Below, piece by piece: positions 1 to 64,000 of a stretch of DNA of 64,000 nucleotides (the stretch's first letter is position 1; each line of letters begins with the position of its first letter). The position numbers and the translations under genes are program-made. The notes beneath the pieces were generated by a model that saw only the letters and a program-made list of their open reading frames with translations, had not been told where the DNA came from and ran no database searches. Origin of the DNA: an uncultured Alphaproteobacteria bacterium. Lineage in GTDB: Bacteria > Pseudomonadota > Alphaproteobacteria > Methylaequorales > Methylaequoraceae. The stretch lies in assembly GCA_902522465.1 (NCBI GenBank), contig CABYVV010000001.1:180229-244228 (forward strand), given 5' to 3'.

Positions 1-458
1 AGTGAAATCATTCCATTAATTGAACCTGCGTGGCACACTATTAAAACGTCATTATTAAGTTCTATAATATTTTCAAGAAAATTATTTAATCTTTTTAAGA
101 ACTGAGAGTTACTTTCTCCATTAGGTATTTTAAATGCTAGCAGATTATTTTCCCACTCCTCCAACATATTTTTAGGAATATCTCCCATTTTTTTCATTTC
201 CCAATCTCCTAAATTCATTTCTTTTATTCTATCATCAATTGTAAAATCGGAAGTTATCTGTTTTGTAAGTTTAATACATCTTTTTAGGGGACTAGAAAAA
301 ACATTGATTTTTTTGAAGTCGATTTTTTCAAGAAATATTTTTTTTTTTATTTGTTTTACTTCTTTTAAAAAAGTATTAGAAACATCAAGGTCTGTCTGCC
401 CATAAAAAACATCATTAGCGACATCTAGGGATGTATGTCTTAACAAATATATTTTCAT
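1..458 (-). CDS. Histidine phosphatase family protein, alpha-ribazole phosphatase-like (partial, 3' end beyond window)
   Basis: This ORF is absent from the track because it runs off the left edge. Reading the reverse strand from an ATG at 458 gives MKIYLLRHTSLDVAND followed by FYGQTDLDV. The RHT start and the YGxTD segment fit the alpha-ribazole phosphatase (CobC) branch of the histidine phosphatase superfamily better than phosphoglycerate mutase. SSPLKRC, GDWE and CHAGSI follow in the expected order, the last carrying the second catalytic His. CobC-type enzymes remove the 5'-phosphate of alpha-ribazole in cobalamin assembly, but no other clear cobalamin gene is in the window, so the substrate is open. 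The start codon overlaps the stop of the acylphosphatase gene (TGATG), which suggests coupling. Confidence 0.75.
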   Translation of the reverse strand, partial: MKIYLLRHTSLDVANDVFYGQTDLDVSNTFLKEVKQIKKKIFLEKIDFKKINVFSSPLKRCIKLTKQITSDFTIDDRIKEMNLGDWEMKKMGDIPKNMLEEWENNLLAFKIPNGESNSQFLKRLNNFLENIIELNNDVLIVCHAGSINGMIS

Positions 459-727
459 CAGTATAAAATTTTAAAAAAATCGTATTTCTTTAATTCAATA
501 TTTTTTTCATCAATTTTTTCGACTAAAGATAATAAGGGGCCTTTGAGACAAGATTGTAAGAAAAGGTCAACATTCTTTGACTCTCCACAAACCTCGCATT
601 CAACCGTACTATCTTCACAATTTTTGACCCAGCCAGTTAAAGAAAACTCCTCAGCCTTTTTCTTTGTCCACGATCTGAACCCAACACCCTGAACCCTTCC
701 ATATATTTTTACAAACTTACTTTTCAT
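458..727 (-). CDS. acyP: Acylphosphatase
   Basis: The 89-residue protein has the normal length of the small acylphosphatases, which hydrolyse acyl phosphates in the cytoplasm. The signature GRVQGVGFR near residues 10-18 carries the phosphate-binding Arg, and GWVKNCEDSTVECEVCGE supplies the Asn of the second signature. The consensus DG after GWVxN is DS here, a mild change. It lies in a minus-strand run with fxsA upstream (11 bp overlap) and the histidine phosphatase downstream. The physiological substrate is unknown for most bacterial members. Confidence 0.9.
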   Translation of the reverse strand: MKSKFVKIYGRVQGVGFRSWTKKKAEEFSLTGWVKNCEDSTVECEVCGESKNVDLFLQSCLKGPLLSLVEKIDEKNIELKKYDFFKILY

Positions 728-1118
728 CTAAATCCTTATAATCCACTTCAATAATTTCTTTATTCTCTTTTTTTTGCGAATTTTTATGTACATAATTTTT
801 TGCATTCTTGGGTATGAAATCCCAAACCAAATGTCTTACTGACTTAACCAAAATAAAAATTCCTATTACATCAGTGATAAAACCAGGGATCAACAGAAGA
901 ATTCCTGCTATTTTTTTAAACACCCATTCCTCAGGATTTAAGGAAAGATCTTTGATGCCTTGTAAGTTTACTCCTGATCTAATTAAATATAAGCCACATA
1001 GTCCTGAAACCAAAATAAAAATAATCACTGGCAAAAAACCAAAAAAATCACCACCTAATATAAATAAGAATAATTCAATAAACGGTAGAAACAATATAAA
1101 TTTTAAACCCATAATCAT
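717..1118 (-). CDS. fxsA: FxsA family inner-membrane protein
   Basis: The protein has 133 residues and several hydrophobic segments: FILFLPFIELFLFILGG, FLPVIIFILVSGLCGLYLI and IAGILLLIPGFITDVIGIFILV. The LLLIPGFITDVIG segment after a short amphipathic stretch is the hallmark of the FxsA family (YtzA/FxsA), whose E. coli member relieves exclusion of phage T7 when overproduced. Its normal role is not known. The C-terminus is charged and probably cytoplasmic. The start is ATG 1118 or ATG 1112. The gene overlaps acyP by 11 bp. Confidence 0.85.
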   Translation of the reverse strand: MIMGLKFILFLPFIELFLFILGGDFFGFLPVIIFILVSGLCGLYLIRSGVNLQGIKDLSLNPEEWVFKKIAGILLLIPGFITDVIGIFILVKSVRHLVWDFIPKNAKNYVHKNSQKKENKEIIEVDYKDLDEK

Positions 1119-1158
1119 GTATTAACATTTTTAGATTTAATTTAAAACTCATTTGCTA

Positions 1159-1581
1159 ATGGAAAATTACTTAATCTTCTCAACTTCAATTATAAAATTT
1201 TTATTACCATTTCTTATTGGTAGTTTAGTCTTTTTTTCAACGATAATCGCACCAAATACTTTTATCAATCTTGACACAAAGAATGCGAGAAAGTTTATTA
1301 GATCTACCTTCCCTAAACTTTATCTATGGTCATTGATCATTAGTTTAATATTAACTATTCTTATGTTATTTATTAATGTTTTATTTGGAATAGTTTTATT
1401 TTTAGTTTCTTTTGGATTTTTCTTTTCTAGGCAATATTTAACACATTGGATTAATGAAGCAAGTGATCTATCGACTAAATCTGAGAATCAAAAAAAGAAA
1501 TTTAGCAGACTACATACCCTTAGCGTGGGTATTTTCATAAGTCAAATATTATGTCTTACTGTTATTTCTTTTATTTTTTAG
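1159..1581 (+). CDS. DUF4149/TMEM205-like membrane protein
   Basis: About 140 residues with four predicted membrane helices. The segment STIIAPNTFINLDTKNARKFIRSTFPKLY matches the DUF4149 pattern (pore-like FxxxxIAPxxF, then an RxxFPxxY segment). No function is established for the bacterial family. The track starts at a TTG (1153), but the ATG at 1159, giving MENYLIFSTS, is the more likely start. It converges on the HAD gene with a 4 bp overlap and diverges from fxsA with about 40 bp between starts. Confidence 0.7.
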   Translation: MENYLIFSTSIIKFLLPFLIGSLVFFSTIIAPNTFINLDTKNARKFIRSTFPKLYLWSLIISLILTILMLFINVLFGIVLFLVSFGFFFSRQYLTHWINEASDLSTKSENQKKKFSRLHTLSVGIFISQILCLTVISFIF

Positions 1582-2333
1582 TTTGCAATTATCTTTTCTA
1601 AAAGGTCAATATTTACAACCTTATTTCCAAACGTCTTTCCTTTTATTCTTTTAAAAGGAGCCTGGATTTCCCCCAAATCAGAAACAACAACATCAGCATC
1701 AGTAAAATTTTCATCTCTAGTAAACATTGAAGGAGTTACTATAACATTTAAGTTTGCATTTTTCGCAGACTGTAAACCCCTTAAGGAATCTTCTATTGCA
1801 ATACAGGCTTGAGGAGGCAATCTAAGTTTCTCTAGACTCCATTCATATATCTCTGGGGATGGTCTTTTATGTTTAGTCAGGTTTCCATGTGCTATTAAGT
1901 CAAAAATTGAGTTTGGGTCCATGTCAAGTCCTTTTGTGAACAATGTAAATAAACTTTCTTCAGAATTGGAAGACACAATAACGATTCTTTTTCTTTTTAA
2001 TTTCAGTTCATTTATTAATCTTAAAACCCCTGGCCTCATTTTAATTTCTGAATCAGAAATATGATCTTCAAAAATTTCACATTTAACTTTATGAATTGAG
2101 TTTATATATTTTGTCAAATTTTTGTATTCCATCATTTCAGGCCAAGCTCTTTTTATGTAATGTATGATTCTTTCTTTTCCATCACCAATGTTGATTAATT
2201 CTTTATAAATAGCTTCATCCCAAAACCAATCTAAATTAAATTCTTTAAAAGATTCATTAAATGATTTTCTATGAAGGTTTTCTGTCTCCGCTATAGTTCC
2301 GTCAACATCAAAAAAAACAGCGCTAAGTTCCAT
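1578..2333 (-). CDS. HAD-superfamily phosphatase, CbbY/beta-phosphoglucomutase-like
   Basis: The 251-residue protein opens with FFDVDGTIAETE, the DxDGT nucleophile motif of HAD subfamily IA. An alpha-helical cap (residues ~20-100) follows, then VVSSNS (motif II), a Lys in the KHKRPSPEIY segment, and IAIEDSLRGLQSA (motif III/IV acidic pair). This layout is CbbY/PGMB-like and is not the GmhB family. It overlaps hldE by 11 bp, so it is probably co-transcribed with the heptose gene and may act on a sugar phosphate. The exact substrate cannot be read from sequence. Confidence 0.8.
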   Translation of the reverse strand: MELSAVFFDVDGTIAETENLHRKSFNESFKEFNLDWFWDEAIYKELINIGDGKERIIHYIKRAWPEMMEYKNLTKYINSIHKVKCEIFEDHISDSEIKMRPGVLRLINELKLKRKRIVIVSSNSEESLFTLFTKGLDMDPNSIFDLIAHGNLTKHKRPSPEIYEWSLEKLRLPPQACIAIEDSLRGLQSAKNANLNVIVTPSMFTRDENFTDADVVVSDLGEIQAPFKRIKGKTFGNKVVNIDLLEKIIAN

Positions 2334-3741
2334 GTTTGATTTTCCTTATAATTTTAGAGGTAGATTTTCCCTTTACACATTTAATTAGGTTTACTCTACC
2401 TCCCCACTTTTTGACTTCCCTATGACCAACCACTTCATTAATTGAATAATCGTCACCCTTAAATATTATCTTGGGTTTTATGATTTTAATTAAATTTAAG
2501 GGTGTTTTTTCGTCAAAAATAACAATGCGGTCAATAAAATTAAAATTTTTAAGTATTTCTGATCTTTCTTTTTCATTGAGAATTGGTCTATCTTTTCCCT
2601 TAATCTTCTTAATTGAATCGTCACTATTTAGACCGAGAATAAGAAAATCGCATTTTTTTCTAGCTTCTTTCAAGTAATGTATGTGACCTTGATGAATCAA
2701 ATCAAAACAACCATTAGTGAAACCAATTTTCTTATTGAATGTTTTTTTTAACATATTTTGAATTTGATCAATTGTACATATTTTTTCATTAGGATTTGAA
2801 TCTAATAAATCAGACTGACTCACAACTGTAGTGCCGAACTTACCTACAGCAATTCCAGCCGCATCATTTGCTATCTCAGTTGCATTTGGCAAAGATTTGC
2901 CTTTAGCTAAACCGGATGCAATATATGCTAAAACTGTGTCGCCAGCACCAGAGACATCATAAACCTCTCTTGCCCTTGAGGGCAAATGGATGTTTTTTTT
3001 ATTATCTACTATAGAGATACCCTCAGAACTTCTTGTAGTTACGATTGTGTTAAAATTAAATTTTTTGATTAACTTATTAGATAAATTTACAACTGTTCTC
3101 TCTGATCCTAAAACTTTATCATCATGATTTGAAGCCTCGAGTAATTCTTTGAAATTTGGTGTAATTATATCTGCACCTTTATACGCAGTAAAATCTGCTT
3201 TTTTAGGATCAACTATTATTTTTTTATTTTTTTTTTTTGATATTTTGATAATTTCTTTTAATACTGAATTAGTGAGCATGCCTTTATTATAATCAGAAAT
3301 AACTACTACATCACAAAAATCGATTTTATTATCAAATTTTGTCAAAATTTTTTTCTCAATTATTGTGTCAATAGGATCTATAATCTCTTTATCTACCCTC
3401 AATATTTGTTGATTATTTGAAACAAATCTTATTTTTTTTGTAGTACATCTTTTCTTATCAATTATTAGGTCATGGGTTAATTTTTTAGTTTCTCCAAGTA
3501 GCTTCCTTAAAACTCTGTAGTCTTCATCATTACCTGAAATAGAAATGATGTGGCAAATACTTCCAGCTGCACAGACATTTCTAGCTACATTGCCACAACC
3601 TCCTAAAACTTCGTATTTATTATCATTTATTTTCAAAACTGGAATAGGCGCTTCAGGTGAAATTCTTCTTACATCTCCGTGAGAATAAGAATCAAGTATT
3701 ATATCACCTAAACAAAGTACCTTGCCATCATTATTAGTCAT
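2323..3741 (-). CDS. hldE: Bifunctional heptose 7-phosphate kinase / heptose 1-phosphate adenylyltransferase
   Basis: This gene makes ADP-heptose precursor for the LPS inner core. The N-terminal PfkB-type kinase (about residues 10-310) shows GGCGNVARN and [14 protein letters not shown], the latter holding the catalytic Asp. The C-terminal adenylyltransferase (about 340-472) starts [17 protein letters not shown], with the HxGH nucleotidyltransferase motif. Length is normal for HldE. The track start at 3768 lies inside the upstream gene. The ATG at 3741 is preceded by AAAGGAGAT at proper spacing and gives MTNNDGKV, so I use it. The neighbouring uxs-like gene and HAD phosphatase make an envelope-sugar operon. 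Confidence 0.93.
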
Positions 3742-4684
3742 TTTTATCTCCTTTAAGAAGTAGATCAAAATACTCTACTGTTTTTTTTAATCCTGAGAGT
3801 CTATTAAACTTTGGTGACCACCTTAACTTTTTTTCAGCAAGTGATATATCAGGGCATCTCATCTGTGGGTCATCTGAAGGGAGTTTTTCATGAATTATTT
3901 TTGATTTACTTCCAGTAAGATCAATTATCTCTTTAGCCAATTCAATAATTGATATTTCACTTGGATTTCCAAGGTTAATTGGACCAGAAAATTTTTCTTT
4001 CTTCATCATCAACAAAATTCCGTCTATCAAGTCATCTATATAACAAAAAGATCTAGTCTGCCGACCCTCGCCATAAACTGTGATATTCTTATTTTTTAGA
4101 GCTTGTAAAATGAAATTTGATACCACTCTCCCATCGTTTGGCTGCATTCTAGGTCCAAAGGTATTAAATATCCTTATCACTTTTATATCTAAATTATGTT
4201 GTCTTTTATAATCCCAAAAAATTGTTTCAGCGCATCTTTTTCCTTCATCATAACAGGCTCTGGGTCCCTCTATACTTACTGCACCTTTGTATGACTCTTT
4301 TTGAGGGTGTATTTCAGGATCACCATAAATTTCAGAAGTAGAAGCTTGCATTATTCTTGCTTTGGTTCTCTTTGCTAAACCAAGCATATTTATAGCTCCA
4401 TGTACGCAAGTCTTGACAGTTTGTACAGGATCATTTTGGTAATGAATAGGAGAGGCAGGACAAGCAAAATTATATATCTCATCAACTTCTACATATAATG
4501 GAAAGGTAACGTCATGCCTTAATAGTTCAAAGTTTTTATTATTATAAATTCTTTTTAAGTTATCCTCACTCCCGGTATAGAAATTATCACAGCAAATCAC
4601 ATAGTTACCCTCTTTTATTAATGATTCACATAAAAAAGATCCTATAAAACCAGCTCCTCCTGTTACTAAAACTCTTTTTTTCAT
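3734..4684 (-). CDS. UDP-glucuronate decarboxylase / UDP-xylose synthase-type epimerase
   Basis: This 316-residue extended short-chain dehydrogenase has the NAD-binding motif [12 protein letters not shown] at its N-terminus and the YDEGKR catalytic Tyr-Lys pair. [18 protein letters not shown] and DGRVVSNFI are strongly conserved in UDP-xylose synthases, and [11 protein letters not shown] is also diagnostic. The likely reaction is UDP-glucuronate to UDP-xylose plus CO2, supplying surface polysaccharide or LPS. It starts within the DUF2141 stop codon (ATGA overlap) and overlaps hldE by 8 bp, so the three genes are probably co-translated. Confidence 0.88.
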
Positions 4685-5106
4685 CTTAATTCAATATTTA
4701 ATTCTATTTCCTGAGAAGCACCCACAAATACAGAAGCATCCTCAAATTTCGGAGGTCCTAAAAATACAGGTGCATTCCTGCTAAAACCATATCTTTCAGT
4801 GGGTATTGCTAAGAAGGAATCAAATTCGTTATTCGAATTCTTATCATGAAATATTGCAACAGCATAATATGCTTCATCTAAATTTTGTATAACAAGTCCA
4901 TTTTTTAGAACTTCAGATACCTCTATATAACCACCTATGATTTTTCCTTTTTCATCTGGGAAATCATTTGGACTGTTGTATATTCCGTAGTGAATAGCAC
5001 CTTTTTTTTCTTTTATATTTGAAATCTTAATTTTTAATTTTCCCGCAAAAGAGTTAGTGTAAAATATCAAAAATAAAAAAGTCAAAATTATTGTTTTAAT
5101 TTTCAT
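4681..5106 (-). CDS. DUF2141 secreted protein
   Basis: A signal peptide ([22 protein letters not shown]) is followed by about 120 residues. [34 protein letters not shown] and [11 protein letters not shown] are the conserved elements of DUF2141. Such proteins are predicted to be periplasmic, with no known activity. I use the ATG at 5106 because it places the signal peptide at the N-terminus. The track start at 5139 adds eleven residues before it. The gene is first in the minus-strand run into the UDP-xylose synthase-like gene and hldE. Confidence 0.8.
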
Positions 5107-5164
5107 TTTTACAATTTTTTTATTTCTTAATAATAACAAAATTTGTATGCTAATAATATCTAAA

Positions 5165-5857
5165 ATGAGATATTACATTTTAAAAATAATATTGGTATTT
5201 TTTTATACTCTCATTTGTTGTAACCCAGCTTATTCAAACAGTGAAAAGAAAGTTACAGCTGTTGAGCTTATACATAGTTCTGAACAATTACTAAAAAATT
5301 TAATTCCCAACGAAGAATTCAACAATTTAGACGAGTATATCGAAAATTCCAGAGCAATTATTTTGTTTCCTGAAATTTATGAGGGAGGACTTATTTTTGG
5401 GGCAAAGGGAGGAAATGGTATCTTACTTATAAGAAGGTCTGAAAAAGAATTTTCTGGACCATTTTTTTATTCCATTGGTGGTGTTAGTTTTGGTTTGCAA
5501 ATAGGAGCAAAATCAGCTCAAGTCTTAATGGCAATAATGACAAATAGAGGATTAAAATCCTTATTAAAAGAACGAGTTAAATTAGGCGTTGATGTTGATA
5601 TGGCTATGATTAACACTGGTGTAGGTTATTCAGCTGAAAGTACACTAAGACTAGCAGATATTTACACTTTTTCTGATAACACCGGATTGTTTGTTGGTGG
5701 ATCATTCGAAGGTACATATTTGCAACCCAGAAATGATCTAAATAATATTTTACATGGTAAAGAGTTTTCATCAGATGATATACTTAAAAAAAAGGAGATA
5801 TCAAAAGGAATAGAAAGTTTGAAGAAGATCCTCAATAATATTAATAATTACAAATAG
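5165..5857 (+). CDS. SYLF (Ysc84-type lipid-binding) domain secreted protein
   Basis: A signal peptide (MRYYILKIILVFFYTLICCNPAYS) precedes a SYLF domain. The domain shows ARAIILFPEIYEGGLIFGAKGGNG-like sequence, then FYSIGGVSFGLQIGAKSAQ and a C-terminal GLFVGGSFEGTYLQPR. Bacterial SYLF proteins are usually periplasmic or outer-membrane associated and are thought to bind lipid. The track begins at ATG 5147. ATG 5165 gives a cleaner signal peptide, but neither has a strong Shine-Dalgarno. The stop codon overlaps the GTG start of the next gene. Confidence 0.82.
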   Translation: MRYYILKIILVFFYTLICCNPAYSNSEKKVTAVELIHSSEQLLKNLIPNEEFNNLDEYIENSRAIILFPEIYEGGLIFGAKGGNGILLIRRSEKEFSGPFFYSIGGVSFGLQIGAKSAQVLMAIMTNRGLKSLLKERVKLGVDVDMAMINTGVGYSAESTLRLADIYTFSDNTGLFVGGSFEGTYLQPRNDLNNILHGKEFSSDDILKKKEISKGIESLKKILNNINNYK

Positions 5858-6573
5858 TGGCTAAGGATCAAGCAATTATATTATGTGGTCATGGATCAAG
5901 AAATTCTACTCATGTAAAAGATTTTTTAGATCTTAAAAATAAATTAAAAGAAAAAGTAAAAGATATCGACCTTTATCATTGCTTTATTGAAATTAATGAA
6001 CCTTCAATAGAAATTTGCATAAAAGAAAATATAAAACATTATAAAAAATTATATTTTTTTCCGTTATTGCTTTTCGAAGGCAGACATTTAGTAGAAGATA
6101 TTAATAGAAAATTAAAAAAAATATCAGAGAAAGAAAATACAAGAATTTTAATTATTAATAAGCTCTCATTAATCAATGATCTACTTCCTATGTTTTTTAA
6201 TATCATAAAAAAGTTTCACCCCAATGGTTATGACTTTTTTATTACTTCATGCTCTTACAGTAAAAAAGATAAAGTTATAGATGAACTCAAGTCATATACT
6301 GAGAAACTATCAAAGAAGCTTAAAATTAAAAAAAAAATTTTTCATTTTGTAGGTGATGAGAAGAATGTTTTATCAAAAATAGAAAACTTCAAAAGAGAGC
6401 CAAGGATATTACTTCATCCAGTTTTCTTTTTTGATGGGTTTTTATACAAAAAGAATATTGAAAAACTATCTTCCATTAATCGTCTAGATAAACTTTGGCC
6501 ACTTTCTCATTACGAGGACATAGTAACTTTAATTTCCAAAAAATTAATTCAGGGTCTTAACACTCTCAATTAA
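5857..6573 (+). CDS. CbiX/SirB-like class II chelatase family protein
   Basis: A GTG start overlaps the previous stop codon by one base. The N-terminal half has AIILCGHGSRN, the family's metal-binding His near the N-terminus, and FFPLLLFEGRHLVEDI, which carries a second His in the expected place. The C-terminal half resembles a second, degenerate chelatase repeat ending LHPVFFFDGFLYK. CbiX and SirB insert Co or Fe into sirohydrochlorin. A uroporphyrinogen methyltransferase-like gene follows at 7142, which supports siroheme synthesis. The 3' end overlaps the convergent ankyrin gene by 30 bp. Confidence 0.72.
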   Translation: MAKDQAIILCGHGSRNSTHVKDFLDLKNKLKEKVKDIDLYHCFIEINEPSIEICIKENIKHYKKLYFFPLLLFEGRHLVEDINRKLKKISEKENTRILIINKLSLINDLLPMFFNIIKKFHPNGYDFFITSCSYSKKDKVIDELKSYTEKLSKKLKIKKKIFHFVGDEKNVLSKIENFKREPRILLHPVFFFDGFLYKKNIEKLSSINRLDKLWPLSHYEDIVTLISKKLIQGLNTLN

Positions 6574-7119
6574 TTTTTTAACAATTAAATTTCTTGATTC
6601 GTTGGAATAATCAAAAATTGTTTTACCAGAGAAATCGGTTAAATCCTTATCAATTTCTTTTTTGACAAGTATATTTATAGCATTAATATTGTCCTTCTCA
6701 ATGCTATGCATCAGTGCAGTCATTCCAACTGCGTCCTGAAAATTAATATTTACTCCACTCTCTAAAATGTCATCAATAAGTGAATATTTATTGAGAGATA
6801 CATAATAAATTAAAATAGATGAATTTTTTAAAATCTTGATTTTTGGGTTTGCACCTTTACTAATTAAGAGTTTAAACATTTTTTTATCATTATTTGACAA
6901 TGCATATGCTAAAGCAACCAAATTACTCGAATCTTTATAATTAACAGATGCATCTTTGTCCAACATCTCTTCAACTTTTTGATATCTTTTTTTTTTTACT
7001 GCTGTCATAAAGACCCTATCAATTAATATGTCGCTTTCATCAACAGAAAATACTTTTTTCTCAGTAATTATGACAAAGAAAAAAATAAAAATAAAAAAAA
7101 AATGGTTTTTTTTGATCAT
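6544..7119 (-). CDS. Ankyrin-repeat protein with signal peptide
   Basis: From the ATG at 7119 the protein starts MIKKNHFFFIFIFFFVIITEKKVFS, a signal peptide or N-terminal anchor. Roughly four ankyrin-like units follow: ALSNNDKKMFKLLISKGANPKIK, YYVSLNKYSLIDDILESGVNINFQD, GMTALMHSIEKDNINAINILVKK and LTDFSGKTIFDYS. Ankyrin units mediate protein binding. A periplasmic or membrane-tethered place is inferred from the leader only. It is antisense to the end of the chelatase gene and nested between two tetrapyrrole-type genes on the other strand. Confidence 0.75.
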   Translation of the reverse strand: MIKKNHFFFIFIFFFVIITEKKVFSVDESDILIDRVFMTAVKKKRYQKVEEMLDKDASVNYKDSSNLVALAYALSNNDKKMFKLLISKGANPKIKILKNSSILIYYVSLNKYSLIDDILESGVNINFQDAVGMTALMHSIEKDNINAINILVKKEIDKDLTDFSGKTIFDYSNESRNLIVKKLIESVKTLN

Positions 7120-7141
7120 TTTTGCATATTCATAAATATAT

Positions 7142-7834
7142 ATGATCTCACAAACCACAAAAAAAATCTATATAATTGGTACTAATCCCTTAGATATATC
7201 TGATTGCACTCTTTATGCATTAAAAAAGATCAATGACTCAAACCTAATAATTATTCCAAAAAAATTTAAAAAAAAATTTATTAACTCAATAAAGTTGGAT
7301 CATCATCAAATAATATATGAAGAAGACCTTTCAATCACAAATGGAAAAAAGCTATGGAAAAAGATCACTAAACTACTTTCCTCGTATGAAGTCATAACTC
7401 ATTTAGTTGATGGTGACCCATATATTGATGGTTTAGGATACCAGGAGTTACTTTTCTTTAATAATCACAAGTTAGATTGCGAAATAATACCAGGTGTTGT
7501 CAAAGTTATTGATTGTTTAAATTTAAACTCAGATTTGCTTACTGATAGAGATAAAAACTCTTCAGTAACATTTGTAAAACAATTTAACAAAAGAAGAGTG
7601 GCTAATCTATTCTACAATTTTTATTTTGAGAAATTGCTAATATTTTTAAAACACGAAAAAGAATATAACGAAATGAATGAGATCTTATTAGGGTCAAATA
7701 AGAAAAATAAATTTACGATTCGTTTACCAATTAAAAATAAATTAAAAAAAATAAATTTAAATTATAAACAAAAAGGGCTTAAAAATTTGAATTTTCCTAC
7801 TTATATAATAATCGATAATGGTGAAAAAATATAA
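7142..7834 (+). CDS. Divergent uroporphyrinogen-III C-methyltransferase-like tetrapyrrole methylase
   Basis: Residues 7-40 (KKIYIIGTNPLDISDCTLYALKKINDSNLIII) follow the N-terminal pattern of SAM-dependent tetrapyrrole methylases, with the usual GAGPGD replaced by GTNPLD. THLVDGDPYIDGLGYQELLFF...CEIIPGVVKV matches the GGDPF-GRGxEE-VPG block of SUMT/CobA. The C-terminal third is poorly conserved. The probable role is making precorrin-2 from uroporphyrinogen III for siroheme, with the CbiX-like protein as partner. No dehydrogenase domain is attached. The altered glycine-rich motif makes the activity less certain. It overlaps the SCO1 gene by 17 bp. Confidence 0.6.
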   Translation: MISQTTKKIYIIGTNPLDISDCTLYALKKINDSNLIIIPKKFKKKFINSIKLDHHQIIYEEDLSITNGKKLWKKITKLLSSYEVITHLVDGDPYIDGLGYQELLFFNNHKLDCEIIPGVVKVIDCLNLNSDLLTDRDKNSSVTFVKQFNKRRVANLFYNFYFEKLLIFLKHEKEYNEMNEILLGSNKKNKFTIRLPIKNKLKKINLNYKQKGLKNLNFPTYIIIDNGEKI

Positions 7835-8405
7835 ATCAATATTTAAAAAAAATGCTTTAATGATGGCTTCCATTATAATTGTATTAATCATTTCAATATT
7901 TCTAATTGATCAAATTAAATCGAGACAGGCCAACAAAAATTTTAATATTGGTGGAAACTTTATTTTAACTAATCAGTATGGTTTAGAGTATAACTCGAAA
8001 CAAATAAAAAAAAAAAAACTGATTTATTTTGGGTACACATTTTGTCCAGATGTTTGTCCATTTGATGTTTTAAAGCTCTCTAATTTTTTGGATTCAAACC
8101 CAAATTTAAAAGATGATGTAGAATTTATTTTTATTACAGTAGATCCAGAAAGGGATAAGACGGAACAAATAAAGAGTTTTTTGGAAAATTTTAACCCTTC
8201 AATTATTGGTTTAACAGGTTCGAAAAGTCAGGTGGAAAGGGTTATTAGGGATTACAGAATTTTCGTTAGAATTAACGGTTCAAAAGATGATGACAATTAT
8301 CTTGTTGATCATAGCTCTTTGTTTTTTCTGATTGATCAAGAGGATAACTATATTTCACATTTTAGACCAGATGATTTTAAAAAAAACGTGGATAAGTTTT
8401 TCTAG
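7818..8405 (+). CDS. SCO1/SenC family copper protein
   Basis: An N-terminal membrane anchor (MMASIIIVLIISIFLIDQI) precedes a thioredoxin-like domain. The copper ligands are present: TFCPDVCPFD (CxxxC) and the distal His in LVDHSSLFFL. ITVDPERDKTEQIKSFL is also typical. SCO proteins deliver copper to the CuA site of cytochrome c oxidase from the periplasmic face of the membrane. The 5' end overlaps the methyltransferase-like gene, and the 3' end overlaps the convergent PBP gene by 4 bp. Confidence 0.9.
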   Translation: MVKKYKSIFKKNALMMASIIIVLIISIFLIDQIKSRQANKNFNIGGNFILTNQYGLEYNSKQIKKKKLIYFGYTFCPDVCPFDVLKLSNFLDSNPNLKDDVEFIFITVDPERDKTEQIKSFLENFNPSIIGLTGSKSQVERVIRDYRIFVRINGSKDDDNYLVDHSSLFFLIDQEDNYISHFRPDDFKKNVDKFF

Positions 8406-20771: not shown

Positions 20772-21215
20772 TTGTTCAAAATACAAAAAAAAATTATTTA
20801 TGCAATTGAAGCTGTAATTGATATTGCATTAAATTCAGGACCGAATCCAGTTCAAAATGAAGCTATTGCAAAAAGACAAGGTATTCCCAAACGATATTTA
20901 GAGCAAACACTTCAGTTATTAGTTAAAAATAAAATTTTGATTGGCGCAAGAGGTCCTAAAGGAGGTTATAGTTTGGCTAAAGAAAGACGAAGAATTAAAT
21001 TATCAGATATAATTTATTGTGTTTCTGACGAGGAAAACTCAAGTAAAGGTTTTCAATCAAACCTTTCGCAAATAATAATTATTCCAATTCTAAACGAGAT
21101 AAAGAATAAATGTATAGAAAATTTTAAAGATATTTCTGTTGAAGATATTTGTAAATTAGCAAAAAATAAAAAAATCCAAAAAACAATTTCAAGGAAAGCT
21201 GACTTTGTTATCTAA
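20772..21215 (+). CDS. Rrf2 family transcriptional regulator (CymR-like)
   Basis: Winged-helix regulator with YAIEAVIDIA...QNEAIAKRQGIPKRYLEQTLQLLVKNKILIGARGPKGGYSLAKERRRIKLSDII, the full Rrf2 DNA-binding part. The cluster-binding Cys triad of IscR/NsrR is not present: the scattered cysteines (YCV, KNKC, DIC) do not have that spacing. A cofactor-free, CymR-like mode is plausible because cysK follows directly and the genes overlap by 11 bp. Translation starts at TTG 20772 preceded by AAGGA. Confidence 0.85.
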   Translation: MFKIQKKIIYAIEAVIDIALNSGPNPVQNEAIAKRQGIPKRYLEQTLQLLVKNKILIGARGPKGGYSLAKERRRIKLSDIIYCVSDEENSSKGFQSNLSQIIIIPILNEIKNKCIENFKDISVEDICKLAKNKKIQKTISRKADFVI

Positions 21216-22164
21216 TAGATCTTCAAAAATTTTTGATTCAATAGACCAAACTATTGGAAATACACCAATGATTCGACTAAAAAGTTTAAAGAAAAAGATT
21301 GGTTTCCATGGAAATATTATTGCTAAGCTTGAGTCATTCAATCCATTAGGGTCTGTGAAGGACAGAATAGGTTTAGCAATGATTAATGATGCTGAAAAAA
21401 CAAATAAGGTTAATTCGAAGACCACAATCATAGAACCAACCTCTGGAAATACCGGCATTGCATTAGCTTTTATTTGCGCGTCAAGAGGATATAAATTAAT
21501 CCTCACTATGCCAGATAGTATGTCTTTAGAAAGAAAGAAAATGCTTCAATTTTTAGGAGCACAGTTAATTCTTACACCAAAAAAAAACGGTATGACGGGT
21601 GCGATTAAGAAAGCAAAAGAAATAAATAAAGATATACCTAATAGTGTAATACTTAATCAATTTGAAAATGATTCTAACCCTAACATACATTATAGAACTA
21701 CAGCTGAAGAAATCTGGCTTAGTTGCGAAGGAAAAATTGACTGTTTTATTTCCGGTGTAGGAACTGGAGGAACAATATCTGGTGTTGGGAAATATTTAAA
21801 AGAAAAAAATAAGAATATTAAAATTATTGCAGTCGAGCCAGAAGACTCAGCTGTGATATCTGGTTCTGATCCTGGTGAGCACTTAATTCAAGGAATAGGA
21901 GCTGGATTTTTACCAAAAAATCTAGATCTAAAGTATATTGATAAAGTTTTATCAATCAGTAATAATTCTGCATTTTACTATGCTAGAATTTTAGCAAAAT
22001 TTGAGGGAATTGCAGGTGGAATTTCATCTGGCGCAGCTCTTTCTGCAGCCGTTGAAATAAATGAAGAAGTTATAATGAAAAACAAGAATACAGTTATAAT
22101 TCTTCCTTCTTTTGCAGAGAGATATTTGTCCACACCACTATTTTCAGAGGTTTTGAATGAATAA
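21205..22164 (+). CDS. cysK: Cysteine synthase (O-acetylserine sulfhydrylase)
   Basis: PLP enzyme making cysteine from O-acetylserine and sulfide. IGNTPMIRLKSL, NPLGSVKDRIG (PLP Lys), EPTSGNTGIALA and the phosphate-binding loop GVGTGGTISGVGKYLK are all present. SFAERYLST sits at the end. The start is a TTG inside the end of the Rrf2 gene, so translation is probably coupled. It overlaps the ThiF-like gene by 8 bp. Length is 319, normal. Confidence 0.94.
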   Translation: MLSNRSSKIFDSIDQTIGNTPMIRLKSLKKKIGFHGNIIAKLESFNPLGSVKDRIGLAMINDAEKTNKVNSKTTIIEPTSGNTGIALAFICASRGYKLILTMPDSMSLERKKMLQFLGAQLILTPKKNGMTGAIKKAKEINKDIPNSVILNQFENDSNPNIHYRTTAEEIWLSCEGKIDCFISGVGTGGTISGVGKYLKEKNKNIKIIAVEPEDSAVISGSDPGEHLIQGIGAGFLPKNLDLKYIDKVLSISNNSAFYYARILAKFEGIAGGISSGAALSAAVEINEEVIMKNKNTVIILPSFAERYLSTPLFSEVLNE

Positions 22165-22912
22165 AAGCAATAAAAAATTTTTGGAAAAATACTCTAGACA
22201 AATTATTATGGACCAGGTTGGGATTGAAGGACAGAAGAAAATCTCTAAATCATCAATTTCCATAATTGGTTGCGGTGGTTTAGGGACATCAGCAGCACAA
22301 TACTTGTCAATGAGTGGAATTAACAACTTTACACTTATAGACAATGATTATGTTGATATTACTAATTTAAACAGACAAACACTATTTACCGAGAATGATA
22401 TAGGAAAAAAAAAATCGAAAATTCTTTCAAGAAGAATTATGGAAATTAACAAATCTGTAAATATTAATTCTTATGAAGAAAAAGTTACCTCATCCAACAT
22501 ACAAAAATTCATAAATAAAAATTCTATTGTTTTAGATTGTACCGATAATTTTGAATCAAGATTGTTAATAAATAAGTACTGTCATTACAATCAAAAAATT
22601 TTAATTTCTGCCGCAATTCAAAATTTTGATATTCAGGCTTTTATTTTGGCCTCATGGCTGCATAAAAAAAACCCTTGCTATAAATGTATCTTTCCAGAAT
22701 TAATAAATGACAATGAAGCTAGCTGTGATGAAATGGGGATTATAGCTTCAGTTGCTGGACTAGCTGGGATTATTCAGGCCAACTTAACTTTAAACTTTAT
22801 TCTTGGACTAAGAGAAAATTTTAGAGAATTTATCCTGGTAGATTGCATAAATTTTGATATTAAAAAAATCTTAGTGAGTAAGAACAAAGTTTGTAAAGTT
22901 TGCAATAGTTAG
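22157..22912 (+). CDS. ThiF/MoeB/HesA family adenylyltransferase
   Basis: E1-like enzyme that adenylates the C-terminal glycine of a ubiquitin-like sulfur carrier. The ATP site IIGCGGLGTSAAQYLSMSG, the Arg finger in NLNRQTLF and the Asp in LDCTDNFESR are present. Zinc ligands are CYKC and CKVC. There is no fused rhodanese domain. The partner may be MoaD, ThiS or a CysO-like carrier; sitting behind cysK favours a sulfur-assimilation link, but that is inference. It converges on the dehydrogenase gene one base away. Confidence 0.85.
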   Translation: MNKSNKKFLEKYSRQIIMDQVGIEGQKKISKSSISIIGCGGLGTSAAQYLSMSGINNFTLIDNDYVDITNLNRQTLFTENDIGKKKSKILSRRIMEINKSVNINSYEEKVTSSNIQKFINKNSIVLDCTDNFESRLLINKYCHYNQKILISAAIQNFDIQAFILASWLHKKNPCYKCIFPELINDNEASCDEMGIIASVAGLAGIIQANLTLNFILGLRENFREFILVDCINFDIKKILVSKNKVCKVCNS

Positions 22913-22913
22913 A

Positions 22914-23900
22914 TTAGTCGAAGAAAGGTTTTTTAACCAGATCTGGTGGGGTCCTCCCTTTTGCAAAAAATTGAATGTTTTTTATAACTCTTTCACCCAT
23001 AGCCTCACGACTTTCTAAAGTAGCTGAACTTATATGAGGTAAAAGAACAACATTTTGCGATTCAAGCAGACTAGGAGTAATTTGTGGTTCATGTTCAAAA
23101 ACATCAAGACCAGCTCCTCCAATCCTTTTCCTATAAAGAAGAACTGCTAAAGCTTGTTCATCAATAATCTCACCTCTGGATGTATTTATAATAATACAAT
23201 TTTTCTTTAAAAGTTTTAATCTTTTCTTTGATAAAAGATGAAAAGTCTCAGGCGTATATGGACAATGGATTGAAATAATATCTGATATTGAAATCATCAA
23301 ATCAAGGTCCGAAAAATATTTTGCAGAATATTGTTTTTCGATAGATTTGCTTAGACGTTTTCTATTATGATAGAGAATTTTGCCGCCAATAACCTTTAAT
23401 CTGTGAGCAACTGCGCAGCCAATTCTTCCCATACCAATAATACCTATATTTTGCCCTTTTATTCTTTTTCCCATGGTTTCACTTGGCCCCCAGCCTGACC
23501 AGTTTCCTGTTAATAATTTTTTTTGAGCATCTATTACTTTTCTACTAATCATTAGTATCATTGTCAGAACTAGATCAGCAGTATCTTCTGTAAGGACATC
23601 TGGTGTATTAGTTACCAGAATATTGTTTTCATTTGCAGTTACTAAGTCAAGATTATCAACCCCGTTTCCGAAATTAGCTATTAATTTTAATTTTTTACCT
23701 GACTTTATAATTGATCCGTCTATCGTATCTGAAACACATGGAACAAGAATGTCTACATTTTGTATTTTCTTCTTAAGCTCACTGTAAGAAAGTCTTCTAT
23801 CGGATTTGTTATCAATGACCTTAAAATTTTGTTTTAATTTTTTTTCTATCTTTTCTGGTAATTTTCTTGTAATGAGAATTATGAAATTATTCGATGTCAT
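22914..23900 (-). CDS. D-2-hydroxyacid dehydrogenase (glyoxylate reductase-like)
   Basis: NAD(P)-dependent dehydrogenase of about 328 residues from the ATG at 23900. The Rossmann motif GIIGMGRIGCAVAHRL, the catalytic Arg in NTSRGEIID, the Glu in DVFEHEPQ and the His in LLPHISSATLE are all there. NFGNGVDNLDL fits the glyoxylate/hydroxypyruvate reductase group. The track start at 23957 extends into the divergent SH3 gene. ATG 23900 gives MTSNNFIILITRKLP. The two genes still overlap head-to-head by about 20 bp. Confidence 0.88.
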   Translation of the reverse strand: MTSNNFIILITRKLPEKIEKKLKQNFKVIDNKSDRRLSYSELKKKIQNVDILVPCVSDTIDGSIIKSGKKLKLIANFGNGVDNLDLVTANENNILVTNTPDVLTEDTADLVLTMILMISRKVIDAQKKLLTGNWSGWGPSETMGKRIKGQNIGIIGMGRIGCAVAHRLKVIGGKILYHNRKRLSKSIEKQYSAKYFSDLDLMISISDIISIHCPYTPETFHLLSKKRLKLLKKNCIIINTSRGEIIDEQALAVLLYRKRIGGAGLDVFEHEPQITPSLLESQNVVLLPHISSATLESREAMGERVIKNIQFFAKGRTPPDLVKKPFFD

Positions 23901-24354
23901 AAAAATTATTTTTTTTTTTTCTTTCTTTTGTACGTTATTAAATATATCACCAAACAACGCTAGATCTGAAATAAAAAATAAATTTATGACTACAAAATAT
24001 AATGAAGTAAACGTACGTAATGGACCAGGATTAAATCATCTCAAAGTTTATAAGATTTTTAGGAAGGGTTATCCACTAAAAGTGACTAAAGAGTTTGAAA
24101 ACTGGAAAAAAGTGTCAGACTACAGAAGAGAATTAGGATGGGTCTCAAATTCTCAGTTAACAGAAAAAAAAAGTGTTATTGTGACTATAGAAGAGGATTT
24201 TATTTTTAAATTTCCTGATGAAGAATCAAAAAAAATTGCTGTTGCCAAAAAAGATTTTATCTTGAAATGTGAAAGGTGTGAAAATGCTTGGTGTCTAGTT
24301 GATGAAATGAAAATTAAAGGTTGGGTAAGAAAAAAATCTGTATGGGGGTTTTAA
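23881..24354 (+). CDS. Secreted protein with tandem bacterial SH3 domains
   Basis: From ATG 23881 (MKLFDVIKIIFFFSFFCTLLNISP) the protein begins with a signal peptide; ATG 23872 is an alternative. The first SH3b unit reads YNEVNVRNGPGLNHLKVYKIFRKGYPLKVTKEFENWKKVSDYRRELGWVSNSQL. A second, more diverged unit contains WCLVDEMKIKGWVRKKSVWG. Such SH3-like pairs are common in alphaproteobacterial periplasmic proteins and may bind cell wall. Its 5' end overlaps the divergent dehydrogenase gene. Confidence 0.82.
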   Translation: MKLFDVIKIIFFFSFFCTLLNISPNNARSEIKNKFMTTKYNEVNVRNGPGLNHLKVYKIFRKGYPLKVTKEFENWKKVSDYRRELGWVSNSQLTEKKSVIVTIEEDFIFKFPDEESKKIAVAKKDFILKCERCENAWCLVDEMKIKGWVRKKSVWGF

Positions 24355-24369
24355 TATCAAAGATAAGAT

Positions 24370-24786
24370 TCATTCTTCTATTATATTAATAACCACATCA
24401 ACAGATTTAAATCTTTTTCCTTTTGGCAACTTCGGCAATTTGGATATCGTTAAATAATCCTCCTTTATGTCAATCAATTGCTCCGAGTTTTGACAGTAGA
24501 AATGATGATGGTCTCTTAAGTTCGTATCAAAGTAAACTTTATCACTAGACGTTTTAACTACCTTAATGATTCCGTTATCTTTGAATTGATTAAGACAATT
24601 ATATACTGTAGCTAATGATACTTTTATTTTTTTGCGATTAACTTCATGATAGACCTCTTCGGCTGTAAAGTGAGCAGGACCATTCCTAAACAGTATTTTG
24701 ATCAAATTAAGCCTTTGGTTTGTAGCTTTAAGTGGCGACTTTTTAAGAAGTTCTAGTGCGTTTTTTATATATAGGTTATTATTCAT
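24370..24786 (-). CDS. irr: Iron response regulator Irr (Fur family)
   Basis: The 138-residue protein has the Fur-type winged helix (KATNQRLNLIKILF, FTAEEVYHEVNRKKIKVSLATVYNCLNQF), then YFDTNLRDHHHFYCQNSEQLIDI and the C-terminal ISKLPKLPKGKRFKSVDVVINI. VSLATVYN, the HHH run and the P-x-GxxxxxVDVVI tail are typical of Irr and distinguish it from true Fur. Irr senses haem status and controls iron genes in alphaproteobacteria. It is 15 bp from the nitronate monooxygenase-like gene upstream. Confidence 0.88.
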   Translation of the reverse strand: MNNNLYIKNALELLKKSPLKATNQRLNLIKILFRNGPAHFTAEEVYHEVNRKKIKVSLATVYNCLNQFKDNGIIKVVKTSSDKVYFDTNLRDHHHFYCQNSEQLIDIKEDYLTISKLPKLPKGKRFKSVDVVINIIEE

Positions 24787-24801
24787 AAATCCAATTTAAA
24801 G

Positions 24802-26202
24802 TTATAATCCCTTCGTTATTCTGTCAACCAATTGATTTACTTTTGGAATAAATCCCCCTCTATAAAACGGATCTAAAGCAAACCTATAAACAGAATGTCC
24901 TGCAAACATTAGTTGATTTTCTATATTAGAAATTCCATGACTTATATTCTGAAGAGTCTTTTGTATGCAGAACGATCTAGGATCTGCTTTTTTTCCTGTT
25001 GTTCCTGTTTCTCCCTGAGACCAGTTACTAAATAAACATTGAGACAAACAACCCATACAGTCAATTTGATCTTTAACTATTTGGCTTGCCTTTTTGATTG
25101 TAACCCAAATTAATGTGTCATTGGGAGTTGTCATTGGTTTAGAAAACCCTTTTTTTATCCATTCCACTATTTTAGATTTATCTGAGTGTTTCACGTAAAA
25201 TGCTCTCTTTCTAGGACCTATCTCTATTTTTTGATTAAATTCATTTGTTTGTTCTTTAAGAAATGGTGTCTGCCTCTGCGATCTCTCTTCTAGTTCTTGG
25301 AGAAAATCATTCTTAACCGCTGATGAGTAGAACCCTGTAGGACTAAATTTATGTAGACTGACTTCTCCTTTTTTAATTGTTAACAGTCTCTTTTTCCAAG
25401 CATCTGGAATAGGACTCTCTTTTGTTAAAAGAGGCCGAGTACCAAATTGAAAAGCTATCTTCCCTATTTCTGGATTATTTATCCAGTCTTCCCACTCAGA
25501 TAGATTCCAAACTCCTCCTGCCATAATTATTGGAATATGTTCTAAATTAAATTCATTCATCAAAGATCTAAGATCCTTTACTCTCGGATAAGGTGGCTGA
25601 GGAGACAATGGATCCTCACTATTAGATAAACCATTGTGTCCGCCTGCGAGCCATGGATCCTCATAGACGACTCCTCCTAGATAATCTGCTGTTTTTCTAT
25701 AAGATCTCTTCCATAAAGCATTAAAGGCTCTTGCTGATGAAACAATAGGATAATAATAAATACCAAATTTAGCTGCAATTTCTGATAATTTATATGGCAT
25801 ACCAGCACCACATGTTACACCATCTATTATACTTCCTGCCTTTTCAAGAGTTCTTGTCAAGATTTCTTCAGCAGCTGCCATTTCCCATAAAATATTAATA
25901 TGTATTGGAGCTTTGTTTCCAGCAATATCTCTTGCAATTTTTGCTTGCTCAATTGCTCCTGACACTGAAAAGTCGACCAGTTCTCTGTGTCTTGCTGATC
26001 TTGTTTTTTCCTTATAAACCTGGGGGATAAGATTTCCTTGTTCATCATACGAATCAGCATTGACTCCAGAGAAAGTTCCTACCCCTCCTGCTTTTGCCCA
26101 GGCTCCTGAGCTTTCCCCACTACTAACAGCAATACCTTTACCGCCCTCAATCAGAGGGAGAGATTCCTTCCCTGATAAAATAATAGAGTCTATTTTTTTC
26201 AT
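24802..26202 (-). CDS. Nitronate monooxygenase family flavoprotein
   Basis: The 466-residue TIM-barrel FMN protein belongs to the 2-nitropropane dioxygenase/NMO superfamily. Visible elements are GAWAKAGGVGTFSGV at the N-terminus, GVTCGAGMPYKL, GGVVYEDPWLAGGHNG (flavin/substrate loop) and IPIIMAGGVW. The longer C-terminal part contains a Cys-containing DCMGCLSQCLF segment not found in short NMOs. The physiological substrate is unknown for this long subgroup. It is followed by irr and sits 1 bp after pnp. Confidence 0.8.
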   Translation of the reverse strand: MKKIDSIILSGKESLPLIEGGKGIAVSSGESSGAWAKAGGVGTFSGVNADSYDEQGNLIPQVYKEKTRSARHRELVDFSVSGAIEQAKIARDIAGNKAPIHINILWEMAAAEEILTRTLEKAGSIIDGVTCGAGMPYKLSEIAAKFGIYYYPIVSSARAFNALWKRSYRKTADYLGGVVYEDPWLAGGHNGLSNSEDPLSPQPPYPRVKDLRSLMNEFNLEHIPIIMAGGVWNLSEWEDWINNPEIGKIAFQFGTRPLLTKESPIPDAWKKRLLTIKKGEVSLHKFSPTGFYSSAVKNDFLQELEERSQRQTPFLKEQTNEFNQKIEIGPRKRAFYVKHSDKSKIVEWIKKGFSKPMTTPNDTLIWVTIKKASQIVKDQIDCMGCLSQCLFSNWSQGETGTTGKKADPRSFCIQKTLQNISHGISNIENQLMFAGHSVYRFALDPFYRGGFIPKVNQLVDRITKGL

Positions 26203-26203
26203 T

Positions 26204-28273
26204 TTAAACGTCTTTGATACTTAATTTTACTTTTCCTCTATCATCCACTCCAATGACTTTTACTTTAACAACATCTCCTTCTTTAACAACATCTGTTGTT
26301 TTTTCAACTCTTTCATTTTTAAGTTGACTTATATGTACTAGACCATCTCTACTACCCATAAAGTTTACAAAAGCACCGAAGTCCGTTGTTTTAACAACTT
26401 TTCCTTCATATATTTTTCCAACCTCAGGTTCAGCAACTATGTCATTAATCATGTCATTAGCTAAATTACTTTCCGTAGATTTAGATGCAAAAATTGTCAC
26501 AATTCCATCATCGTCAATTTCAACTTTAGCCCCCGATTTCTCACAAATATCTTTTATTACCTTACCCCCTGATCCAATTACTTCTCTTATTTTAGATTTG
26601 TCTATTTTAATTTTAATAATTTGTGGAGTATTTGATTTTGTCTCTGAACGTGGTTTTTTTAAGACTTTGTTCATTTCATTCAATATATGAATTCGAGCGT
26701 CATACGCCTTGGAAAGTGATTCTTCCATGATCTCTTCAGTAATACCATTCACTTTAATATCCATTTGCAATGATGTGATGCCGTTTTCTGTTCCAGCAAC
26801 TTTAAAATCCATGTCACCTAGGTGATCTTCATCTCCCAAGATATCAGTTAAAACCACAAATTCATTATCTTCTTTTATTAATCCCATAGCAATTCCCGCC
26901 ACAGGTTTTTCAAGGGGAACACCCGCATCCATTAATGCAAGAGAGGAACCACAAACTGTAGCCATAGATGATGAACCATTAGATTCTGTAATCTCTGATA
27001 CAACTCTTACTGTATAGGGAAATTCTTTTGCTTTTTTTAATACTGGGTTAATTGCTCTCCAAGCTAGTTTTCCATGACCAACCTCTCTTCGACCTGTAGA
27101 TCCAATTCTTCCAACTTCATTAACTGAAAACGGTGGAAAATTATAATGTAGCATAAATTTTTCCTTCGAGTCGCCATCTAATGTATCTAAGAGTTGTTCA
27201 TCGGATGTTGTTCCTAATGTAGTTGTCACAAGAGCTTGAGTTTCTCCCCTTGTAAACAAGGCGCTTCCATGCACATCTCCCAATAAGTCAACTCTTACGT
27301 CAATACTTCTTACGTCATCAAGCCCTCTTCCATCGATCCTCTGCTTTGTTTTTAATATCGAAGACCTCACGATGTCTTTTTCAATTTTTTTTATCTGATC
27401 TTTGAAGGCTGGTTCCTCATCTGCATCTGGTTTAAATGATTCAATGATTTGTTTCCTTTTTTCATTTAATGATTCGTTTCTTTTTTTCTTTTCTTTAATT
27501 TTATAAGAAGAAGATAATTCCTTGTTTGTCATATCTTGTAATTTTTTTAAATAGTCAGGTTTACTTTTTTCTGGTATTTGCCATGAATCTTTTGCTGCTA
27601 TCTCTGCTAACTCTATTATTTTATCAATAACACATTGGAATTCTTTAAAACCGAACTGGACAGCTCCAAGCATAATTTTTTCGTCAAGTTGATTTGCCTC
27701 TGATTCAACCATTAAGACACCATCTCTAGTTCCAGCGACCACTAAATCAAGTTCACTGTCTTTTTGTTCGTCCTTTGTAGGATTTAATATGTATTCTCCA
27801 TCCATATATCCGACTCTAGCGCACGCTAGAGGCCCTAAAAATGGTAGACCTGAAATTGTAATTGCTGCTGAAGCACCAATCATTGCACAAATAGAAGGAT
27901 CATTTTCACCATCATAATTTATAACTGTGCAGATTACTTGAGTTTCATTCTTAAAATCGCCGTGAAACAGCGGTCTTATTGGTCTGTCAATTAATCTAGA
28001 GCTTAGAATTTCATTTTCAGACGGTCGTCCTTCTCTTTTAAAAAATCCTCCAGGTATTTTTCCCGCAGAATATGCTTTCTCTATGTAATGTACTGACAAA
28101 GGAAAGAAGTCATTGCCATTATCTGATTCTCGTGACGCTGTAACTGTACAAAGAACAACAGTTCCTCCCAAAGTACATGTTACCGCACCATCTGCTTGTC
28201 TGGCTACCAAACCAGTCTCTAATTTAAGAGAAAGACCCTTCCAGTCTAACTCAACAGTTGAAATATTAAACAT
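26204..28273 (-). CDS. pnp: Polyribonucleotide nucleotidyltransferase (PNPase)
   Basis: Phosphorolytic 3'-5' exoribonuclease of the degradosome, 689 residues. Two RNase PH cores are seen ([31 protein letters not shown] and the second core with ALVTTTLGT and [29 protein letters not shown]). A KH domain ([22 protein letters not shown]) and a C-terminal S1 domain ([34 protein letters not shown]) complete it. AAGGAGAT precedes the ATG. It follows rpsO by 20 bp, as in most proteobacteria. Confidence 0.97.
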
Positions 28274-28293
28274 TTTCTATCTCCTTGAACTGC

Positions 28294-28539
28294 CTAACGC
28301 CTTAGACCAAGAGATTTTATGATTGACTCGTATCTTTCATTGCTTTTGGTTTTCAAATAACTCAAAAGTTTTTTTCTTTTTCCTACAAGCTTCATCAAAC
28401 CTCTTCTAGTATTATGATCTTTTTTGTTAGATTTAAGATGTTCTGTTAAATTCTTAATTCTTTCTGAAAATATTGAAATTTGACTTTCACTGCTCCCAAC
28501 ATTTTGTTTTTCAGTTTTGTTGTTTAATGCTTTGTTCAT
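28294..28539 (-). CDS. rpsO: 30S ribosomal protein uS15
   Basis: The core [57 protein letters not shown] is unmistakable. S15 binds the central domain of 16S rRNA. The N-terminus is odd: the usual helix and DTGSPE element are replaced by a short stretch ending [11 protein letters not shown] use the ATG at 28539 (AGGA seven bases upstream), which gives 81 residues against the usual 89. The track uses the TTG at 28545. It lies between truB and pnp as expected. Confidence 0.93.
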
Positions 28540-28583
28540 TCTCAATTCCTGAATCTTTATTAAATTATTTTAATAGCATGTGG

Positions 28584-29489
28584 TTATATATGGGAAATGA
28601 ATAATTTCTTTGGTTGAAAATTATTTTTTTCAACACAACCGACTGCGACAAGCTGGCTTTCATATTTTGCAAAGACAATATTTTTGTCCATCTTAAAAGC
28701 AGTTGATTCTTCATTCATCTCTATATAGTTTCCTGTTAAAACTTTTTTAACTTGCTTATAGTCCAAGTTGAGGTAGTTATTACAATGAAAAAAAACGTCA
28801 ATCGGATGTACAAGTTTAACTAGGTCATCACTATGCACTAAACTCAATAAATAATCCAGTGAAATAAGTTTTTTATTACAATCACCAAAACCCACTCTTC
28901 GTAATTCGGTTAACATTCCAATTGTTCCTAAAGATTGTGCAATAGTTTCAGCTAAACTTCTAACATATGTTCCCGAACTACACTCTAAATAAAAAAAAGC
29001 TTTTTCATTAGATATCTTTTTCAAAAATTTTAATTCTTTTATCCTTACTTTTCTTTTTTTTAGTTTAAATGGAATATTTTTTCTCGCTAAGTCATAAGCT
29101 CTAAATCCATTTATTTTTACGGATGAAAATTTTGGAGGTGTTTGTTCTATTTCACCAATAAAATTTTTCAAACAAAATTTAATTTCCTGATCAGTAGGAA
29201 AACAATTTTTCTTTTCAATTATCTTTCCTTCAGAATCAGCTGTATCTGTTTTAACTCCCCAATGTATCGCAAACAAATATTTTTTATTTTCCTTTTCTAC
29301 AAAGCTTATGACTTTTGTTGCTTTTCCAATTGCAACAGGTAAAAAACCTGAGGCCAGTGGATCCAAGGTTCCAACATAACCACCCTTTTTATTTTTAACG
29401 ATTCTTTTAATTTTCTGTAGCACAAAATTTGATGAGACCCCTACAGGCTTATCTACAAAAATCCAACCATCAATTAGATTACTTTCCAT
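28584..29489 (-). CDS. truB: tRNA pseudouridine(55) synthase
   Basis: TruB makes pseudouridine 55 in the T loop of tRNAs. GTLDPLASGFLPVAIGKATK has the catalytic Asp. YLFAIHWGVKTDTADSEG, QTPPKFSSVKINGFRAYDLAR and SSGTYVRSLAETIA follow in the normal order. A short PUA-like C-terminal part is present. Its start overlaps the rbfA stop by 11 bp. Confidence 0.95.
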   Translation of the reverse strand: MESNLIDGWIFVDKPVGVSSNFVLQKIKRIVKNKKGGYVGTLDPLASGFLPVAIGKATKVISFVEKENKKYLFAIHWGVKTDTADSEGKIIEKKNCFPTDQEIKFCLKNFIGEIEQTPPKFSSVKINGFRAYDLARKNIPFKLKKRKVRIKELKFLKKISNEKAFFYLECSSGTYVRSLAETIAQSLGTIGMLTELRRVGFGDCNKKLISLDYLLSLVHSDDLVKLVHPIDVFFHCNNYLNLDYKQVKKVLTGNYIEMNEESTAFKMDKNIVFAKYESQLVAVGCVEKNNFQPKKLFISHI

Positions 29490-29853
29490 GTTCGGTTTTC
29501 TTCATTTTATTCTTTAAAACTTCAAACCTAAGCTTCGGCGTATATCTAAGTTCTATCTTACTAGAAAATTCTTTCCTGATTTTAACTGAATTATACTCGA
29601 TTGTTTTAAGAATCTCTTCGTGGTTATTTTGGGTATCATTATTTAGTGTATCTATATAAACTGTTACGGTTTTACCGTCTCCAGACAAAAAAATATTAGA
29701 AACTGACAAGAATACTATTTTACCATCTGAGTCATAAAAATTTTGAGTTAAAAAAACCTCTGCTAGAGTTCTTCTAATTAAAGAAGAAATTTTGTCAATT
29801 CTTGATTTTTTTTTTTCTTCCTTAATTTTTTCTAAACTAAGGTTTTTTTTCAT
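29479..29853 (-). CDS. rbfA: Ribosome-binding factor A
   Basis: Small KH-like protein of 124 residues that helps mature the 16S rRNA 5' end. SLIRRTLAEVFL near the N-terminus and LSGDGKTVTVYIDTL...IRKEFSSKIELRYTPKLRFEV at the C-terminus fit RbfA. It lies between infB (17 bp overlap) and truB (11 bp overlap), its usual place in the nusA-infB operon. Confidence 0.92.
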   Translation of the reverse strand: MKKNLSLEKIKEEKKKSRIDKISSLIRRTLAEVFLTQNFYDSDGKIVFLSVSNIFLSGDGKTVTVYIDTLNNDTQNNHEEILKTIEYNSVKIRKEFSSKIELRYTPKLRFEVLKNKMKKTEHGK

Positions 29854-32161
29854 CTTTTTCTCTTACATAGAATTCTAATTTATCATTCTGGATGACATCA
29901 TTGAATTTTGAAAGAACAATGCCGCATTCGAGTCCACTAAGTACTTCTTTAACCTGATTTTTTTCTCTTCTGAGACTTTGAATCTCACACTCATGGATTT
30001 TTTCCTCATTTCTAATTATTTTCACAAAAGATCTCGAACTTACTTTTCCCTCTTCAATAACACAGCCAGCAACTTTGTTAGAATCTGACAATTCAAAAAC
30101 CTGCTTTATGATGGCCTTTCCAATTAAAGTTTCAACTACTTTATCCTCGTCTAGTCCTTCGATTATTTTTTGTGCTTCATCCAGGACCTCATAGATAATT
30201 GAGAAGTATTTTATGCTTATTCCTTCTCTTTTTGACAGACTTTTAGCTTGAGTGTTTGCCTTAACATTAAAACCAAAAATTTTTGCTTGAGAGGCTATTG
30301 CCAATGTCACATCTGATTCATTAATTTCTCCAACTGCCGTATGTATTATTTTTATTTCTATGTTATCTGAATTCATTTTATTAAGACTTTGTTCTATAGC
30401 TTCTTTTGATCCATGCACATCTGTTTTAACAATTATTGAAATAGTTTTCTTATTTTCTTCTGAAGCGCTTTTAATCATTTGATCAATAGAAACTCTTTTT
30501 ACGGATGAGTTGTCCTCTATTCTCTTGCGTCTCGACCTGTATTGAGTTACCTCTCTTGCTCTTGATTCATTGTCAACTACAACCAATTTATCTCCAGATT
30601 CAGGAGTTCCTGATAATCCTAAAACCTCAACTGGATGGCTTGGAAAAGCAGTATTAATTTTATCTCCTGAGTCATTATACATTGCCCGTACTTTTCCCCA
30701 TTCTTTTCCGATTACTGCTATGTTTCCTATTTTTAAAGAACCATTTTGGATTAAAGTTGATACAACTGTTCCCTTGCCTTTTTCAATTTTTGATTCGATC
30801 ACAGTACCTTCCGCGCTTCTATTAGGGTTAGCCTTTAATTCAAGAATTTCAGATTGAAGTAGAATGGCATCAAGCAAATCATCTATTCCATCTTTTGTCT
30901 TTGCTGAAACATTTACGAATACATTCTGACCGCCCATTTTTTCATTTATGATTTCATGCTTCATTAGGTCTGCTTCAACCTTTTTAGGATTAGCAGTTGG
31001 TAGATCAATTTTATTAACTGCAACTATTATTGGACATCCAGATGCTTTGGCATGACTTATTGCCTCAATAGTTTGTTCGTTGACGCTATCATCGGCTGCA
31101 ACAACTAAAATAATTACATCTGTAATATTTGACCCTCTAGCTCTCATTTGACTAAACGCTGCGTGACCTGGAGTATCAATAAAAGTTATCATTTGTCCTT
31201 TTTTTGCTTCGACTATATAGGATCCAATATGCTGAGTTATCCCTCCAGCCTCAGATGCCGCAACTTTTTTTTCTCTTATGACATCCAGCAATGATGTTTT
31301 TCCATGGTCTACATGCCCCATAATAGTTACCACTGGTGGTCTGGGTAATAAATCTTTTTCTATGTCTGTTGGTCCACCTAACCCGACTTCAACATCAGAT
31401 TCACTGACTCTTTTTGGTGTATGCCCAAATTCAATTACTAATAATTCTGCAGTATCTCCGTCAATTATCTGATTTATTGTCGCCATAACTCCAAGCTTCA
31501 TCAATTGCTTTATCAAGTTAGAAGATTTTTCAGCCAGTCTGGAAGCGAGTTCATTGACTGCTATAACATCAGGAATAATAATCTCTTTCTTTTTCTTTTC
31601 TTTATTATCAAGACTTTCTTTGGAATCGACTTGTGAAACATTTCGAAGCTTTGCCTTTTCCCGCGCTCTTTTTATAGCAGCTAGAGATCTTACCTTTTCG
31701 TTGTCATCATCAAGCGCTTGGGAAATAGTAAGTTTTCCTTGTCTTCTATTCTCAAAACTTTTTGGAGATTTTATAAATTTGGGTTGTTTAGGTCTTTCTA
31801 ACTCTGCATTTCTTGTTTCATTAGGAACTGTTGACTCACTAAAATTCTTTGTAGAAGTTTTCTTATTGGTTTTTTTCTCTTCTTTTGTTTGCAAGGGATC
31901 ATCAGCAACTTCAACTTTTTGTGGTTCATTATTTTTTTTAATTACCTTAGATATCTCATGCTCGTTAAAATCAGTTGATTTGGGTTGATCTACTTTTTCG
32001 TTTTTTGAGAAACCACTCAATGATCTTTTTTTTTTTACTTCAACTGAAACTGATCTACTTCTTCCATGAGAAAAACTTTGTTTTATTTGACCGGCGTTAA
32101 TGGTTTTTTTTAATTGAAGTTTGCCTGTATGCCCATTTTTTTTATTGTTATTTTCTTCCAT
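29837..32161 (-). CDS. infB: Translation initiation factor IF-2
   Basis: GTPase that delivers initiator tRNA to the 30S subunit, 774 residues. A Lys/Glu-rich N-terminal part is followed by the IF2_N domain (IIPDVIAVNELASRLAEKSSNLIKQLMKLGVMATINQ). The G domain then has G1 GHVDHGKTSLLD, G3 DTPGHAAF and G4 NKID, and domains II-IV follow. The N-terminal region is shorter than in E. coli. It follows nusA by 5 bp; the ylxR gene usually found between them is absent. Confidence 0.96.
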   Translation of the reverse strand: MEENNNKKNGHTGKLQLKKTINAGQIKQSFSHGRSRSVSVEVKKKRSLSGFSKNEKVDQPKSTDFNEHEISKVIKKNNEPQKVEVADDPLQTKEEKKTNKKTSTKNFSESTVPNETRNAELERPKQPKFIKSPKSFENRRQGKLTISQALDDDNEKVRSLAAIKRAREKAKLRNVSQVDSKESLDNKEKKKKEIIIPDVIAVNELASRLAEKSSNLIKQLMKLGVMATINQIIDGDTAELLVIEFGHTPKRVSESDVEVGLGGPTDIEKDLLPRPPVVTIMGHVDHGKTSLLDVIREKKVAASEAGGITQHIGSYIVEAKKGQMITFIDTPGHAAFSQMRARGSNITDVIILVVAADDSVNEQTIEAISHAKASGCPIIVAVNKIDLPTANPKKVEADLMKHEIINEKMGGQNVFVNVSAKTKDGIDDLLDAILLQSEILELKANPNRSAEGTVIESKIEKGKGTVVSTLIQNGSLKIGNIAVIGKEWGKVRAMYNDSGDKINTAFPSHPVEVLGLSGTPESGDKLVVVDNESRAREVTQYRSRRKRIEDNSSVKRVSIDQMIKSASEENKKTISIIVKTDVHGSKEAIEQSLNKMNSDNIEIKIIHTAVGEINESDVTLAIASQAKIFGFNVKANTQAKSLSKREGISIKYFSIIYEVLDEAQKIIEGLDEDKVVETLIGKAIIKQVFELSDSNKVAGCVIEEGKVSSRSFVKIIRNEEKIHECEIQSLRREKNQVKEVLSGLECGIVLSKFNDVIQNDKLEFYVREKDEKKP

Positions 32162-32166
32162 CTATC

Positions 32167-33687
32167 CTAACTCTTGTACCAATGTTTCCTTGAATCCATT
32201 ATTATCTCATCAGCTTTTTCTTTATCCATATCTCTAAAGATTTCGATTAATTCGGAATTAGACAAGTCAGCAAGTTGATCTCTGGTTTTAATGTTATTTT
32301 CATTTAATTTTATCAATTGGTCGGTACTGAAAAAATCTGTATTAAGCATATATTCATCAACACCCGACTCTTTTAGTTTTGACAAGTTTTCAATTCTTAA
32401 TTTTTCGACGCAAGTTTTGGCTCGTTCAATCAGTTCTTTCGACAGAGTCTCGTCAAAACCTTCTATCGAAGTAAGTTCCTCCAAAGATACCAAAGCAACC
32501 TCATCGATAGATGAAAAACCTTCGGTTACTAATAAATGAGCAATTACTTCATCGACATCAAGTTGACTTATAAATTTTTGAGATAAATTTTTAAACTCTT
32601 CGTTCCTTCGATCAGATTCTTGTGAAGTTGTAAGTATGTCTATGCTCCATCCTGTTAAAGAACTTGCAAGCCTAACGTTCTGACCTTTCCTGCCTATTGC
32701 CAAGCTAAGTTGTTCATCTGGAACAATCACGTCAATTTTTTTCAAGTCTTCCTCTATTATTACTTTATCGACTTCGGCAGGACCAAGTGCGTTAACAACA
32801 AATGTTGCTATATCCTCAGACCATAGGACAATATCAATTTTTTCTCCTTGTAATTCATTGACAACTGCTTGGACCCTACTTCCTCTCATACCAACACATG
32901 CTCCAACGGGATCAATACTTTTTTCTTTAGTATATACCGCAATTTTAGCTCTACTTCCAGGGTCACGAGAAACCGACTTTACTTCAATAATTCCATCATA
33001 AATCTCTGGAACTTCTTGGAAGAATAATTTAACAAGAAAATTATTATGAGCTCTAGACAAGAAAATTTGAGGTCCTTTTAAATCATGCTTAACCTCATTA
33101 ATATATGCTCGAATTCTATCAGATCTTCTAAATATTTCTCTGTTCAACAACTCCTCTCTTCTCAGGATTGCTTCGCCTTTACCAAGATCTACAATTAAAT
33201 TTCCGTATTCAACTCTTTTAACAACTCCGTTTACAATTTCTCCGATTCTATCCTTAAATTCATTAAATTGCATAATTTTCTCAGCCTCTTTTACTTTTGA
33301 AAAGATAACCTGTTTTGCTGTTTGTACTGCTATTCTTCCAAAATCAAGAGGAGGCAACTCTTCTTTTACAAATTCACCGACATTTAAAGATTTTTGCTCC
33401 TTACTCAAGCTTGAAATATTGATTTTATTAATTCTTTCCTCAGAAGGTAATAAATTTATATCTTCGACCACCTCTTGGTAGCGAAACAAATTAATTTTTC
33501 CAGTCTTTTTGTCAACATGCGCTCTTATATCTAATTCAAACCCATATTTGGTCCTACCTGCTTTAGCAATTGCTGATTCCATAGCGTCAATAACTTCCAT
33601 TTCATCAATACCTTTTTCTTTAGCTATATTCTTTGCAACATCAATAATGTCAAAGCTAGGGTTTTCTCTTATGTCTTCTTTTTCCAA
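32167..33687 (-). CDS. nusA: Transcription termination/antitermination factor NusA
   Basis: The 506-residue protein has the NusA N-terminal domain, an S1 domain (IGEIVNGVVKRVEYGNLIVDLGKGEAILRREELL), two KH domains (GACVGMRGSRVQAVVNELQGEKIDIVLWS; LSLAIGRKGQNVRLASSLTGW) and two C-terminal helix-hairpin acidic repeats. Translation starts at a TTG preceded by AAGGATGA with proper spacing. No rimP precedes it: the 110 bp upstream is very AT-rich with no clear promoter or gene, and then trmB ends. It leads the nusA-infB-rbfA-truB-rpsO-pnp run. Confidence 0.95.
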   Translation of the reverse strand: MEKEDIRENPSFDIIDVAKNIAKEKGIDEMEVIDAMESAIAKAGRTKYGFELDIRAHVDKKTGKINLFRYQEVVEDINLLPSEERINKINISSLSKEQKSLNVGEFVKEELPPLDFGRIAVQTAKQVIFSKVKEAEKIMQFNEFKDRIGEIVNGVVKRVEYGNLIVDLGKGEAILRREELLNREIFRRSDRIRAYINEVKHDLKGPQIFLSRAHNNFLVKLFFQEVPEIYDGIIEVKSVSRDPGSRAKIAVYTKEKSIDPVGACVGMRGSRVQAVVNELQGEKIDIVLWSEDIATFVVNALGPAEVDKVIIEEDLKKIDVIVPDEQLSLAIGRKGQNVRLASSLTGWSIDILTTSQESDRRNEEFKNLSQKFISQLDVDEVIAHLLVTEGFSSIDEVALVSLEELTSIEGFDETLSKELIERAKTCVEKLRIENLSKLKESGVDEYMLNTDFFSTDQLIKLNENNIKTRDQLADLSNSELIEIFRDMDKEKADEIIMDSRKHWYKS

Positions 33688-33797
33688 TTTATTTCATCCT
33701 TAATTAATTAAAATAAAAACTTTAGTTTCGAAATTTGAAAATTTTTAATTATTAATACCAATACTTTAAGAAAACATAAATAATTTAATAAATTTTT

Positions 33798-34454
33798 TTA
33801 TTTTTTATATATAAAAAAGTTAATTTCGTTTTTTTCAGTCAAAGCCTTATTATAATACTTTGTAGGGAAAATATTTAACTTGCTAAAATTAATCTTTCTT
33901 TGTTTTAATTCAAATAACTTGAAAAACTTTCTATCTAAAAAGCATTTATTTATTTGATCTGAATAATCTTTGTCATCAGTAATCACAAAAACTTTAGAAT
34001 TATCAGAGGTTATCAATTCTAATTTTTTTATAAATTCACAGTTTACCAATCTTCTTTTGTTATGTTTTTTTTTTGGCCAGGGGTCTGGAAACAGTATATA
34101 AATTTCATTAAAAATTAAATCTTTAATAAGCTCGAATAAACTAGTGAAATCAAGATTTGTAAAATAAACATTTCTTGTAGACCTAAACACAATTTTTTTC
34201 ATAAGCTTTACATTGCCCGAGAGAAAAGGATCGCATGCTAAAAAAATCTCTTTCTTTCTTTCCTCTGACTGAAAAATTACATTATCACCAGTTCCAAATC
34301 CAACTTCTAAATTTACTAAATCAGAAGAACCCTGAAGTCTAGTTTTTAATTCTTTAAAGTTTAATTGATTAAAAAAAAAGGGAGATTTCTTTAATTCAAT
34401 GGAATCAAAGTTTTTTTTGTTTCTCGAAAGTTTTCTACCGTATGATATCGACAT
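33798..34454 (-). CDS. trmB: tRNA (guanine-N7-)-methyltransferase
   Basis: SAM-dependent enzyme making m7G46 in tRNA. LEVGFGTGDNVIFQ is the SAM motif. EIYILFPDPWPKKKHNKRRLVNCEFI is the diagnostic TrmB sequence with the catalytic Asp. N-terminal YGRKLSRNKKN matches the RxR-like start of the family. The protein has 218 residues. It follows metK by 3 bp. Confidence 0.93.
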   Translation of the reverse strand: MSISYGRKLSRNKKNFDSIELKKSPFFFNQLNFKELKTRLQGSSDLVNLEVGFGTGDNVIFQSEERKKEIFLACDPFLSGNVKLMKKIVFRSTRNVYFTNLDFTSLFELIKDLIFNEIYILFPDPWPKKKHNKRRLVNCEFIKKLELITSDNSKVFVITDDKDYSDQINKCFLDRKFFKLFELKQRKINFSKLNIFPTKYYNKALTEKNEINFFIYKK

Positions 34455-34457
34455 TTA

Positions 34458-35633
34458 TTAGTAGTCATTAAATATTTTTTCCGCTAGGTCTGTTTTCTCC
34501 CAAGAGAAACAACCAGTTTCTGAATCAAAGTTTCTTCCAAAATGACCGTACGTTGCTGTTGGTTCATAAATTGGTTTGTCAAGTTTAAGATAACTCTTTA
34601 TTCCCTCGGGTGATAAATCAACATACGAGTTTATAATTTCGATGATTTTCTTAGAATTGATTTTAGACTCTTTATCTGTTTTTAGATAAATTGAAATTGG
34701 CTGGGCAACTCCAATAGCATAGGATAGTTGTATCAAACACTTCTTTGCTAGCTTACTTGCAACTACATTTTTTGCAAGATACCTTGCTATGTACGCAGCA
34801 GATCTATCAACCTTCGTATAATCTTTTCCTGAAAACGCACCACCACCATGCGGAGCTGCCCCACCATAAGTATCAACTATTATTTTCCTACCTGTCAAAC
34901 CAGTATCACCGTCTGGACCACCAACAACAAACCTTCCAGTTGGGTTTATAAGAATTTGCTTTGATTCAGGAAGCATTGCTGATGGAATGGAACTTTCTAT
35001 TATTTCAATTACTTTATGTCTAATCTCTGTTGTTGCAATATCAGGTAGATGTTGAGTTGAAACAACCACAGATGTTATTTTTTTTGGTTTTCCATTGAAA
35101 TACTCCATGGAAACTTGACTCTTGGAATCAGGTCCGAAAAAAGAATTGCTATTCTTTCTAAATTTTGAAAGTGCTAGCAAAATTTTATGAGAATAAAAAA
35201 TAGGTGCTGGCATAAGAGATTCAGTTTCTGAACATGCAAAACCAAACATAATTCCTTGATCACCTGCACCTATAAATTTTTCAGAGTCAACACCCTGAGA
35301 TATGTCTTTGGACTGTTGATGAAGATAATTTTCTATCTTTAAATTCTTCCAATGAAATCCTTCTTGTTCATATCCAATATCTTTTATTTTATCTCTAATT
35401 CTGATATCAATTTTCTCATTAGTAACTCTATCAATATTTTCTGATATTTTGACCTCTCCAGATAAAATTACTCTATTTGTAGTTGTTAATGTCTCGCAGG
35501 CTACACGTGAATTTCTATCCGCATCCATGTACATATCGACCACTAAATCAGATATCTGGTCACAAATTTTGTCAGGATGTCCCTCTGAAACAGATTCGCT
35601 AGTGAAAATAAAATTATCTTGATTAACTGTCAT
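34458..35633 (-). CDS. metK: S-adenosylmethionine synthetase
   Basis: Makes SAM from methionine and ATP. FTSESVSEGHPDKICDQISDLVVD, GAGDQGIMFGFA, and the phosphate loop GGGAFSGKDYTKVDRSAAY are the classic MetK motifs. Length is 391. Only 23 bp separate it from lnt upstream, so there is no room for a SAM riboswitch directly before the gene. A SAM-using methyltransferase (trmB) follows. Confidence 0.97.
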   Translation of the reverse strand: MTVNQDNFIFTSESVSEGHPDKICDQISDLVVDMYMDADRNSRVACETLTTTNRVILSGEVKISENIDRVTNEKIDIRIRDKIKDIGYEQEGFHWKNLKIENYLHQQSKDISQGVDSEKFIGAGDQGIMFGFACSETESLMPAPIFYSHKILLALSKFRKNSNSFFGPDSKSQVSMEYFNGKPKKITSVVVSTQHLPDIATTEIRHKVIEIIESSIPSAMLPESKQILINPTGRFVVGGPDGDTGLTGRKIIVDTYGGAAPHGGGAFSGKDYTKVDRSAAYIARYLAKNVVASKLAKKCLIQLSYAIGVAQPISIYLKTDKESKINSKKIIEIINSYVDLSPEGIKSYLKLDKPIYEPTATYGHFGRNFDSETGCFSWEKTDLAEKIFNDY

Positions 35634-35656
35634 TAATAAAGATTAGTATTTCATTA

Positions 35657-37186
35657 TTACATTTTTTTCAAACTTTTTCTTTTTTTTATAATTTTATCAC
35701 AAATTAAACTAAGAGAAAAAATTAGGATCAAGAAAATTATTAGAATCCTCTCCTTATTTTTAATAAAAAAAGTTGAATTCGTTCCTAGGTTAATTTCACT
35801 TTGGATGAAATTTCTCTTGTTTAATCCAATTTTTTTTAGAACTTTTCCATTTGAATCTGTAATTACTGAAATTCCTGAATTAGCAGATCTTATCAATGGA
35901 ATACCTTTCTCAACTGACCTAAATATTGAAGCATTTAAGTGTTGAGTAGGACCATATAGATTTCCAAACCAGGCATCATTAGTAATATTTATTATAAGCA
36001 TTACTTTGTTTTCATTAGAAGTTTGAAAAATCGCTTCATAGCAAATCGACGGTTCAAAATTAATTTTTTTTTCTTTGTAATCTAGTGTTAAATAATTAGC
36101 CATACCTCCTACACTGAAATCAGTTTTACCGGGAGTTAATTTCCAAAAACTCACAAAAGAACGAAGTGGAATAAATTCTCCAAATGGAACTAAACGTCTT
36201 TTGTCGTAGTAAACAACTCTATCTTTTTGAATAACATAAAGGGTATTATAAATATCAAAGCCTTCTCCAGTAAAACTTCTTCTAAGTCCACCGGTTATCA
36301 AAGTTGTTTTTTTTCCAAGTTTTTTTTTTATATATTCTAATAATTCTTTTTGTTCGTTTAGATACACGGTTAATGCTACTTCAGGCCAAACTACTATAAT
36401 TTCTTTTTCTGCGTTATTATGTCCAGATAGTTCTAATAAATTATCAATATGTTTCTCAAAATAATTTTTTCTCCATTTCTCTTTTTGGGATATGTTCGGC
36501 TGGATTACTTTTAATAAAACTTTTTGATCTGAAGATATATTTTTTGATCCGAATTCCGACACTAAGATTAGAAAGAAAGGTAGTGAAAAGATAGAAAAAA
36601 GCGTTAATAAAAATTTTTTTTTTGTAAAAGAAAAACTTATTAAACTGATCCAGTAAAAAGTCAAAAATGATAGTCCAAAAACACCCACATACGCAGCAAT
36701 TTTAATCAGTCTAGCATCAAACACCCAAATATGACCAGCTAGATTAAATGGTAAACCTCCAAAAATATTCGATCGTAAGAACTCTGGTATAAACAAAGAA
36801 AGGGAAATTACGAAACATGTCGTAAAAAAATGGTCTTCATTTTTTGAATATCGGCTAAGAAAGACCGTGATCAAAATACTTGGGATAGTAAAAAACAGAC
36901 CCATTAACAAAGGGAATATAAGAAAAACAATTGGAGCAAGATGAAAGTGTTTCTCATAAACTAAAAATGGGTTTACGATCCAATTCATAGATGAAGCAAA
37001 GAATCCAATTCCAAATAACCATCCAGAAAAAAAACTACTTAAAATTTTCTGGTTCTTTAAAATTCCAGTTAGAAAGAAATAATACCCCAGTATGAACAAT
37101 GGAATCAATAGAGGTATAGATATAGATATACCACTAATTGATCCTGCCAGAAAAAATTTCCCAAAAAAATAAATTCTACTTAACAT
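35657..37186 (-). CDS. lnt: Apolipoprotein N-acyltransferase
   Basis: Inner-membrane enzyme that adds the third acyl chain to lipoproteins, 509 residues. The N-terminal half has about seven membrane helices. The nitrilase-like domain supplies the catalytic triad: Glu in VVWPEVALT, Lys in the DKRRLVPFGEFIPL loop, and Cys in FEPSICYEAIF. NDAWFGNLYGPTQHL is also diagnostic. It overlaps the corC-like gene by 11 bp, the usual corC-lnt pairing. Confidence 0.95.
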   Translation of the reverse strand: MLSRIYFFGKFFLAGSISGISISIPLLIPLFILGYYFFLTGILKNQKILSSFFSGWLFGIGFFASSMNWIVNPFLVYEKHFHLAPIVFLIFPLLMGLFFTIPSILITVFLSRYSKNEDHFFTTCFVISLSLFIPEFLRSNIFGGLPFNLAGHIWVFDARLIKIAAYVGVFGLSFLTFYWISLISFSFTKKKFLLTLFSIFSLPFFLILVSEFGSKNISSDQKVLLKVIQPNISQKEKWRKNYFEKHIDNLLELSGHNNAEKEIIVVWPEVALTVYLNEQKELLEYIKKKLGKKTTLITGGLRRSFTGEGFDIYNTLYVIQKDRVVYYDKRRLVPFGEFIPLRSFVSFWKLTPGKTDFSVGGMANYLTLDYKEKKINFEPSICYEAIFQTSNENKVMLIINITNDAWFGNLYGPTQHLNASIFRSVEKGIPLIRSANSGISVITDSNGKVLKKIGLNKRNFIQSEINLGTNSTFFIKNKERILIIFLILIFSLSLICDKIIKKRKSLKKM

Positions 37187-38012
37187 TTACAAGAATTCTT
37201 TTTATTTTTCTCGTATCCGCATCCCTGATAGTGAATTCTAATCCGCTTTTATGAGTGATAACCTCTCCTCTGCTAGGAATCTTTCCAAGCAAATTAAAGA
37301 CTAGTCCGCCCACGGTATCAATGTCTTCTTTTTCCTCAGCAGAAAAATAAACTCCAATTTTATTCTCTAACTCTTCGACTGTTAGTCTAGCTGAAACATC
37401 ATATGTTTTTTTCGATATTTTTTTTATTTCTTCTATCTCTTCAAAATCGTGTTCGTCTTTAATTTCTCCAACTATTTCTTCGACTAAATCTTCAATGGTG
37501 ACAAGTCCATTTGTTCCCCCGAATTCATCAACTACGATCGACATATGAATTTGTTCTGATCTCATTTTTAAAAGCAAGTCTAAAATTTTCATTGATGGTG
37601 AGGCAAATAATATTTTGCGTATAATAGTTTTTGGCAATTTTAAATTTTTTCTACTTCTAGAATTATTTATATTCTCAAATAAATCTCTTATGTGAATCAT
37701 ACCAACAATTCTATCAAGGTTTTTCTCAAATATAGGGATTCGAGAATGTTTTGTTTTGTTAATAAAGCCAACCAATTCATTTACTTTTATATCTGATGCT
37801 ACAGCGTCAATATCCGCCCGTGGAATCATTACATCCTCGATACATTTATCACTAAGATTAATGACATTCTTAAAAATATTTTTTGTACCGTCATCAATTT
37901 TTTCCGATCCATTTTTATTATCCACGATTAAATCTTCTAAAACATTCTTTATGTCCTCTTTGTCATTAGATCTAAAGAAAGAGTTAATTTTTGAATAGAT
38001 AGTCTTAATCAT
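37176..38012 (-). CDS. corC: CorC/HlyC-type CBS domain protein
   Basis: The 278-residue protein has two CBS repeats (DVMIPRADIDAVASDIKVNELVGFINKTKHSRIPIFEKNLDRIVGMIHIRDL and MKILDLLLKMRSEQIHMSIVVDEFGGTNGLVTIEDLVEEIVGEI) and a C-terminal transporter-associated CorC_HlyC domain. There is no DUF21 membrane domain, so it is the soluble form. CorC is linked to Mg/Co efflux, but the molecular role is debated. It follows ybeY by 8 bp and overlaps lnt. Confidence 0.9.
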   Translation of the reverse strand: MIKTIYSKINSFFRSNDKEDIKNVLEDLIVDNKNGSEKIDDGTKNIFKNVINLSDKCIEDVMIPRADIDAVASDIKVNELVGFINKTKHSRIPIFEKNLDRIVGMIHIRDLFENINNSRSRKNLKLPKTIIRKILFASPSMKILDLLLKMRSEQIHMSIVVDEFGGTNGLVTIEDLVEEIVGEIKDEHDFEEIEEIKKISKKTYDVSARLTVEELENKIGVYFSAEEKEDIDTVGGLVFNLLGKIPSRGEVITHKSGLEFTIRDADTRKIKRILVNVK

Positions 38013-38020
38013 TTTGAAAA

Positions 38021-38485
38021 TTAATCAATTACTCTATTTGCTAGTTTAATAAGAATATCTTTTTCTTTTTTTTCCATTACCTTGGCATCAACTTCATTTT
38101 CATGATCATAACCTATTAGATGGAGAATACTGTGTGTCAACATATGTAGAAGATGATGAAAAAAATGTATATCTTGTTCAAGTGCTTCAGAAAATATTTT
38201 TTCTAAAGAAATTACAATATCTCCTAATATGTAGTAATTCTTTAAATTATTAAACATTCTATTTTCATTTTGAGGAAAAGATAAAACGTTTGTAACCTTA
38301 TTAATATTTCTGTATTTAAGATTAATTTCTTTAATTTTGTCATTATTAGTTAAGAAAACAGATATATAAACATCTTCCTTATTATTGTTTAACATTTCCA
38401 GTATAAGATCAATTGAATTTTTAACAAAATTCTTTACTTTTAAAGTTTTGAATTTTCGATCACAGTCAAATTTGATTTCAATCAT
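38021..38485 (-). CDS. ybeY: Endoribonuclease YbeY (rRNA maturation factor)
   Basis: Zinc-dependent RNase involved in 16S rRNA maturation and ribosome quality control. The motif HSILHLIGYDHENE has the three zinc-binding His residues. YRNINKVTNVLSFP and YILGDIVIS are also conserved. The track start (38554) lies inside phoH. The ATG at 38485, giving MIEIKFDCDRK, overlaps phoH by 8 bp and matches the usual length of about 150. It sits in the phoH-ybeY-corC-lnt order found across proteobacteria. Confidence 0.93.
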   Translation of the reverse strand: MIEIKFDCDRKFKTLKVKNFVKNSIDLILEMLNNNKEDVYISVFLTNNDKIKEINLKYRNINKVTNVLSFPQNENRMFNNLKNYYILGDIVISLEKIFSEALEQDIHFFHHLLHMLTHSILHLIGYDHENEVDAKVMEKKEKDILIKLANRVID

Positions 38486-39503
38486 CCTTAATATTTTTTT
38501 TGTACTCTTGACCCACGCCTTGAACTCTTTCGAATTCTTCATATTTGGCGACAATCTTAGATACTAGGGAGTTTCTAACTACATCTTTTTCTTTAAATTC
38601 AATAAAACCAATATCATCAATATTTTTAAGGATCCTAATTGACTCCCTCAATCCTGATTTGGTACCTGAAGGTAAATCTACTTGAGAGAGATCTCCATTG
38701 ACAATCATCTTTGAGTTCTCTCCGAGTCTTGTAAGAAACATCTTCATTTGAATTGCTGTTGTATTTTGGGATTCATCTAAGATAATAAATGAATTTGACA
38801 ATGTTCTCCCTCGCATAAAAGCAAGTGGGGCTATTTCAATCAATCCATTTTCAATTTTTTTTAGAACTTCTGAGAATGAAAGCATGTCGTTCAAAGCATC
38901 ATAAATAGGACGTAGATATGGATCAATCTTTTCTTTTAAGTCTCCTGGAAGAAAACCTAGTCTTTCTCCAGCTTCAACCGCAGGTCTTGATAAAATAATT
39001 TTATCAATTTGACCAGATTTCAACATTGAAACAGCTAATGCTACCGCCAAGTAAGTTTTACCAGTTCCAGCTGGCCCGCAGCAAAATACAAGGTCTTTCT
39101 TTTTTACTAAATTAAAATATTCAACTTGTTTCTTTGACCTAGGTTTTATTAATCTTTTTCCAGCTGTAAATGATAATGAATCTATATTTTTTATTTTGTT
39201 ATATATTTTATTTGTAGAATCTCTAAATATGTTAATTGTTCCCTTAACTTCTCCTTCATCAAGAAAGTTATTTTTTTTTACATTCTCATACAGATGATTT
39301 AACAAGTTTTTTGTAATTTCGACACTACTATCATTTCCGCTTAATTTTAAGAAATTTCCACGTGTAATTATTGATATTGACATTTCTTGTTCAATTAAAC
39401 GTAAAAATTTATCATGCTCCCCATAAAGAAGTGGCAATAGAGAATTCTCAGTAAATGAAATTGTTTGAGAGTGTGTTTTGTGATCTTTACTAATTTTTTT
39501 CAA
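38478..39503 (-). CDS. PhoH-like ATPase (YbeZ type)
   Basis: The 341-residue ATPase has Walker A CGPAGTGKTYLAVALAVS, RPAVEAGERLGFLPGDLKEKIDPYLRPIYDAL, and Walker B SFIILDESQNTT. An N-terminal KH-like region precedes the ATPase part. The family is a partner of YbeY in RNA metabolism. The gene name recalls phosphate starvation, but this subgroup is a housekeeping member beside ybeY, so no Pho control is implied. Confidence 0.92.
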   Translation of the reverse strand: MKKISKDHKTHSQTISFTENSLLPLLYGEHDKFLRLIEQEMSISIITRGNFLKLSGNDSSVEITKNLLNHLYENVKKNNFLDEGEVKGTINIFRDSTNKIYNKIKNIDSLSFTAGKRLIKPRSKKQVEYFNLVKKKDLVFCCGPAGTGKTYLAVALAVSMLKSGQIDKIILSRPAVEAGERLGFLPGDLKEKIDPYLRPIYDALNDMLSFSEVLKKIENGLIEIAPLAFMRGRTLSNSFIILDESQNTTAIQMKMFLTRLGENSKMIVNGDLSQVDLPSGTKSGLRESIRILKNIDDIGFIEFKEKDVVRNSLVSKIVAKYEEFERVQGVGQEYKKNIKDD

Positions 39504-39511
39504 TTCCTTCT

Positions 39512-40843
39512 CTATTCAACTAACTTTCCATGAAAGGAAAATGCAGTTAATCTTAATAGTTTTACCTTCAATAGTTTCCCAATAATATTTAAATTCGAGG
39601 TTACATGAACTGGCTGTAGGTGAGGGGTTCTCCCTACAAATTGATTATTTTTTCTTCCAACTCCTGAGAATAACACTTCAACGGTTTTATTCAAAAAAGA
39701 AAGATTAAATTGAGTTTGATACTGATTTAGCACTGCTTGAATTTTTTCTAATCTTTTATTTGAAACCTCCTCACTTACTTGAATTTTTTTGATTGACGCA
39801 GGGGTTCCTGGTCTAGCAGAATATTTGAAGGAATATGAACTAGCAAATTTTACTTTTTCTATTAAATCTAATGTCTCTTGAAAGTCTGAATCAGTTTCCT
39901 CTGGGTATCCAACAATAAAATCTGATGAAAAAGCCATATCTGCAACATTTTCTTTAATTTTTTTTATTAATCTTAGGTAAAATTCTCTCGTATGCTTTCT
40001 GTTCATGTTTTTTAAAATTTTATTTGATCCTGCTTGGACAGGCAGATGAAGAAATGGCATCATTTTAGAGTTTTCCTTATGTTCGTTAATTAAATTTTGA
40101 TCAATATCATTTGGATGAGAAGTTAAGTACCTTATCCTTTTCAGACCGTTTATTTTTGTAATAATGCTACATAAATATCCAAGTGAGACTTTTTTTTTAA
40201 CTCCATCCTCAAAAATTTCAGAGTTGTATGAGCTAACATTCTGGCCTAATAGCGTAACCTCTTTTGCTCCATTATTTGATAAATGTTTTATTTCAGCAAA
40301 GATTTGTTCAACTGGTCTTGAAAATTCAGCACCCCTAGTGTAAGGCACAACACAAAAAGAACAAAATTTGTCACAACCTTCCTGAATTGTAACTAATTTA
40401 CTGACATTTTTTTTAGCTGATGGAACTAGTGAATCAAATTTTTGCTTATATGAAAACTCACTATGAACTTTCTGGGTTTTTTTATTTTTTAAAACACCTG
40501 GAAGTTTATGGAAATTTTGAGGACCAAGTATGTAGTCTACATTTTTATTTCTTTTTATAATTTCGTCCCCTTCAGCTTGAGCGACACATCCTGTAACGAT
40601 GATTTGCATATTCTTACCAATTTTTTTTTTGTTTTCTTTAAAAATTGAAAGCCTGCCTAGATCTGAATACAACTTTTCTGAGGCTTTTTCTCTTATATGA
40701 CAAGTATTCAATATAGCAATGTCAGAATCTTCAAAGTTATTCGATGCTTTAAAACCATTGAATTCTAGCAAATCATTGAGCTTTTCAGAGTCATATTCAT
40801 TCATCTGACAGCCATATGTTTTAATAAAAAAGTACTGGTGCAT
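39512..40843 (-). CDS. miaB: tRNA-2-methylthio-N6-dimethylallyladenosine synthase
   Basis: Radical SAM methylthiotransferase acting on A37 of tRNAs, 443 residues. The N-terminal domain binds the auxiliary cluster (TYGCQMNEYDSE, NTCHIREKASEK, TGCVAQ). The radical SAM motif is CDKFCSFCVVPYTRG, and a C-terminal TRAM domain is present. It precedes phoH with an 8 bp gap, as in most alphaproteobacteria. Confidence 0.96.
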   Translation of the reverse strand: MHQYFFIKTYGCQMNEYDSEKLNDLLEFNGFKASNNFEDSDIAILNTCHIREKASEKLYSDLGRLSIFKENKKKIGKNMQIIVTGCVAQAEGDEIIKRNKNVDYILGPQNFHKLPGVLKNKKTQKVHSEFSYKQKFDSLVPSAKKNVSKLVTIQEGCDKFCSFCVVPYTRGAEFSRPVEQIFAEIKHLSNNGAKEVTLLGQNVSSYNSEIFEDGVKKKVSLGYLCSIITKINGLKRIRYLTSHPNDIDQNLINEHKENSKMMPFLHLPVQAGSNKILKNMNRKHTREFYLRLIKKIKENVADMAFSSDFIVGYPEETDSDFQETLDLIEKVKFASSYSFKYSARPGTPASIKKIQVSEEVSNKRLEKIQAVLNQYQTQFNLSFLNKTVEVLFSGVGRKNNQFVGRTPHLQPVHVTSNLNIIGKLLKVKLLRLTAFSFHGKLVE

Positions 40844-40873
40844 TGTTTAAATAATTAAATGATTTTTTCTGTT

Positions 40874-41692
40874 TTACAAGAATTTAAATTCATAAAGTTT
40901 GATTTTATCAACAATCTCTAATGAACTAAAATCATGCTTTACTTGATAAGAAATTTTTTCATAGCAGAATTTACATGCAGTTTTTCGGTCAGAAAAGCTT
41001 GTGAATTTCTTTGAATTATGAAATTTTACGTTAACCTCACTTACTCCTAATCCAAGAAATTTCCAGGCATGCGAAAGCAAGTCCATAGCACCAAACCAAG
41101 CAAGAAATGGTCTAAAAAACTTGTCTAATGGCAAACCGTCTAATTTACTATAGGTTATTGAGATTGGTTGTAAATTAAAATCTTTTAATCTCTCTGAGTC
41201 AATCAACTTAAACAGAGAGCTCTTAAATTTTAGCACTTTAGAACCGTCACTTGATGTTCCCTCAGGAAATAAGATAACATTTAGACCCTTCATCATACTA
41301 TTTTCAATAAGTTTCATTTGCTTTTCAACTGACCTAATCCTTTTTCTATCAATGAATATTGTCCTACCTAGTGCGCAAAATTTGTTAATTATTGGCCAGT
41401 CTTTTATATCTGATTTTGCCACAAATACAGCATCAATTGATGAACCTAAAATAAGAATATCTAAATAAGAAATATGGTTGGAAATAAATAAAACTTTCTT
41501 TTTTTTTGGGAAACCTGAAATATTTATTTTTATTCCAAAAATTTTGGTTAGGCCGAAAAAAAATATTTTATAAAAGAAAAAGAAATGTTTTTTTACAAAA
41601 ATTAAGTTAAAAAATTGGAATAATCCAATTAACATTATCCATGGTACGGTAACAACAAATCTAATAAATGATAAAGTAGGCGAATAAAGCAT
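40874..41692 (-). CDS. 1-acyl-glycerol-3-phosphate / lyso-ornithine lipid acyltransferase (PlsC family)
   Basis: PlsC-fold acyltransferase of 272 residues with hydrophobic N-terminal segments. The catalytic motif is SNHISYLD (HxxxxD), and the substrate motif is LFPEGTSSDGSKVLKFKSSLF. It begins exactly where the OlsB-like gene ends. That pairing is seen with OlsA, which O-acylates lyso-ornithine lipid, although OlsA can also work as PlsC. Which role dominates here depends on whether another plsC exists in the genome. Confidence 0.85.
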   Translation of the reverse strand: MLYSPTLSFIRFVVTVPWIMLIGLFQFFNLIFVKKHFFFFYKIFFFGLTKIFGIKINISGFPKKKKVLFISNHISYLDILILGSSIDAVFVAKSDIKDWPIINKFCALGRTIFIDRKRIRSVEKQMKLIENSMMKGLNVILFPEGTSSDGSKVLKFKSSLFKLIDSERLKDFNLQPISITYSKLDGLPLDKFFRPFLAWFGAMDLLSHAWKFLGLGVSEVNVKFHNSKKFTSFSDRKTACKFCYEKISYQVKHDFSSLEIVDKIKLYEFKFL

Positions 41693-42645
41693 TAATGAAC
41701 TTTATTAAAAGAGAGCTGAGTGTATTTTTTTAAAATTTTTTTTGAGTCCAATATTATCAATACATCAGTGGTATTAAATTTATTGTCTACAATTGCACCA
41801 CTTCCAACCCAAGCTCCAACCCTTATATAAGCTTTGATAAGTGGGGGTAATTTTCTAAATTCGTCTTCCGAGTGAATTAGACTTTTATCAACTAATCTAA
41901 AGTTAGCTTTTAAGTTTTTGTGAGGAAAGGTATTTAATTTTTCAGGTGTTATATGATAATGATGTAAATATGACAATTGTTTGCTAAATAATTTGTAATT
42001 GCTTGATGGGAAGCTTGCACATCCAAAAATTAATTCCACTTGGTTATTAACAATATATGTTGCAAGTCCCCTCCACAATAACTTTATTATCCTGCCATCT
42101 CGATATTTCTCATGAACACATGATCTTCCGGCCTCAAGTAGGGTAGATTGTTTGTAATTTATTAGACTCGAAATATCAAATTCTGATTGACTATAAAATT
42201 TTTGATTTTTAAGAAATTTTGGTTTAAGTAACAATCGATAAGTCCCAACCACAAAATCATCTGAGACAGTCCTATCGATAACCACTAAATGATCACAATA
42301 TTTATCAAACTCATCAGTATCAAATTCTTTATCTGTAGATTTAGTGAAGAAACTTTTTTGTCTTAATTTTTTTACTTTCTCCATCAATTCATCTGAATCT
42401 TTAATTATTTTAATTAAAAAGGAGCCTTGTTTAATATTTAAGTGTCTTCCATTGTTATTTTTTGTAGACTGATAATTCCCCAGTATTTTTGTTTGGAGAG
42501 TACTTTCAGACCATTTTTTCACATAAATGACATTTTTTGCAACAAATTTAACTTTATCAAACATTGATTTTAATTTATCAATGTTGGAAAAGTTTTGTTC
42601 AACTTCTTTATTTTTTTGTTCTTTCGTTTTCAATTGGAACAGCAT
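41692..42645 (-). CDS. olsB: OlsB-like N-acyltransferase (ornithine lipid synthesis)
   Basis: GNAT-like acyl-ACP N-acyltransferase. The diagnostic run is EFDTDEFDKYCDHLVVID...VVGTYRLLLKP, then FYSQSEFDI, LLEAGRSCVHEKYRDGRIIKLLWRGLATY and FGCASFPSS, matching OlsB, which makes lyso-ornithine lipid. The N-terminal 60-90 residues are extra and may mean a later start, for example the ATG at 42564. As drawn it overlaps the Fur-family gene by 38 bp. With the PlsC-type gene behind it, an olsB-olsA unit is likely. Confidence 0.82.
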   Translation of the reverse strand: MLFQLKTKEQKNKEVEQNFSNIDKLKSMFDKVKFVAKNVIYVKKWSESTLQTKILGNYQSTKNNNGRHLNIKQGSFLIKIIKDSDELMEKVKKLRQKSFFTKSTDKEFDTDEFDKYCDHLVVIDRTVSDDFVVGTYRLLLKPKFLKNQKFYSQSEFDISSLINYKQSTLLEAGRSCVHEKYRDGRIIKLLWRGLATYIVNNQVELIFGCASFPSSNYKLFSKQLSYLHHYHITPEKLNTFPHKNLKANFRLVDKSLIHSEDEFRKLPPLIKAYIRVGAWVGSGAIVDNKFNTTDVLIILDSKKILKKYTQLSFNKVH

Positions 42646-43027
42646 ATAACTCTAATCTATAATCAATCAATTTATAACCCATTTCTTTTGCAACTTGTTT
42701 TTGCATTGCATCAACCAAAGTATTCCTGAATTCACTTACTTTTCCACTTCTAACATCTATTAAGTGGTGATGATTTTCTCTAACTGTTTCATATCTGGAG
42801 CTATATCCTTTAAATTCATGTTTTTCCAGCAAATTATTATCCTCAAATAATTTGATTGTTCTGTAAACAGTAGCAATGCCAATTCTTTTATCAATTTTTG
42901 CAGCTCTTTTATGTACTGACTCAACATCTGGATGATCTGTGGAATCAGAAAGAACCTTCACAATAACTTTCCTTTGCTCGGTCATTTTTAAACCAAGTTT
43001 ATTGCATTTGTCTAGTAATGTATCCAT
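42608..43027 (-). CDS. fur: Fur-family metal regulator (Fur/Mur type)
   Basis: About 139 residues with the Fur winged helix (KMTEQRKVIVKVLSDSTDHPDVESVHKRAAKIDKRIGIATVYRTIKLFED) and the metal site ENHHHLIDV. The CxxC pairs that bind structural zinc in many Fur proteins are absent, as in the alphaproteobacterial Mur/Fur group that answers to manganese. Together with Irr the window holds two Fur-family regulators. ATG 43027 is the second of two adjacent Met codons. It precedes olsB. Confidence 0.87.
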   Translation of the reverse strand: MDTLLDKCNKLGLKMTEQRKVIVKVLSDSTDHPDVESVHKRAAKIDKRIGIATVYRTIKLFEDNNLLEKHEFKGYSSRYETVRENHHHLIDVRSGKVSEFRNTLVDAMQKQVAKEMGYKLIDYRLELYAVPIENERTKK

Positions 43028-43124
43028 CATTTGTTAACCTTAGATTTCAGTTTTATTAAACTTTTATTGTGTTATCCTATTAACTAAATGTCTTATTAAT
43101 CATTATTAAATATATCATATCAGT

Positions 43125-43343
43125 ATGGAAATTAAAAAAAAAGTTTTAGATATTCGAAATCTTTCTTGTCCAATGAGCTTCCTGAAAGCTAAGGAATTTT
43201 TGAAACAAAATTCTGATTATAAGAAAAAAATCATTATTAAAGGTGAAAAAGATTTTAAGCTCTTAAACAATTCTTTAAAAAGAAATTATAAATTAAAAGT
43301 GAATAAAAAGGAAAAATGTGTTTTTGAAATTGAAATATTATAG
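43125..43343 (+). CDS. TusA/SirA-like sulfur-carrier protein
   Basis: 72 residues with LDIRNLSCPMSFLKAKEFLKQ, the TusA fold start. The active Cys is present, but the family CPxP is CPMS here, so the second Pro is lost. TusA proteins pass sulfane sulfur in thio-modification and other pathways. It is a single gene on the plus strand between fur and rimI, with the rimI stop 3 bp away. Confidence 0.75.
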   Translation: MEIKKKVLDIRNLSCPMSFLKAKEFLKQNSDYKKKIIIKGEKDFKLLNNSLKRNYKLKVNKKEKCVFEIEIL

Positions 43344-43345
43344 AA

Positions 43346-43807
43346 TTACAAGATTAAGTTCATAGAATATGAATCAAAAGATGATTCTTCCTCCCTGTAG
43401 TAGTTTTTTCTTTTTCCACAAAAAATAAAATTATGTTTTCTGTAAAATTTTATTGCCTTGAAATTTTTTTCATTAACATCCAAAATAATCTTTTTTAAAT
43501 TATTTAATTGGCAGAACTCAACACAATTTTTAATGAATTTTTCAGCCACACCTTGATTTCGATGTTCTGGATCAACAAAAAGAGAGTAAATTTCAATAAA
43601 ATCGTCAATTTTTTTAAAGAAACAAAATCCACAAATTTTGTTTTTGGGAATATAAACTTCACCTGAAAGTTTTTTATTTTTTATTAAACTTGCAAGTTCA
43701 TCCGTCTCCCAGATATTATTGCCAAAATCCTGTATATATTTTCTCTGTAAAATAAAAATTTCTTTACAATGATCCACATTAATTTTTCTGAAAAGAAAAT
43801 TATTCAT
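43346..43807 (-). CDS. rimI: GNAT acetyltransferase, RimI-like
   Basis: GNAT fold of 153 residues. VDPEHRNQGVAEKFIKNCVEFCQ has the acetyl-CoA loop, and ILDVNEKNFKAIKFYRKHNFIFCGKRKNYY is the usual C-terminal part of RimI. It overlaps tsaB by 8 bp; the tsaB-rimI pair is common in bacteria and supports the name. RimI acetylates ribosomal protein S18 in E. coli; the target here is inferred. Confidence 0.82.
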   Translation of the reverse strand: MNNFLFRKINVDHCKEIFILQRKYIQDFGNNIWETDELASLIKNKKLSGEVYIPKNKICGFCFFKKIDDFIEIYSLFVDPEHRNQGVAEKFIKNCVEFCQLNNLKKIILDVNEKNFKAIKFYRKHNFIFCGKRKNYYREEESSFDSYSMNLIL

Positions 43808-44435
43808 AATATGTATGATGGTAACTTATTTCTTGACTAGCATTCCCATGGCCAGAGAGAATAGTCGAGACAATATCCTTTGCTGATGTTTTGAAAATAA
43901 AAATTTCATTTTCTTTGAAACCTCTTAGATTCGAAACATTTTCTTCAAAATCGGAAACTACTACTAATTTATTTAATTTTTTTTTCTTTTTATAAATATT
44001 TTCATAAACTTGTTTTAAGTCCCCATTCAGAAACTCTTTTTGAGACCTATAAATTTTTCCTTCTAACCTAAAAAATTGATAGAAAAATTTATTATAATTT
44101 TTAAAAAAAACTATTACATTTTCAAACTTATCATTCAAACAAGATAAGTAGATATCGAATTCATTTACAGTTCTAATTTTAGCATTTAAAACCACCGAAA
44201 TTCCTTGAGCAATGGCTTTAACGGATCTGAGGGCTGTATAACTTCCTGGACCGGTAGAAAAATAAACAAAACCTATCTTGGATGTATTTTTTTTAAATAA
44301 TTTTTGAATTAATAAAAAAATATCATCAATTTTATTTTGCTTTATTTTTTTTTGAAGAAAACAAATTAACTCCTGCTTTTCGTGTAAAGCAATTGAAATT
44401 CCTTGACTTGAACTATAAATTGATAATGATAACAT
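43800..44435 (-). CDS. tsaB: tRNA threonylcarbamoyladenosine biosynthesis protein TsaB
   Basis: The 211-residue ASKHA-type protein contains FSTGPGSYTALRSVKAIAQGISVVLNAKIRTVNEFDIY, the conserved TsaB segment. TsaB partners TsaD and TsaE in making t6A37 on tRNA. The rest is quite diverged, which is normal for AT-rich genomes. It is head of a two-gene unit with rimI and diverges from the dipeptidase gene with 17 bp between starts. Confidence 0.87.
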   Translation of the reverse strand: MLSLSIYSSSQGISIALHEKQELICFLQKKIKQNKIDDIFLLIQKLFKKNTSKIGFVYFSTGPGSYTALRSVKAIAQGISVVLNAKIRTVNEFDIYLSCLNDKFENVIVFFKNYNKFFYQFFRLEGKIYRSQKEFLNGDLKQVYENIYKKKKKLNKLVVVSDFEENVSNLRGFKENEIFIFKTSAKDIVSTILSGHGNASQEISYHHTYYE

Positions 44436-44452
44436 AATTTATTTTTCCTAAA

Positions 44453-44989
44453 ATGAATCAAAATCTAATTAAAGTAAATAAAAAAGATTTACCTGTCATT
44501 ATTGATCTTCGCTATGCATCGACAAATAATTTTACAAAAAAAAAATTATACACTTCTGATATATGTTTAATTCATAAAGTTGCCTACGAACATCTACACT
44601 TAGCCGTTGAAATAGCTAAAAAACAAAATCTTCGTTTGAAAATATTTGATGCTTACAGACCTGCAAATATTCAAAAGAAATTATGGGATTGCTTGCCTGA
44701 TCCAAATTTCATTGCTCCTCCTTACAAAGGTTCACCTCATTCTAGGGGTGTTGCAGTTGATCTGACACTCACAGATAAGCAGGGAAATGAACTAGATATG
44801 GGAACAGACTTTGATGAATTTTCAAGACTTTCTTATCATGGATGCTTGGATATCTCCGCTGAATCATATAAAAATAGACTGTTATTACTAGGTATCATGA
44901 TAGATGCTGGATGGGATTTTTATAGAAATGAATGGTGGCATTATCAGTTGTTTAATTCAAAAAAATTCCCTATTATCTACGAATCGTAA
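44453..44989 (+). CDS. D-alanyl-D-alanine dipeptidase (VanX/DdpX family)
   Basis: Zinc peptidase of 178 residues. The zinc and catalytic residues are visible: GSPHSRGVAVDLTL provides His and Asp, and EWWHYQLF supplies the catalytic Glu and last His. FDAYRPANIQKKLWD is the typical Arg-containing region. No signal peptide is seen, so it is probably cytoplasmic and recycles D-Ala-D-Ala; no vancomycin-resistance genes accompany it. The stop overlaps the deacetylase start (TAATG). Confidence 0.9.
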   Translation: MNQNLIKVNKKDLPVIIDLRYASTNNFTKKKLYTSDICLIHKVAYEHLHLAVEIAKKQNLRLKIFDAYRPANIQKKLWDCLPDPNFIAPPYKGSPHSRGVAVDLTLTDKQGNELDMGTDFDEFSRLSYHGCLDISAESYKNRLLLLGIMIDAGWDFYRNEWWHYQLFNSKKFPIIYES

Positions 44990-45990
44990 TGTTGTTAATT
45001 CAATTCTTGCTTTTAATATTTTTTTCTTTAACTCCAATATATTCAAACTCCTTTGAATCCAATATTACAGTTTTAATGTATCATAGATTTAATAGTGAGA
45101 AATATTTAGATACAAGCATATCTTCTAAGAAATTTAATGAACACATTAATTACCTAATAGAAAATAATATTAAAATTTTACCATTGGATAATTTAACTGA
45201 TATTCTAGAGAATAATCATAAATTTTCAGAAAAATTAGTTTTTATTACAATAGATGATGCTTACAAATCTTTTTATAAATTTGGCTTCCCCATACTTAAA
45301 AAACATAAAATTCCCTTCAGTATTTTTGTATCTAGTAAATATATTTCAGAAAATGAGAAGTCAGACCATATGAGTTGGAGAATGTTAAAAGATATCTCAG
45401 AAAATAATGGATTAATTCTTAATCATTCAACAAGTCACAGAAGTTTTTTGGCGTTAACCAATGAGGAATTAGAGAAAGAAGTAATACAAAATCAAAAAAA
45501 AATTAACAAAAATTTAGGCGCTCAACCCAAAATTTTTTCATATCCGTATGGTGAGAGTAATATAAAAATTGAGAAAAAAATTGAAAATCTTGGTTATGAA
45601 ATTGCGTTTTCCCAACATTCTGCCCCAATCTCTTATAATGAAAATAAATTTAGATTACCGAGGTATGCATTAAATGATGAATATGGAGACCTTGAAAGAT
45701 TCAAACTAATTTTAAATTCAAAACCTTTACTCGTCAGTGATTTAAATTATCAAGACACTACAATTAATACAGAAAACTTTAAGCTAAGTTTTAAAACGAA
45801 CGTTCATGCAAAACTTATAAGTTGTTTTGTAAACAATTCAGCATTAATCATCAAGGAAAACAATAACAAAAACGTGACATTATTTATCAAAAATCTCCAA
45901 CCAAATAATAGATATAGAATTAATTGTACTTATAAAGATAAAAATAACCAATTATTTTGGTTTGGAAAAATGATTAAGAGAGTCCATTAA
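44989..45990 (+). CDS. Secreted polysaccharide deacetylase family protein
   Basis: A signal peptide (MLLIQFLLLIFFSLTPIYSNSF) precedes a NodB-type domain. VLMYHRF is followed by FITIDDAYKSFYKFGFPIL (the Asp-Asp motif), LNHSTSHRSF (metal-binding His pair HxxxH) and FSYPYGE. A C-terminal beta-rich extension of about 85 residues (SDLNYQDTTINTENF... to the end) is not part of the catalytic fold. The substrate could be peptidoglycan or another polysaccharide. It is likely co-transcribed with the dipeptidase gene. Confidence 0.87.
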   Translation: MLLIQFLLLIFFSLTPIYSNSFESNITVLMYHRFNSEKYLDTSISSKKFNEHINYLIENNIKILPLDNLTDILENNHKFSEKLVFITIDDAYKSFYKFGFPILKKHKIPFSIFVSSKYISENEKSDHMSWRMLKDISENNGLILNHSTSHRSFLALTNEELEKEVIQNQKKINKNLGAQPKIFSYPYGESNIKIEKKIENLGYEIAFSQHSAPISYNENKFRLPRYALNDEYGDLERFKLILNSKPLLVSDLNYQDTTINTENFKLSFKTNVHAKLISCFVNNSALIIKENNNKNVTLFIKNLQPNNRYRINCTYKDKNNQLFWFGKMIKRVH

Positions 45991-46940
45991 TTCATCAAGC
46001 TGCGAACCTTATCAAATTTCATAAAATTATTTGTTTCCATAAGTTCCTTTATGTCTTTTACATATTCCATATCTCTTTCAGAGTAATTTTCAAGATAGTT
46101 TGCCAATTTGCTTCCCAGTAGATCCTCTCCATTCATTCTCAATTTTCTTCTTTCTTGTCTTAGTTCCTCATATGCTTTATGTGTGTTTATATTTTTTAGA
46201 TAAGAACCAACAGATTCAGATAAATTTGCAAATTTTTTCACAAAGAATTTTTGATTTTCTCTTCTTTCTCTTGGTTTAATTCCATTTTTCTTATCGTAAG
46301 TATATTGACCAAATATTGCATTTCCCTCATTTAAATATCTTGACGTACCCCAACCACTTTCAATAGCTGCCTGTGAAAGAGCCAAAGAAAGAGGAACAAT
46401 GTCAACTCTAATTAAAAGATTTCCGAGACTTGATTCAGAGTAATTGTATTTTTCGCTTAATTCAAATAACCATCCTGGCCAAAACTCTCTTGAAAAACTT
46501 TCCCCATCTGACTGATTCCACCAATCCAAAATCCTTTTCCTATCTTCCAGAATTTTCCTATTTTCGATAAATATGATTGGAAGTATTGTATTGATAAAAA
46601 GATTTTTTCTTTTTTTAACTGAATTTATTTTCAGGAAATCTTTAGGCCAGCTTGAAAAAATAATTAAACTTGATGATTTATCATTAAGAAATGAATCTAC
46701 TGAAAAATTATATTTTTCAAAAATATCGATCATTTCCTCAGCCTCACTTATATAATCTACGGTAGATTTGTTAGTGAAATAATTTAAGACTGATTTGTCC
46801 TGAATTCTAAAGCTTATAGACGAAGAGCTGAAATTTTTTATTTTTGAAAAACTTTTATAGAAACCTATAGCCAAATTTATAAATAGCATAGAGACGAGTA
46901 GAATAACTAAGTTTCTGTAAAGTACATTAGTCTTATTCAT
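45987..46940 (-). CDS. Bax-like glucosaminidase domain protein
   Basis: The 317-residue protein has an N-terminal membrane segment (NLVILLVSMLFINLAIGFY). The C-terminal glucosaminidase domain shows PLSLALSQAAIESGWGTSRYLNEGNAIFGQYTY, where the Glu of AIESGWG is the catalytic acid, then SVGSYLKNINTHKAYEELRQERRKLR. This is the pattern of the E. coli Bax family, which probably cuts peptidoglycan in the periplasm. It overlaps the convergent deacetylase gene by 4 bp and the nfu stop/start region by one base. Confidence 0.88.
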   Translation of the reverse strand: MNKTNVLYRNLVILLVSMLFINLAIGFYKSFSKIKNFSSSSISFRIQDKSVLNYFTNKSTVDYISEAEEMIDIFEKYNFSVDSFLNDKSSSLIIFSSWPKDFLKINSVKKRKNLFINTILPIIFIENRKILEDRKRILDWWNQSDGESFSREFWPGWLFELSEKYNYSESSLGNLLIRVDIVPLSLALSQAAIESGWGTSRYLNEGNAIFGQYTYDKKNGIKPRERRENQKFFVKKFANLSESVGSYLKNINTHKAYEELRQERRKLRMNGEDLLGSKLANYLENYSERDMEYVKDIKELMETNNFMKFDKVRSLMN

Positions 46941-47509
46941 TACTGATTTACAGCTTCTACTGAAACAATTTCTGGTATGTAATACTTCAACATATTTTCA
47001 ATCCCAGATTTAAGTGTAATTGTAGAGCTCGGGCAACCTGAACATGCCCCCCTTAATTCTAAAAAGACAACACCTTCTTCTAATTTAACAAAACTTATAT
47101 CTCCACCATCCTGAGCTACTGCTGGTTTAATTCTTTCATCTAGTAGTTCCATAATTTTATCTACTATTTCTTGGTCCTTTTCTGAATAATTAATACTTTG
47201 TTTTGATTTTTTACCTTCAGTAATATTTGACGTAACTTCATTCCCTTCAGAAAAAAAGTCCAAAATAATTGAAAGAATTGATGGTTTTAAACTTTCCCAG
47301 TCAACGCCTTCATTTTTAGTCACAGTTAAAAAGTCCTTACTAATAAAAACTCCAGCAACATTTTCATTCACGAATAATTTTTTTGCTAGGTTATTTTTTT
47401 CAGCGTCTATTTTAGTCTTAAATTCTAAGTTCCCTGAAGTAATTATTGTCTTTCCGGGCAAAAATTTAAGTGTTGATGGGTTAGGTGTGGTTTCTGTTTG
47501 TATGAACAT
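46940..47509 (-). CDS. NfuA/Nfu1-type iron-sulfur cluster carrier
   Basis: The N-terminal Nfu_N domain (ETTPNPSTLKFLPGKTI) is followed by a NifU-like domain with RIKPAVAQDGGDISFV and the cluster Cys pair in RGACSGCPSSTITLKSGIE. It delivers 4Fe-4S clusters to target enzymes. The layout is that of mitochondrial Nfu1 and alphaproteobacterial homologues. Length is 189. It follows the universal stress protein gene by 18 bp. Confidence 0.93.
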   Translation of the reverse strand: MFIQTETTPNPSTLKFLPGKTIITSGNLEFKTKIDAEKNNLAKKLFVNENVAGVFISKDFLTVTKNEGVDWESLKPSILSIILDFFSEGNEVTSNITEGKKSKQSINYSEKDQEIVDKIMELLDERIKPAVAQDGGDISFVKLEEGVVFLELRGACSGCPSSTITLKSGIENMLKYYIPEIVSVEAVNQ

Positions 47510-47527
47510 AATAATAAATTAGTTAAA

Positions 47528-47998
47528 TCAAGACAAATTGTCAATTTCTTCTTCTGTTAGTGTTGGAGGAATTATTGTTATAGGTACTTTGATTTTTGAA
47601 CTATGCTTGATTGTAAAAGAATTTATCAAAGGATCTCCTCCGGATTTTGCTGGTGAGGAGGCTAAAACAAAATTTGAAATAAACTTATTTGCATCTAAAA
47701 ATTTTATAATACATTCTACCCTATCACCTTTCATTATGAACTTTTTTGGTTTTTTCTCTGTAAAATTTAAAATGTAATTTTCATATTCTTTTATTTTGGC
47801 TTCGGCCTCTTCTCTTAACTCTATCTCAGCAATATCTTCAACAGCTTTCCAATGACTAAATTCTAGGGTTTCAAATGTATATAATAATGCAACTCTCCCA
47901 TTTGTCCTAGCAGTTCTTCTAGCCGCATATCTTAGTGCATTAAAGATCTCATTTGAGTCATCAAGCACTACCAAAAATGTTAGTTCTTTCTCCATCAT
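47528..47998 (-). CDS. Universal stress protein (UspA family)
   Basis: A single Usp domain of 156 residues. The opening LTFLVVLDDSNEIFNALRYAARRTARTNGRVALLYTF gives the first strand and Asp of the fold, and the later FVLASSPAKSGGDPLINSF...KVPITIIPP is the usual C-terminal part. The family's G-2x-G-9x-G(S/T) ATP motif is altered (SSPAKSGGD), so nucleotide binding is uncertain. It overlaps the Alph_Pro_TM gene by 4 bp. Two Met codons (47998, 47995) are possible starts. Confidence 0.82.
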   Translation of the reverse strand: MMEKELTFLVVLDDSNEIFNALRYAARRTARTNGRVALLYTFETLEFSHWKAVEDIAEIELREEAEAKIKEYENYILNFTEKKPKKFIMKGDRVECIIKFLDANKFISNFVLASSPAKSGGDPLINSFTIKHSSKIKVPITIIPPTLTEEEIDNLS

Positions 47999-48717
47999 AA
48001 ATATTTTCTAAAAACAAATCCTGCAGATAAACCTAATCCAATTGCTATAATAGCAGAAAACAGTCCGTATAAAAATGAGAATTTATGTGCAAATTTGAAG
48101 ACAAAAGAACTTAATCCAGGTTTTGAAACTTTAATATTAATTTTTTTACTTTCAAAGTTATTTATGCTGTCAATTATATTTAATGATACCGTGTAAATTC
48201 CTTCTGGAGAGTTTTTTGGAAGTTTAATGGGAATTTTAAAAAAATTTGGCATTTTTTTATTTATAACCTCAAAAGAATTATTTTTTATTAAAAATAAACC
48301 AAGTGACATTTTTTTTTCTATCAAATCTTTTTTTAGATTGTCATCATCTTTTCCAATCAATTTAACATTGTCGAATAAGTCTTTTTTTACCTCGAAATCA
48401 ATTTCCTCATCATCTTTATTAGTATAGTAGTGAAATAAACCAGGATAAATAAATTCACCAGTTTTACTCCATGACCACATACCGATTATTTTTTTTTTTT
48501 TTTGTAAAATAACTTTCTGACTGGGTCCCTTGACTTTTAAAACTAACGAATTCTTTGAGTCCGTAAAACCAAAAATTGTGAAATCAGCATTTGAAGAAGT
48601 TTTTGAGATTTGTATGTTTTTATCAGATAAGTCAAAAATCAAGACCTCTGATTCAGGATTCTTATAAAAAATAAAAAGTAGAATTAAAAAAACTATTTTT
48701 GGTATTAATTTAAACAT
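47995..48717 (-). CDS. Alph_Pro_TM (TIGR02186-like) membrane protein
   Basis: The 240-residue protein has an N-terminal signal/anchor, a periplasmic beta-rich part starting VLIFDLSDKNIQISKTSSNADFTIFGFT, and one C-terminal helix (FLYGLFSAIIAIGLGLSAGFVFRKYL). These features match the alphaproteobacterial family commonly found next to TauE-type exporters. No activity is known. It overlaps the TauE gene by 8 bp, so both probably work together. Confidence 0.78.
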   Translation of the reverse strand: MFKLIPKIVFLILLFIFYKNPESEVLIFDLSDKNIQISKTSSNADFTIFGFTDSKNSLVLKVKGPSQKVILQKKKKIIGMWSWSKTGEFIYPGLFHYYTNKDDEEIDFEVKKDLFDNVKLIGKDDDNLKKDLIEKKMSLGLFLIKNNSFEVINKKMPNFFKIPIKLPKNSPEGIYTVSLNIIDSINNFESKKINIKVSKPGLSSFVFKFAHKFSFLYGLFSAIIAIGLGLSAGFVFRKYL

Positions 48718-49624
48718 TTTGTAGGATTATTCTGGAATTATTTAAGGGCTCATTTACCAATTCAATACCCATTTTAACACAAACCACTAAAACTATCATT
48801 GCTAATAATATTCTTATTTGTTCACCTTTAAATTTTGATGTTAATTTTGATCCATATTGTGCGCCAATAACACCCCCAATTAGTAAGAAAATAGCTAAAA
48901 TCAAATCAACTGAATAATTAAATGTTGCATGTAAAATAGATACGTTCAGCGTTACAAAAACAATTTGGAAAAGCGAGGTTCCAATTGCTAATACCGTACC
49001 CATTTTAAAAATGTAAATCATAGCGGGTACCATTACAAAACCCCCACCAACTCCCATAAAAGCTGATAATAAACCAACGAATATTCCAACAAATATAGGT
49101 AACAATATGGAAATGAAAATTTTTGAATTTCTAAATTTTAATTTAAATGGAAGAAGATCTAGAATAGTCCTTGATCTTCTTTTACTTGGAGTCTTAATTG
49201 TTTTTTCTTTTACAAGAGAAATTGTACTTTCTACCAACATTAACGTTCCAATAATAGCAAGAAATAGGATGTAAAGAAATTTTATAATAAGATCAATATT
49301 TCCTGACTCTTTTAAAAAATTAAATAAAATAACTCCAATTGTTGAACCAAAAACACCCCCAATCAATAGAAATGCTCCAATTTCATAATCAATGTTCTTT
49401 TTCAATCCATGGGCCATTGCTCCTGAGACAGAAGATCCAAGAATCTGCACTGATTCTGTTCCTACTGCTGTTGCAGGAGGTATGCCCATAAAAATTAACA
49501 AAGGAGTCATTAAGAATCCTCCTCCAACACCAAATAAGCCAGACATAAAACCAACAATGAAACCAAAAAATAAAATTAGAAGCAAATTAATTTGGATATC
49601 TGCAATTGGGAGATAAAAGCTCAT
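48710..49624 (-). CDS. TauE/SafE family anion exporter
   Basis: Membrane protein of 304 residues with about eight helices in two repeats. Each repeat carries the family GxxxGxxSGLFGVGGGFLMTP-type motif (GFMSGLFGVGGGFLMTPLLI and GLLSAFMGVGGGFVMVPAMIY). Members export sulfite or organosulfonates such as sulfoacetate. The substrate here is not set. It overlaps the trpS stop (ATGA) and sits with Alph_Pro_TM, Usp and Nfu genes. Confidence 0.9.
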   Translation of the reverse strand: MSFYLPIADIQINLLLILFFGFIVGFMSGLFGVGGGFLMTPLLIFMGIPPATAVGTESVQILGSSVSGAMAHGLKKNIDYEIGAFLLIGGVFGSTIGVILFNFLKESGNIDLIIKFLYILFLAIIGTLMLVESTISLVKEKTIKTPSKRRSRTILDLLPFKLKFRNSKIFISILLPIFVGIFVGLLSAFMGVGGGFVMVPAMIYIFKMGTVLAIGTSLFQIVFVTLNVSILHATFNYSVDLILAIFLLIGGVIGAQYGSKLTSKFKGEQIRILLAMIVLVVCVKMGIELVNEPLNNSRIILQNV

Positions 49625-50640
49625 GCTCCGAAAAATCCAATTATCTTTTTAAGTTCTTTTATATTTTTTTCCGAAATTTCATTGGCTCTCTCAAAGCCCT
49701 TTCTTAATATGGAATTTAGGTAGTCCATATCGTTAAGCAATTTTTTCATTTCACTTGAAATTTTTGATATGTTGGTTTCAACCATGTCCGTTAATTCTTT
49801 TTTAAATGCACTAAAATTCGTATCGTTGTAATCTGCTATAATTTTTTCAGGATCTTTATCGCTTAATGCAGAAAAAATGTTGATTAAATTCATTACTTCT
49901 GGTCTAGACTGTAAATCTTCAATTTTATTTGGAAATGGTAGCGAGTCTGTCTTAGCTTTCTGTATTTTCTTTCTGATTATTTCTGGTTCATCCGTAAGAT
50001 TTATTCTTGACTGGTCGGAAGGATCGGACTTACTCATTTTTTTTAATCCATCTTTTAAACTCATAACTCTAGTAGCTTTTCCAGTTATAACAGGTTCTGG
50101 AATAGGGAAAAAATCTTGATTGTAATATCTGTTAAAAGCTTGGGCAATATCTCTACTTAATTCTAAATGTTGTTTTTGATCTTCACCAACAGGTACATGT
50201 GTTGACTTATATAAAAGAATATCAGCCGCCATTAAAACTGGGTAAGAATATAAACCCAGGGGTGCCTTTTCTTTATTTTTTCCAGCTTTATCTTTGAATT
50301 GTGTCATTCTATTCAACCAACCAATTGGAGTGTGACAACTCAGTATCCATGATAATTCACTATGACCTTTCACATTTGATTGAACAAAAATGATGTTTTT
50401 ATCAGGATTAATTCCTGATGCAATATAAGCTGCAGCAACCTCTCTGGTATTTTTCTTTATTTCATTCCTGTTTTCAGGAGTTGTCATCGCATGCAAATCA
50501 ACAATACAGAAAATACATTTTTTTGTTTCTTGTAGTTTTTCCCAATTTTTTATAGCTCCAAGATAGTTTCCAAGATGAAGATTCCCTGTAGGTTGAACAC
50601 CAGAAAAAATTAGGTTTGTTTCTTTTTTTGTCTCTTCCAT
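49621..50640 (-). CDS. trpS: Tryptophanyl-tRNA synthetase
   Basis: Class I synthetase of 339 residues. The HIGH-type motif is in SGVQPTGNLHLGNYLGAI, the KMSKS motif is LKKMSKSDPSDQSRINL, and VGEDQKQHLELSRDIAQAFN is conserved. Its start lies 31 bp inside the end of murJ, in a different frame, which is a fairly long overlap. Confidence 0.96.
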   Translation of the reverse strand: MEETKKETNLIFSGVQPTGNLHLGNYLGAIKNWEKLQETKKCIFCIVDLHAMTTPENRNEIKKNTREVAAAYIASGINPDKNIIFVQSNVKGHSELSWILSCHTPIGWLNRMTQFKDKAGKNKEKAPLGLYSYPVLMAADILLYKSTHVPVGEDQKQHLELSRDIAQAFNRYYNQDFFPIPEPVITGKATRVMSLKDGLKKMSKSDPSDQSRINLTDEPEIIRKKIQKAKTDSLPFPNKIEDLQSRPEVMNLINIFSALSDKDPEKIIADYNDTNFSAFKKELTDMVETNISKISSEMKKLLNDMDYLNSILRKGFERANEISEKNIKELKKIIGFFGA

Positions 50641-52184
50641 TTATTTAATTTTAGTTCTTTTATTCCTAATATATATATTGCAGATGTATAAACAAGAATT
50701 CCAAAAATTATACTCATAATGAGCGAAATATTGTTACCAAAAAAAATATAGTCTAGTGGGTCTTTTTTTAAGAATTCATTCAATTTAATAGCGGTTACTC
50801 CCATCAAAAAAGAAGCGAAAGTTACTTTCATTAAAACAATTAAAATTGACTTCTCAAAATCAAATTTTAATTTTTTGTGAAGAAGTTTGCCAAGAATGAG
50901 GGCGTTTATCCAAGCGGAAACTGAAGTAGAAATAGCTAAGCCCACATGAAGAAAATCTCGAATCAATATTATGTTTAAAATAAGATTTATTACCATGCAC
51001 AATATCGAAACCTTAATTGGCGTTTTTGTGTCTTCACTTGCAAAAAAAGGGACTACAAGAATTTTTATCATTATAAAAGCAGGCAATCCAAAACATAGAG
51101 CTAAAAGGGCATTTGATGTTAGACTTACATCTTGCATGTCAAATGCACCTCTGAAAAAAAGAAAATAAATTATTTCTTCCGAAAAAATTAATAAACCAAT
51201 AAAAGCAGGAACCGATAATAAAATTCCTATTTTGATTGCATTAGATATACTTTCATTTGATTTAACAAACTGTTTTTCTTTTATTTGTGTAGATAAAACA
51301 GGAAGCAATGCCGTACTAATAGCAATTCCCAGAACTCCTAAAGGAAGTTGATTTATTCTATCAGCATAATACAAATATGATATTGATCCATCAGGTAAAG
51401 TCGAGGCTAAAATCATATCAATTAGCAAATTAATTTGGTAAGCACCATTACCCAAAATTGCTGGTAATAATAAATAAAGAAACCTCGAAATTTCGCTGTT
51501 CTTTTTTATGTTACCTATTGAAGGAACATTAATTGTTAATTTTCTTTTGCTTCTTTTTATACTTGCGTATAGCCAAAATACTTGTATCAATCCGGCTATT
51601 GAAATAGCAAAACTCAAAGACTTAGAAATGATAAGTTTATCTTCTATGCTAAAAAAATATAGCAAAACAAAAATTAAAGTAAGATTTAAAATTATTGGTG
51701 TAACAGCCATAGACGCAAACTTTCCAAGAGTGTTTAGGTAAGCGCCCATCAAAGATGTAAGACAAATAAACAAAACAAATGGAAAAGCCAGCCTTGAGAG
51801 ATCAATTGCAATTGAAAATTTATCACTATTAAAAACAAATCCAGGAGCAATCAATGTAATTATTAGTGGCATCGAAATTTCTGCTAAAACTACAAAACTA
51901 ATGAGAAAAACTAAAAGTATGGAAAAAATTTTAGAGAAAAATTTATCTGATGATACTAGTCCGGATTCTGATTTAATACCAGAAACAACAGGGATAAATG
52001 CTGCGTTCATAGCTCCTTCCCCAAAAATTCTCCTAAAGAGATTTGGTAGTTTAAAAGCTACAAAAAAGCAGTCTGAGATCATTCCAGCACCAATAATCCT
52101 AGCTATCAATAAGTCTCTTATGTAGCCTAAAATTCTACTTAGAAAGGTTAGAGAGCCAACTATAGAAATTATTTTATAAAACAT
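50610..52184 (-). CDS. murJ: Lipid II flippase MurJ
   Basis: MOP-superfamily membrane protein of about 524 residues and 13-14 helices. GSLTFLSRILGYIRDLLIARIIGAG, DCFFVAFKLPNLFRRIFGEGAMNAAFIPV and DRINQLPLGVLGIAISTALLPVLS are the MurJ signatures. It flips lipid II across the inner membrane. ATG 52184 is likelier than the GTG at 52187. It overlaps glnD, so the glnD-murJ-trpS order common in alphaproteobacteria is kept. Confidence 0.95.
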   Translation of the reverse strand: MFYKIISIVGSLTFLSRILGYIRDLLIARIIGAGMISDCFFVAFKLPNLFRRIFGEGAMNAAFIPVVSGIKSESGLVSSDKFFSKIFSILLVFLISFVVLAEISMPLIITLIAPGFVFNSDKFSIAIDLSRLAFPFVLFICLTSLMGAYLNTLGKFASMAVTPIILNLTLIFVLLYFFSIEDKLIISKSLSFAISIAGLIQVFWLYASIKRSKRKLTINVPSIGNIKKNSEISRFLYLLLPAILGNGAYQINLLIDMILASTLPDGSISYLYYADRINQLPLGVLGIAISTALLPVLSTQIKEKQFVKSNESISNAIKIGILLSVPAFIGLLIFSEEIIYFLFFRGAFDMQDVSLTSNALLALCFGLPAFIMIKILVVPFFASEDTKTPIKVSILCMVINLILNIILIRDFLHVGLAISTSVSAWINALILGKLLHKKLKFDFEKSILIVLMKVTFASFLMGVTAIKLNEFLKKDPLDYIFFGNNISLIMSIIFGILVYTSAIYILGIKELKLNKWKRQKKKQT

Positions 52185-54753
52185 CACCTGAACTCTTCTG
52201 TAGTTTATTTTTTATGTCAGTAATTATTTTTGTAACAACATTTGTATTATTAATTTTCAATCCATATTCACTTCGGAGATGAAAACTATCTTCCACGAAA
52301 TCCCCGAAAGTTGAAATTTTTGCCATTGAGATGATTATTTTATTTTTAATGAGAATTTTGGAAATGTCATGAAGTAACTTAGGTCTATTGTTTGTTACGA
52401 CATTTAATATTGTATAAGTGGCTGATGATTTGTTGTCAATATTCACTTCAAACTTACTTTTAAGTAAGGGTGATTTTCTTTTAGAATAATCTACAATTTC
52501 AAAATTTTTTCCTTCCCCAAGTTGTTTCAGTTTCTTTTCAGTAGAACTTAAAACTCTTTGAATATCAATTTCATTAAAACTTTTGTTCTCATCGAAAGAA
52601 AATTTCAAAGTGTCAATAACTGTTCCATCATCCAGTGTAAAAATTCTTGCTTCAAAAATGGACAGTTCCTCTAATACAAAAATTGAAATCAGATTCAAAA
52701 AAAATTGGGGTTTGTCCTTTGTCATTATAATTAATTCATAGAACAAATCATTTTCAGTTTTTCTAATAATAAAATTAAAAGATTTTTCTTTTTTTAGGAA
52801 AAAATTTTCTATTTGAAATAATATCATTTTCTCCGATTGAAGTAACCAATAGTTTGGATAAGTAATTTTCGAAATCTTGTCCAACTTACTTTTTGTTATA
52901 AGCTTTGATTTAGCAAGAATATTTTTACGAATTTTCTCTATTTTCTCATTTAAACTTACTATTCTTTTAGGCCTTTTTATTTGGTCTTCTAATTTTAAAA
53001 AAAGCTGCCTCAATAGATCTGATTTCCAGTTACTCCACAAGCCTTGATCTACAGCTGATATATCAGTGACTGTTAAGAAAAATAAAGCTCTAAGCCTTGG
53101 GATAGTTTGTATCTTATCCGAGAGATTTACTATGACAGAGTGATCTTCGAGATCTTTCTTAAAAGCATTATCACTTAGAAGTGAATGGTTTAAAACCAAC
53201 CAAGAGGTCTCTTCAATTATCTTATCTTTTTCAAGAAATTTAGTTACAATCTCTTTTGCAAATTTTGCACCTTTTTCGTTGTGACCACCTCCCATTCCTT
53301 TGCCTATATCATGTAGTAATGTTGCGTAATATAATGCCTTTTTATTGAATTTTTTTTTGAACTCGTCATAAAAGAAATTATACTTTTTTTTCTTTATTTG
53401 TTTCCCATCAAGTTCTTTCAAAATATTCACAGCCTTTAATGTGTGTTGACCCACAGTCAGAGAATGAAATCTATCAAATTGAGGTAAAAAAGAAATTTTT
53501 GAGAATTCGGGTACAAATTTGGCTAAAATTCCTAAGTCATAAAGTAAATTGAACTTTTCTTTATTTTTTGAAAAAAAAATTTTTCTAAATATAAACAAAT
53601 TCCTTTTTGTTAAAATCTTACTGTTATCTAATTTATCTATGTATTCTAATAAAATCCTTTTATCACTAGCATTATCTTTTCCAGATTCAATTCTATGAAG
53701 ATAATGAGAAAAAAAATTATTTGGATCGTCTGTAAAAATATTTTCTTTAATTTTTTTTAACTTTTTATTGAAAAGTTCATCAAGAATTTGAGAAAATATT
53801 TCAGCAAAATTTTTAATATTTTTGATGTGTATGAAGTATTCTTTCATCATTTTTTCTGTAAAGGTATTTTTGTCGACAAGGTAATTATTGGAATTAAAAT
53901 TAAAAAAAATTTTTTTAGAAATAGTTAATTGATAGTCAAAAGACAATACGTCATTCATTCTTCCACTTTGGTAATGAAGATGACATCTGAGAAGTAGTAA
54001 AAACTCTAATGAGTTATTTAGTATTCTTTTTTCTTTTTTTGTTAACAAATCAGATGGAGTGTTGGTTGTAGATGAATTTATGATTTTGTATATATTAAGA
54101 ATCCAAAATATTAAATTTATATCTCTTAACGATCCAGCTGTTTCTTTAAGGTTAGGTTCATTTTTAAAGTAATCGTAACCTGTCTCAATAACACGCTTTG
54201 TTCTTTCTTTAATTTTGTCTTTAATCAATTTGTATCCAGATTTTTTAATATTTTCTTTGAATTCATTAATAACTCTGAAAAAAATATTCTTGTTTCCACA
54301 AATAAATCTTGTCTCGAGCATTGAAGTTTGAATTACATGATCTTTGTTTGAGTAATATTTTGATTCTTCAATATTTCTTACTGCATAACCCACTTGCAGT
54401 CCTAAATCCCACAATGGATATAAAAAGGCTTGGATAAAATTTTTCAGTTTTTTCTGATTCAATTCTTTATTGTGTAAAAATAAAATATCTAGATCTGAAA
54501 ATGGAGCCAATATTTCTCTTCCATATCCACCAACAGCACAAATACTTATTTTATCTCTTAAAGACCTATCTTTAAGATTAACCAATTTAAACAACTCCTC
54601 AAGAAGCGTATCTGCATTTTTACTGTTATTTTTACAGTTAATTAATGCTTTATTTTTTAAAAAAAATTCATTTTTAATCTCTTTTTTTCTTTGAAGATAA
54701 TTAAATTTCAGTTTTTGTACTTGTGAACTAAATGCAAAAATTTTAGTTTCCAT
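52174..54753 (-). CDS. glnD: [Protein-PII] uridylyltransferase / uridylyl-removing enzyme
   Basis: Nitrogen sensor of 859 residues that uridylylates PII when glutamine is low. The nucleotidyltransferase domain has VGGYGREILAPFSDLDILFLHN, the HD domain has LLHDIGKGMGGGHNEKGAKFA, and two ACT domains lie at the C-terminus (KPQFFLNLISIFVLEELSIFEARIFTLDDGT; TNNRPKLLHDISKILIKNKIIISMAKISTFG). Its stop overlaps the murJ start. mutS precedes it by 2 bp. Confidence 0.95.
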   Translation of the reverse strand: METKIFAFSSQVQKLKFNYLQRKKEIKNEFFLKNKALINCKNNSKNADTLLEELFKLVNLKDRSLRDKISICAVGGYGREILAPFSDLDILFLHNKELNQKKLKNFIQAFLYPLWDLGLQVGYAVRNIEESKYYSNKDHVIQTSMLETRFICGNKNIFFRVINEFKENIKKSGYKLIKDKIKERTKRVIETGYDYFKNEPNLKETAGSLRDINLIFWILNIYKIINSSTTNTPSDLLTKKEKRILNNSLEFLLLLRCHLHYQSGRMNDVLSFDYQLTISKKIFFNFNSNNYLVDKNTFTEKMMKEYFIHIKNIKNFAEIFSQILDELFNKKLKKIKENIFTDDPNNFFSHYLHRIESGKDNASDKRILLEYIDKLDNSKILTKRNLFIFRKIFFSKNKEKFNLLYDLGILAKFVPEFSKISFLPQFDRFHSLTVGQHTLKAVNILKELDGKQIKKKKYNFFYDEFKKKFNKKALYYATLLHDIGKGMGGGHNEKGAKFAKEIVTKFLEKDKIIEETSWLVLNHSLLSDNAFKKDLEDHSVIVNLSDKIQTIPRLRALFFLTVTDISAVDQGLWSNWKSDLLRQLFLKLEDQIKRPKRIVSLNEKIEKIRKNILAKSKLITKSKLDKISKITYPNYWLLQSEKMILFQIENFFLKKEKSFNFIIRKTENDLFYELIIMTKDKPQFFLNLISIFVLEELSIFEARIFTLDDGTVIDTLKFSFDENKSFNEIDIQRVLSSTEKKLKQLGEGKNFEIVDYSKRKSPLLKSKFEVNIDNKSSATYTILNVVTNNRPKLLHDISKILIKNKIIISMAKISTFGDFVEDSFHLRSEYGLKINNTNVVTKIITDIKNKLQKSSGDVL

Positions 54754-54755
54754 GT

Positions 54756-57434
54756 CTAAAAATTTTTTTTCAATGAATAAAGAAAATCAAGAGCTTCTTT
54801 GGGGCTTAAATTATCTGGGTTGATTTCATTAATAGCATTCTTTAAATTTACATAATTTTTATTATCTGAAGAACTTTTATCTTTTAATTCATTTTTATCT
54901 AAATTTGTAATTTGATCTAAATTTTTTTTATCCAAGCTATTAAGAATTTTTTTTGATCTTTCCAAAATTGGTTTTTTAATTCCAGCTAAGTTTGCCACAT
55001 GAATTCCAAAAGATCCCTCAGAAATACCGTCGATAACTTTATGTAAGAAAATTATTTCTTCATTCCATTTTTTAATTTGCAATGTTTTAAGTCTTAGCGA
55101 TTTGTAATTTTCAGATAACTTACACAATTGTTTGTAATGTGTTGCAAACAATGTAAAACATCGAATCTCATTTAGGATAAACTCTAATACCGCCTGAGAT
55201 ATAGCCAAACCATCTTCCGTTGAAGTTCCTCTTCCCAGTTCGTCTAAAATAACAAGCGAGTTTGGCGTAGCTTGATTTATAATTTTTGAGGTCTCAACCA
55301 TTTCTGTCATAAAAGTTGACATACCTTTAGACAAATTATCTGATGCTCCAATTCTTGTAAAAATCTTATCAAATATTCCAATCTTTGCACTCTCCGCTGG
55401 AACATAGGAACCTATTTGATTCAATATAATTATTATGGCTACTTGTCTAAGAAAAGTACTCTTACCGGCCATGTTTGGACCAGTTATTAACCAGGTAAAA
55501 GTTCCTTCATCCATAAAACAATCATTAGGATTAAATTCTAATGATTCATTGGTTAAACTTTCTTCAACTACTGGATGACGCGAATTTTTTATTTGGATAA
55601 TAGCTTTTGAATCTATTTTAGGTCTTACATAGTTTCTAATTTTTGCTAGATTCGCAAAATTTGAAATAACATCAATAAGTGAGATTTTTTTGGATATCAG
55701 ATTTATATTGTTTGTGTGAGAATCAAAAAGATTGCATATTTCTCTATAAAGCTTCTTCTCCAAAATTATTGCATCTTCTTCTGCATTAAGTATTTGGTCA
55801 GAGGCTTCGCGCAACTCATTTGTTTGGAATCTTGAATTATTTACAGTGTTTTGTACTAAATAAAATTTTACTTCCTTTGAATGTATTATTTTATCAGAAT
55901 TTTTATTAGTAACTTCTATAAAATATCCATGAATATTATTAAATTTTATTTTTAAATTCGATACCTGAGTTAAACTAGAGTATTTTAATTGCATCTTTAA
56001 GATTTCATTTTGTTTTTCATTTTTAATATTTCTAAGATAGTCTAATTCCTTACTAACTCCTTTTTTAATTACTCCCCCTTCATTCAAGGAAATTGGAGGA
56101 GAATCTTCAATATTCTGTGTGATGACAGTTTCGAGTTCCTTAGCTTTTTTTATTAAATTATTATCTGGTAATAAAAATTTTTTAGCATTGTTGCTTTTTA
56201 ATTCATTAATTTTCAAAAAAATTTTCTCGGCATTGTTGAGGAAATTTTTTATTAATAAAAGATCTCTCGGATTATTTGTTTTCGCAGTTATTCTCGAAAT
56301 GGCTCTTTCAGCATCGGGTTGTCCTGTTAAAATACTTATTATGTCTGGAATTAATTTTTGATTATCAAGAAACTCTTGAATTAAAGAATGCCTCTCTGAA
56401 ATTTTTTTTTTCTCAATCAACGGAGACTTTAAAAAATCTTTAAGCAATCTTCCCCCAGCTGCTGTTTTTGTTTTATCTATAACATCTAATAAAGTATTTT
56501 TTTTGTCACCATTAACAGTTTTGAATATTTCTAGACTTCTTTCTGATGAGTTGTCTATTTGCATAAATTCCTCTTTTTTTACTATCTCAAATTCTTTTAT
56601 TAGTGGGATATTTTGTTTTTGTGTTAATTCAAGATAATTTATTAAAGCACCTATTGCAGATATATCAGAATCTTCGATTAATTCTTGTTTGCTAAAAAAT
56701 GAGGTTCCGAAAAATTTATTTACTTTTTCTTTGTTACTTTTTGGATCAAAAAAATCTTCATGAATATTAGAAAACTTATTCAAAAACTGACTAAACTTAG
56801 AATCTAGTTTTAATATTTTTTCTTGTACATCAGAAATAATAATTTCCTCTGGTTCAATTCTAGTTATCATTTCAAATAGCTCTTCAATTGAATTATTACT
56901 AATTTTTTGTAAATTGATTTTGCCAGTAGACATATCTGTCCATGAGATTGAAATTTCACCCTTTAATGATGCAATGCAGAGTAAATAATTGTAAGATTTT
57001 GATTCAAGAAGAGAGTCATCCAGGATAGTTCCTGGTGTAATTATTTTAACAACATCTCTTTTAAAAATCTTTTGATATTTATTAGAATCTTCTGTTTGTT
57101 CATTTTCTAATTGTTCTGCTATGGCAACCTTATGTCCTGATGATATTAATCTTGATAAATACGTTTGAGAGGCATGAACCGGCACTCCGCACATTGGAAT
57201 GTCAGCATTATTCAGTTTGCCCCTTTTAGTAAGGGCAATTCCTAGTTCTGTTGAAGCAATTTTAGCATCATCGAAAAACAGTTCATAAAAGTCGCCCATC
57301 CTGTAAAATAACAGATATCCTGTGTGTCTTGATTTAACCTCTAAATACTGTTCCATCATAGGTGTCGGTTTGGACGTATTTTTTGTTTGGTTGGGAAGTC
57401 TGAAACCACTAATATCAGGTTGTTTTAATTTCAT
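54756..57434 (-). CDS. mutS: DNA mismatch repair protein MutS
   Basis: The mismatch-recognition domain contains GDFYELFFDDA, the Phe-x-Glu motif. The ATPase has Walker A WLITGPNMAGKSTFLRQVA and Walker B LVILDELGRGTSTEDGLAISQAV, followed by FATHYKQL. At 892 residues it is full length. A C-terminal Lys/Asn-rich tail with SPKEALDFLYSLKK matches the usual MutS ending. It starts 39 bp from the divergent sensor-kinase gene. Confidence 0.97.
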   Translation of the reverse strand: MKLKQPDISGFRLPNQTKNTSKPTPMMEQYLEVKSRHTGYLLFYRMGDFYELFFDDAKIASTELGIALTKRGKLNNADIPMCGVPVHASQTYLSRLISSGHKVAIAEQLENEQTEDSNKYQKIFKRDVVKIITPGTILDDSLLESKSYNYLLCIASLKGEISISWTDMSTGKINLQKISNNSIEELFEMITRIEPEEIIISDVQEKILKLDSKFSQFLNKFSNIHEDFFDPKSNKEKVNKFFGTSFFSKQELIEDSDISAIGALINYLELTQKQNIPLIKEFEIVKKEEFMQIDNSSERSLEIFKTVNGDKKNTLLDVIDKTKTAAGGRLLKDFLKSPLIEKKKISERHSLIQEFLDNQKLIPDIISILTGQPDAERAISRITAKTNNPRDLLLIKNFLNNAEKIFLKINELKSNNAKKFLLPDNNLIKKAKELETVITQNIEDSPPISLNEGGVIKKGVSKELDYLRNIKNEKQNEILKMQLKYSSLTQVSNLKIKFNNIHGYFIEVTNKNSDKIIHSKEVKFYLVQNTVNNSRFQTNELREASDQILNAEEDAIILEKKLYREICNLFDSHTNNINLISKKISLIDVISNFANLAKIRNYVRPKIDSKAIIQIKNSRHPVVEESLTNESLEFNPNDCFMDEGTFTWLITGPNMAGKSTFLRQVAIIIILNQIGSYVPAESAKIGIFDKIFTRIGASDNLSKGMSTFMTEMVETSKIINQATPNSLVILDELGRGTSTEDGLAISQAVLEFILNEIRCFTLFATHYKQLCKLSENYKSLRLKTLQIKKWNEEIIFLHKVIDGISEGSFGIHVANLAGIKKPILERSKKILNSLDKKNLDQITNLDKNELKDKSSSDNKNYVNLKNAINEINPDNLSPKEALDFLYSLKKNF

Positions 57435-57473
57435 ATTAATTTAAATTAGTATACAAACTATTAAATCATTTTC

Positions 57474-58733
57474 ATGTTTATTCATAAAGACTTAATTATC
57501 GTATTTTCTTTCATTTTTGTGCTGCTCTTAATTATGTTTGTTCTCATATTTAGAGATTTAAAAAGCATCAGTAAATCTCTGCAAAATTTCAAAGGAAAAC
57601 CGATCGAATCAGATAAAGTTTTTTTCTTTAATCTTTTCCAACCAATAATTTTTAATATTAATTTAGTCATAAACACCCTAAACGAGAAATCAAAATTCTC
57701 GAGATTAAGAGTATTTTTTTATGATTATTTCTTTAAATTTTTTCCTGACCCTCTTCTTATTATTGACCAAAACAACATCATTATTGAAATGAATGAACAA
57801 GCAATTAATTTTTTTGGAGAAGATTCAAAACAAAAAAATATTTTTTCAACAATTAGAATACCAGAGCTAAGCTCGCTTATCGACAAATCTGTAAAACAAA
57901 AGAAACCTGTTGAGAGAGAATTGAATTTAATTTATCCAAAAGAAAAAATCTTTAATGTTTGGGTTTCGGGTCGAAGAGATTTGGGTAAAAATAAATTAAA
58001 TTTTATTAGACTATTTGATACGACATCTCAGCATAATGTCCAAAATATTCAGAGAGATTTTATTGCAAATGCAAGTCACGAGTTAAAAACTCCAATTGCC
58101 TCAATCGTTGGATATTGTGAAATCTTATTAAACGAACCTCCCAAAACAAAATCAAAAAAAGAAGATTTTATTAAAACTATGTTTAATGAAGCAAGCCGAA
58201 TGTCATCTTTAGTTAAAGATCTCCTATCTCTTACACGTATTGAGAGGATTGAATATATCCCCCCTGAAGGCAAAGTTAATCTTAACGAAATTTTGAAAAA
58301 CATTCGACAAATATGTAATGAAAGAAAGTTTTTGAGCAAAACTAAGTATAATTTTTCAATTCCTAAAAGAAAAACTGAAATAATTGGTGATGAAGCAGAA
58401 TTACACCAAGTTTTTTTTAATATCATAGAAAATGCAATAACGCACAGTCAATCTAAGAAAACTATACAAATAAAATTAATTACAAAACCTAATACAATAG
58501 TGTTTCTAGTACAAGATTTTGGCATCGGAATTTCAAATCAAAATATTCCAATGTTGACCAAAAGGTTCTATAGAATTGATACCTCAAGACCAAGAGATAC
58601 TGGTCACACTGGCCTTGGTCTCTCAATTGTTAAGCATATTTTAAACAGACATAATGCACAATTAAATATTCAATCCGAAGTTAACAAAGGTTCATCATTT
58701 TCTATAACGTTTGAAAAATACAAATCTTCTTAA
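57474..58733 (+). CDS. phoR: PhoR-like sensor histidine kinase
   Basis: The 419-residue membrane kinase has an N-terminal membrane segment (LIIVFSFIFVLLLIMFVLIF), a PAS-like domain (PDPLLIIDQNNIIIEMNEQAINFFG), the H-box NASHELKTPIASIVGYCEILL (phospho-His about residue 202), and the N, G1 and G2 boxes NIIENAITHS, DFGIGIS and GHTGLGLSIVKH. NASHELKTPLTxIxGYxE is typical of PhoR. No phoB lies next to it. The porin and the lipid genes that follow carry Pho box-like sites, which supports the phosphate assignment. Confidence 0.82.
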   Translation: MFIHKDLIIVFSFIFVLLLIMFVLIFRDLKSISKSLQNFKGKPIESDKVFFFNLFQPIIFNINLVINTLNEKSKFSRLRVFFYDYFFKFFPDPLLIIDQNNIIIEMNEQAINFFGEDSKQKNIFSTIRIPELSSLIDKSVKQKKPVERELNLIYPKEKIFNVWVSGRRDLGKNKLNFIRLFDTTSQHNVQNIQRDFIANASHELKTPIASIVGYCEILLNEPPKTKSKKEDFIKTMFNEASRMSSLVKDLLSLTRIERIEYIPPEGKVNLNEILKNIRQICNERKFLSKTKYNFSIPKRKTEIIGDEAELHQVFFNIIENAITHSQSKKTIQIKLITKPNTIVFLVQDFGIGISNQNIPMLTKRFYRIDTSRPRDTGHTGLGLSIVKHILNRHNAQLNIQSEVNKGSSFSITFEKYKSS

Positions 58734-58825
58734 AAAATTGTCTTTTAATTTAGTGTTATTTTTGTTGATATAAATTGTTGTTGTTTTTTTGCAACAAACT
58801 TGTTTAAATTTCGTTAAAGGCTTGT

Positions 58826-58843
58826 TTGTCATAAAGTTGTAAC
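58826..58843 (+). promoter_or_regulatory. Pho box upstream of the porin gene
   Basis: TTGTCATAAAGTTGTAAC matches the two-repeat PhoB site CTGTCATAWAWCTGTCAY at 14 of 18 positions, with TGTCATAAA intact in the first half. A -10-like TATTTT begins at 58854, ten bases past the box, the spacing known for Pho promoters, where the box replaces the -35 element. The porin ATG is at 58888, after AGAGGGAA. Evidence is sequence only. Confidence 0.7.
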
Positions 58844-58887
58844 AAAAGATTACTATTTTGATTTTTTTAACTTTAAGAGGGAATATT

Positions 58888-60348
58888 ATGAAAAAATTAT
58901 ACTCGGGTATTGCAATCATGGCTGTGAGCGGTCTGATTACAAACGCCAAGGCACAAGACGTTGGTGCACAGATCGATGCACTGCAAAACGAAATTCTAAA
59001 AATGAAACAAGAAATGAATAAAGGTGGCAAAGGCAAAGCTTACTTTGAAAAAGGTAAAGGTTTACGTGTCAAAAGCACTGACGGAAAATATATGTTCCAA
59101 ATTAAAGGTAGGATTATGTATGACATTGGTGGTATCCTTGACTACGATGGGACACTGGCGGATGGTTCTACTGGCACAATTACTGAAGGTGGTTTAGGCT
59201 CAGAATTCAGAAGACTCAGATTCACATTAAAAGGTGAAGTTGGAAATGGATGGGGATTTGCATTTCAACCAGACTTAGCTGATGGAGGAGATGACCTGGC
59301 CGACAGAACAGTTATTTTTAAAGACGCACTAATTTATAAAAAGATCAAAGGAGTTGGTAAGCTGACTTTTGGTAACCAAAAAGCAGCCGCAGGTTTGTAT
59401 GAAAATACAAGTTCCAACAACTTGATATTTATGGAAAGACCGATGCACAATGAAACTATGAATTTTGGACATAGAGCAGGTATTGGATACGATACTTCAG
59501 GTGCATTTGGCAAAAGATTCCATTTAAAAGCTACAGTTTTCCATGGGATGGAAAGTGCCATCGAACAAAATATTTCTGACGGGTCAAATGCTATAACAGG
59601 TACTGAGAAAAACAACGAATCCTACGGAGCCAGTGTTGCAACTCAATACCAAATCCTTAATGATAAGAAATATGAAAGTTTCTTCGGAACTGGTTTGTCT
59701 GCGTTAGTAGGATTTCACTTTGGATATTTAGATCTTAGCAATACAGATACTGATGTTGGGGGTGATAGAAACGCACTAGGTAGATATGACACTAATAGTT
59801 CCCGAGCTAACGGACTTCATACACTTGTTGATAAGCCAATCGATTTAGGTGATGAAAATAATCTCAAAAATCACCATTTTTTTGGACCACAGTATAGTTT
59901 TATTCTTGGACAATTTTTCTCTCAGGCTGAATATCAGGTTGGTAAATATGAATATTCCGCTCCTAATACAATTGGTGCGCAATTTGCCGAAGAAGATTTT
60001 GATTTTCATGGTGGTTCTATAAGCATAGCGTATGCTTTCGATGGGAAATTTAAGCACAGTGGTAAAAAAGGAGCATTAGGTGGCTTAAAATGCAAAAGAC
60101 ATTGCTTTATGCCTAAGTATCAGTACGAATTCATAGATCAAACAGATCATGATACAAACGCTACTGGAACCGGAAATAGAAATGGAGGTTCTGGTGAGGC
60201 TCATACATTCGGTTTTAATCACTATTTTAATTCAAATGTAAGGTTAATGGCAGAATATACATTCGGTGATTATGGTTCAGATAACTCAAATGCAATGAGA
60301 GAATCTGAAATGTCATCAATTCAAGCTAGACTACATCTGAAATACTAA
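58888..60348 (+). CDS. OprP/OprO-like phosphate-selective porin family protein
   Basis: From ATG 58888 (RBS AGAGGGAA) the protein starts with a signal peptide (MKKLYSGIAIMAVSGLITNAKA) and a short coiled-coil (VGAQIDALQNEILKMKQEMNKGGK), then a beta-rich porin barrel with LRVKSTDGKYMFQIKGRIMYDIGG and FRRLRFTLKGEVGNGWGFAFQPDLADGG. The last residue region ends SSIQARLHLKY, an outer-membrane-type C-terminal aromatic. OprP/OprO proteins carry phosphate or polyphosphate. Richer GC and preferred codons suggest high expression. The Pho box, PhoR neighbour and a strong terminator make a single-gene phosphate-controlled unit. Confidence 0.85.
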   Translation: MKKLYSGIAIMAVSGLITNAKAQDVGAQIDALQNEILKMKQEMNKGGKGKAYFEKGKGLRVKSTDGKYMFQIKGRIMYDIGGILDYDGTLADGSTGTITEGGLGSEFRRLRFTLKGEVGNGWGFAFQPDLADGGDDLADRTVIFKDALIYKKIKGVGKLTFGNQKAAAGLYENTSSNNLIFMERPMHNETMNFGHRAGIGYDTSGAFGKRFHLKATVFHGMESAIEQNISDGSNAITGTEKNNESYGASVATQYQILNDKKYESFFGTGLSALVGFHFGYLDLSNTDTDVGGDRNALGRYDTNSSRANGLHTLVDKPIDLGDENNLKNHHFFGPQYSFILGQFFSQAEYQVGKYEYSAPNTIGAQFAEEDFDFHGGSISIAYAFDGKFKHSGKKGALGGLKCKRHCFMPKYQYEFIDQTDHDTNATGTGNRNGGSGEAHTFGFNHYFNSNVRLMAEYTFGDYGSDNSNAMRESEMSSIQARLHLKY

Positions 60349-60377
60349 GTTTTCCTTCCTTAGTAATCTCTAAAATT

Positions 60378-60409
60378 AAAAAGAGGCTTTATAAGCCTCT
60401 TTTTTTTTT
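60378..60409 (+). terminator. Rho-independent terminator of the porin gene
   Basis: AAAAAGAGGCTT-TAT-AAGCCTCTTTTT gives a 12 bp perfect stem with a 3 nt loop, followed by a run of T. It lies 30 bp after the porin stop. It is the clearest terminator in the window and separates the porin from the plcP-type gene. Confidence 0.9.
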
Positions 60410-60443
60410 GTGTTGTATCATATTAGTAACGCTATATGTGGTG

Positions 60444-60461
60444 TTGTAATAATTTTGACAC
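60444..60461 (+). promoter_or_regulatory. Pho box-like site upstream of the plcP-type gene
   Basis: TTGTAATAATTTTGACAC matches the PhoB consensus CTGTCATAWAWCTGTCAY at 13 of 18 positions. It sits 22 bp before the ATG at 60484. A -10 element is weak (CATGAT at 60474 or GATACA at 60470). Transcription from here would give a leader of only a few bases, and no Shine-Dalgarno is seen. The site is weaker than the one before the porin. Confidence 0.5.
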
Positions 60462-60483
60462 ATTTATTTGATACATGATATGA

Positions 60484-61284
60484 ATGGATGGCGTATCCTT
60501 TAAACATAATCGTTACAGAACAATATGGATTTCAGATGTTCATCTAGGTACAAGCGGTTGCAAAGCAGAATTGCTTTTAGAGTTTCTTAAAGTTTCAAAG
60601 TCCGAAAAAATTTTTCTTGTAGGAGACATTATCGATGGATGGCGATTAAAGAAAAAATGGTATTGGCCACAAGCTCATAACGACGTTATCCAAAAATTAC
60701 TTAGAAAAGCTAGGAAAGGAGTAAAAGTTGTATTTATACCAGGTAACCATGATGAGGCTGCGCGCAAATATATTGGTGTGAATTTTGGAGATATAATAAT
60801 AAAAAAAGAAGCTTACCATACCACTCTCAAGGGTAAGAAATTATGGATCATTCATGGAGATCAATTTGATAGCGTTATTAGACATGCGCGCTGGCTCGCA
60901 TATGTTGGTGACAAGGGTTATGCTATGTTAATCCGCTTAAACAATCTATTTAATAATATTAGACAATTTTTAAAGCTACCTTACTGGTCATTATCAAAGT
61001 TTATTAAACAAAAGGTAAAAAAAGCTGTTTCATTTATTACTGCCTATGAATTAGTAATGACTAAGGAGGCAAAAAGAAGAGGGTTTGATGGCGTTGTTTG
61101 TGGACATATACACAAAGCAGAATTCAAATCAATTCATGATATAATATATTGTAATAGTGGTGATTGGGTAGAGTCTATGACCGCGATTGTAGAACATCTC
61201 GATGGTAATCTAGAGATTGTTGACTGGTCATCTAGAATTTCTCAAGAGCATTCAAGTCACTTTCAGCTCCCACAAAAAACTTAA
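60484..61284 (+). CDS. plcP: PlcP-type metallophosphoesterase (phospholipase C family, COG2908 type)
   Basis: The 266-residue protein has all calcineurin-like metal motifs: ISDVHLGTSGCK, VGDIIDGW, PGNHDEAARKYIG, IIHGDQFD and CGHIHKAEF. The ITAYELVMTKEAKRRGFDGVVCGHIH and HARWLAYVGDKGYAMLIRLNN stretches match the PlcP group, enzymes that split phospholipids to diacylglycerol during phosphate starvation in alphaproteobacteria and are often annotated as LpxH-like UDP-diacylglucosamine hydrolases. The next gene is an Agt-like glycosyltransferase, the known partner, which supports PlcP. LpxH cannot be fully excluded without a tree. Confidence 0.8.
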   Translation: MDGVSFKHNRYRTIWISDVHLGTSGCKAELLLEFLKVSKSEKIFLVGDIIDGWRLKKKWYWPQAHNDVIQKLLRKARKGVKVVFIPGNHDEAARKYIGVNFGDIIIKKEAYHTTLKGKKLWIIHGDQFDSVIRHARWLAYVGDKGYAMLIRLNNLFNNIRQFLKLPYWSLSKFIKQKVKKAVSFITAYELVMTKEAKRRGFDGVVCGHIHKAEFKSIHDIIYCNSGDWVESMTAIVEHLDGNLEIVDWSSRISQEHSSHFQLPQKT

Positions 61285-61294
61285 TTTCCTTGTT

Positions 61295-62689
61295 ATGAAA
61301 ATAGTAATTATCTCAGATGCCTGGCACCCTCAAGTTAATGGCGTGGTCCATACGTTATCTAAAACAAAAGAACTTTTAGAAAAAAAAGGTCATAATGTTT
61401 TAATGATAACACCTAATCTGTTTAAAACATTTCCTTGTCCTACTTACCCTGAAATCCGATTATCTTTTTTTCCAGGGAACAAAGTTAAAAAGTTAATTAA
61501 AGAATTCAATCCAGATGCGATTCATATTGCAACTGAGGGTCCTCTCGGTATAGCAGGAAGGAATTATGTGGTAAAAAATGGACTTGTTTATACAACTTCA
61601 TTTCATACAAAATTTGCGGAATATATATATAAGAGAACTAAAATTCCTCTTTTTATAAGTTATGGTTATCTAAAATGGTTTCATAGTAAAGCACATAAAA
61701 TACTTGTTCCTACAAAATCAGTAATAGAAGATTTAAAAAAGTGGAATATACATAATACTACAATATGGCCACGAGGTGTTGATTTTAAGCTTTTCAAACC
61801 CCCTTTGCAAAAAAAGAAAAATGACAAACCGATATTGATAAACATAGGAAGAGTTGCTATTGAAAAAAACTTAGAAGCATTTTTAAAATTAGATCTCAAC
61901 TGTGAGAAATGGATTGTAGGTGATGGTCCAGATAGACGCAAACTCGAAAAAAAATATACAAATGTCAAATTTTTTGGTGAAAAAAAACAGCATGAATTAC
62001 ATGAATACTACGGAAAAGCAGATTTATTCGTTTTTCCAAGCAAAACCGATACTTTCGGACTAGTATTGCTAGAAGCTATGGCGTGTGGACTACCAGTAGC
62101 AGCATTTCCAGTTGCAGGGCCAATTAATGTTATTGGAAAAAGTGGCGCAGGGGTTCTAAATAAAAATCTTAAAATCGCGTGTTTAAATGCATTAAAAATA
62201 CCCGCCAGCAAACCTTTACATTATGTAAAAAAATTCACCTGGGAGAATGTTGTCAATATCTTTGAATCTAATCTACAAAATTCAAAAAAAAGGGATCCTA
62301 AAACATATGTCTTTAAAGAAAATCCACATAAAAAGAATACTGGGTTGAAGAGATTATATTTTGCTTTAATAAATAGTCTCTCAGGATTTATATTTGCTTT
62401 TAAAGAGGAGAGTGCTTTCAGACAAGAACTACTTCTCACTTTGATATTAATCCCTCTTGCTTTTATATTTCCAACCGAGACTACAGAAAAACTTCTCATG
62501 ATTGGAAGTATTATGCTTTTACTCATAATTGAATTACTTAATTCAAGCATTGAAGCCACTATTGACAGAATTTCTTTTTCACATCACGACCTTTCAAAAA
62601 GAGCCAAAGATTTAGGCAGTGCCGCTGTTCTTTGTTCACTTGCTTTTGTGTTTGTTACATATGTGTCAATATTGAAGAGATTTTTTTAG
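61295..62689 (+). CDS. Fusion of GT4 glycosyltransferase (Agt/SqdX-like) and DgkA-like diacylglycerol kinase
   Basis: The ATG at 61295 gives MKIVIISDAWHPQVNGVVHTL. The GT-B domain covers about residues 1-340, with TSFHTKFAEY, INIGRVAIEKN and DTFGLVLLEAMACGLPVAA (E-x7-E type). Residues 349-464 (62339-62686) form a full DgkA: FKEESAFRQE, three hydrophobic segments, and ELLNSSIEATIDRISFSHHDLSKRAKDLGSAAVL, with the Glu/Asn/Glu catalytic set intact. The GT would put a sugar on diacylglycerol and the kinase would phosphorylate the same lipid. It starts 10 bp after plcP, so it shares that transcript. The track start at 61217 lies in plcP. Confidence 0.85.
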   Translation: MKIVIISDAWHPQVNGVVHTLSKTKELLEKKGHNVLMITPNLFKTFPCPTYPEIRLSFFPGNKVKKLIKEFNPDAIHIATEGPLGIAGRNYVVKNGLVYTTSFHTKFAEYIYKRTKIPLFISYGYLKWFHSKAHKILVPTKSVIEDLKKWNIHNTTIWPRGVDFKLFKPPLQKKKNDKPILINIGRVAIEKNLEAFLKLDLNCEKWIVGDGPDRRKLEKKYTNVKFFGEKKQHELHEYYGKADLFVFPSKTDTFGLVLLEAMACGLPVAAFPVAGPINVIGKSGAGVLNKNLKIACLNALKIPASKPLHYVKKFTWENVVNIFESNLQNSKKRDPKTYVFKENPHKKNTGLKRLYFALINSLSGFIFAFKEESAFRQELLLTLILIPLAFIFPTETTEKLLMIGSIMLLLIIELLNSSIEATIDRISFSHHDLSKRAKDLGSAAVLCSLAFVFVTYVSILKRFF

Positions 62690-62706
62690 TGTATATACAC
62701 TTTTTT
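62688..62706 (+). terminator. Weak terminator-like hairpin after the glycosyltransferase-DgkA gene
   Basis: AGTGT-ATAT-ACACT gives a 5 bp stem directly at the stop codon, followed by TTTTT. A second, similar hairpin (TAATGT-GTATAT-ACATTA plus T6) lies at 62761-62784, overlapping the end of the fae-like gene. Both share GTGTATATACA. The stems are short and AT-rich. Confidence 0.35.
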
Positions 62707-62760
62707 ATATAAGATTGCAGGTAAATTTAAAAGAACGCCTTAAAACTTCAGAAACACTTT

Positions 62761-62784
62761 TAATGTGTATATACATTATTTTTT
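62761..62784 (+). terminator. Second weak terminator-like hairpin in the convergent gap
   Basis: TAATGT-GTATAT-ACATTA followed by TTTTTT on the plus strand. It overlaps the stop codon of the minus-strand fae-like gene and repeats the GTGTATATACA word seen at 62689. It may stop read-through from the plcP operon into the antisense of the fae-like gene. Confidence 0.35.
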
Positions 62785-63324
62785 GGAATCTAATGCTTTT
62801 TCAAAGTATTTATGAACAATTTTATCTTGGTTTTCTAAAAGCCAATCTATCGATGGCTCGTCCTTCATTGCTTTCTTTATTGCACTCGTGGTCGCCTTAC
62901 GATGAATATCAAAAAGTATTTTGTGATCTAAATTTTTGTCTTCAGCTACACTTGGATTCAACCAAACTGATACAATAATGCCTACATCATTAACTATTTC
63001 CTTTGGAATATAACCCTCTCTAACGGAATCTAACACACCATTAGCAATAGCTCCTTGAACTGTTCCCATTAAAATATTGGTGTATCTGTCGTCTTTGACA
63101 GTGACCTTGCTCACCATTAATGTTGCTGGTCTAACCATTACGTCTGTGTTCATTATCGCAAGAACTTTTGTATGTCCTTTAACTTGATTGCCTAGTAAGG
63201 TGGCGAAAGCTGTTCCAAATGGGCCGTTAAATTTTCCGATAACTACTTCCGGCTCAGCTGCTGTTCCTGGTGGTCCTCCAGCAATTAGTGACTCACCAAC
63301 TTTGATGTCAAAATTATCGCTCAT
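62776..63324 (-). CDS. Formaldehyde-activating enzyme (Fae) family protein, paralogue without the usual His motif
   Basis: The 182-residue protein reads GESLIAGGPPGTAAEPEVVIGKFNGPFGTAFATLLGNQ, VLAIMNTDVMVRPATLMVSKVTVKDDRYTNILMGTVQGAIANGVLDSVREGYIP and GIIVSVWLNPS, which is Fae-fold throughout. Canonical Fae, joining formaldehyde to tetrahydromethanopterin, has AHIDLIIG where this protein has AEPEVVIG, so the active-site His is replaced by Glu. No other methanopterin-pathway gene is visible. Its role may therefore differ. RBS AAAGGAGT precedes the ATG. It is 20 bp behind the XRE gene, likely in one operon, and looks richer in GC than its neighbours. Confidence 0.8.
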   Translation of the reverse strand: MSDNFDIKVGESLIAGGPPGTAAEPEVVIGKFNGPFGTAFATLLGNQVKGHTKVLAIMNTDVMVRPATLMVSKVTVKDDRYTNILMGTVQGAIANGVLDSVREGYIPKEIVNDVGIIVSVWLNPSVAEDKNLDHKILFDIHRKATTSAIKKAMKDEPSIDWLLENQDKIVHKYFEKALDSKK

Positions 63325-63343
63325 AAGTTTACTCCTTTTAAAA

Positions 63344-63547
63344 TTAAACCAGTTTCTTTAACTTTTTCTTAAGTTCTATCGCTTCACATGCTAATTTTAT
63401 ATATTTGGGTATTTGTATATCTTTTTCTCCTTTTTTACCCTTCTCATAATACTGAATCATTCTCCTTTTTAGGCCAAGTACATTAGCAGCCTCTGCTTGA
63501 GAAAAACCATTCTTTTTTCTCCATTTTTTGAACTGTTCTTTTTCCAT
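63344..63547 (-). CDS. Small XRE-type helix-turn-helix regulator
   Basis: From ATG 63547 the protein is MEKEQFKKWRKKNGFSQAEAANVLGLKRRMIQYYEKGKKGEKDIQIPKYIKLACEAIE, a bare HTH domain of 67 residues with no effector domain. FSQAEAANVLGL-x-RRMIQYYEKG is the HTH pair. The track adds a 21-residue hydrophobic lead that probably is not translated. It is upstream of the fae-like gene on the same strand and faces two palindromes in the shared divergent promoter region, so autoregulation is likely. Confidence 0.83.
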   Translation of the reverse strand: MEKEQFKKWRKKNGFSQAEAANVLGLKRRMIQYYEKGKKGEKDIQIPKYIKLACEAIELKKKLKKLV

Positions 63548-63589
63548 AGACTTTAAGAAAGTAAGTATTAATACCAAAAAAAAAAAATT

Positions 63590-63618
63590 ATTACAAAATA
63601 ATATTGACATATGCGCAA
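63590..63618 (-). promoter_or_regulatory. Predicted promoter for the XRE-fae operon
   Basis: On the minus strand TTGCGC (63618-63613), a 17 bp spacer and TGTAAT (63595-63590) fit a sigma70 promoter at 3/6 and 5/6. The -35 box lies inside the first palindrome, so a bound regulator would cover it. The predicted leader to the XRE ATG at 63547 is about 36 bases. Confidence 0.45.
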
Positions 63619-63632
63619 TCAGTGCGTATATT
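63604..63632 (+). promoter_or_regulatory. Consensus sigma70 promoter for the right-edge gene
   Basis: TTGACA (63604-63609), exactly 17 bp, then TATATT (63627-63632). The palindrome at 63611-63629 fills the spacer, a classic repressor position. Start of transcription would be near 63639, just before the second palindrome, with the RBS AGGAG at 63672 and ATG at 63684 downstream. Confidence 0.7.
63611..63629. promoter_or_regulatory. Operator-like palindrome 1
   Basis: ATGCGCA-ATCAG-TGCGTAT is an inverted repeat with 7 bp arms and one mismatch. It lies between the -35 and -10 boxes of the plus-strand promoter and over the -35 of the minus-strand promoter. The same pattern recurs 30 bp to the right. 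Confidence 0.65.
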
Positions 63633-63640
63633 TATTAAAA

Positions 63641-63659
63641 ACGCGCAATAGTTGCGTGT
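63641..63659. promoter_or_regulatory. Operator-like palindrome 2
   Basis: ACGCGCA-ATAGT-TGCGTGT has the same arms and 5 bp centre as the first palindrome. Centre to centre the two are 30 bp apart, close to three helical turns, suited to cooperative binding on one DNA face. It lies about at the predicted plus-strand transcription start. Confidence 0.65.
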
Positions 63660-63683
63660 GGATAACTGCTTAGGAGACCATAT

Positions 63684-64000
63684 ATGTATGGACATTTGCT
63701 ATATTGGGGCTTTGTTTTTAAAAAAAGAAGCTTAGACAACCAAACGAAAAGAAAATGACTTGGGTTATTGTTTTTGTAACATTTTTTGGCCCTCTTTATG
63801 ATTCTGACGGCTTTGTAACAGACGTAAGTAAAACTACCACAGAAACATATAATACTCAGAATTCGTGTAGGTTTATGTCTGAGATAATTAACGGCCAACT
63901 TAAAAGCGCTTCAAACATAAAAGAAAATACCAATATTTTAAAAAAGAAGTATTCAGTTTGTTTGTCTTTTAGTGATTGGTCACACTATAAGTTAGATCAA
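63684..64000 (+). CDS. Unrecognised protein, partial at right edge
   Basis: This ORF is not in the track because it leaves the window. From ATG 63684 (AGGAG seven bases upstream) it reads MYGHLLYWGFVFKKKKLRQPNEKK, then MTWVIVFVTFFGPLYDSDGFVTDVSKTTTETYNTQNSCRFMSEIING and continues open for at least 105 codons. An inner ATG at 63756 (MTWVIVF) is an alternative start, which would place a hydrophobic segment at the N-terminus. No family is recognised. It is driven by the promoter at 63604 and so should be under the same palindromes as the XRE-fae operon. Confidence 0.55.

Follow-up and report, generated by a model that had tools for sequence, protein, structure and literature searches.

The window, a stretch of 64,000 nucleotides, carries on its plus strand a strip of four genes: a PhoR-like sensor histidine kinase, an OprP/OprO-family porin, a plcP-type metallophosphoesterase and, after a gap of 10 bp, a single 464-aa frame at 61295-62689 in which GT4 domains are joined to DAGK_prokar (Pfam/NCBIfam), here called agt-dgkA (Table 1). 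All four were recovered at the positions and on the strand given by an earlier sequence-only reading of this DNA, and the gene content of the locus is well supported. The fusion likely starts at the ATG at 61295.

Table 1. Genes and sequence features of the locus, in window coordinates.
Feature	Position	Strand	Details
phoR-like sensor histidine kinase	57474..58733	+	419 aa, PAS-HisKA-HATPase
Pho box TTGTCATAAAGTTGTAAC, predicted, before porin	58826..58843	+	matrix rank 1
OprP/OprO-family porin (Porin_O_P)	58888..60348	+	486 aa; PF07396 1.6e-30
Intrinsic-terminator-like hairpin GAGGCTT-TAT-AAGCCTC with T tract	60383..60410	+	read from sequence; between porin and plcP
Pho box TTGTAATAATTTTGACAC, predicted, before plcP	60444..60461	+	matrix rank 2
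plcP-type metallophosphoesterase	60484..61284	+	266 aa; Pfam Metallophos 3.4e-13
Agt-type GT4 glycosyltransferase domain	61295..62284	+	residues 1-330 of 464-aa fusion
DgkA domain	62333..62689	+	residues 347-464 of fusion; PF01219 (DAGK_prokar) 6.3e-30, above cut-off
fae (formaldehyde-activating enzyme)	62776..63324	-	convergent neighbour; TIGR03126 above cut-off

The porin passes the Porin_O_P model, with 107 bits against a cut-off of 20.9. For the kinase, the best-scoring model was TIGR02966 phoR_proteo, at 281 bits, and since this falls below the equivalog cut-off of 334 we use the label PhoR-like. The hairpin and T tract lie between the porin and plcP, so plcP would be expected to have a promoter of its own.

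The phosphoesterase had been read from sequence as plcP-type, an assignment that would fall if a tree placed it firmly in LpxH. The two groups separated fully, on long branches and with 100% support, in a tree of 21 PlcP and 24 LpxH sequences whose PlcP rows were defined by similarity and agt neighbourhood and not by assay, and the window protein grouped with the 20 other PlcP, away from the 24 LpxH. At residue 80 all 21 PlcP, the window's included, have His, whereas all 24 LpxH have Arg (GNHD vs GNRD), and the window protein keeps the equivalents of the calcineurin-type metal ligands D8, H10, D41, N79, H114, H195 and H197. A PDB sequence search with it gave no match. An LpxH role for the enzyme, with its neighbourhood serving lipid A synthesis, is suggested by weak matches to LpxH models, but the scores (45 against 134 and 40 against 190 bits) are far under cut-off, and LpxI, the alternative enzyme to LpxH, is separately encoded in the host and its relatives; taken with the tree and the GNHD residue, this rules out an LpxH identity and leaves that reading with almost no credence. 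Judged by sequence, the window protein probably has PlcP chemistry, which would be a Mn-dependent hydrolysis of PG/PE to diacylglycerol.

The Agt half of the fusion shares 45-52% identity with the products of genes immediately downstream of plcP in many Alphaproteobacteria, and would synthesise glycosyl-diacylglycerol (glycosyl-DAG), as MGlc-DAG or GlcA-DAG. An AlphaFold model of the fusion shows a GT4 fold, with PimA and BshA among the nearest solved structures, and a helical C-terminus; confidence is low for the linker and near the DgkA loops. The DgkA half matches DgkA structures (phmmer 9.9e-22) and is of the same family as E. coli DgkA (b4042), with identical catalytic residues, although the E. 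coli enzyme, which recycles DAG from membrane-derived oligosaccharide synthesis, is a free-standing protein of 122 aa. All six catalytic residues (E28, E69, N72, E76, K94 and D95) are present in 11 of 11 fused copies, and a role as DAG kinase appears probable. Neither a second DgkA nor a DAGK_cat kinase was found in the host genome, of which the fused DgkA is the sole recognised diacylglycerol kinase.

The Pho box-like sites that the sequence-only reading had seen before the porin and before plcP proved to be the first and second of 127,966 window positions when scored with a matrix built solely from the pstS promoter sites of relatives, the window sequence being excluded; those pstS sites had been chosen by a Pho-box-like score, so the known consensus was not blinded, while the window remained independent. 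In simulated sequence, 0.025 positions per window would be expected at the score of the porin site and 0.375 at that of the plcP site. Both sites fit the Pho promoter format of two 7-bp direct repeats with an 11-bp period, like the pstS sites of relatives. An exact match to TTGTMAYNNNNTTGTMAY is present just once across the host genome, before the porin, and likewise once in the genome of a congener (G241), again before the porin. The pstS sites outscore the plcP site, and the case for the latter as a candidate Pho box rests on its position and on its conservation at -40/-41 in the family relatives examined, which span several genera. No Pho box was found before fae, which probably lies outside the Pho module, or before the lysine-rich pair. 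By homology, PhoB would control both the porin transcript and that of plcP with agt-dgkA.

Among public genomes, the closest come from single cells and bear the label uncultured Alphaproteobacteria. The congener G241, which is AG-892-F10, has been placed in the order TMED127 ("Methylaequorales"), a group of marine methylotrophs that depend on lanthanides (PMC12542740), and the host, a tiny methanol-consuming bacterium of the ocean, belongs to this same order. Its fae gene agrees with such a placement. The host contig ends at the last base of the window, but the last 1.4 kb of the window are 97.8% identical to G241, which therefore shows what most likely follows. In G241 the strip reaches pstSCAB-phoU-phoB about 15 kb further on, with other phosphorus genes in between: mutS(-), phoR, porin, plcP, agt-dgkA, fae(-) and two hypothetical genes are followed by GAPDH, an MFS transporter, polyphosphate kinase, Ppx/GppA and a Pycsar-type membrane protein, then by a GNAT and an acyltransferase resembling OlsB and OlsA and a weakly glycosyltransferase-like gene, and finally by alkaline phosphatase, a SixA-like protein and pstS-pstC-pstA-pstB-phoU-phoB. 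The pairing of GAPDH with an MFS transporter recalls the ArsJ arsenate-export system.

Nearly the same gene order, up to pstSCAB-phoU-phoB, is found in another genus of the family (G142), whereas a member of the host's own genus (G008) and G395 have an 'empty' version, phoR-porin-fae-pstS alone, without plcP-agt, and in G400 GAPDH and the transporter lie within the phoR-pstS interval. Compared with each other, these orders mark the phoR-pstS interval as a flexible phosphorus island, with or without lipid genes. The phoR ortholog adjoins the porin in relatives, several of which also carry pstSCAB-phoU-phoB on the same contig, and the linkage of phoR to pst, phoU and phoB is present in G241, G142, G008, G395 and G400. 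Beyond the family, a genome of family f109 (G381) has plcP and agt-dgkA beside phoR, pstS, pstC and pstA; an OlsF-like acyltransferase-GNAT fusion adjoins that neighbourhood. Neither phoU nor the pst operon was found in the host's own assembly, an absence accounted for by the contig end and by the incompleteness of that assembly. The window locus is best explained as the left-hand end of a phosphate-starvation island in a bacterium of TMED127. The earlier proposal that sensing, uptake and membrane economy would form one physical module gains more support from relatives than the window by itself could give, in that both G241 and G142 carry the strip on to pstSCAB-phoU-phoB; the neighbours of plcP-agt homologues in relatives, which that reading had suggested searching, include phosphorus genes in the same strip in several genera. 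Gene order in a small genome can be accidental, and fae lies within the same strip, but chance neighbours without common regulation would hardly have Pho sites ranking first and second in the window, a plcP site conserved in other genera and phosphorus genes along the strip in several genera, and we regard coincidence as very improbable. Indirect evidence from the field is that in the Sargasso Sea pstS of AG-892-F10 is among its most transcribed genes (PMC12542740), as a Pho system active in those waters would lead one to expect.

Across 32 genomes of the family, most of them incomplete assemblies, 13 have the full-length fusion, two have separate neighbouring agt and dgkA genes (G142 and G410), one has dgkA alone, as a free gene (G397), and 16 have neither. 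Agt and DgkA thus co-occur (15 both, 16 neither, one DgkA alone; Fisher p 6e-8, ignoring phylogeny and incompleteness), an association that is partly trivial, the two being halves of one gene and the genomes being related. More widely, DgkA was found in 55 of 385 Alphaproteobacteria, and within a frame of more than 450 aa only in the host family and in f109, where three of the three members examined have plcP with Agt-DgkA. Family f109 is probably SAR116, as one of its genomes is, we take it, that of the cultured Puniceispirillum marinum IMCC1322 (SAR116); the fusion is therefore probably present in a cultured strain, which makes a test practical. Presence in 13 genomes and in two families rules out an assembly artefact. 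Unfused DgkA genes lie beside plcP-agt in family f30 and in Burkholderiaceae, and beside agt in two gammaproteobacterial MAGs. Placement within 5 kb was found in 9 of the 55 genomes, in three lineages, against about 0.3 of 55 expected by chance.

In trees of the two halves, fused sequences from the two families fall together in a single clade (96% support for Agt, 98% for DgkA), and the unfused pair of G142 and G410 is nested inside it. Independent fusions in the two families are not favoured, given this single clade in both half trees and the common NPHKxNxG linker, and a sequencing error is an unlikely source of the split in G142 and G410, because two assemblies show it and each half falls inside the fused clade; for the same reasons the split genes are read as fission after fusion. 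The simplest history is therefore one fusion, split again later in one genus, and the separate halves in that genus indicate that the fusion is not essential.

The sequence-only reading had named PlcP plus Agt as a known alphaproteobacterial way of swapping phospholipid for glycolipid, and for other bacteria the literature confirms a Pho-controlled glycolipid route (PMC4796936, PMC8528852, PMC8231724). The plcP-agt operon of SAR11 HTCC7211 and Erythrobacter is of type 2, with agt as in Agrobacterium; as in the window, plcP is directly upstream of agt with a putative Pho box, and by analogy the expected products would be MGDG and GADG, but no Agt-fused DgkA is described there (PMC4796936). The window pair differs further in sharing its strip with phoR and a Pho-box porin, to which relatives add pstSCAB-phoU-phoB. 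Pseudomonas aeruginosa likewise has a plcP-agt operon with a Pho box (PA3219, PlcP, and PA3218, Agt1), and the glycolipid route has been shown there genetically and chemically; unlike the window it has two Agt enzymes, which differ in sugar specificity, and DgkA is not mentioned (PMC8528852). The PHO-dependent lipid-remodelling proteins of Pseudomonas putida BIRD-1 include a DAG kinase together with PlcP and OlsA/OlsB, which similarly unites PlcP and DAG kinase within one phosphate-starvation programme, although the kinase appears in that list as a protein of its own (PMC5082522). Within the open-licence papers searched, a GT-DgkA fusion is not described, nor is one described in the literature on DgkA with PlcP; as far as searched, the Agt-DgkA fusion and its TMED127 island appear new, while PlcP-Agt remodelling under PhoB is already published.

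Built on the observed genes, boxes, island in relatives, conservation and intact active-site residues, the best explanation as a whole is, with good probability, a phospholipid-to-glycolipid pathway under Pho control, in which the last enzyme divides DAG between glycolipid and phosphatidate. At low phosphate, PhoR would activate PhoB, encoded beyond the contig end, and PhoB would turn on two transcripts, one for the outer-membrane phosphate porin and one for plcP with agt-dgkA. PlcP would then strip the phosphorylated head groups off membrane phospholipids to leave DAG, to which the Agt domain would add a sugar, giving a phosphorus-free glycolipid, while the DgkA domain of the same polypeptide would convert DAG and ATP to phosphatidate, returning it to phospholipid synthesis. 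The fused protein would in this way act as a branch point or valve for DAG, holding its free pool down and governing the extent of the swap or its reversal. For this partitioning step itself, a bifunctional enzyme, conserved in two groups of marine Alphaproteobacteria, at the DAG branch point that chooses between phosphorus-free glycolipid and phosphatidate and makes remodelling reversible or self-limiting, we infer an even chance. To our knowledge such a DAG switch enzyme has not been described. A DAG kinase re-spends phosphate, and looks counterproductive under starvation.

The main rival is that the DgkA domain chiefly anchors Agt in the membrane as a trimer and gathers DAG as a scaffold, its kinase activity being incidental. 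The linker is short, the N-terminus of DgkA is cytosolic, which would put Agt at the inner leaflet, and the fusion is conserved in two families; the catalytic residues are nevertheless invariant in the 11 fused copies, and DgkA cannot anchor Agt where it is a free gene (G142 and G410) or stands alone (G397), so that we consider this role unlikely. Somewhat less likely still is that DgkA phosphorylates another lipid, such as undecaprenol, or serves osmoregulated glucan metabolism, the fusion providing joint expression. DgkA-family enzymes vary in substrate among phyla, and the fold alone does not reveal the substrate, but the sequence follows E. coli-type DgkA, and congeners without plcP-agt are also without any DgkA, which argues that it is no general housekeeping enzyme.

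PlcP-Agt remodelling allows ocean bacteria to live at low phosphate. The natural fusion of the glycosyltransferase with its competing kinase offers a defined protein for testing how DAG from PlcP is divided between glycolipid and recycling. On the DAG-partitioning explanation that we prefer, the fusion of competing enzymes may let the cell decide whether DAG becomes a sugar-lipid or a phospholipid.

Two hypothetical genes, of 102 aa and 205 aa (the latter lysine-rich), follow one another in G241, the congener AG-892-F10, and fit the published description of AG-892-F10.CDS.256/257, hypothetical genes that are confined to the order TMED127 and exceed 10^4 TPM in the Sargasso Sea (PMC12542740). 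This highly transcribed pair therefore most likely lies within the phosphate island, the strip running from phoR to pstS. In several genera, a TTGACA/TATATT-type promoter precedes each of the two genes, and the spacer of both promoters holds a palindrome of the form TACGCAATnnnTGCGTA. An XRE-type HTH gene adjoins the pair, and the lysine-rich protein itself begins with a segment related to that HTH protein (41% over 58 aa); these palindrome-bearing promoters are probably autoregulated and very strong. The 102-aa gene is in addition preceded by a conserved micro-ORF, a similar form of which (MLGH...YW.FV) is present in two other genera, and the overlap of the micro-ORF stop with the start of the 102-aa gene suggests that the two are translationally coupled.

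Features of the hypothetical gene pair and its surroundings (L112, locus of G241; L115 and L118, loci of other relatives)
Feature	Window	Strand	Relatives	Remark
Region of gene pair	63344-64000		L112:12460-13619	
XRE-type HTH protein, 67 aa	63344-63547	-		adjoins gene pair
Promoter/palindrome sites	63600-63660		L112:12440-12610 and 12890-13004; L118; L115	
Conserved micro-ORF, MYGHLLYWGFVFKK...	about 63684-63758	+		read from sequences
102-aa gene	63755 onward, truncated by window end		complete in G241	length from G241
205-aa gene			next after 102-aa gene in G241	34.1% lysine

Elsewhere among the relatives, the corresponding strip of G397 reads porin-dgkA-fae, without plcP and agt, and a tblastn search of that strip found no remnants of either gene; the DgkA half of the agt-dgkA fusion persists there on its own. 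The TMED127-family genome G396 carries a second, divergent agt copy (on contig C12), located after the tail of a plcP-like frame and before a gene for UDP-glucose dehydrogenase, an enzyme that could supply UDP-glucuronate for glucuronosyl-DAG.
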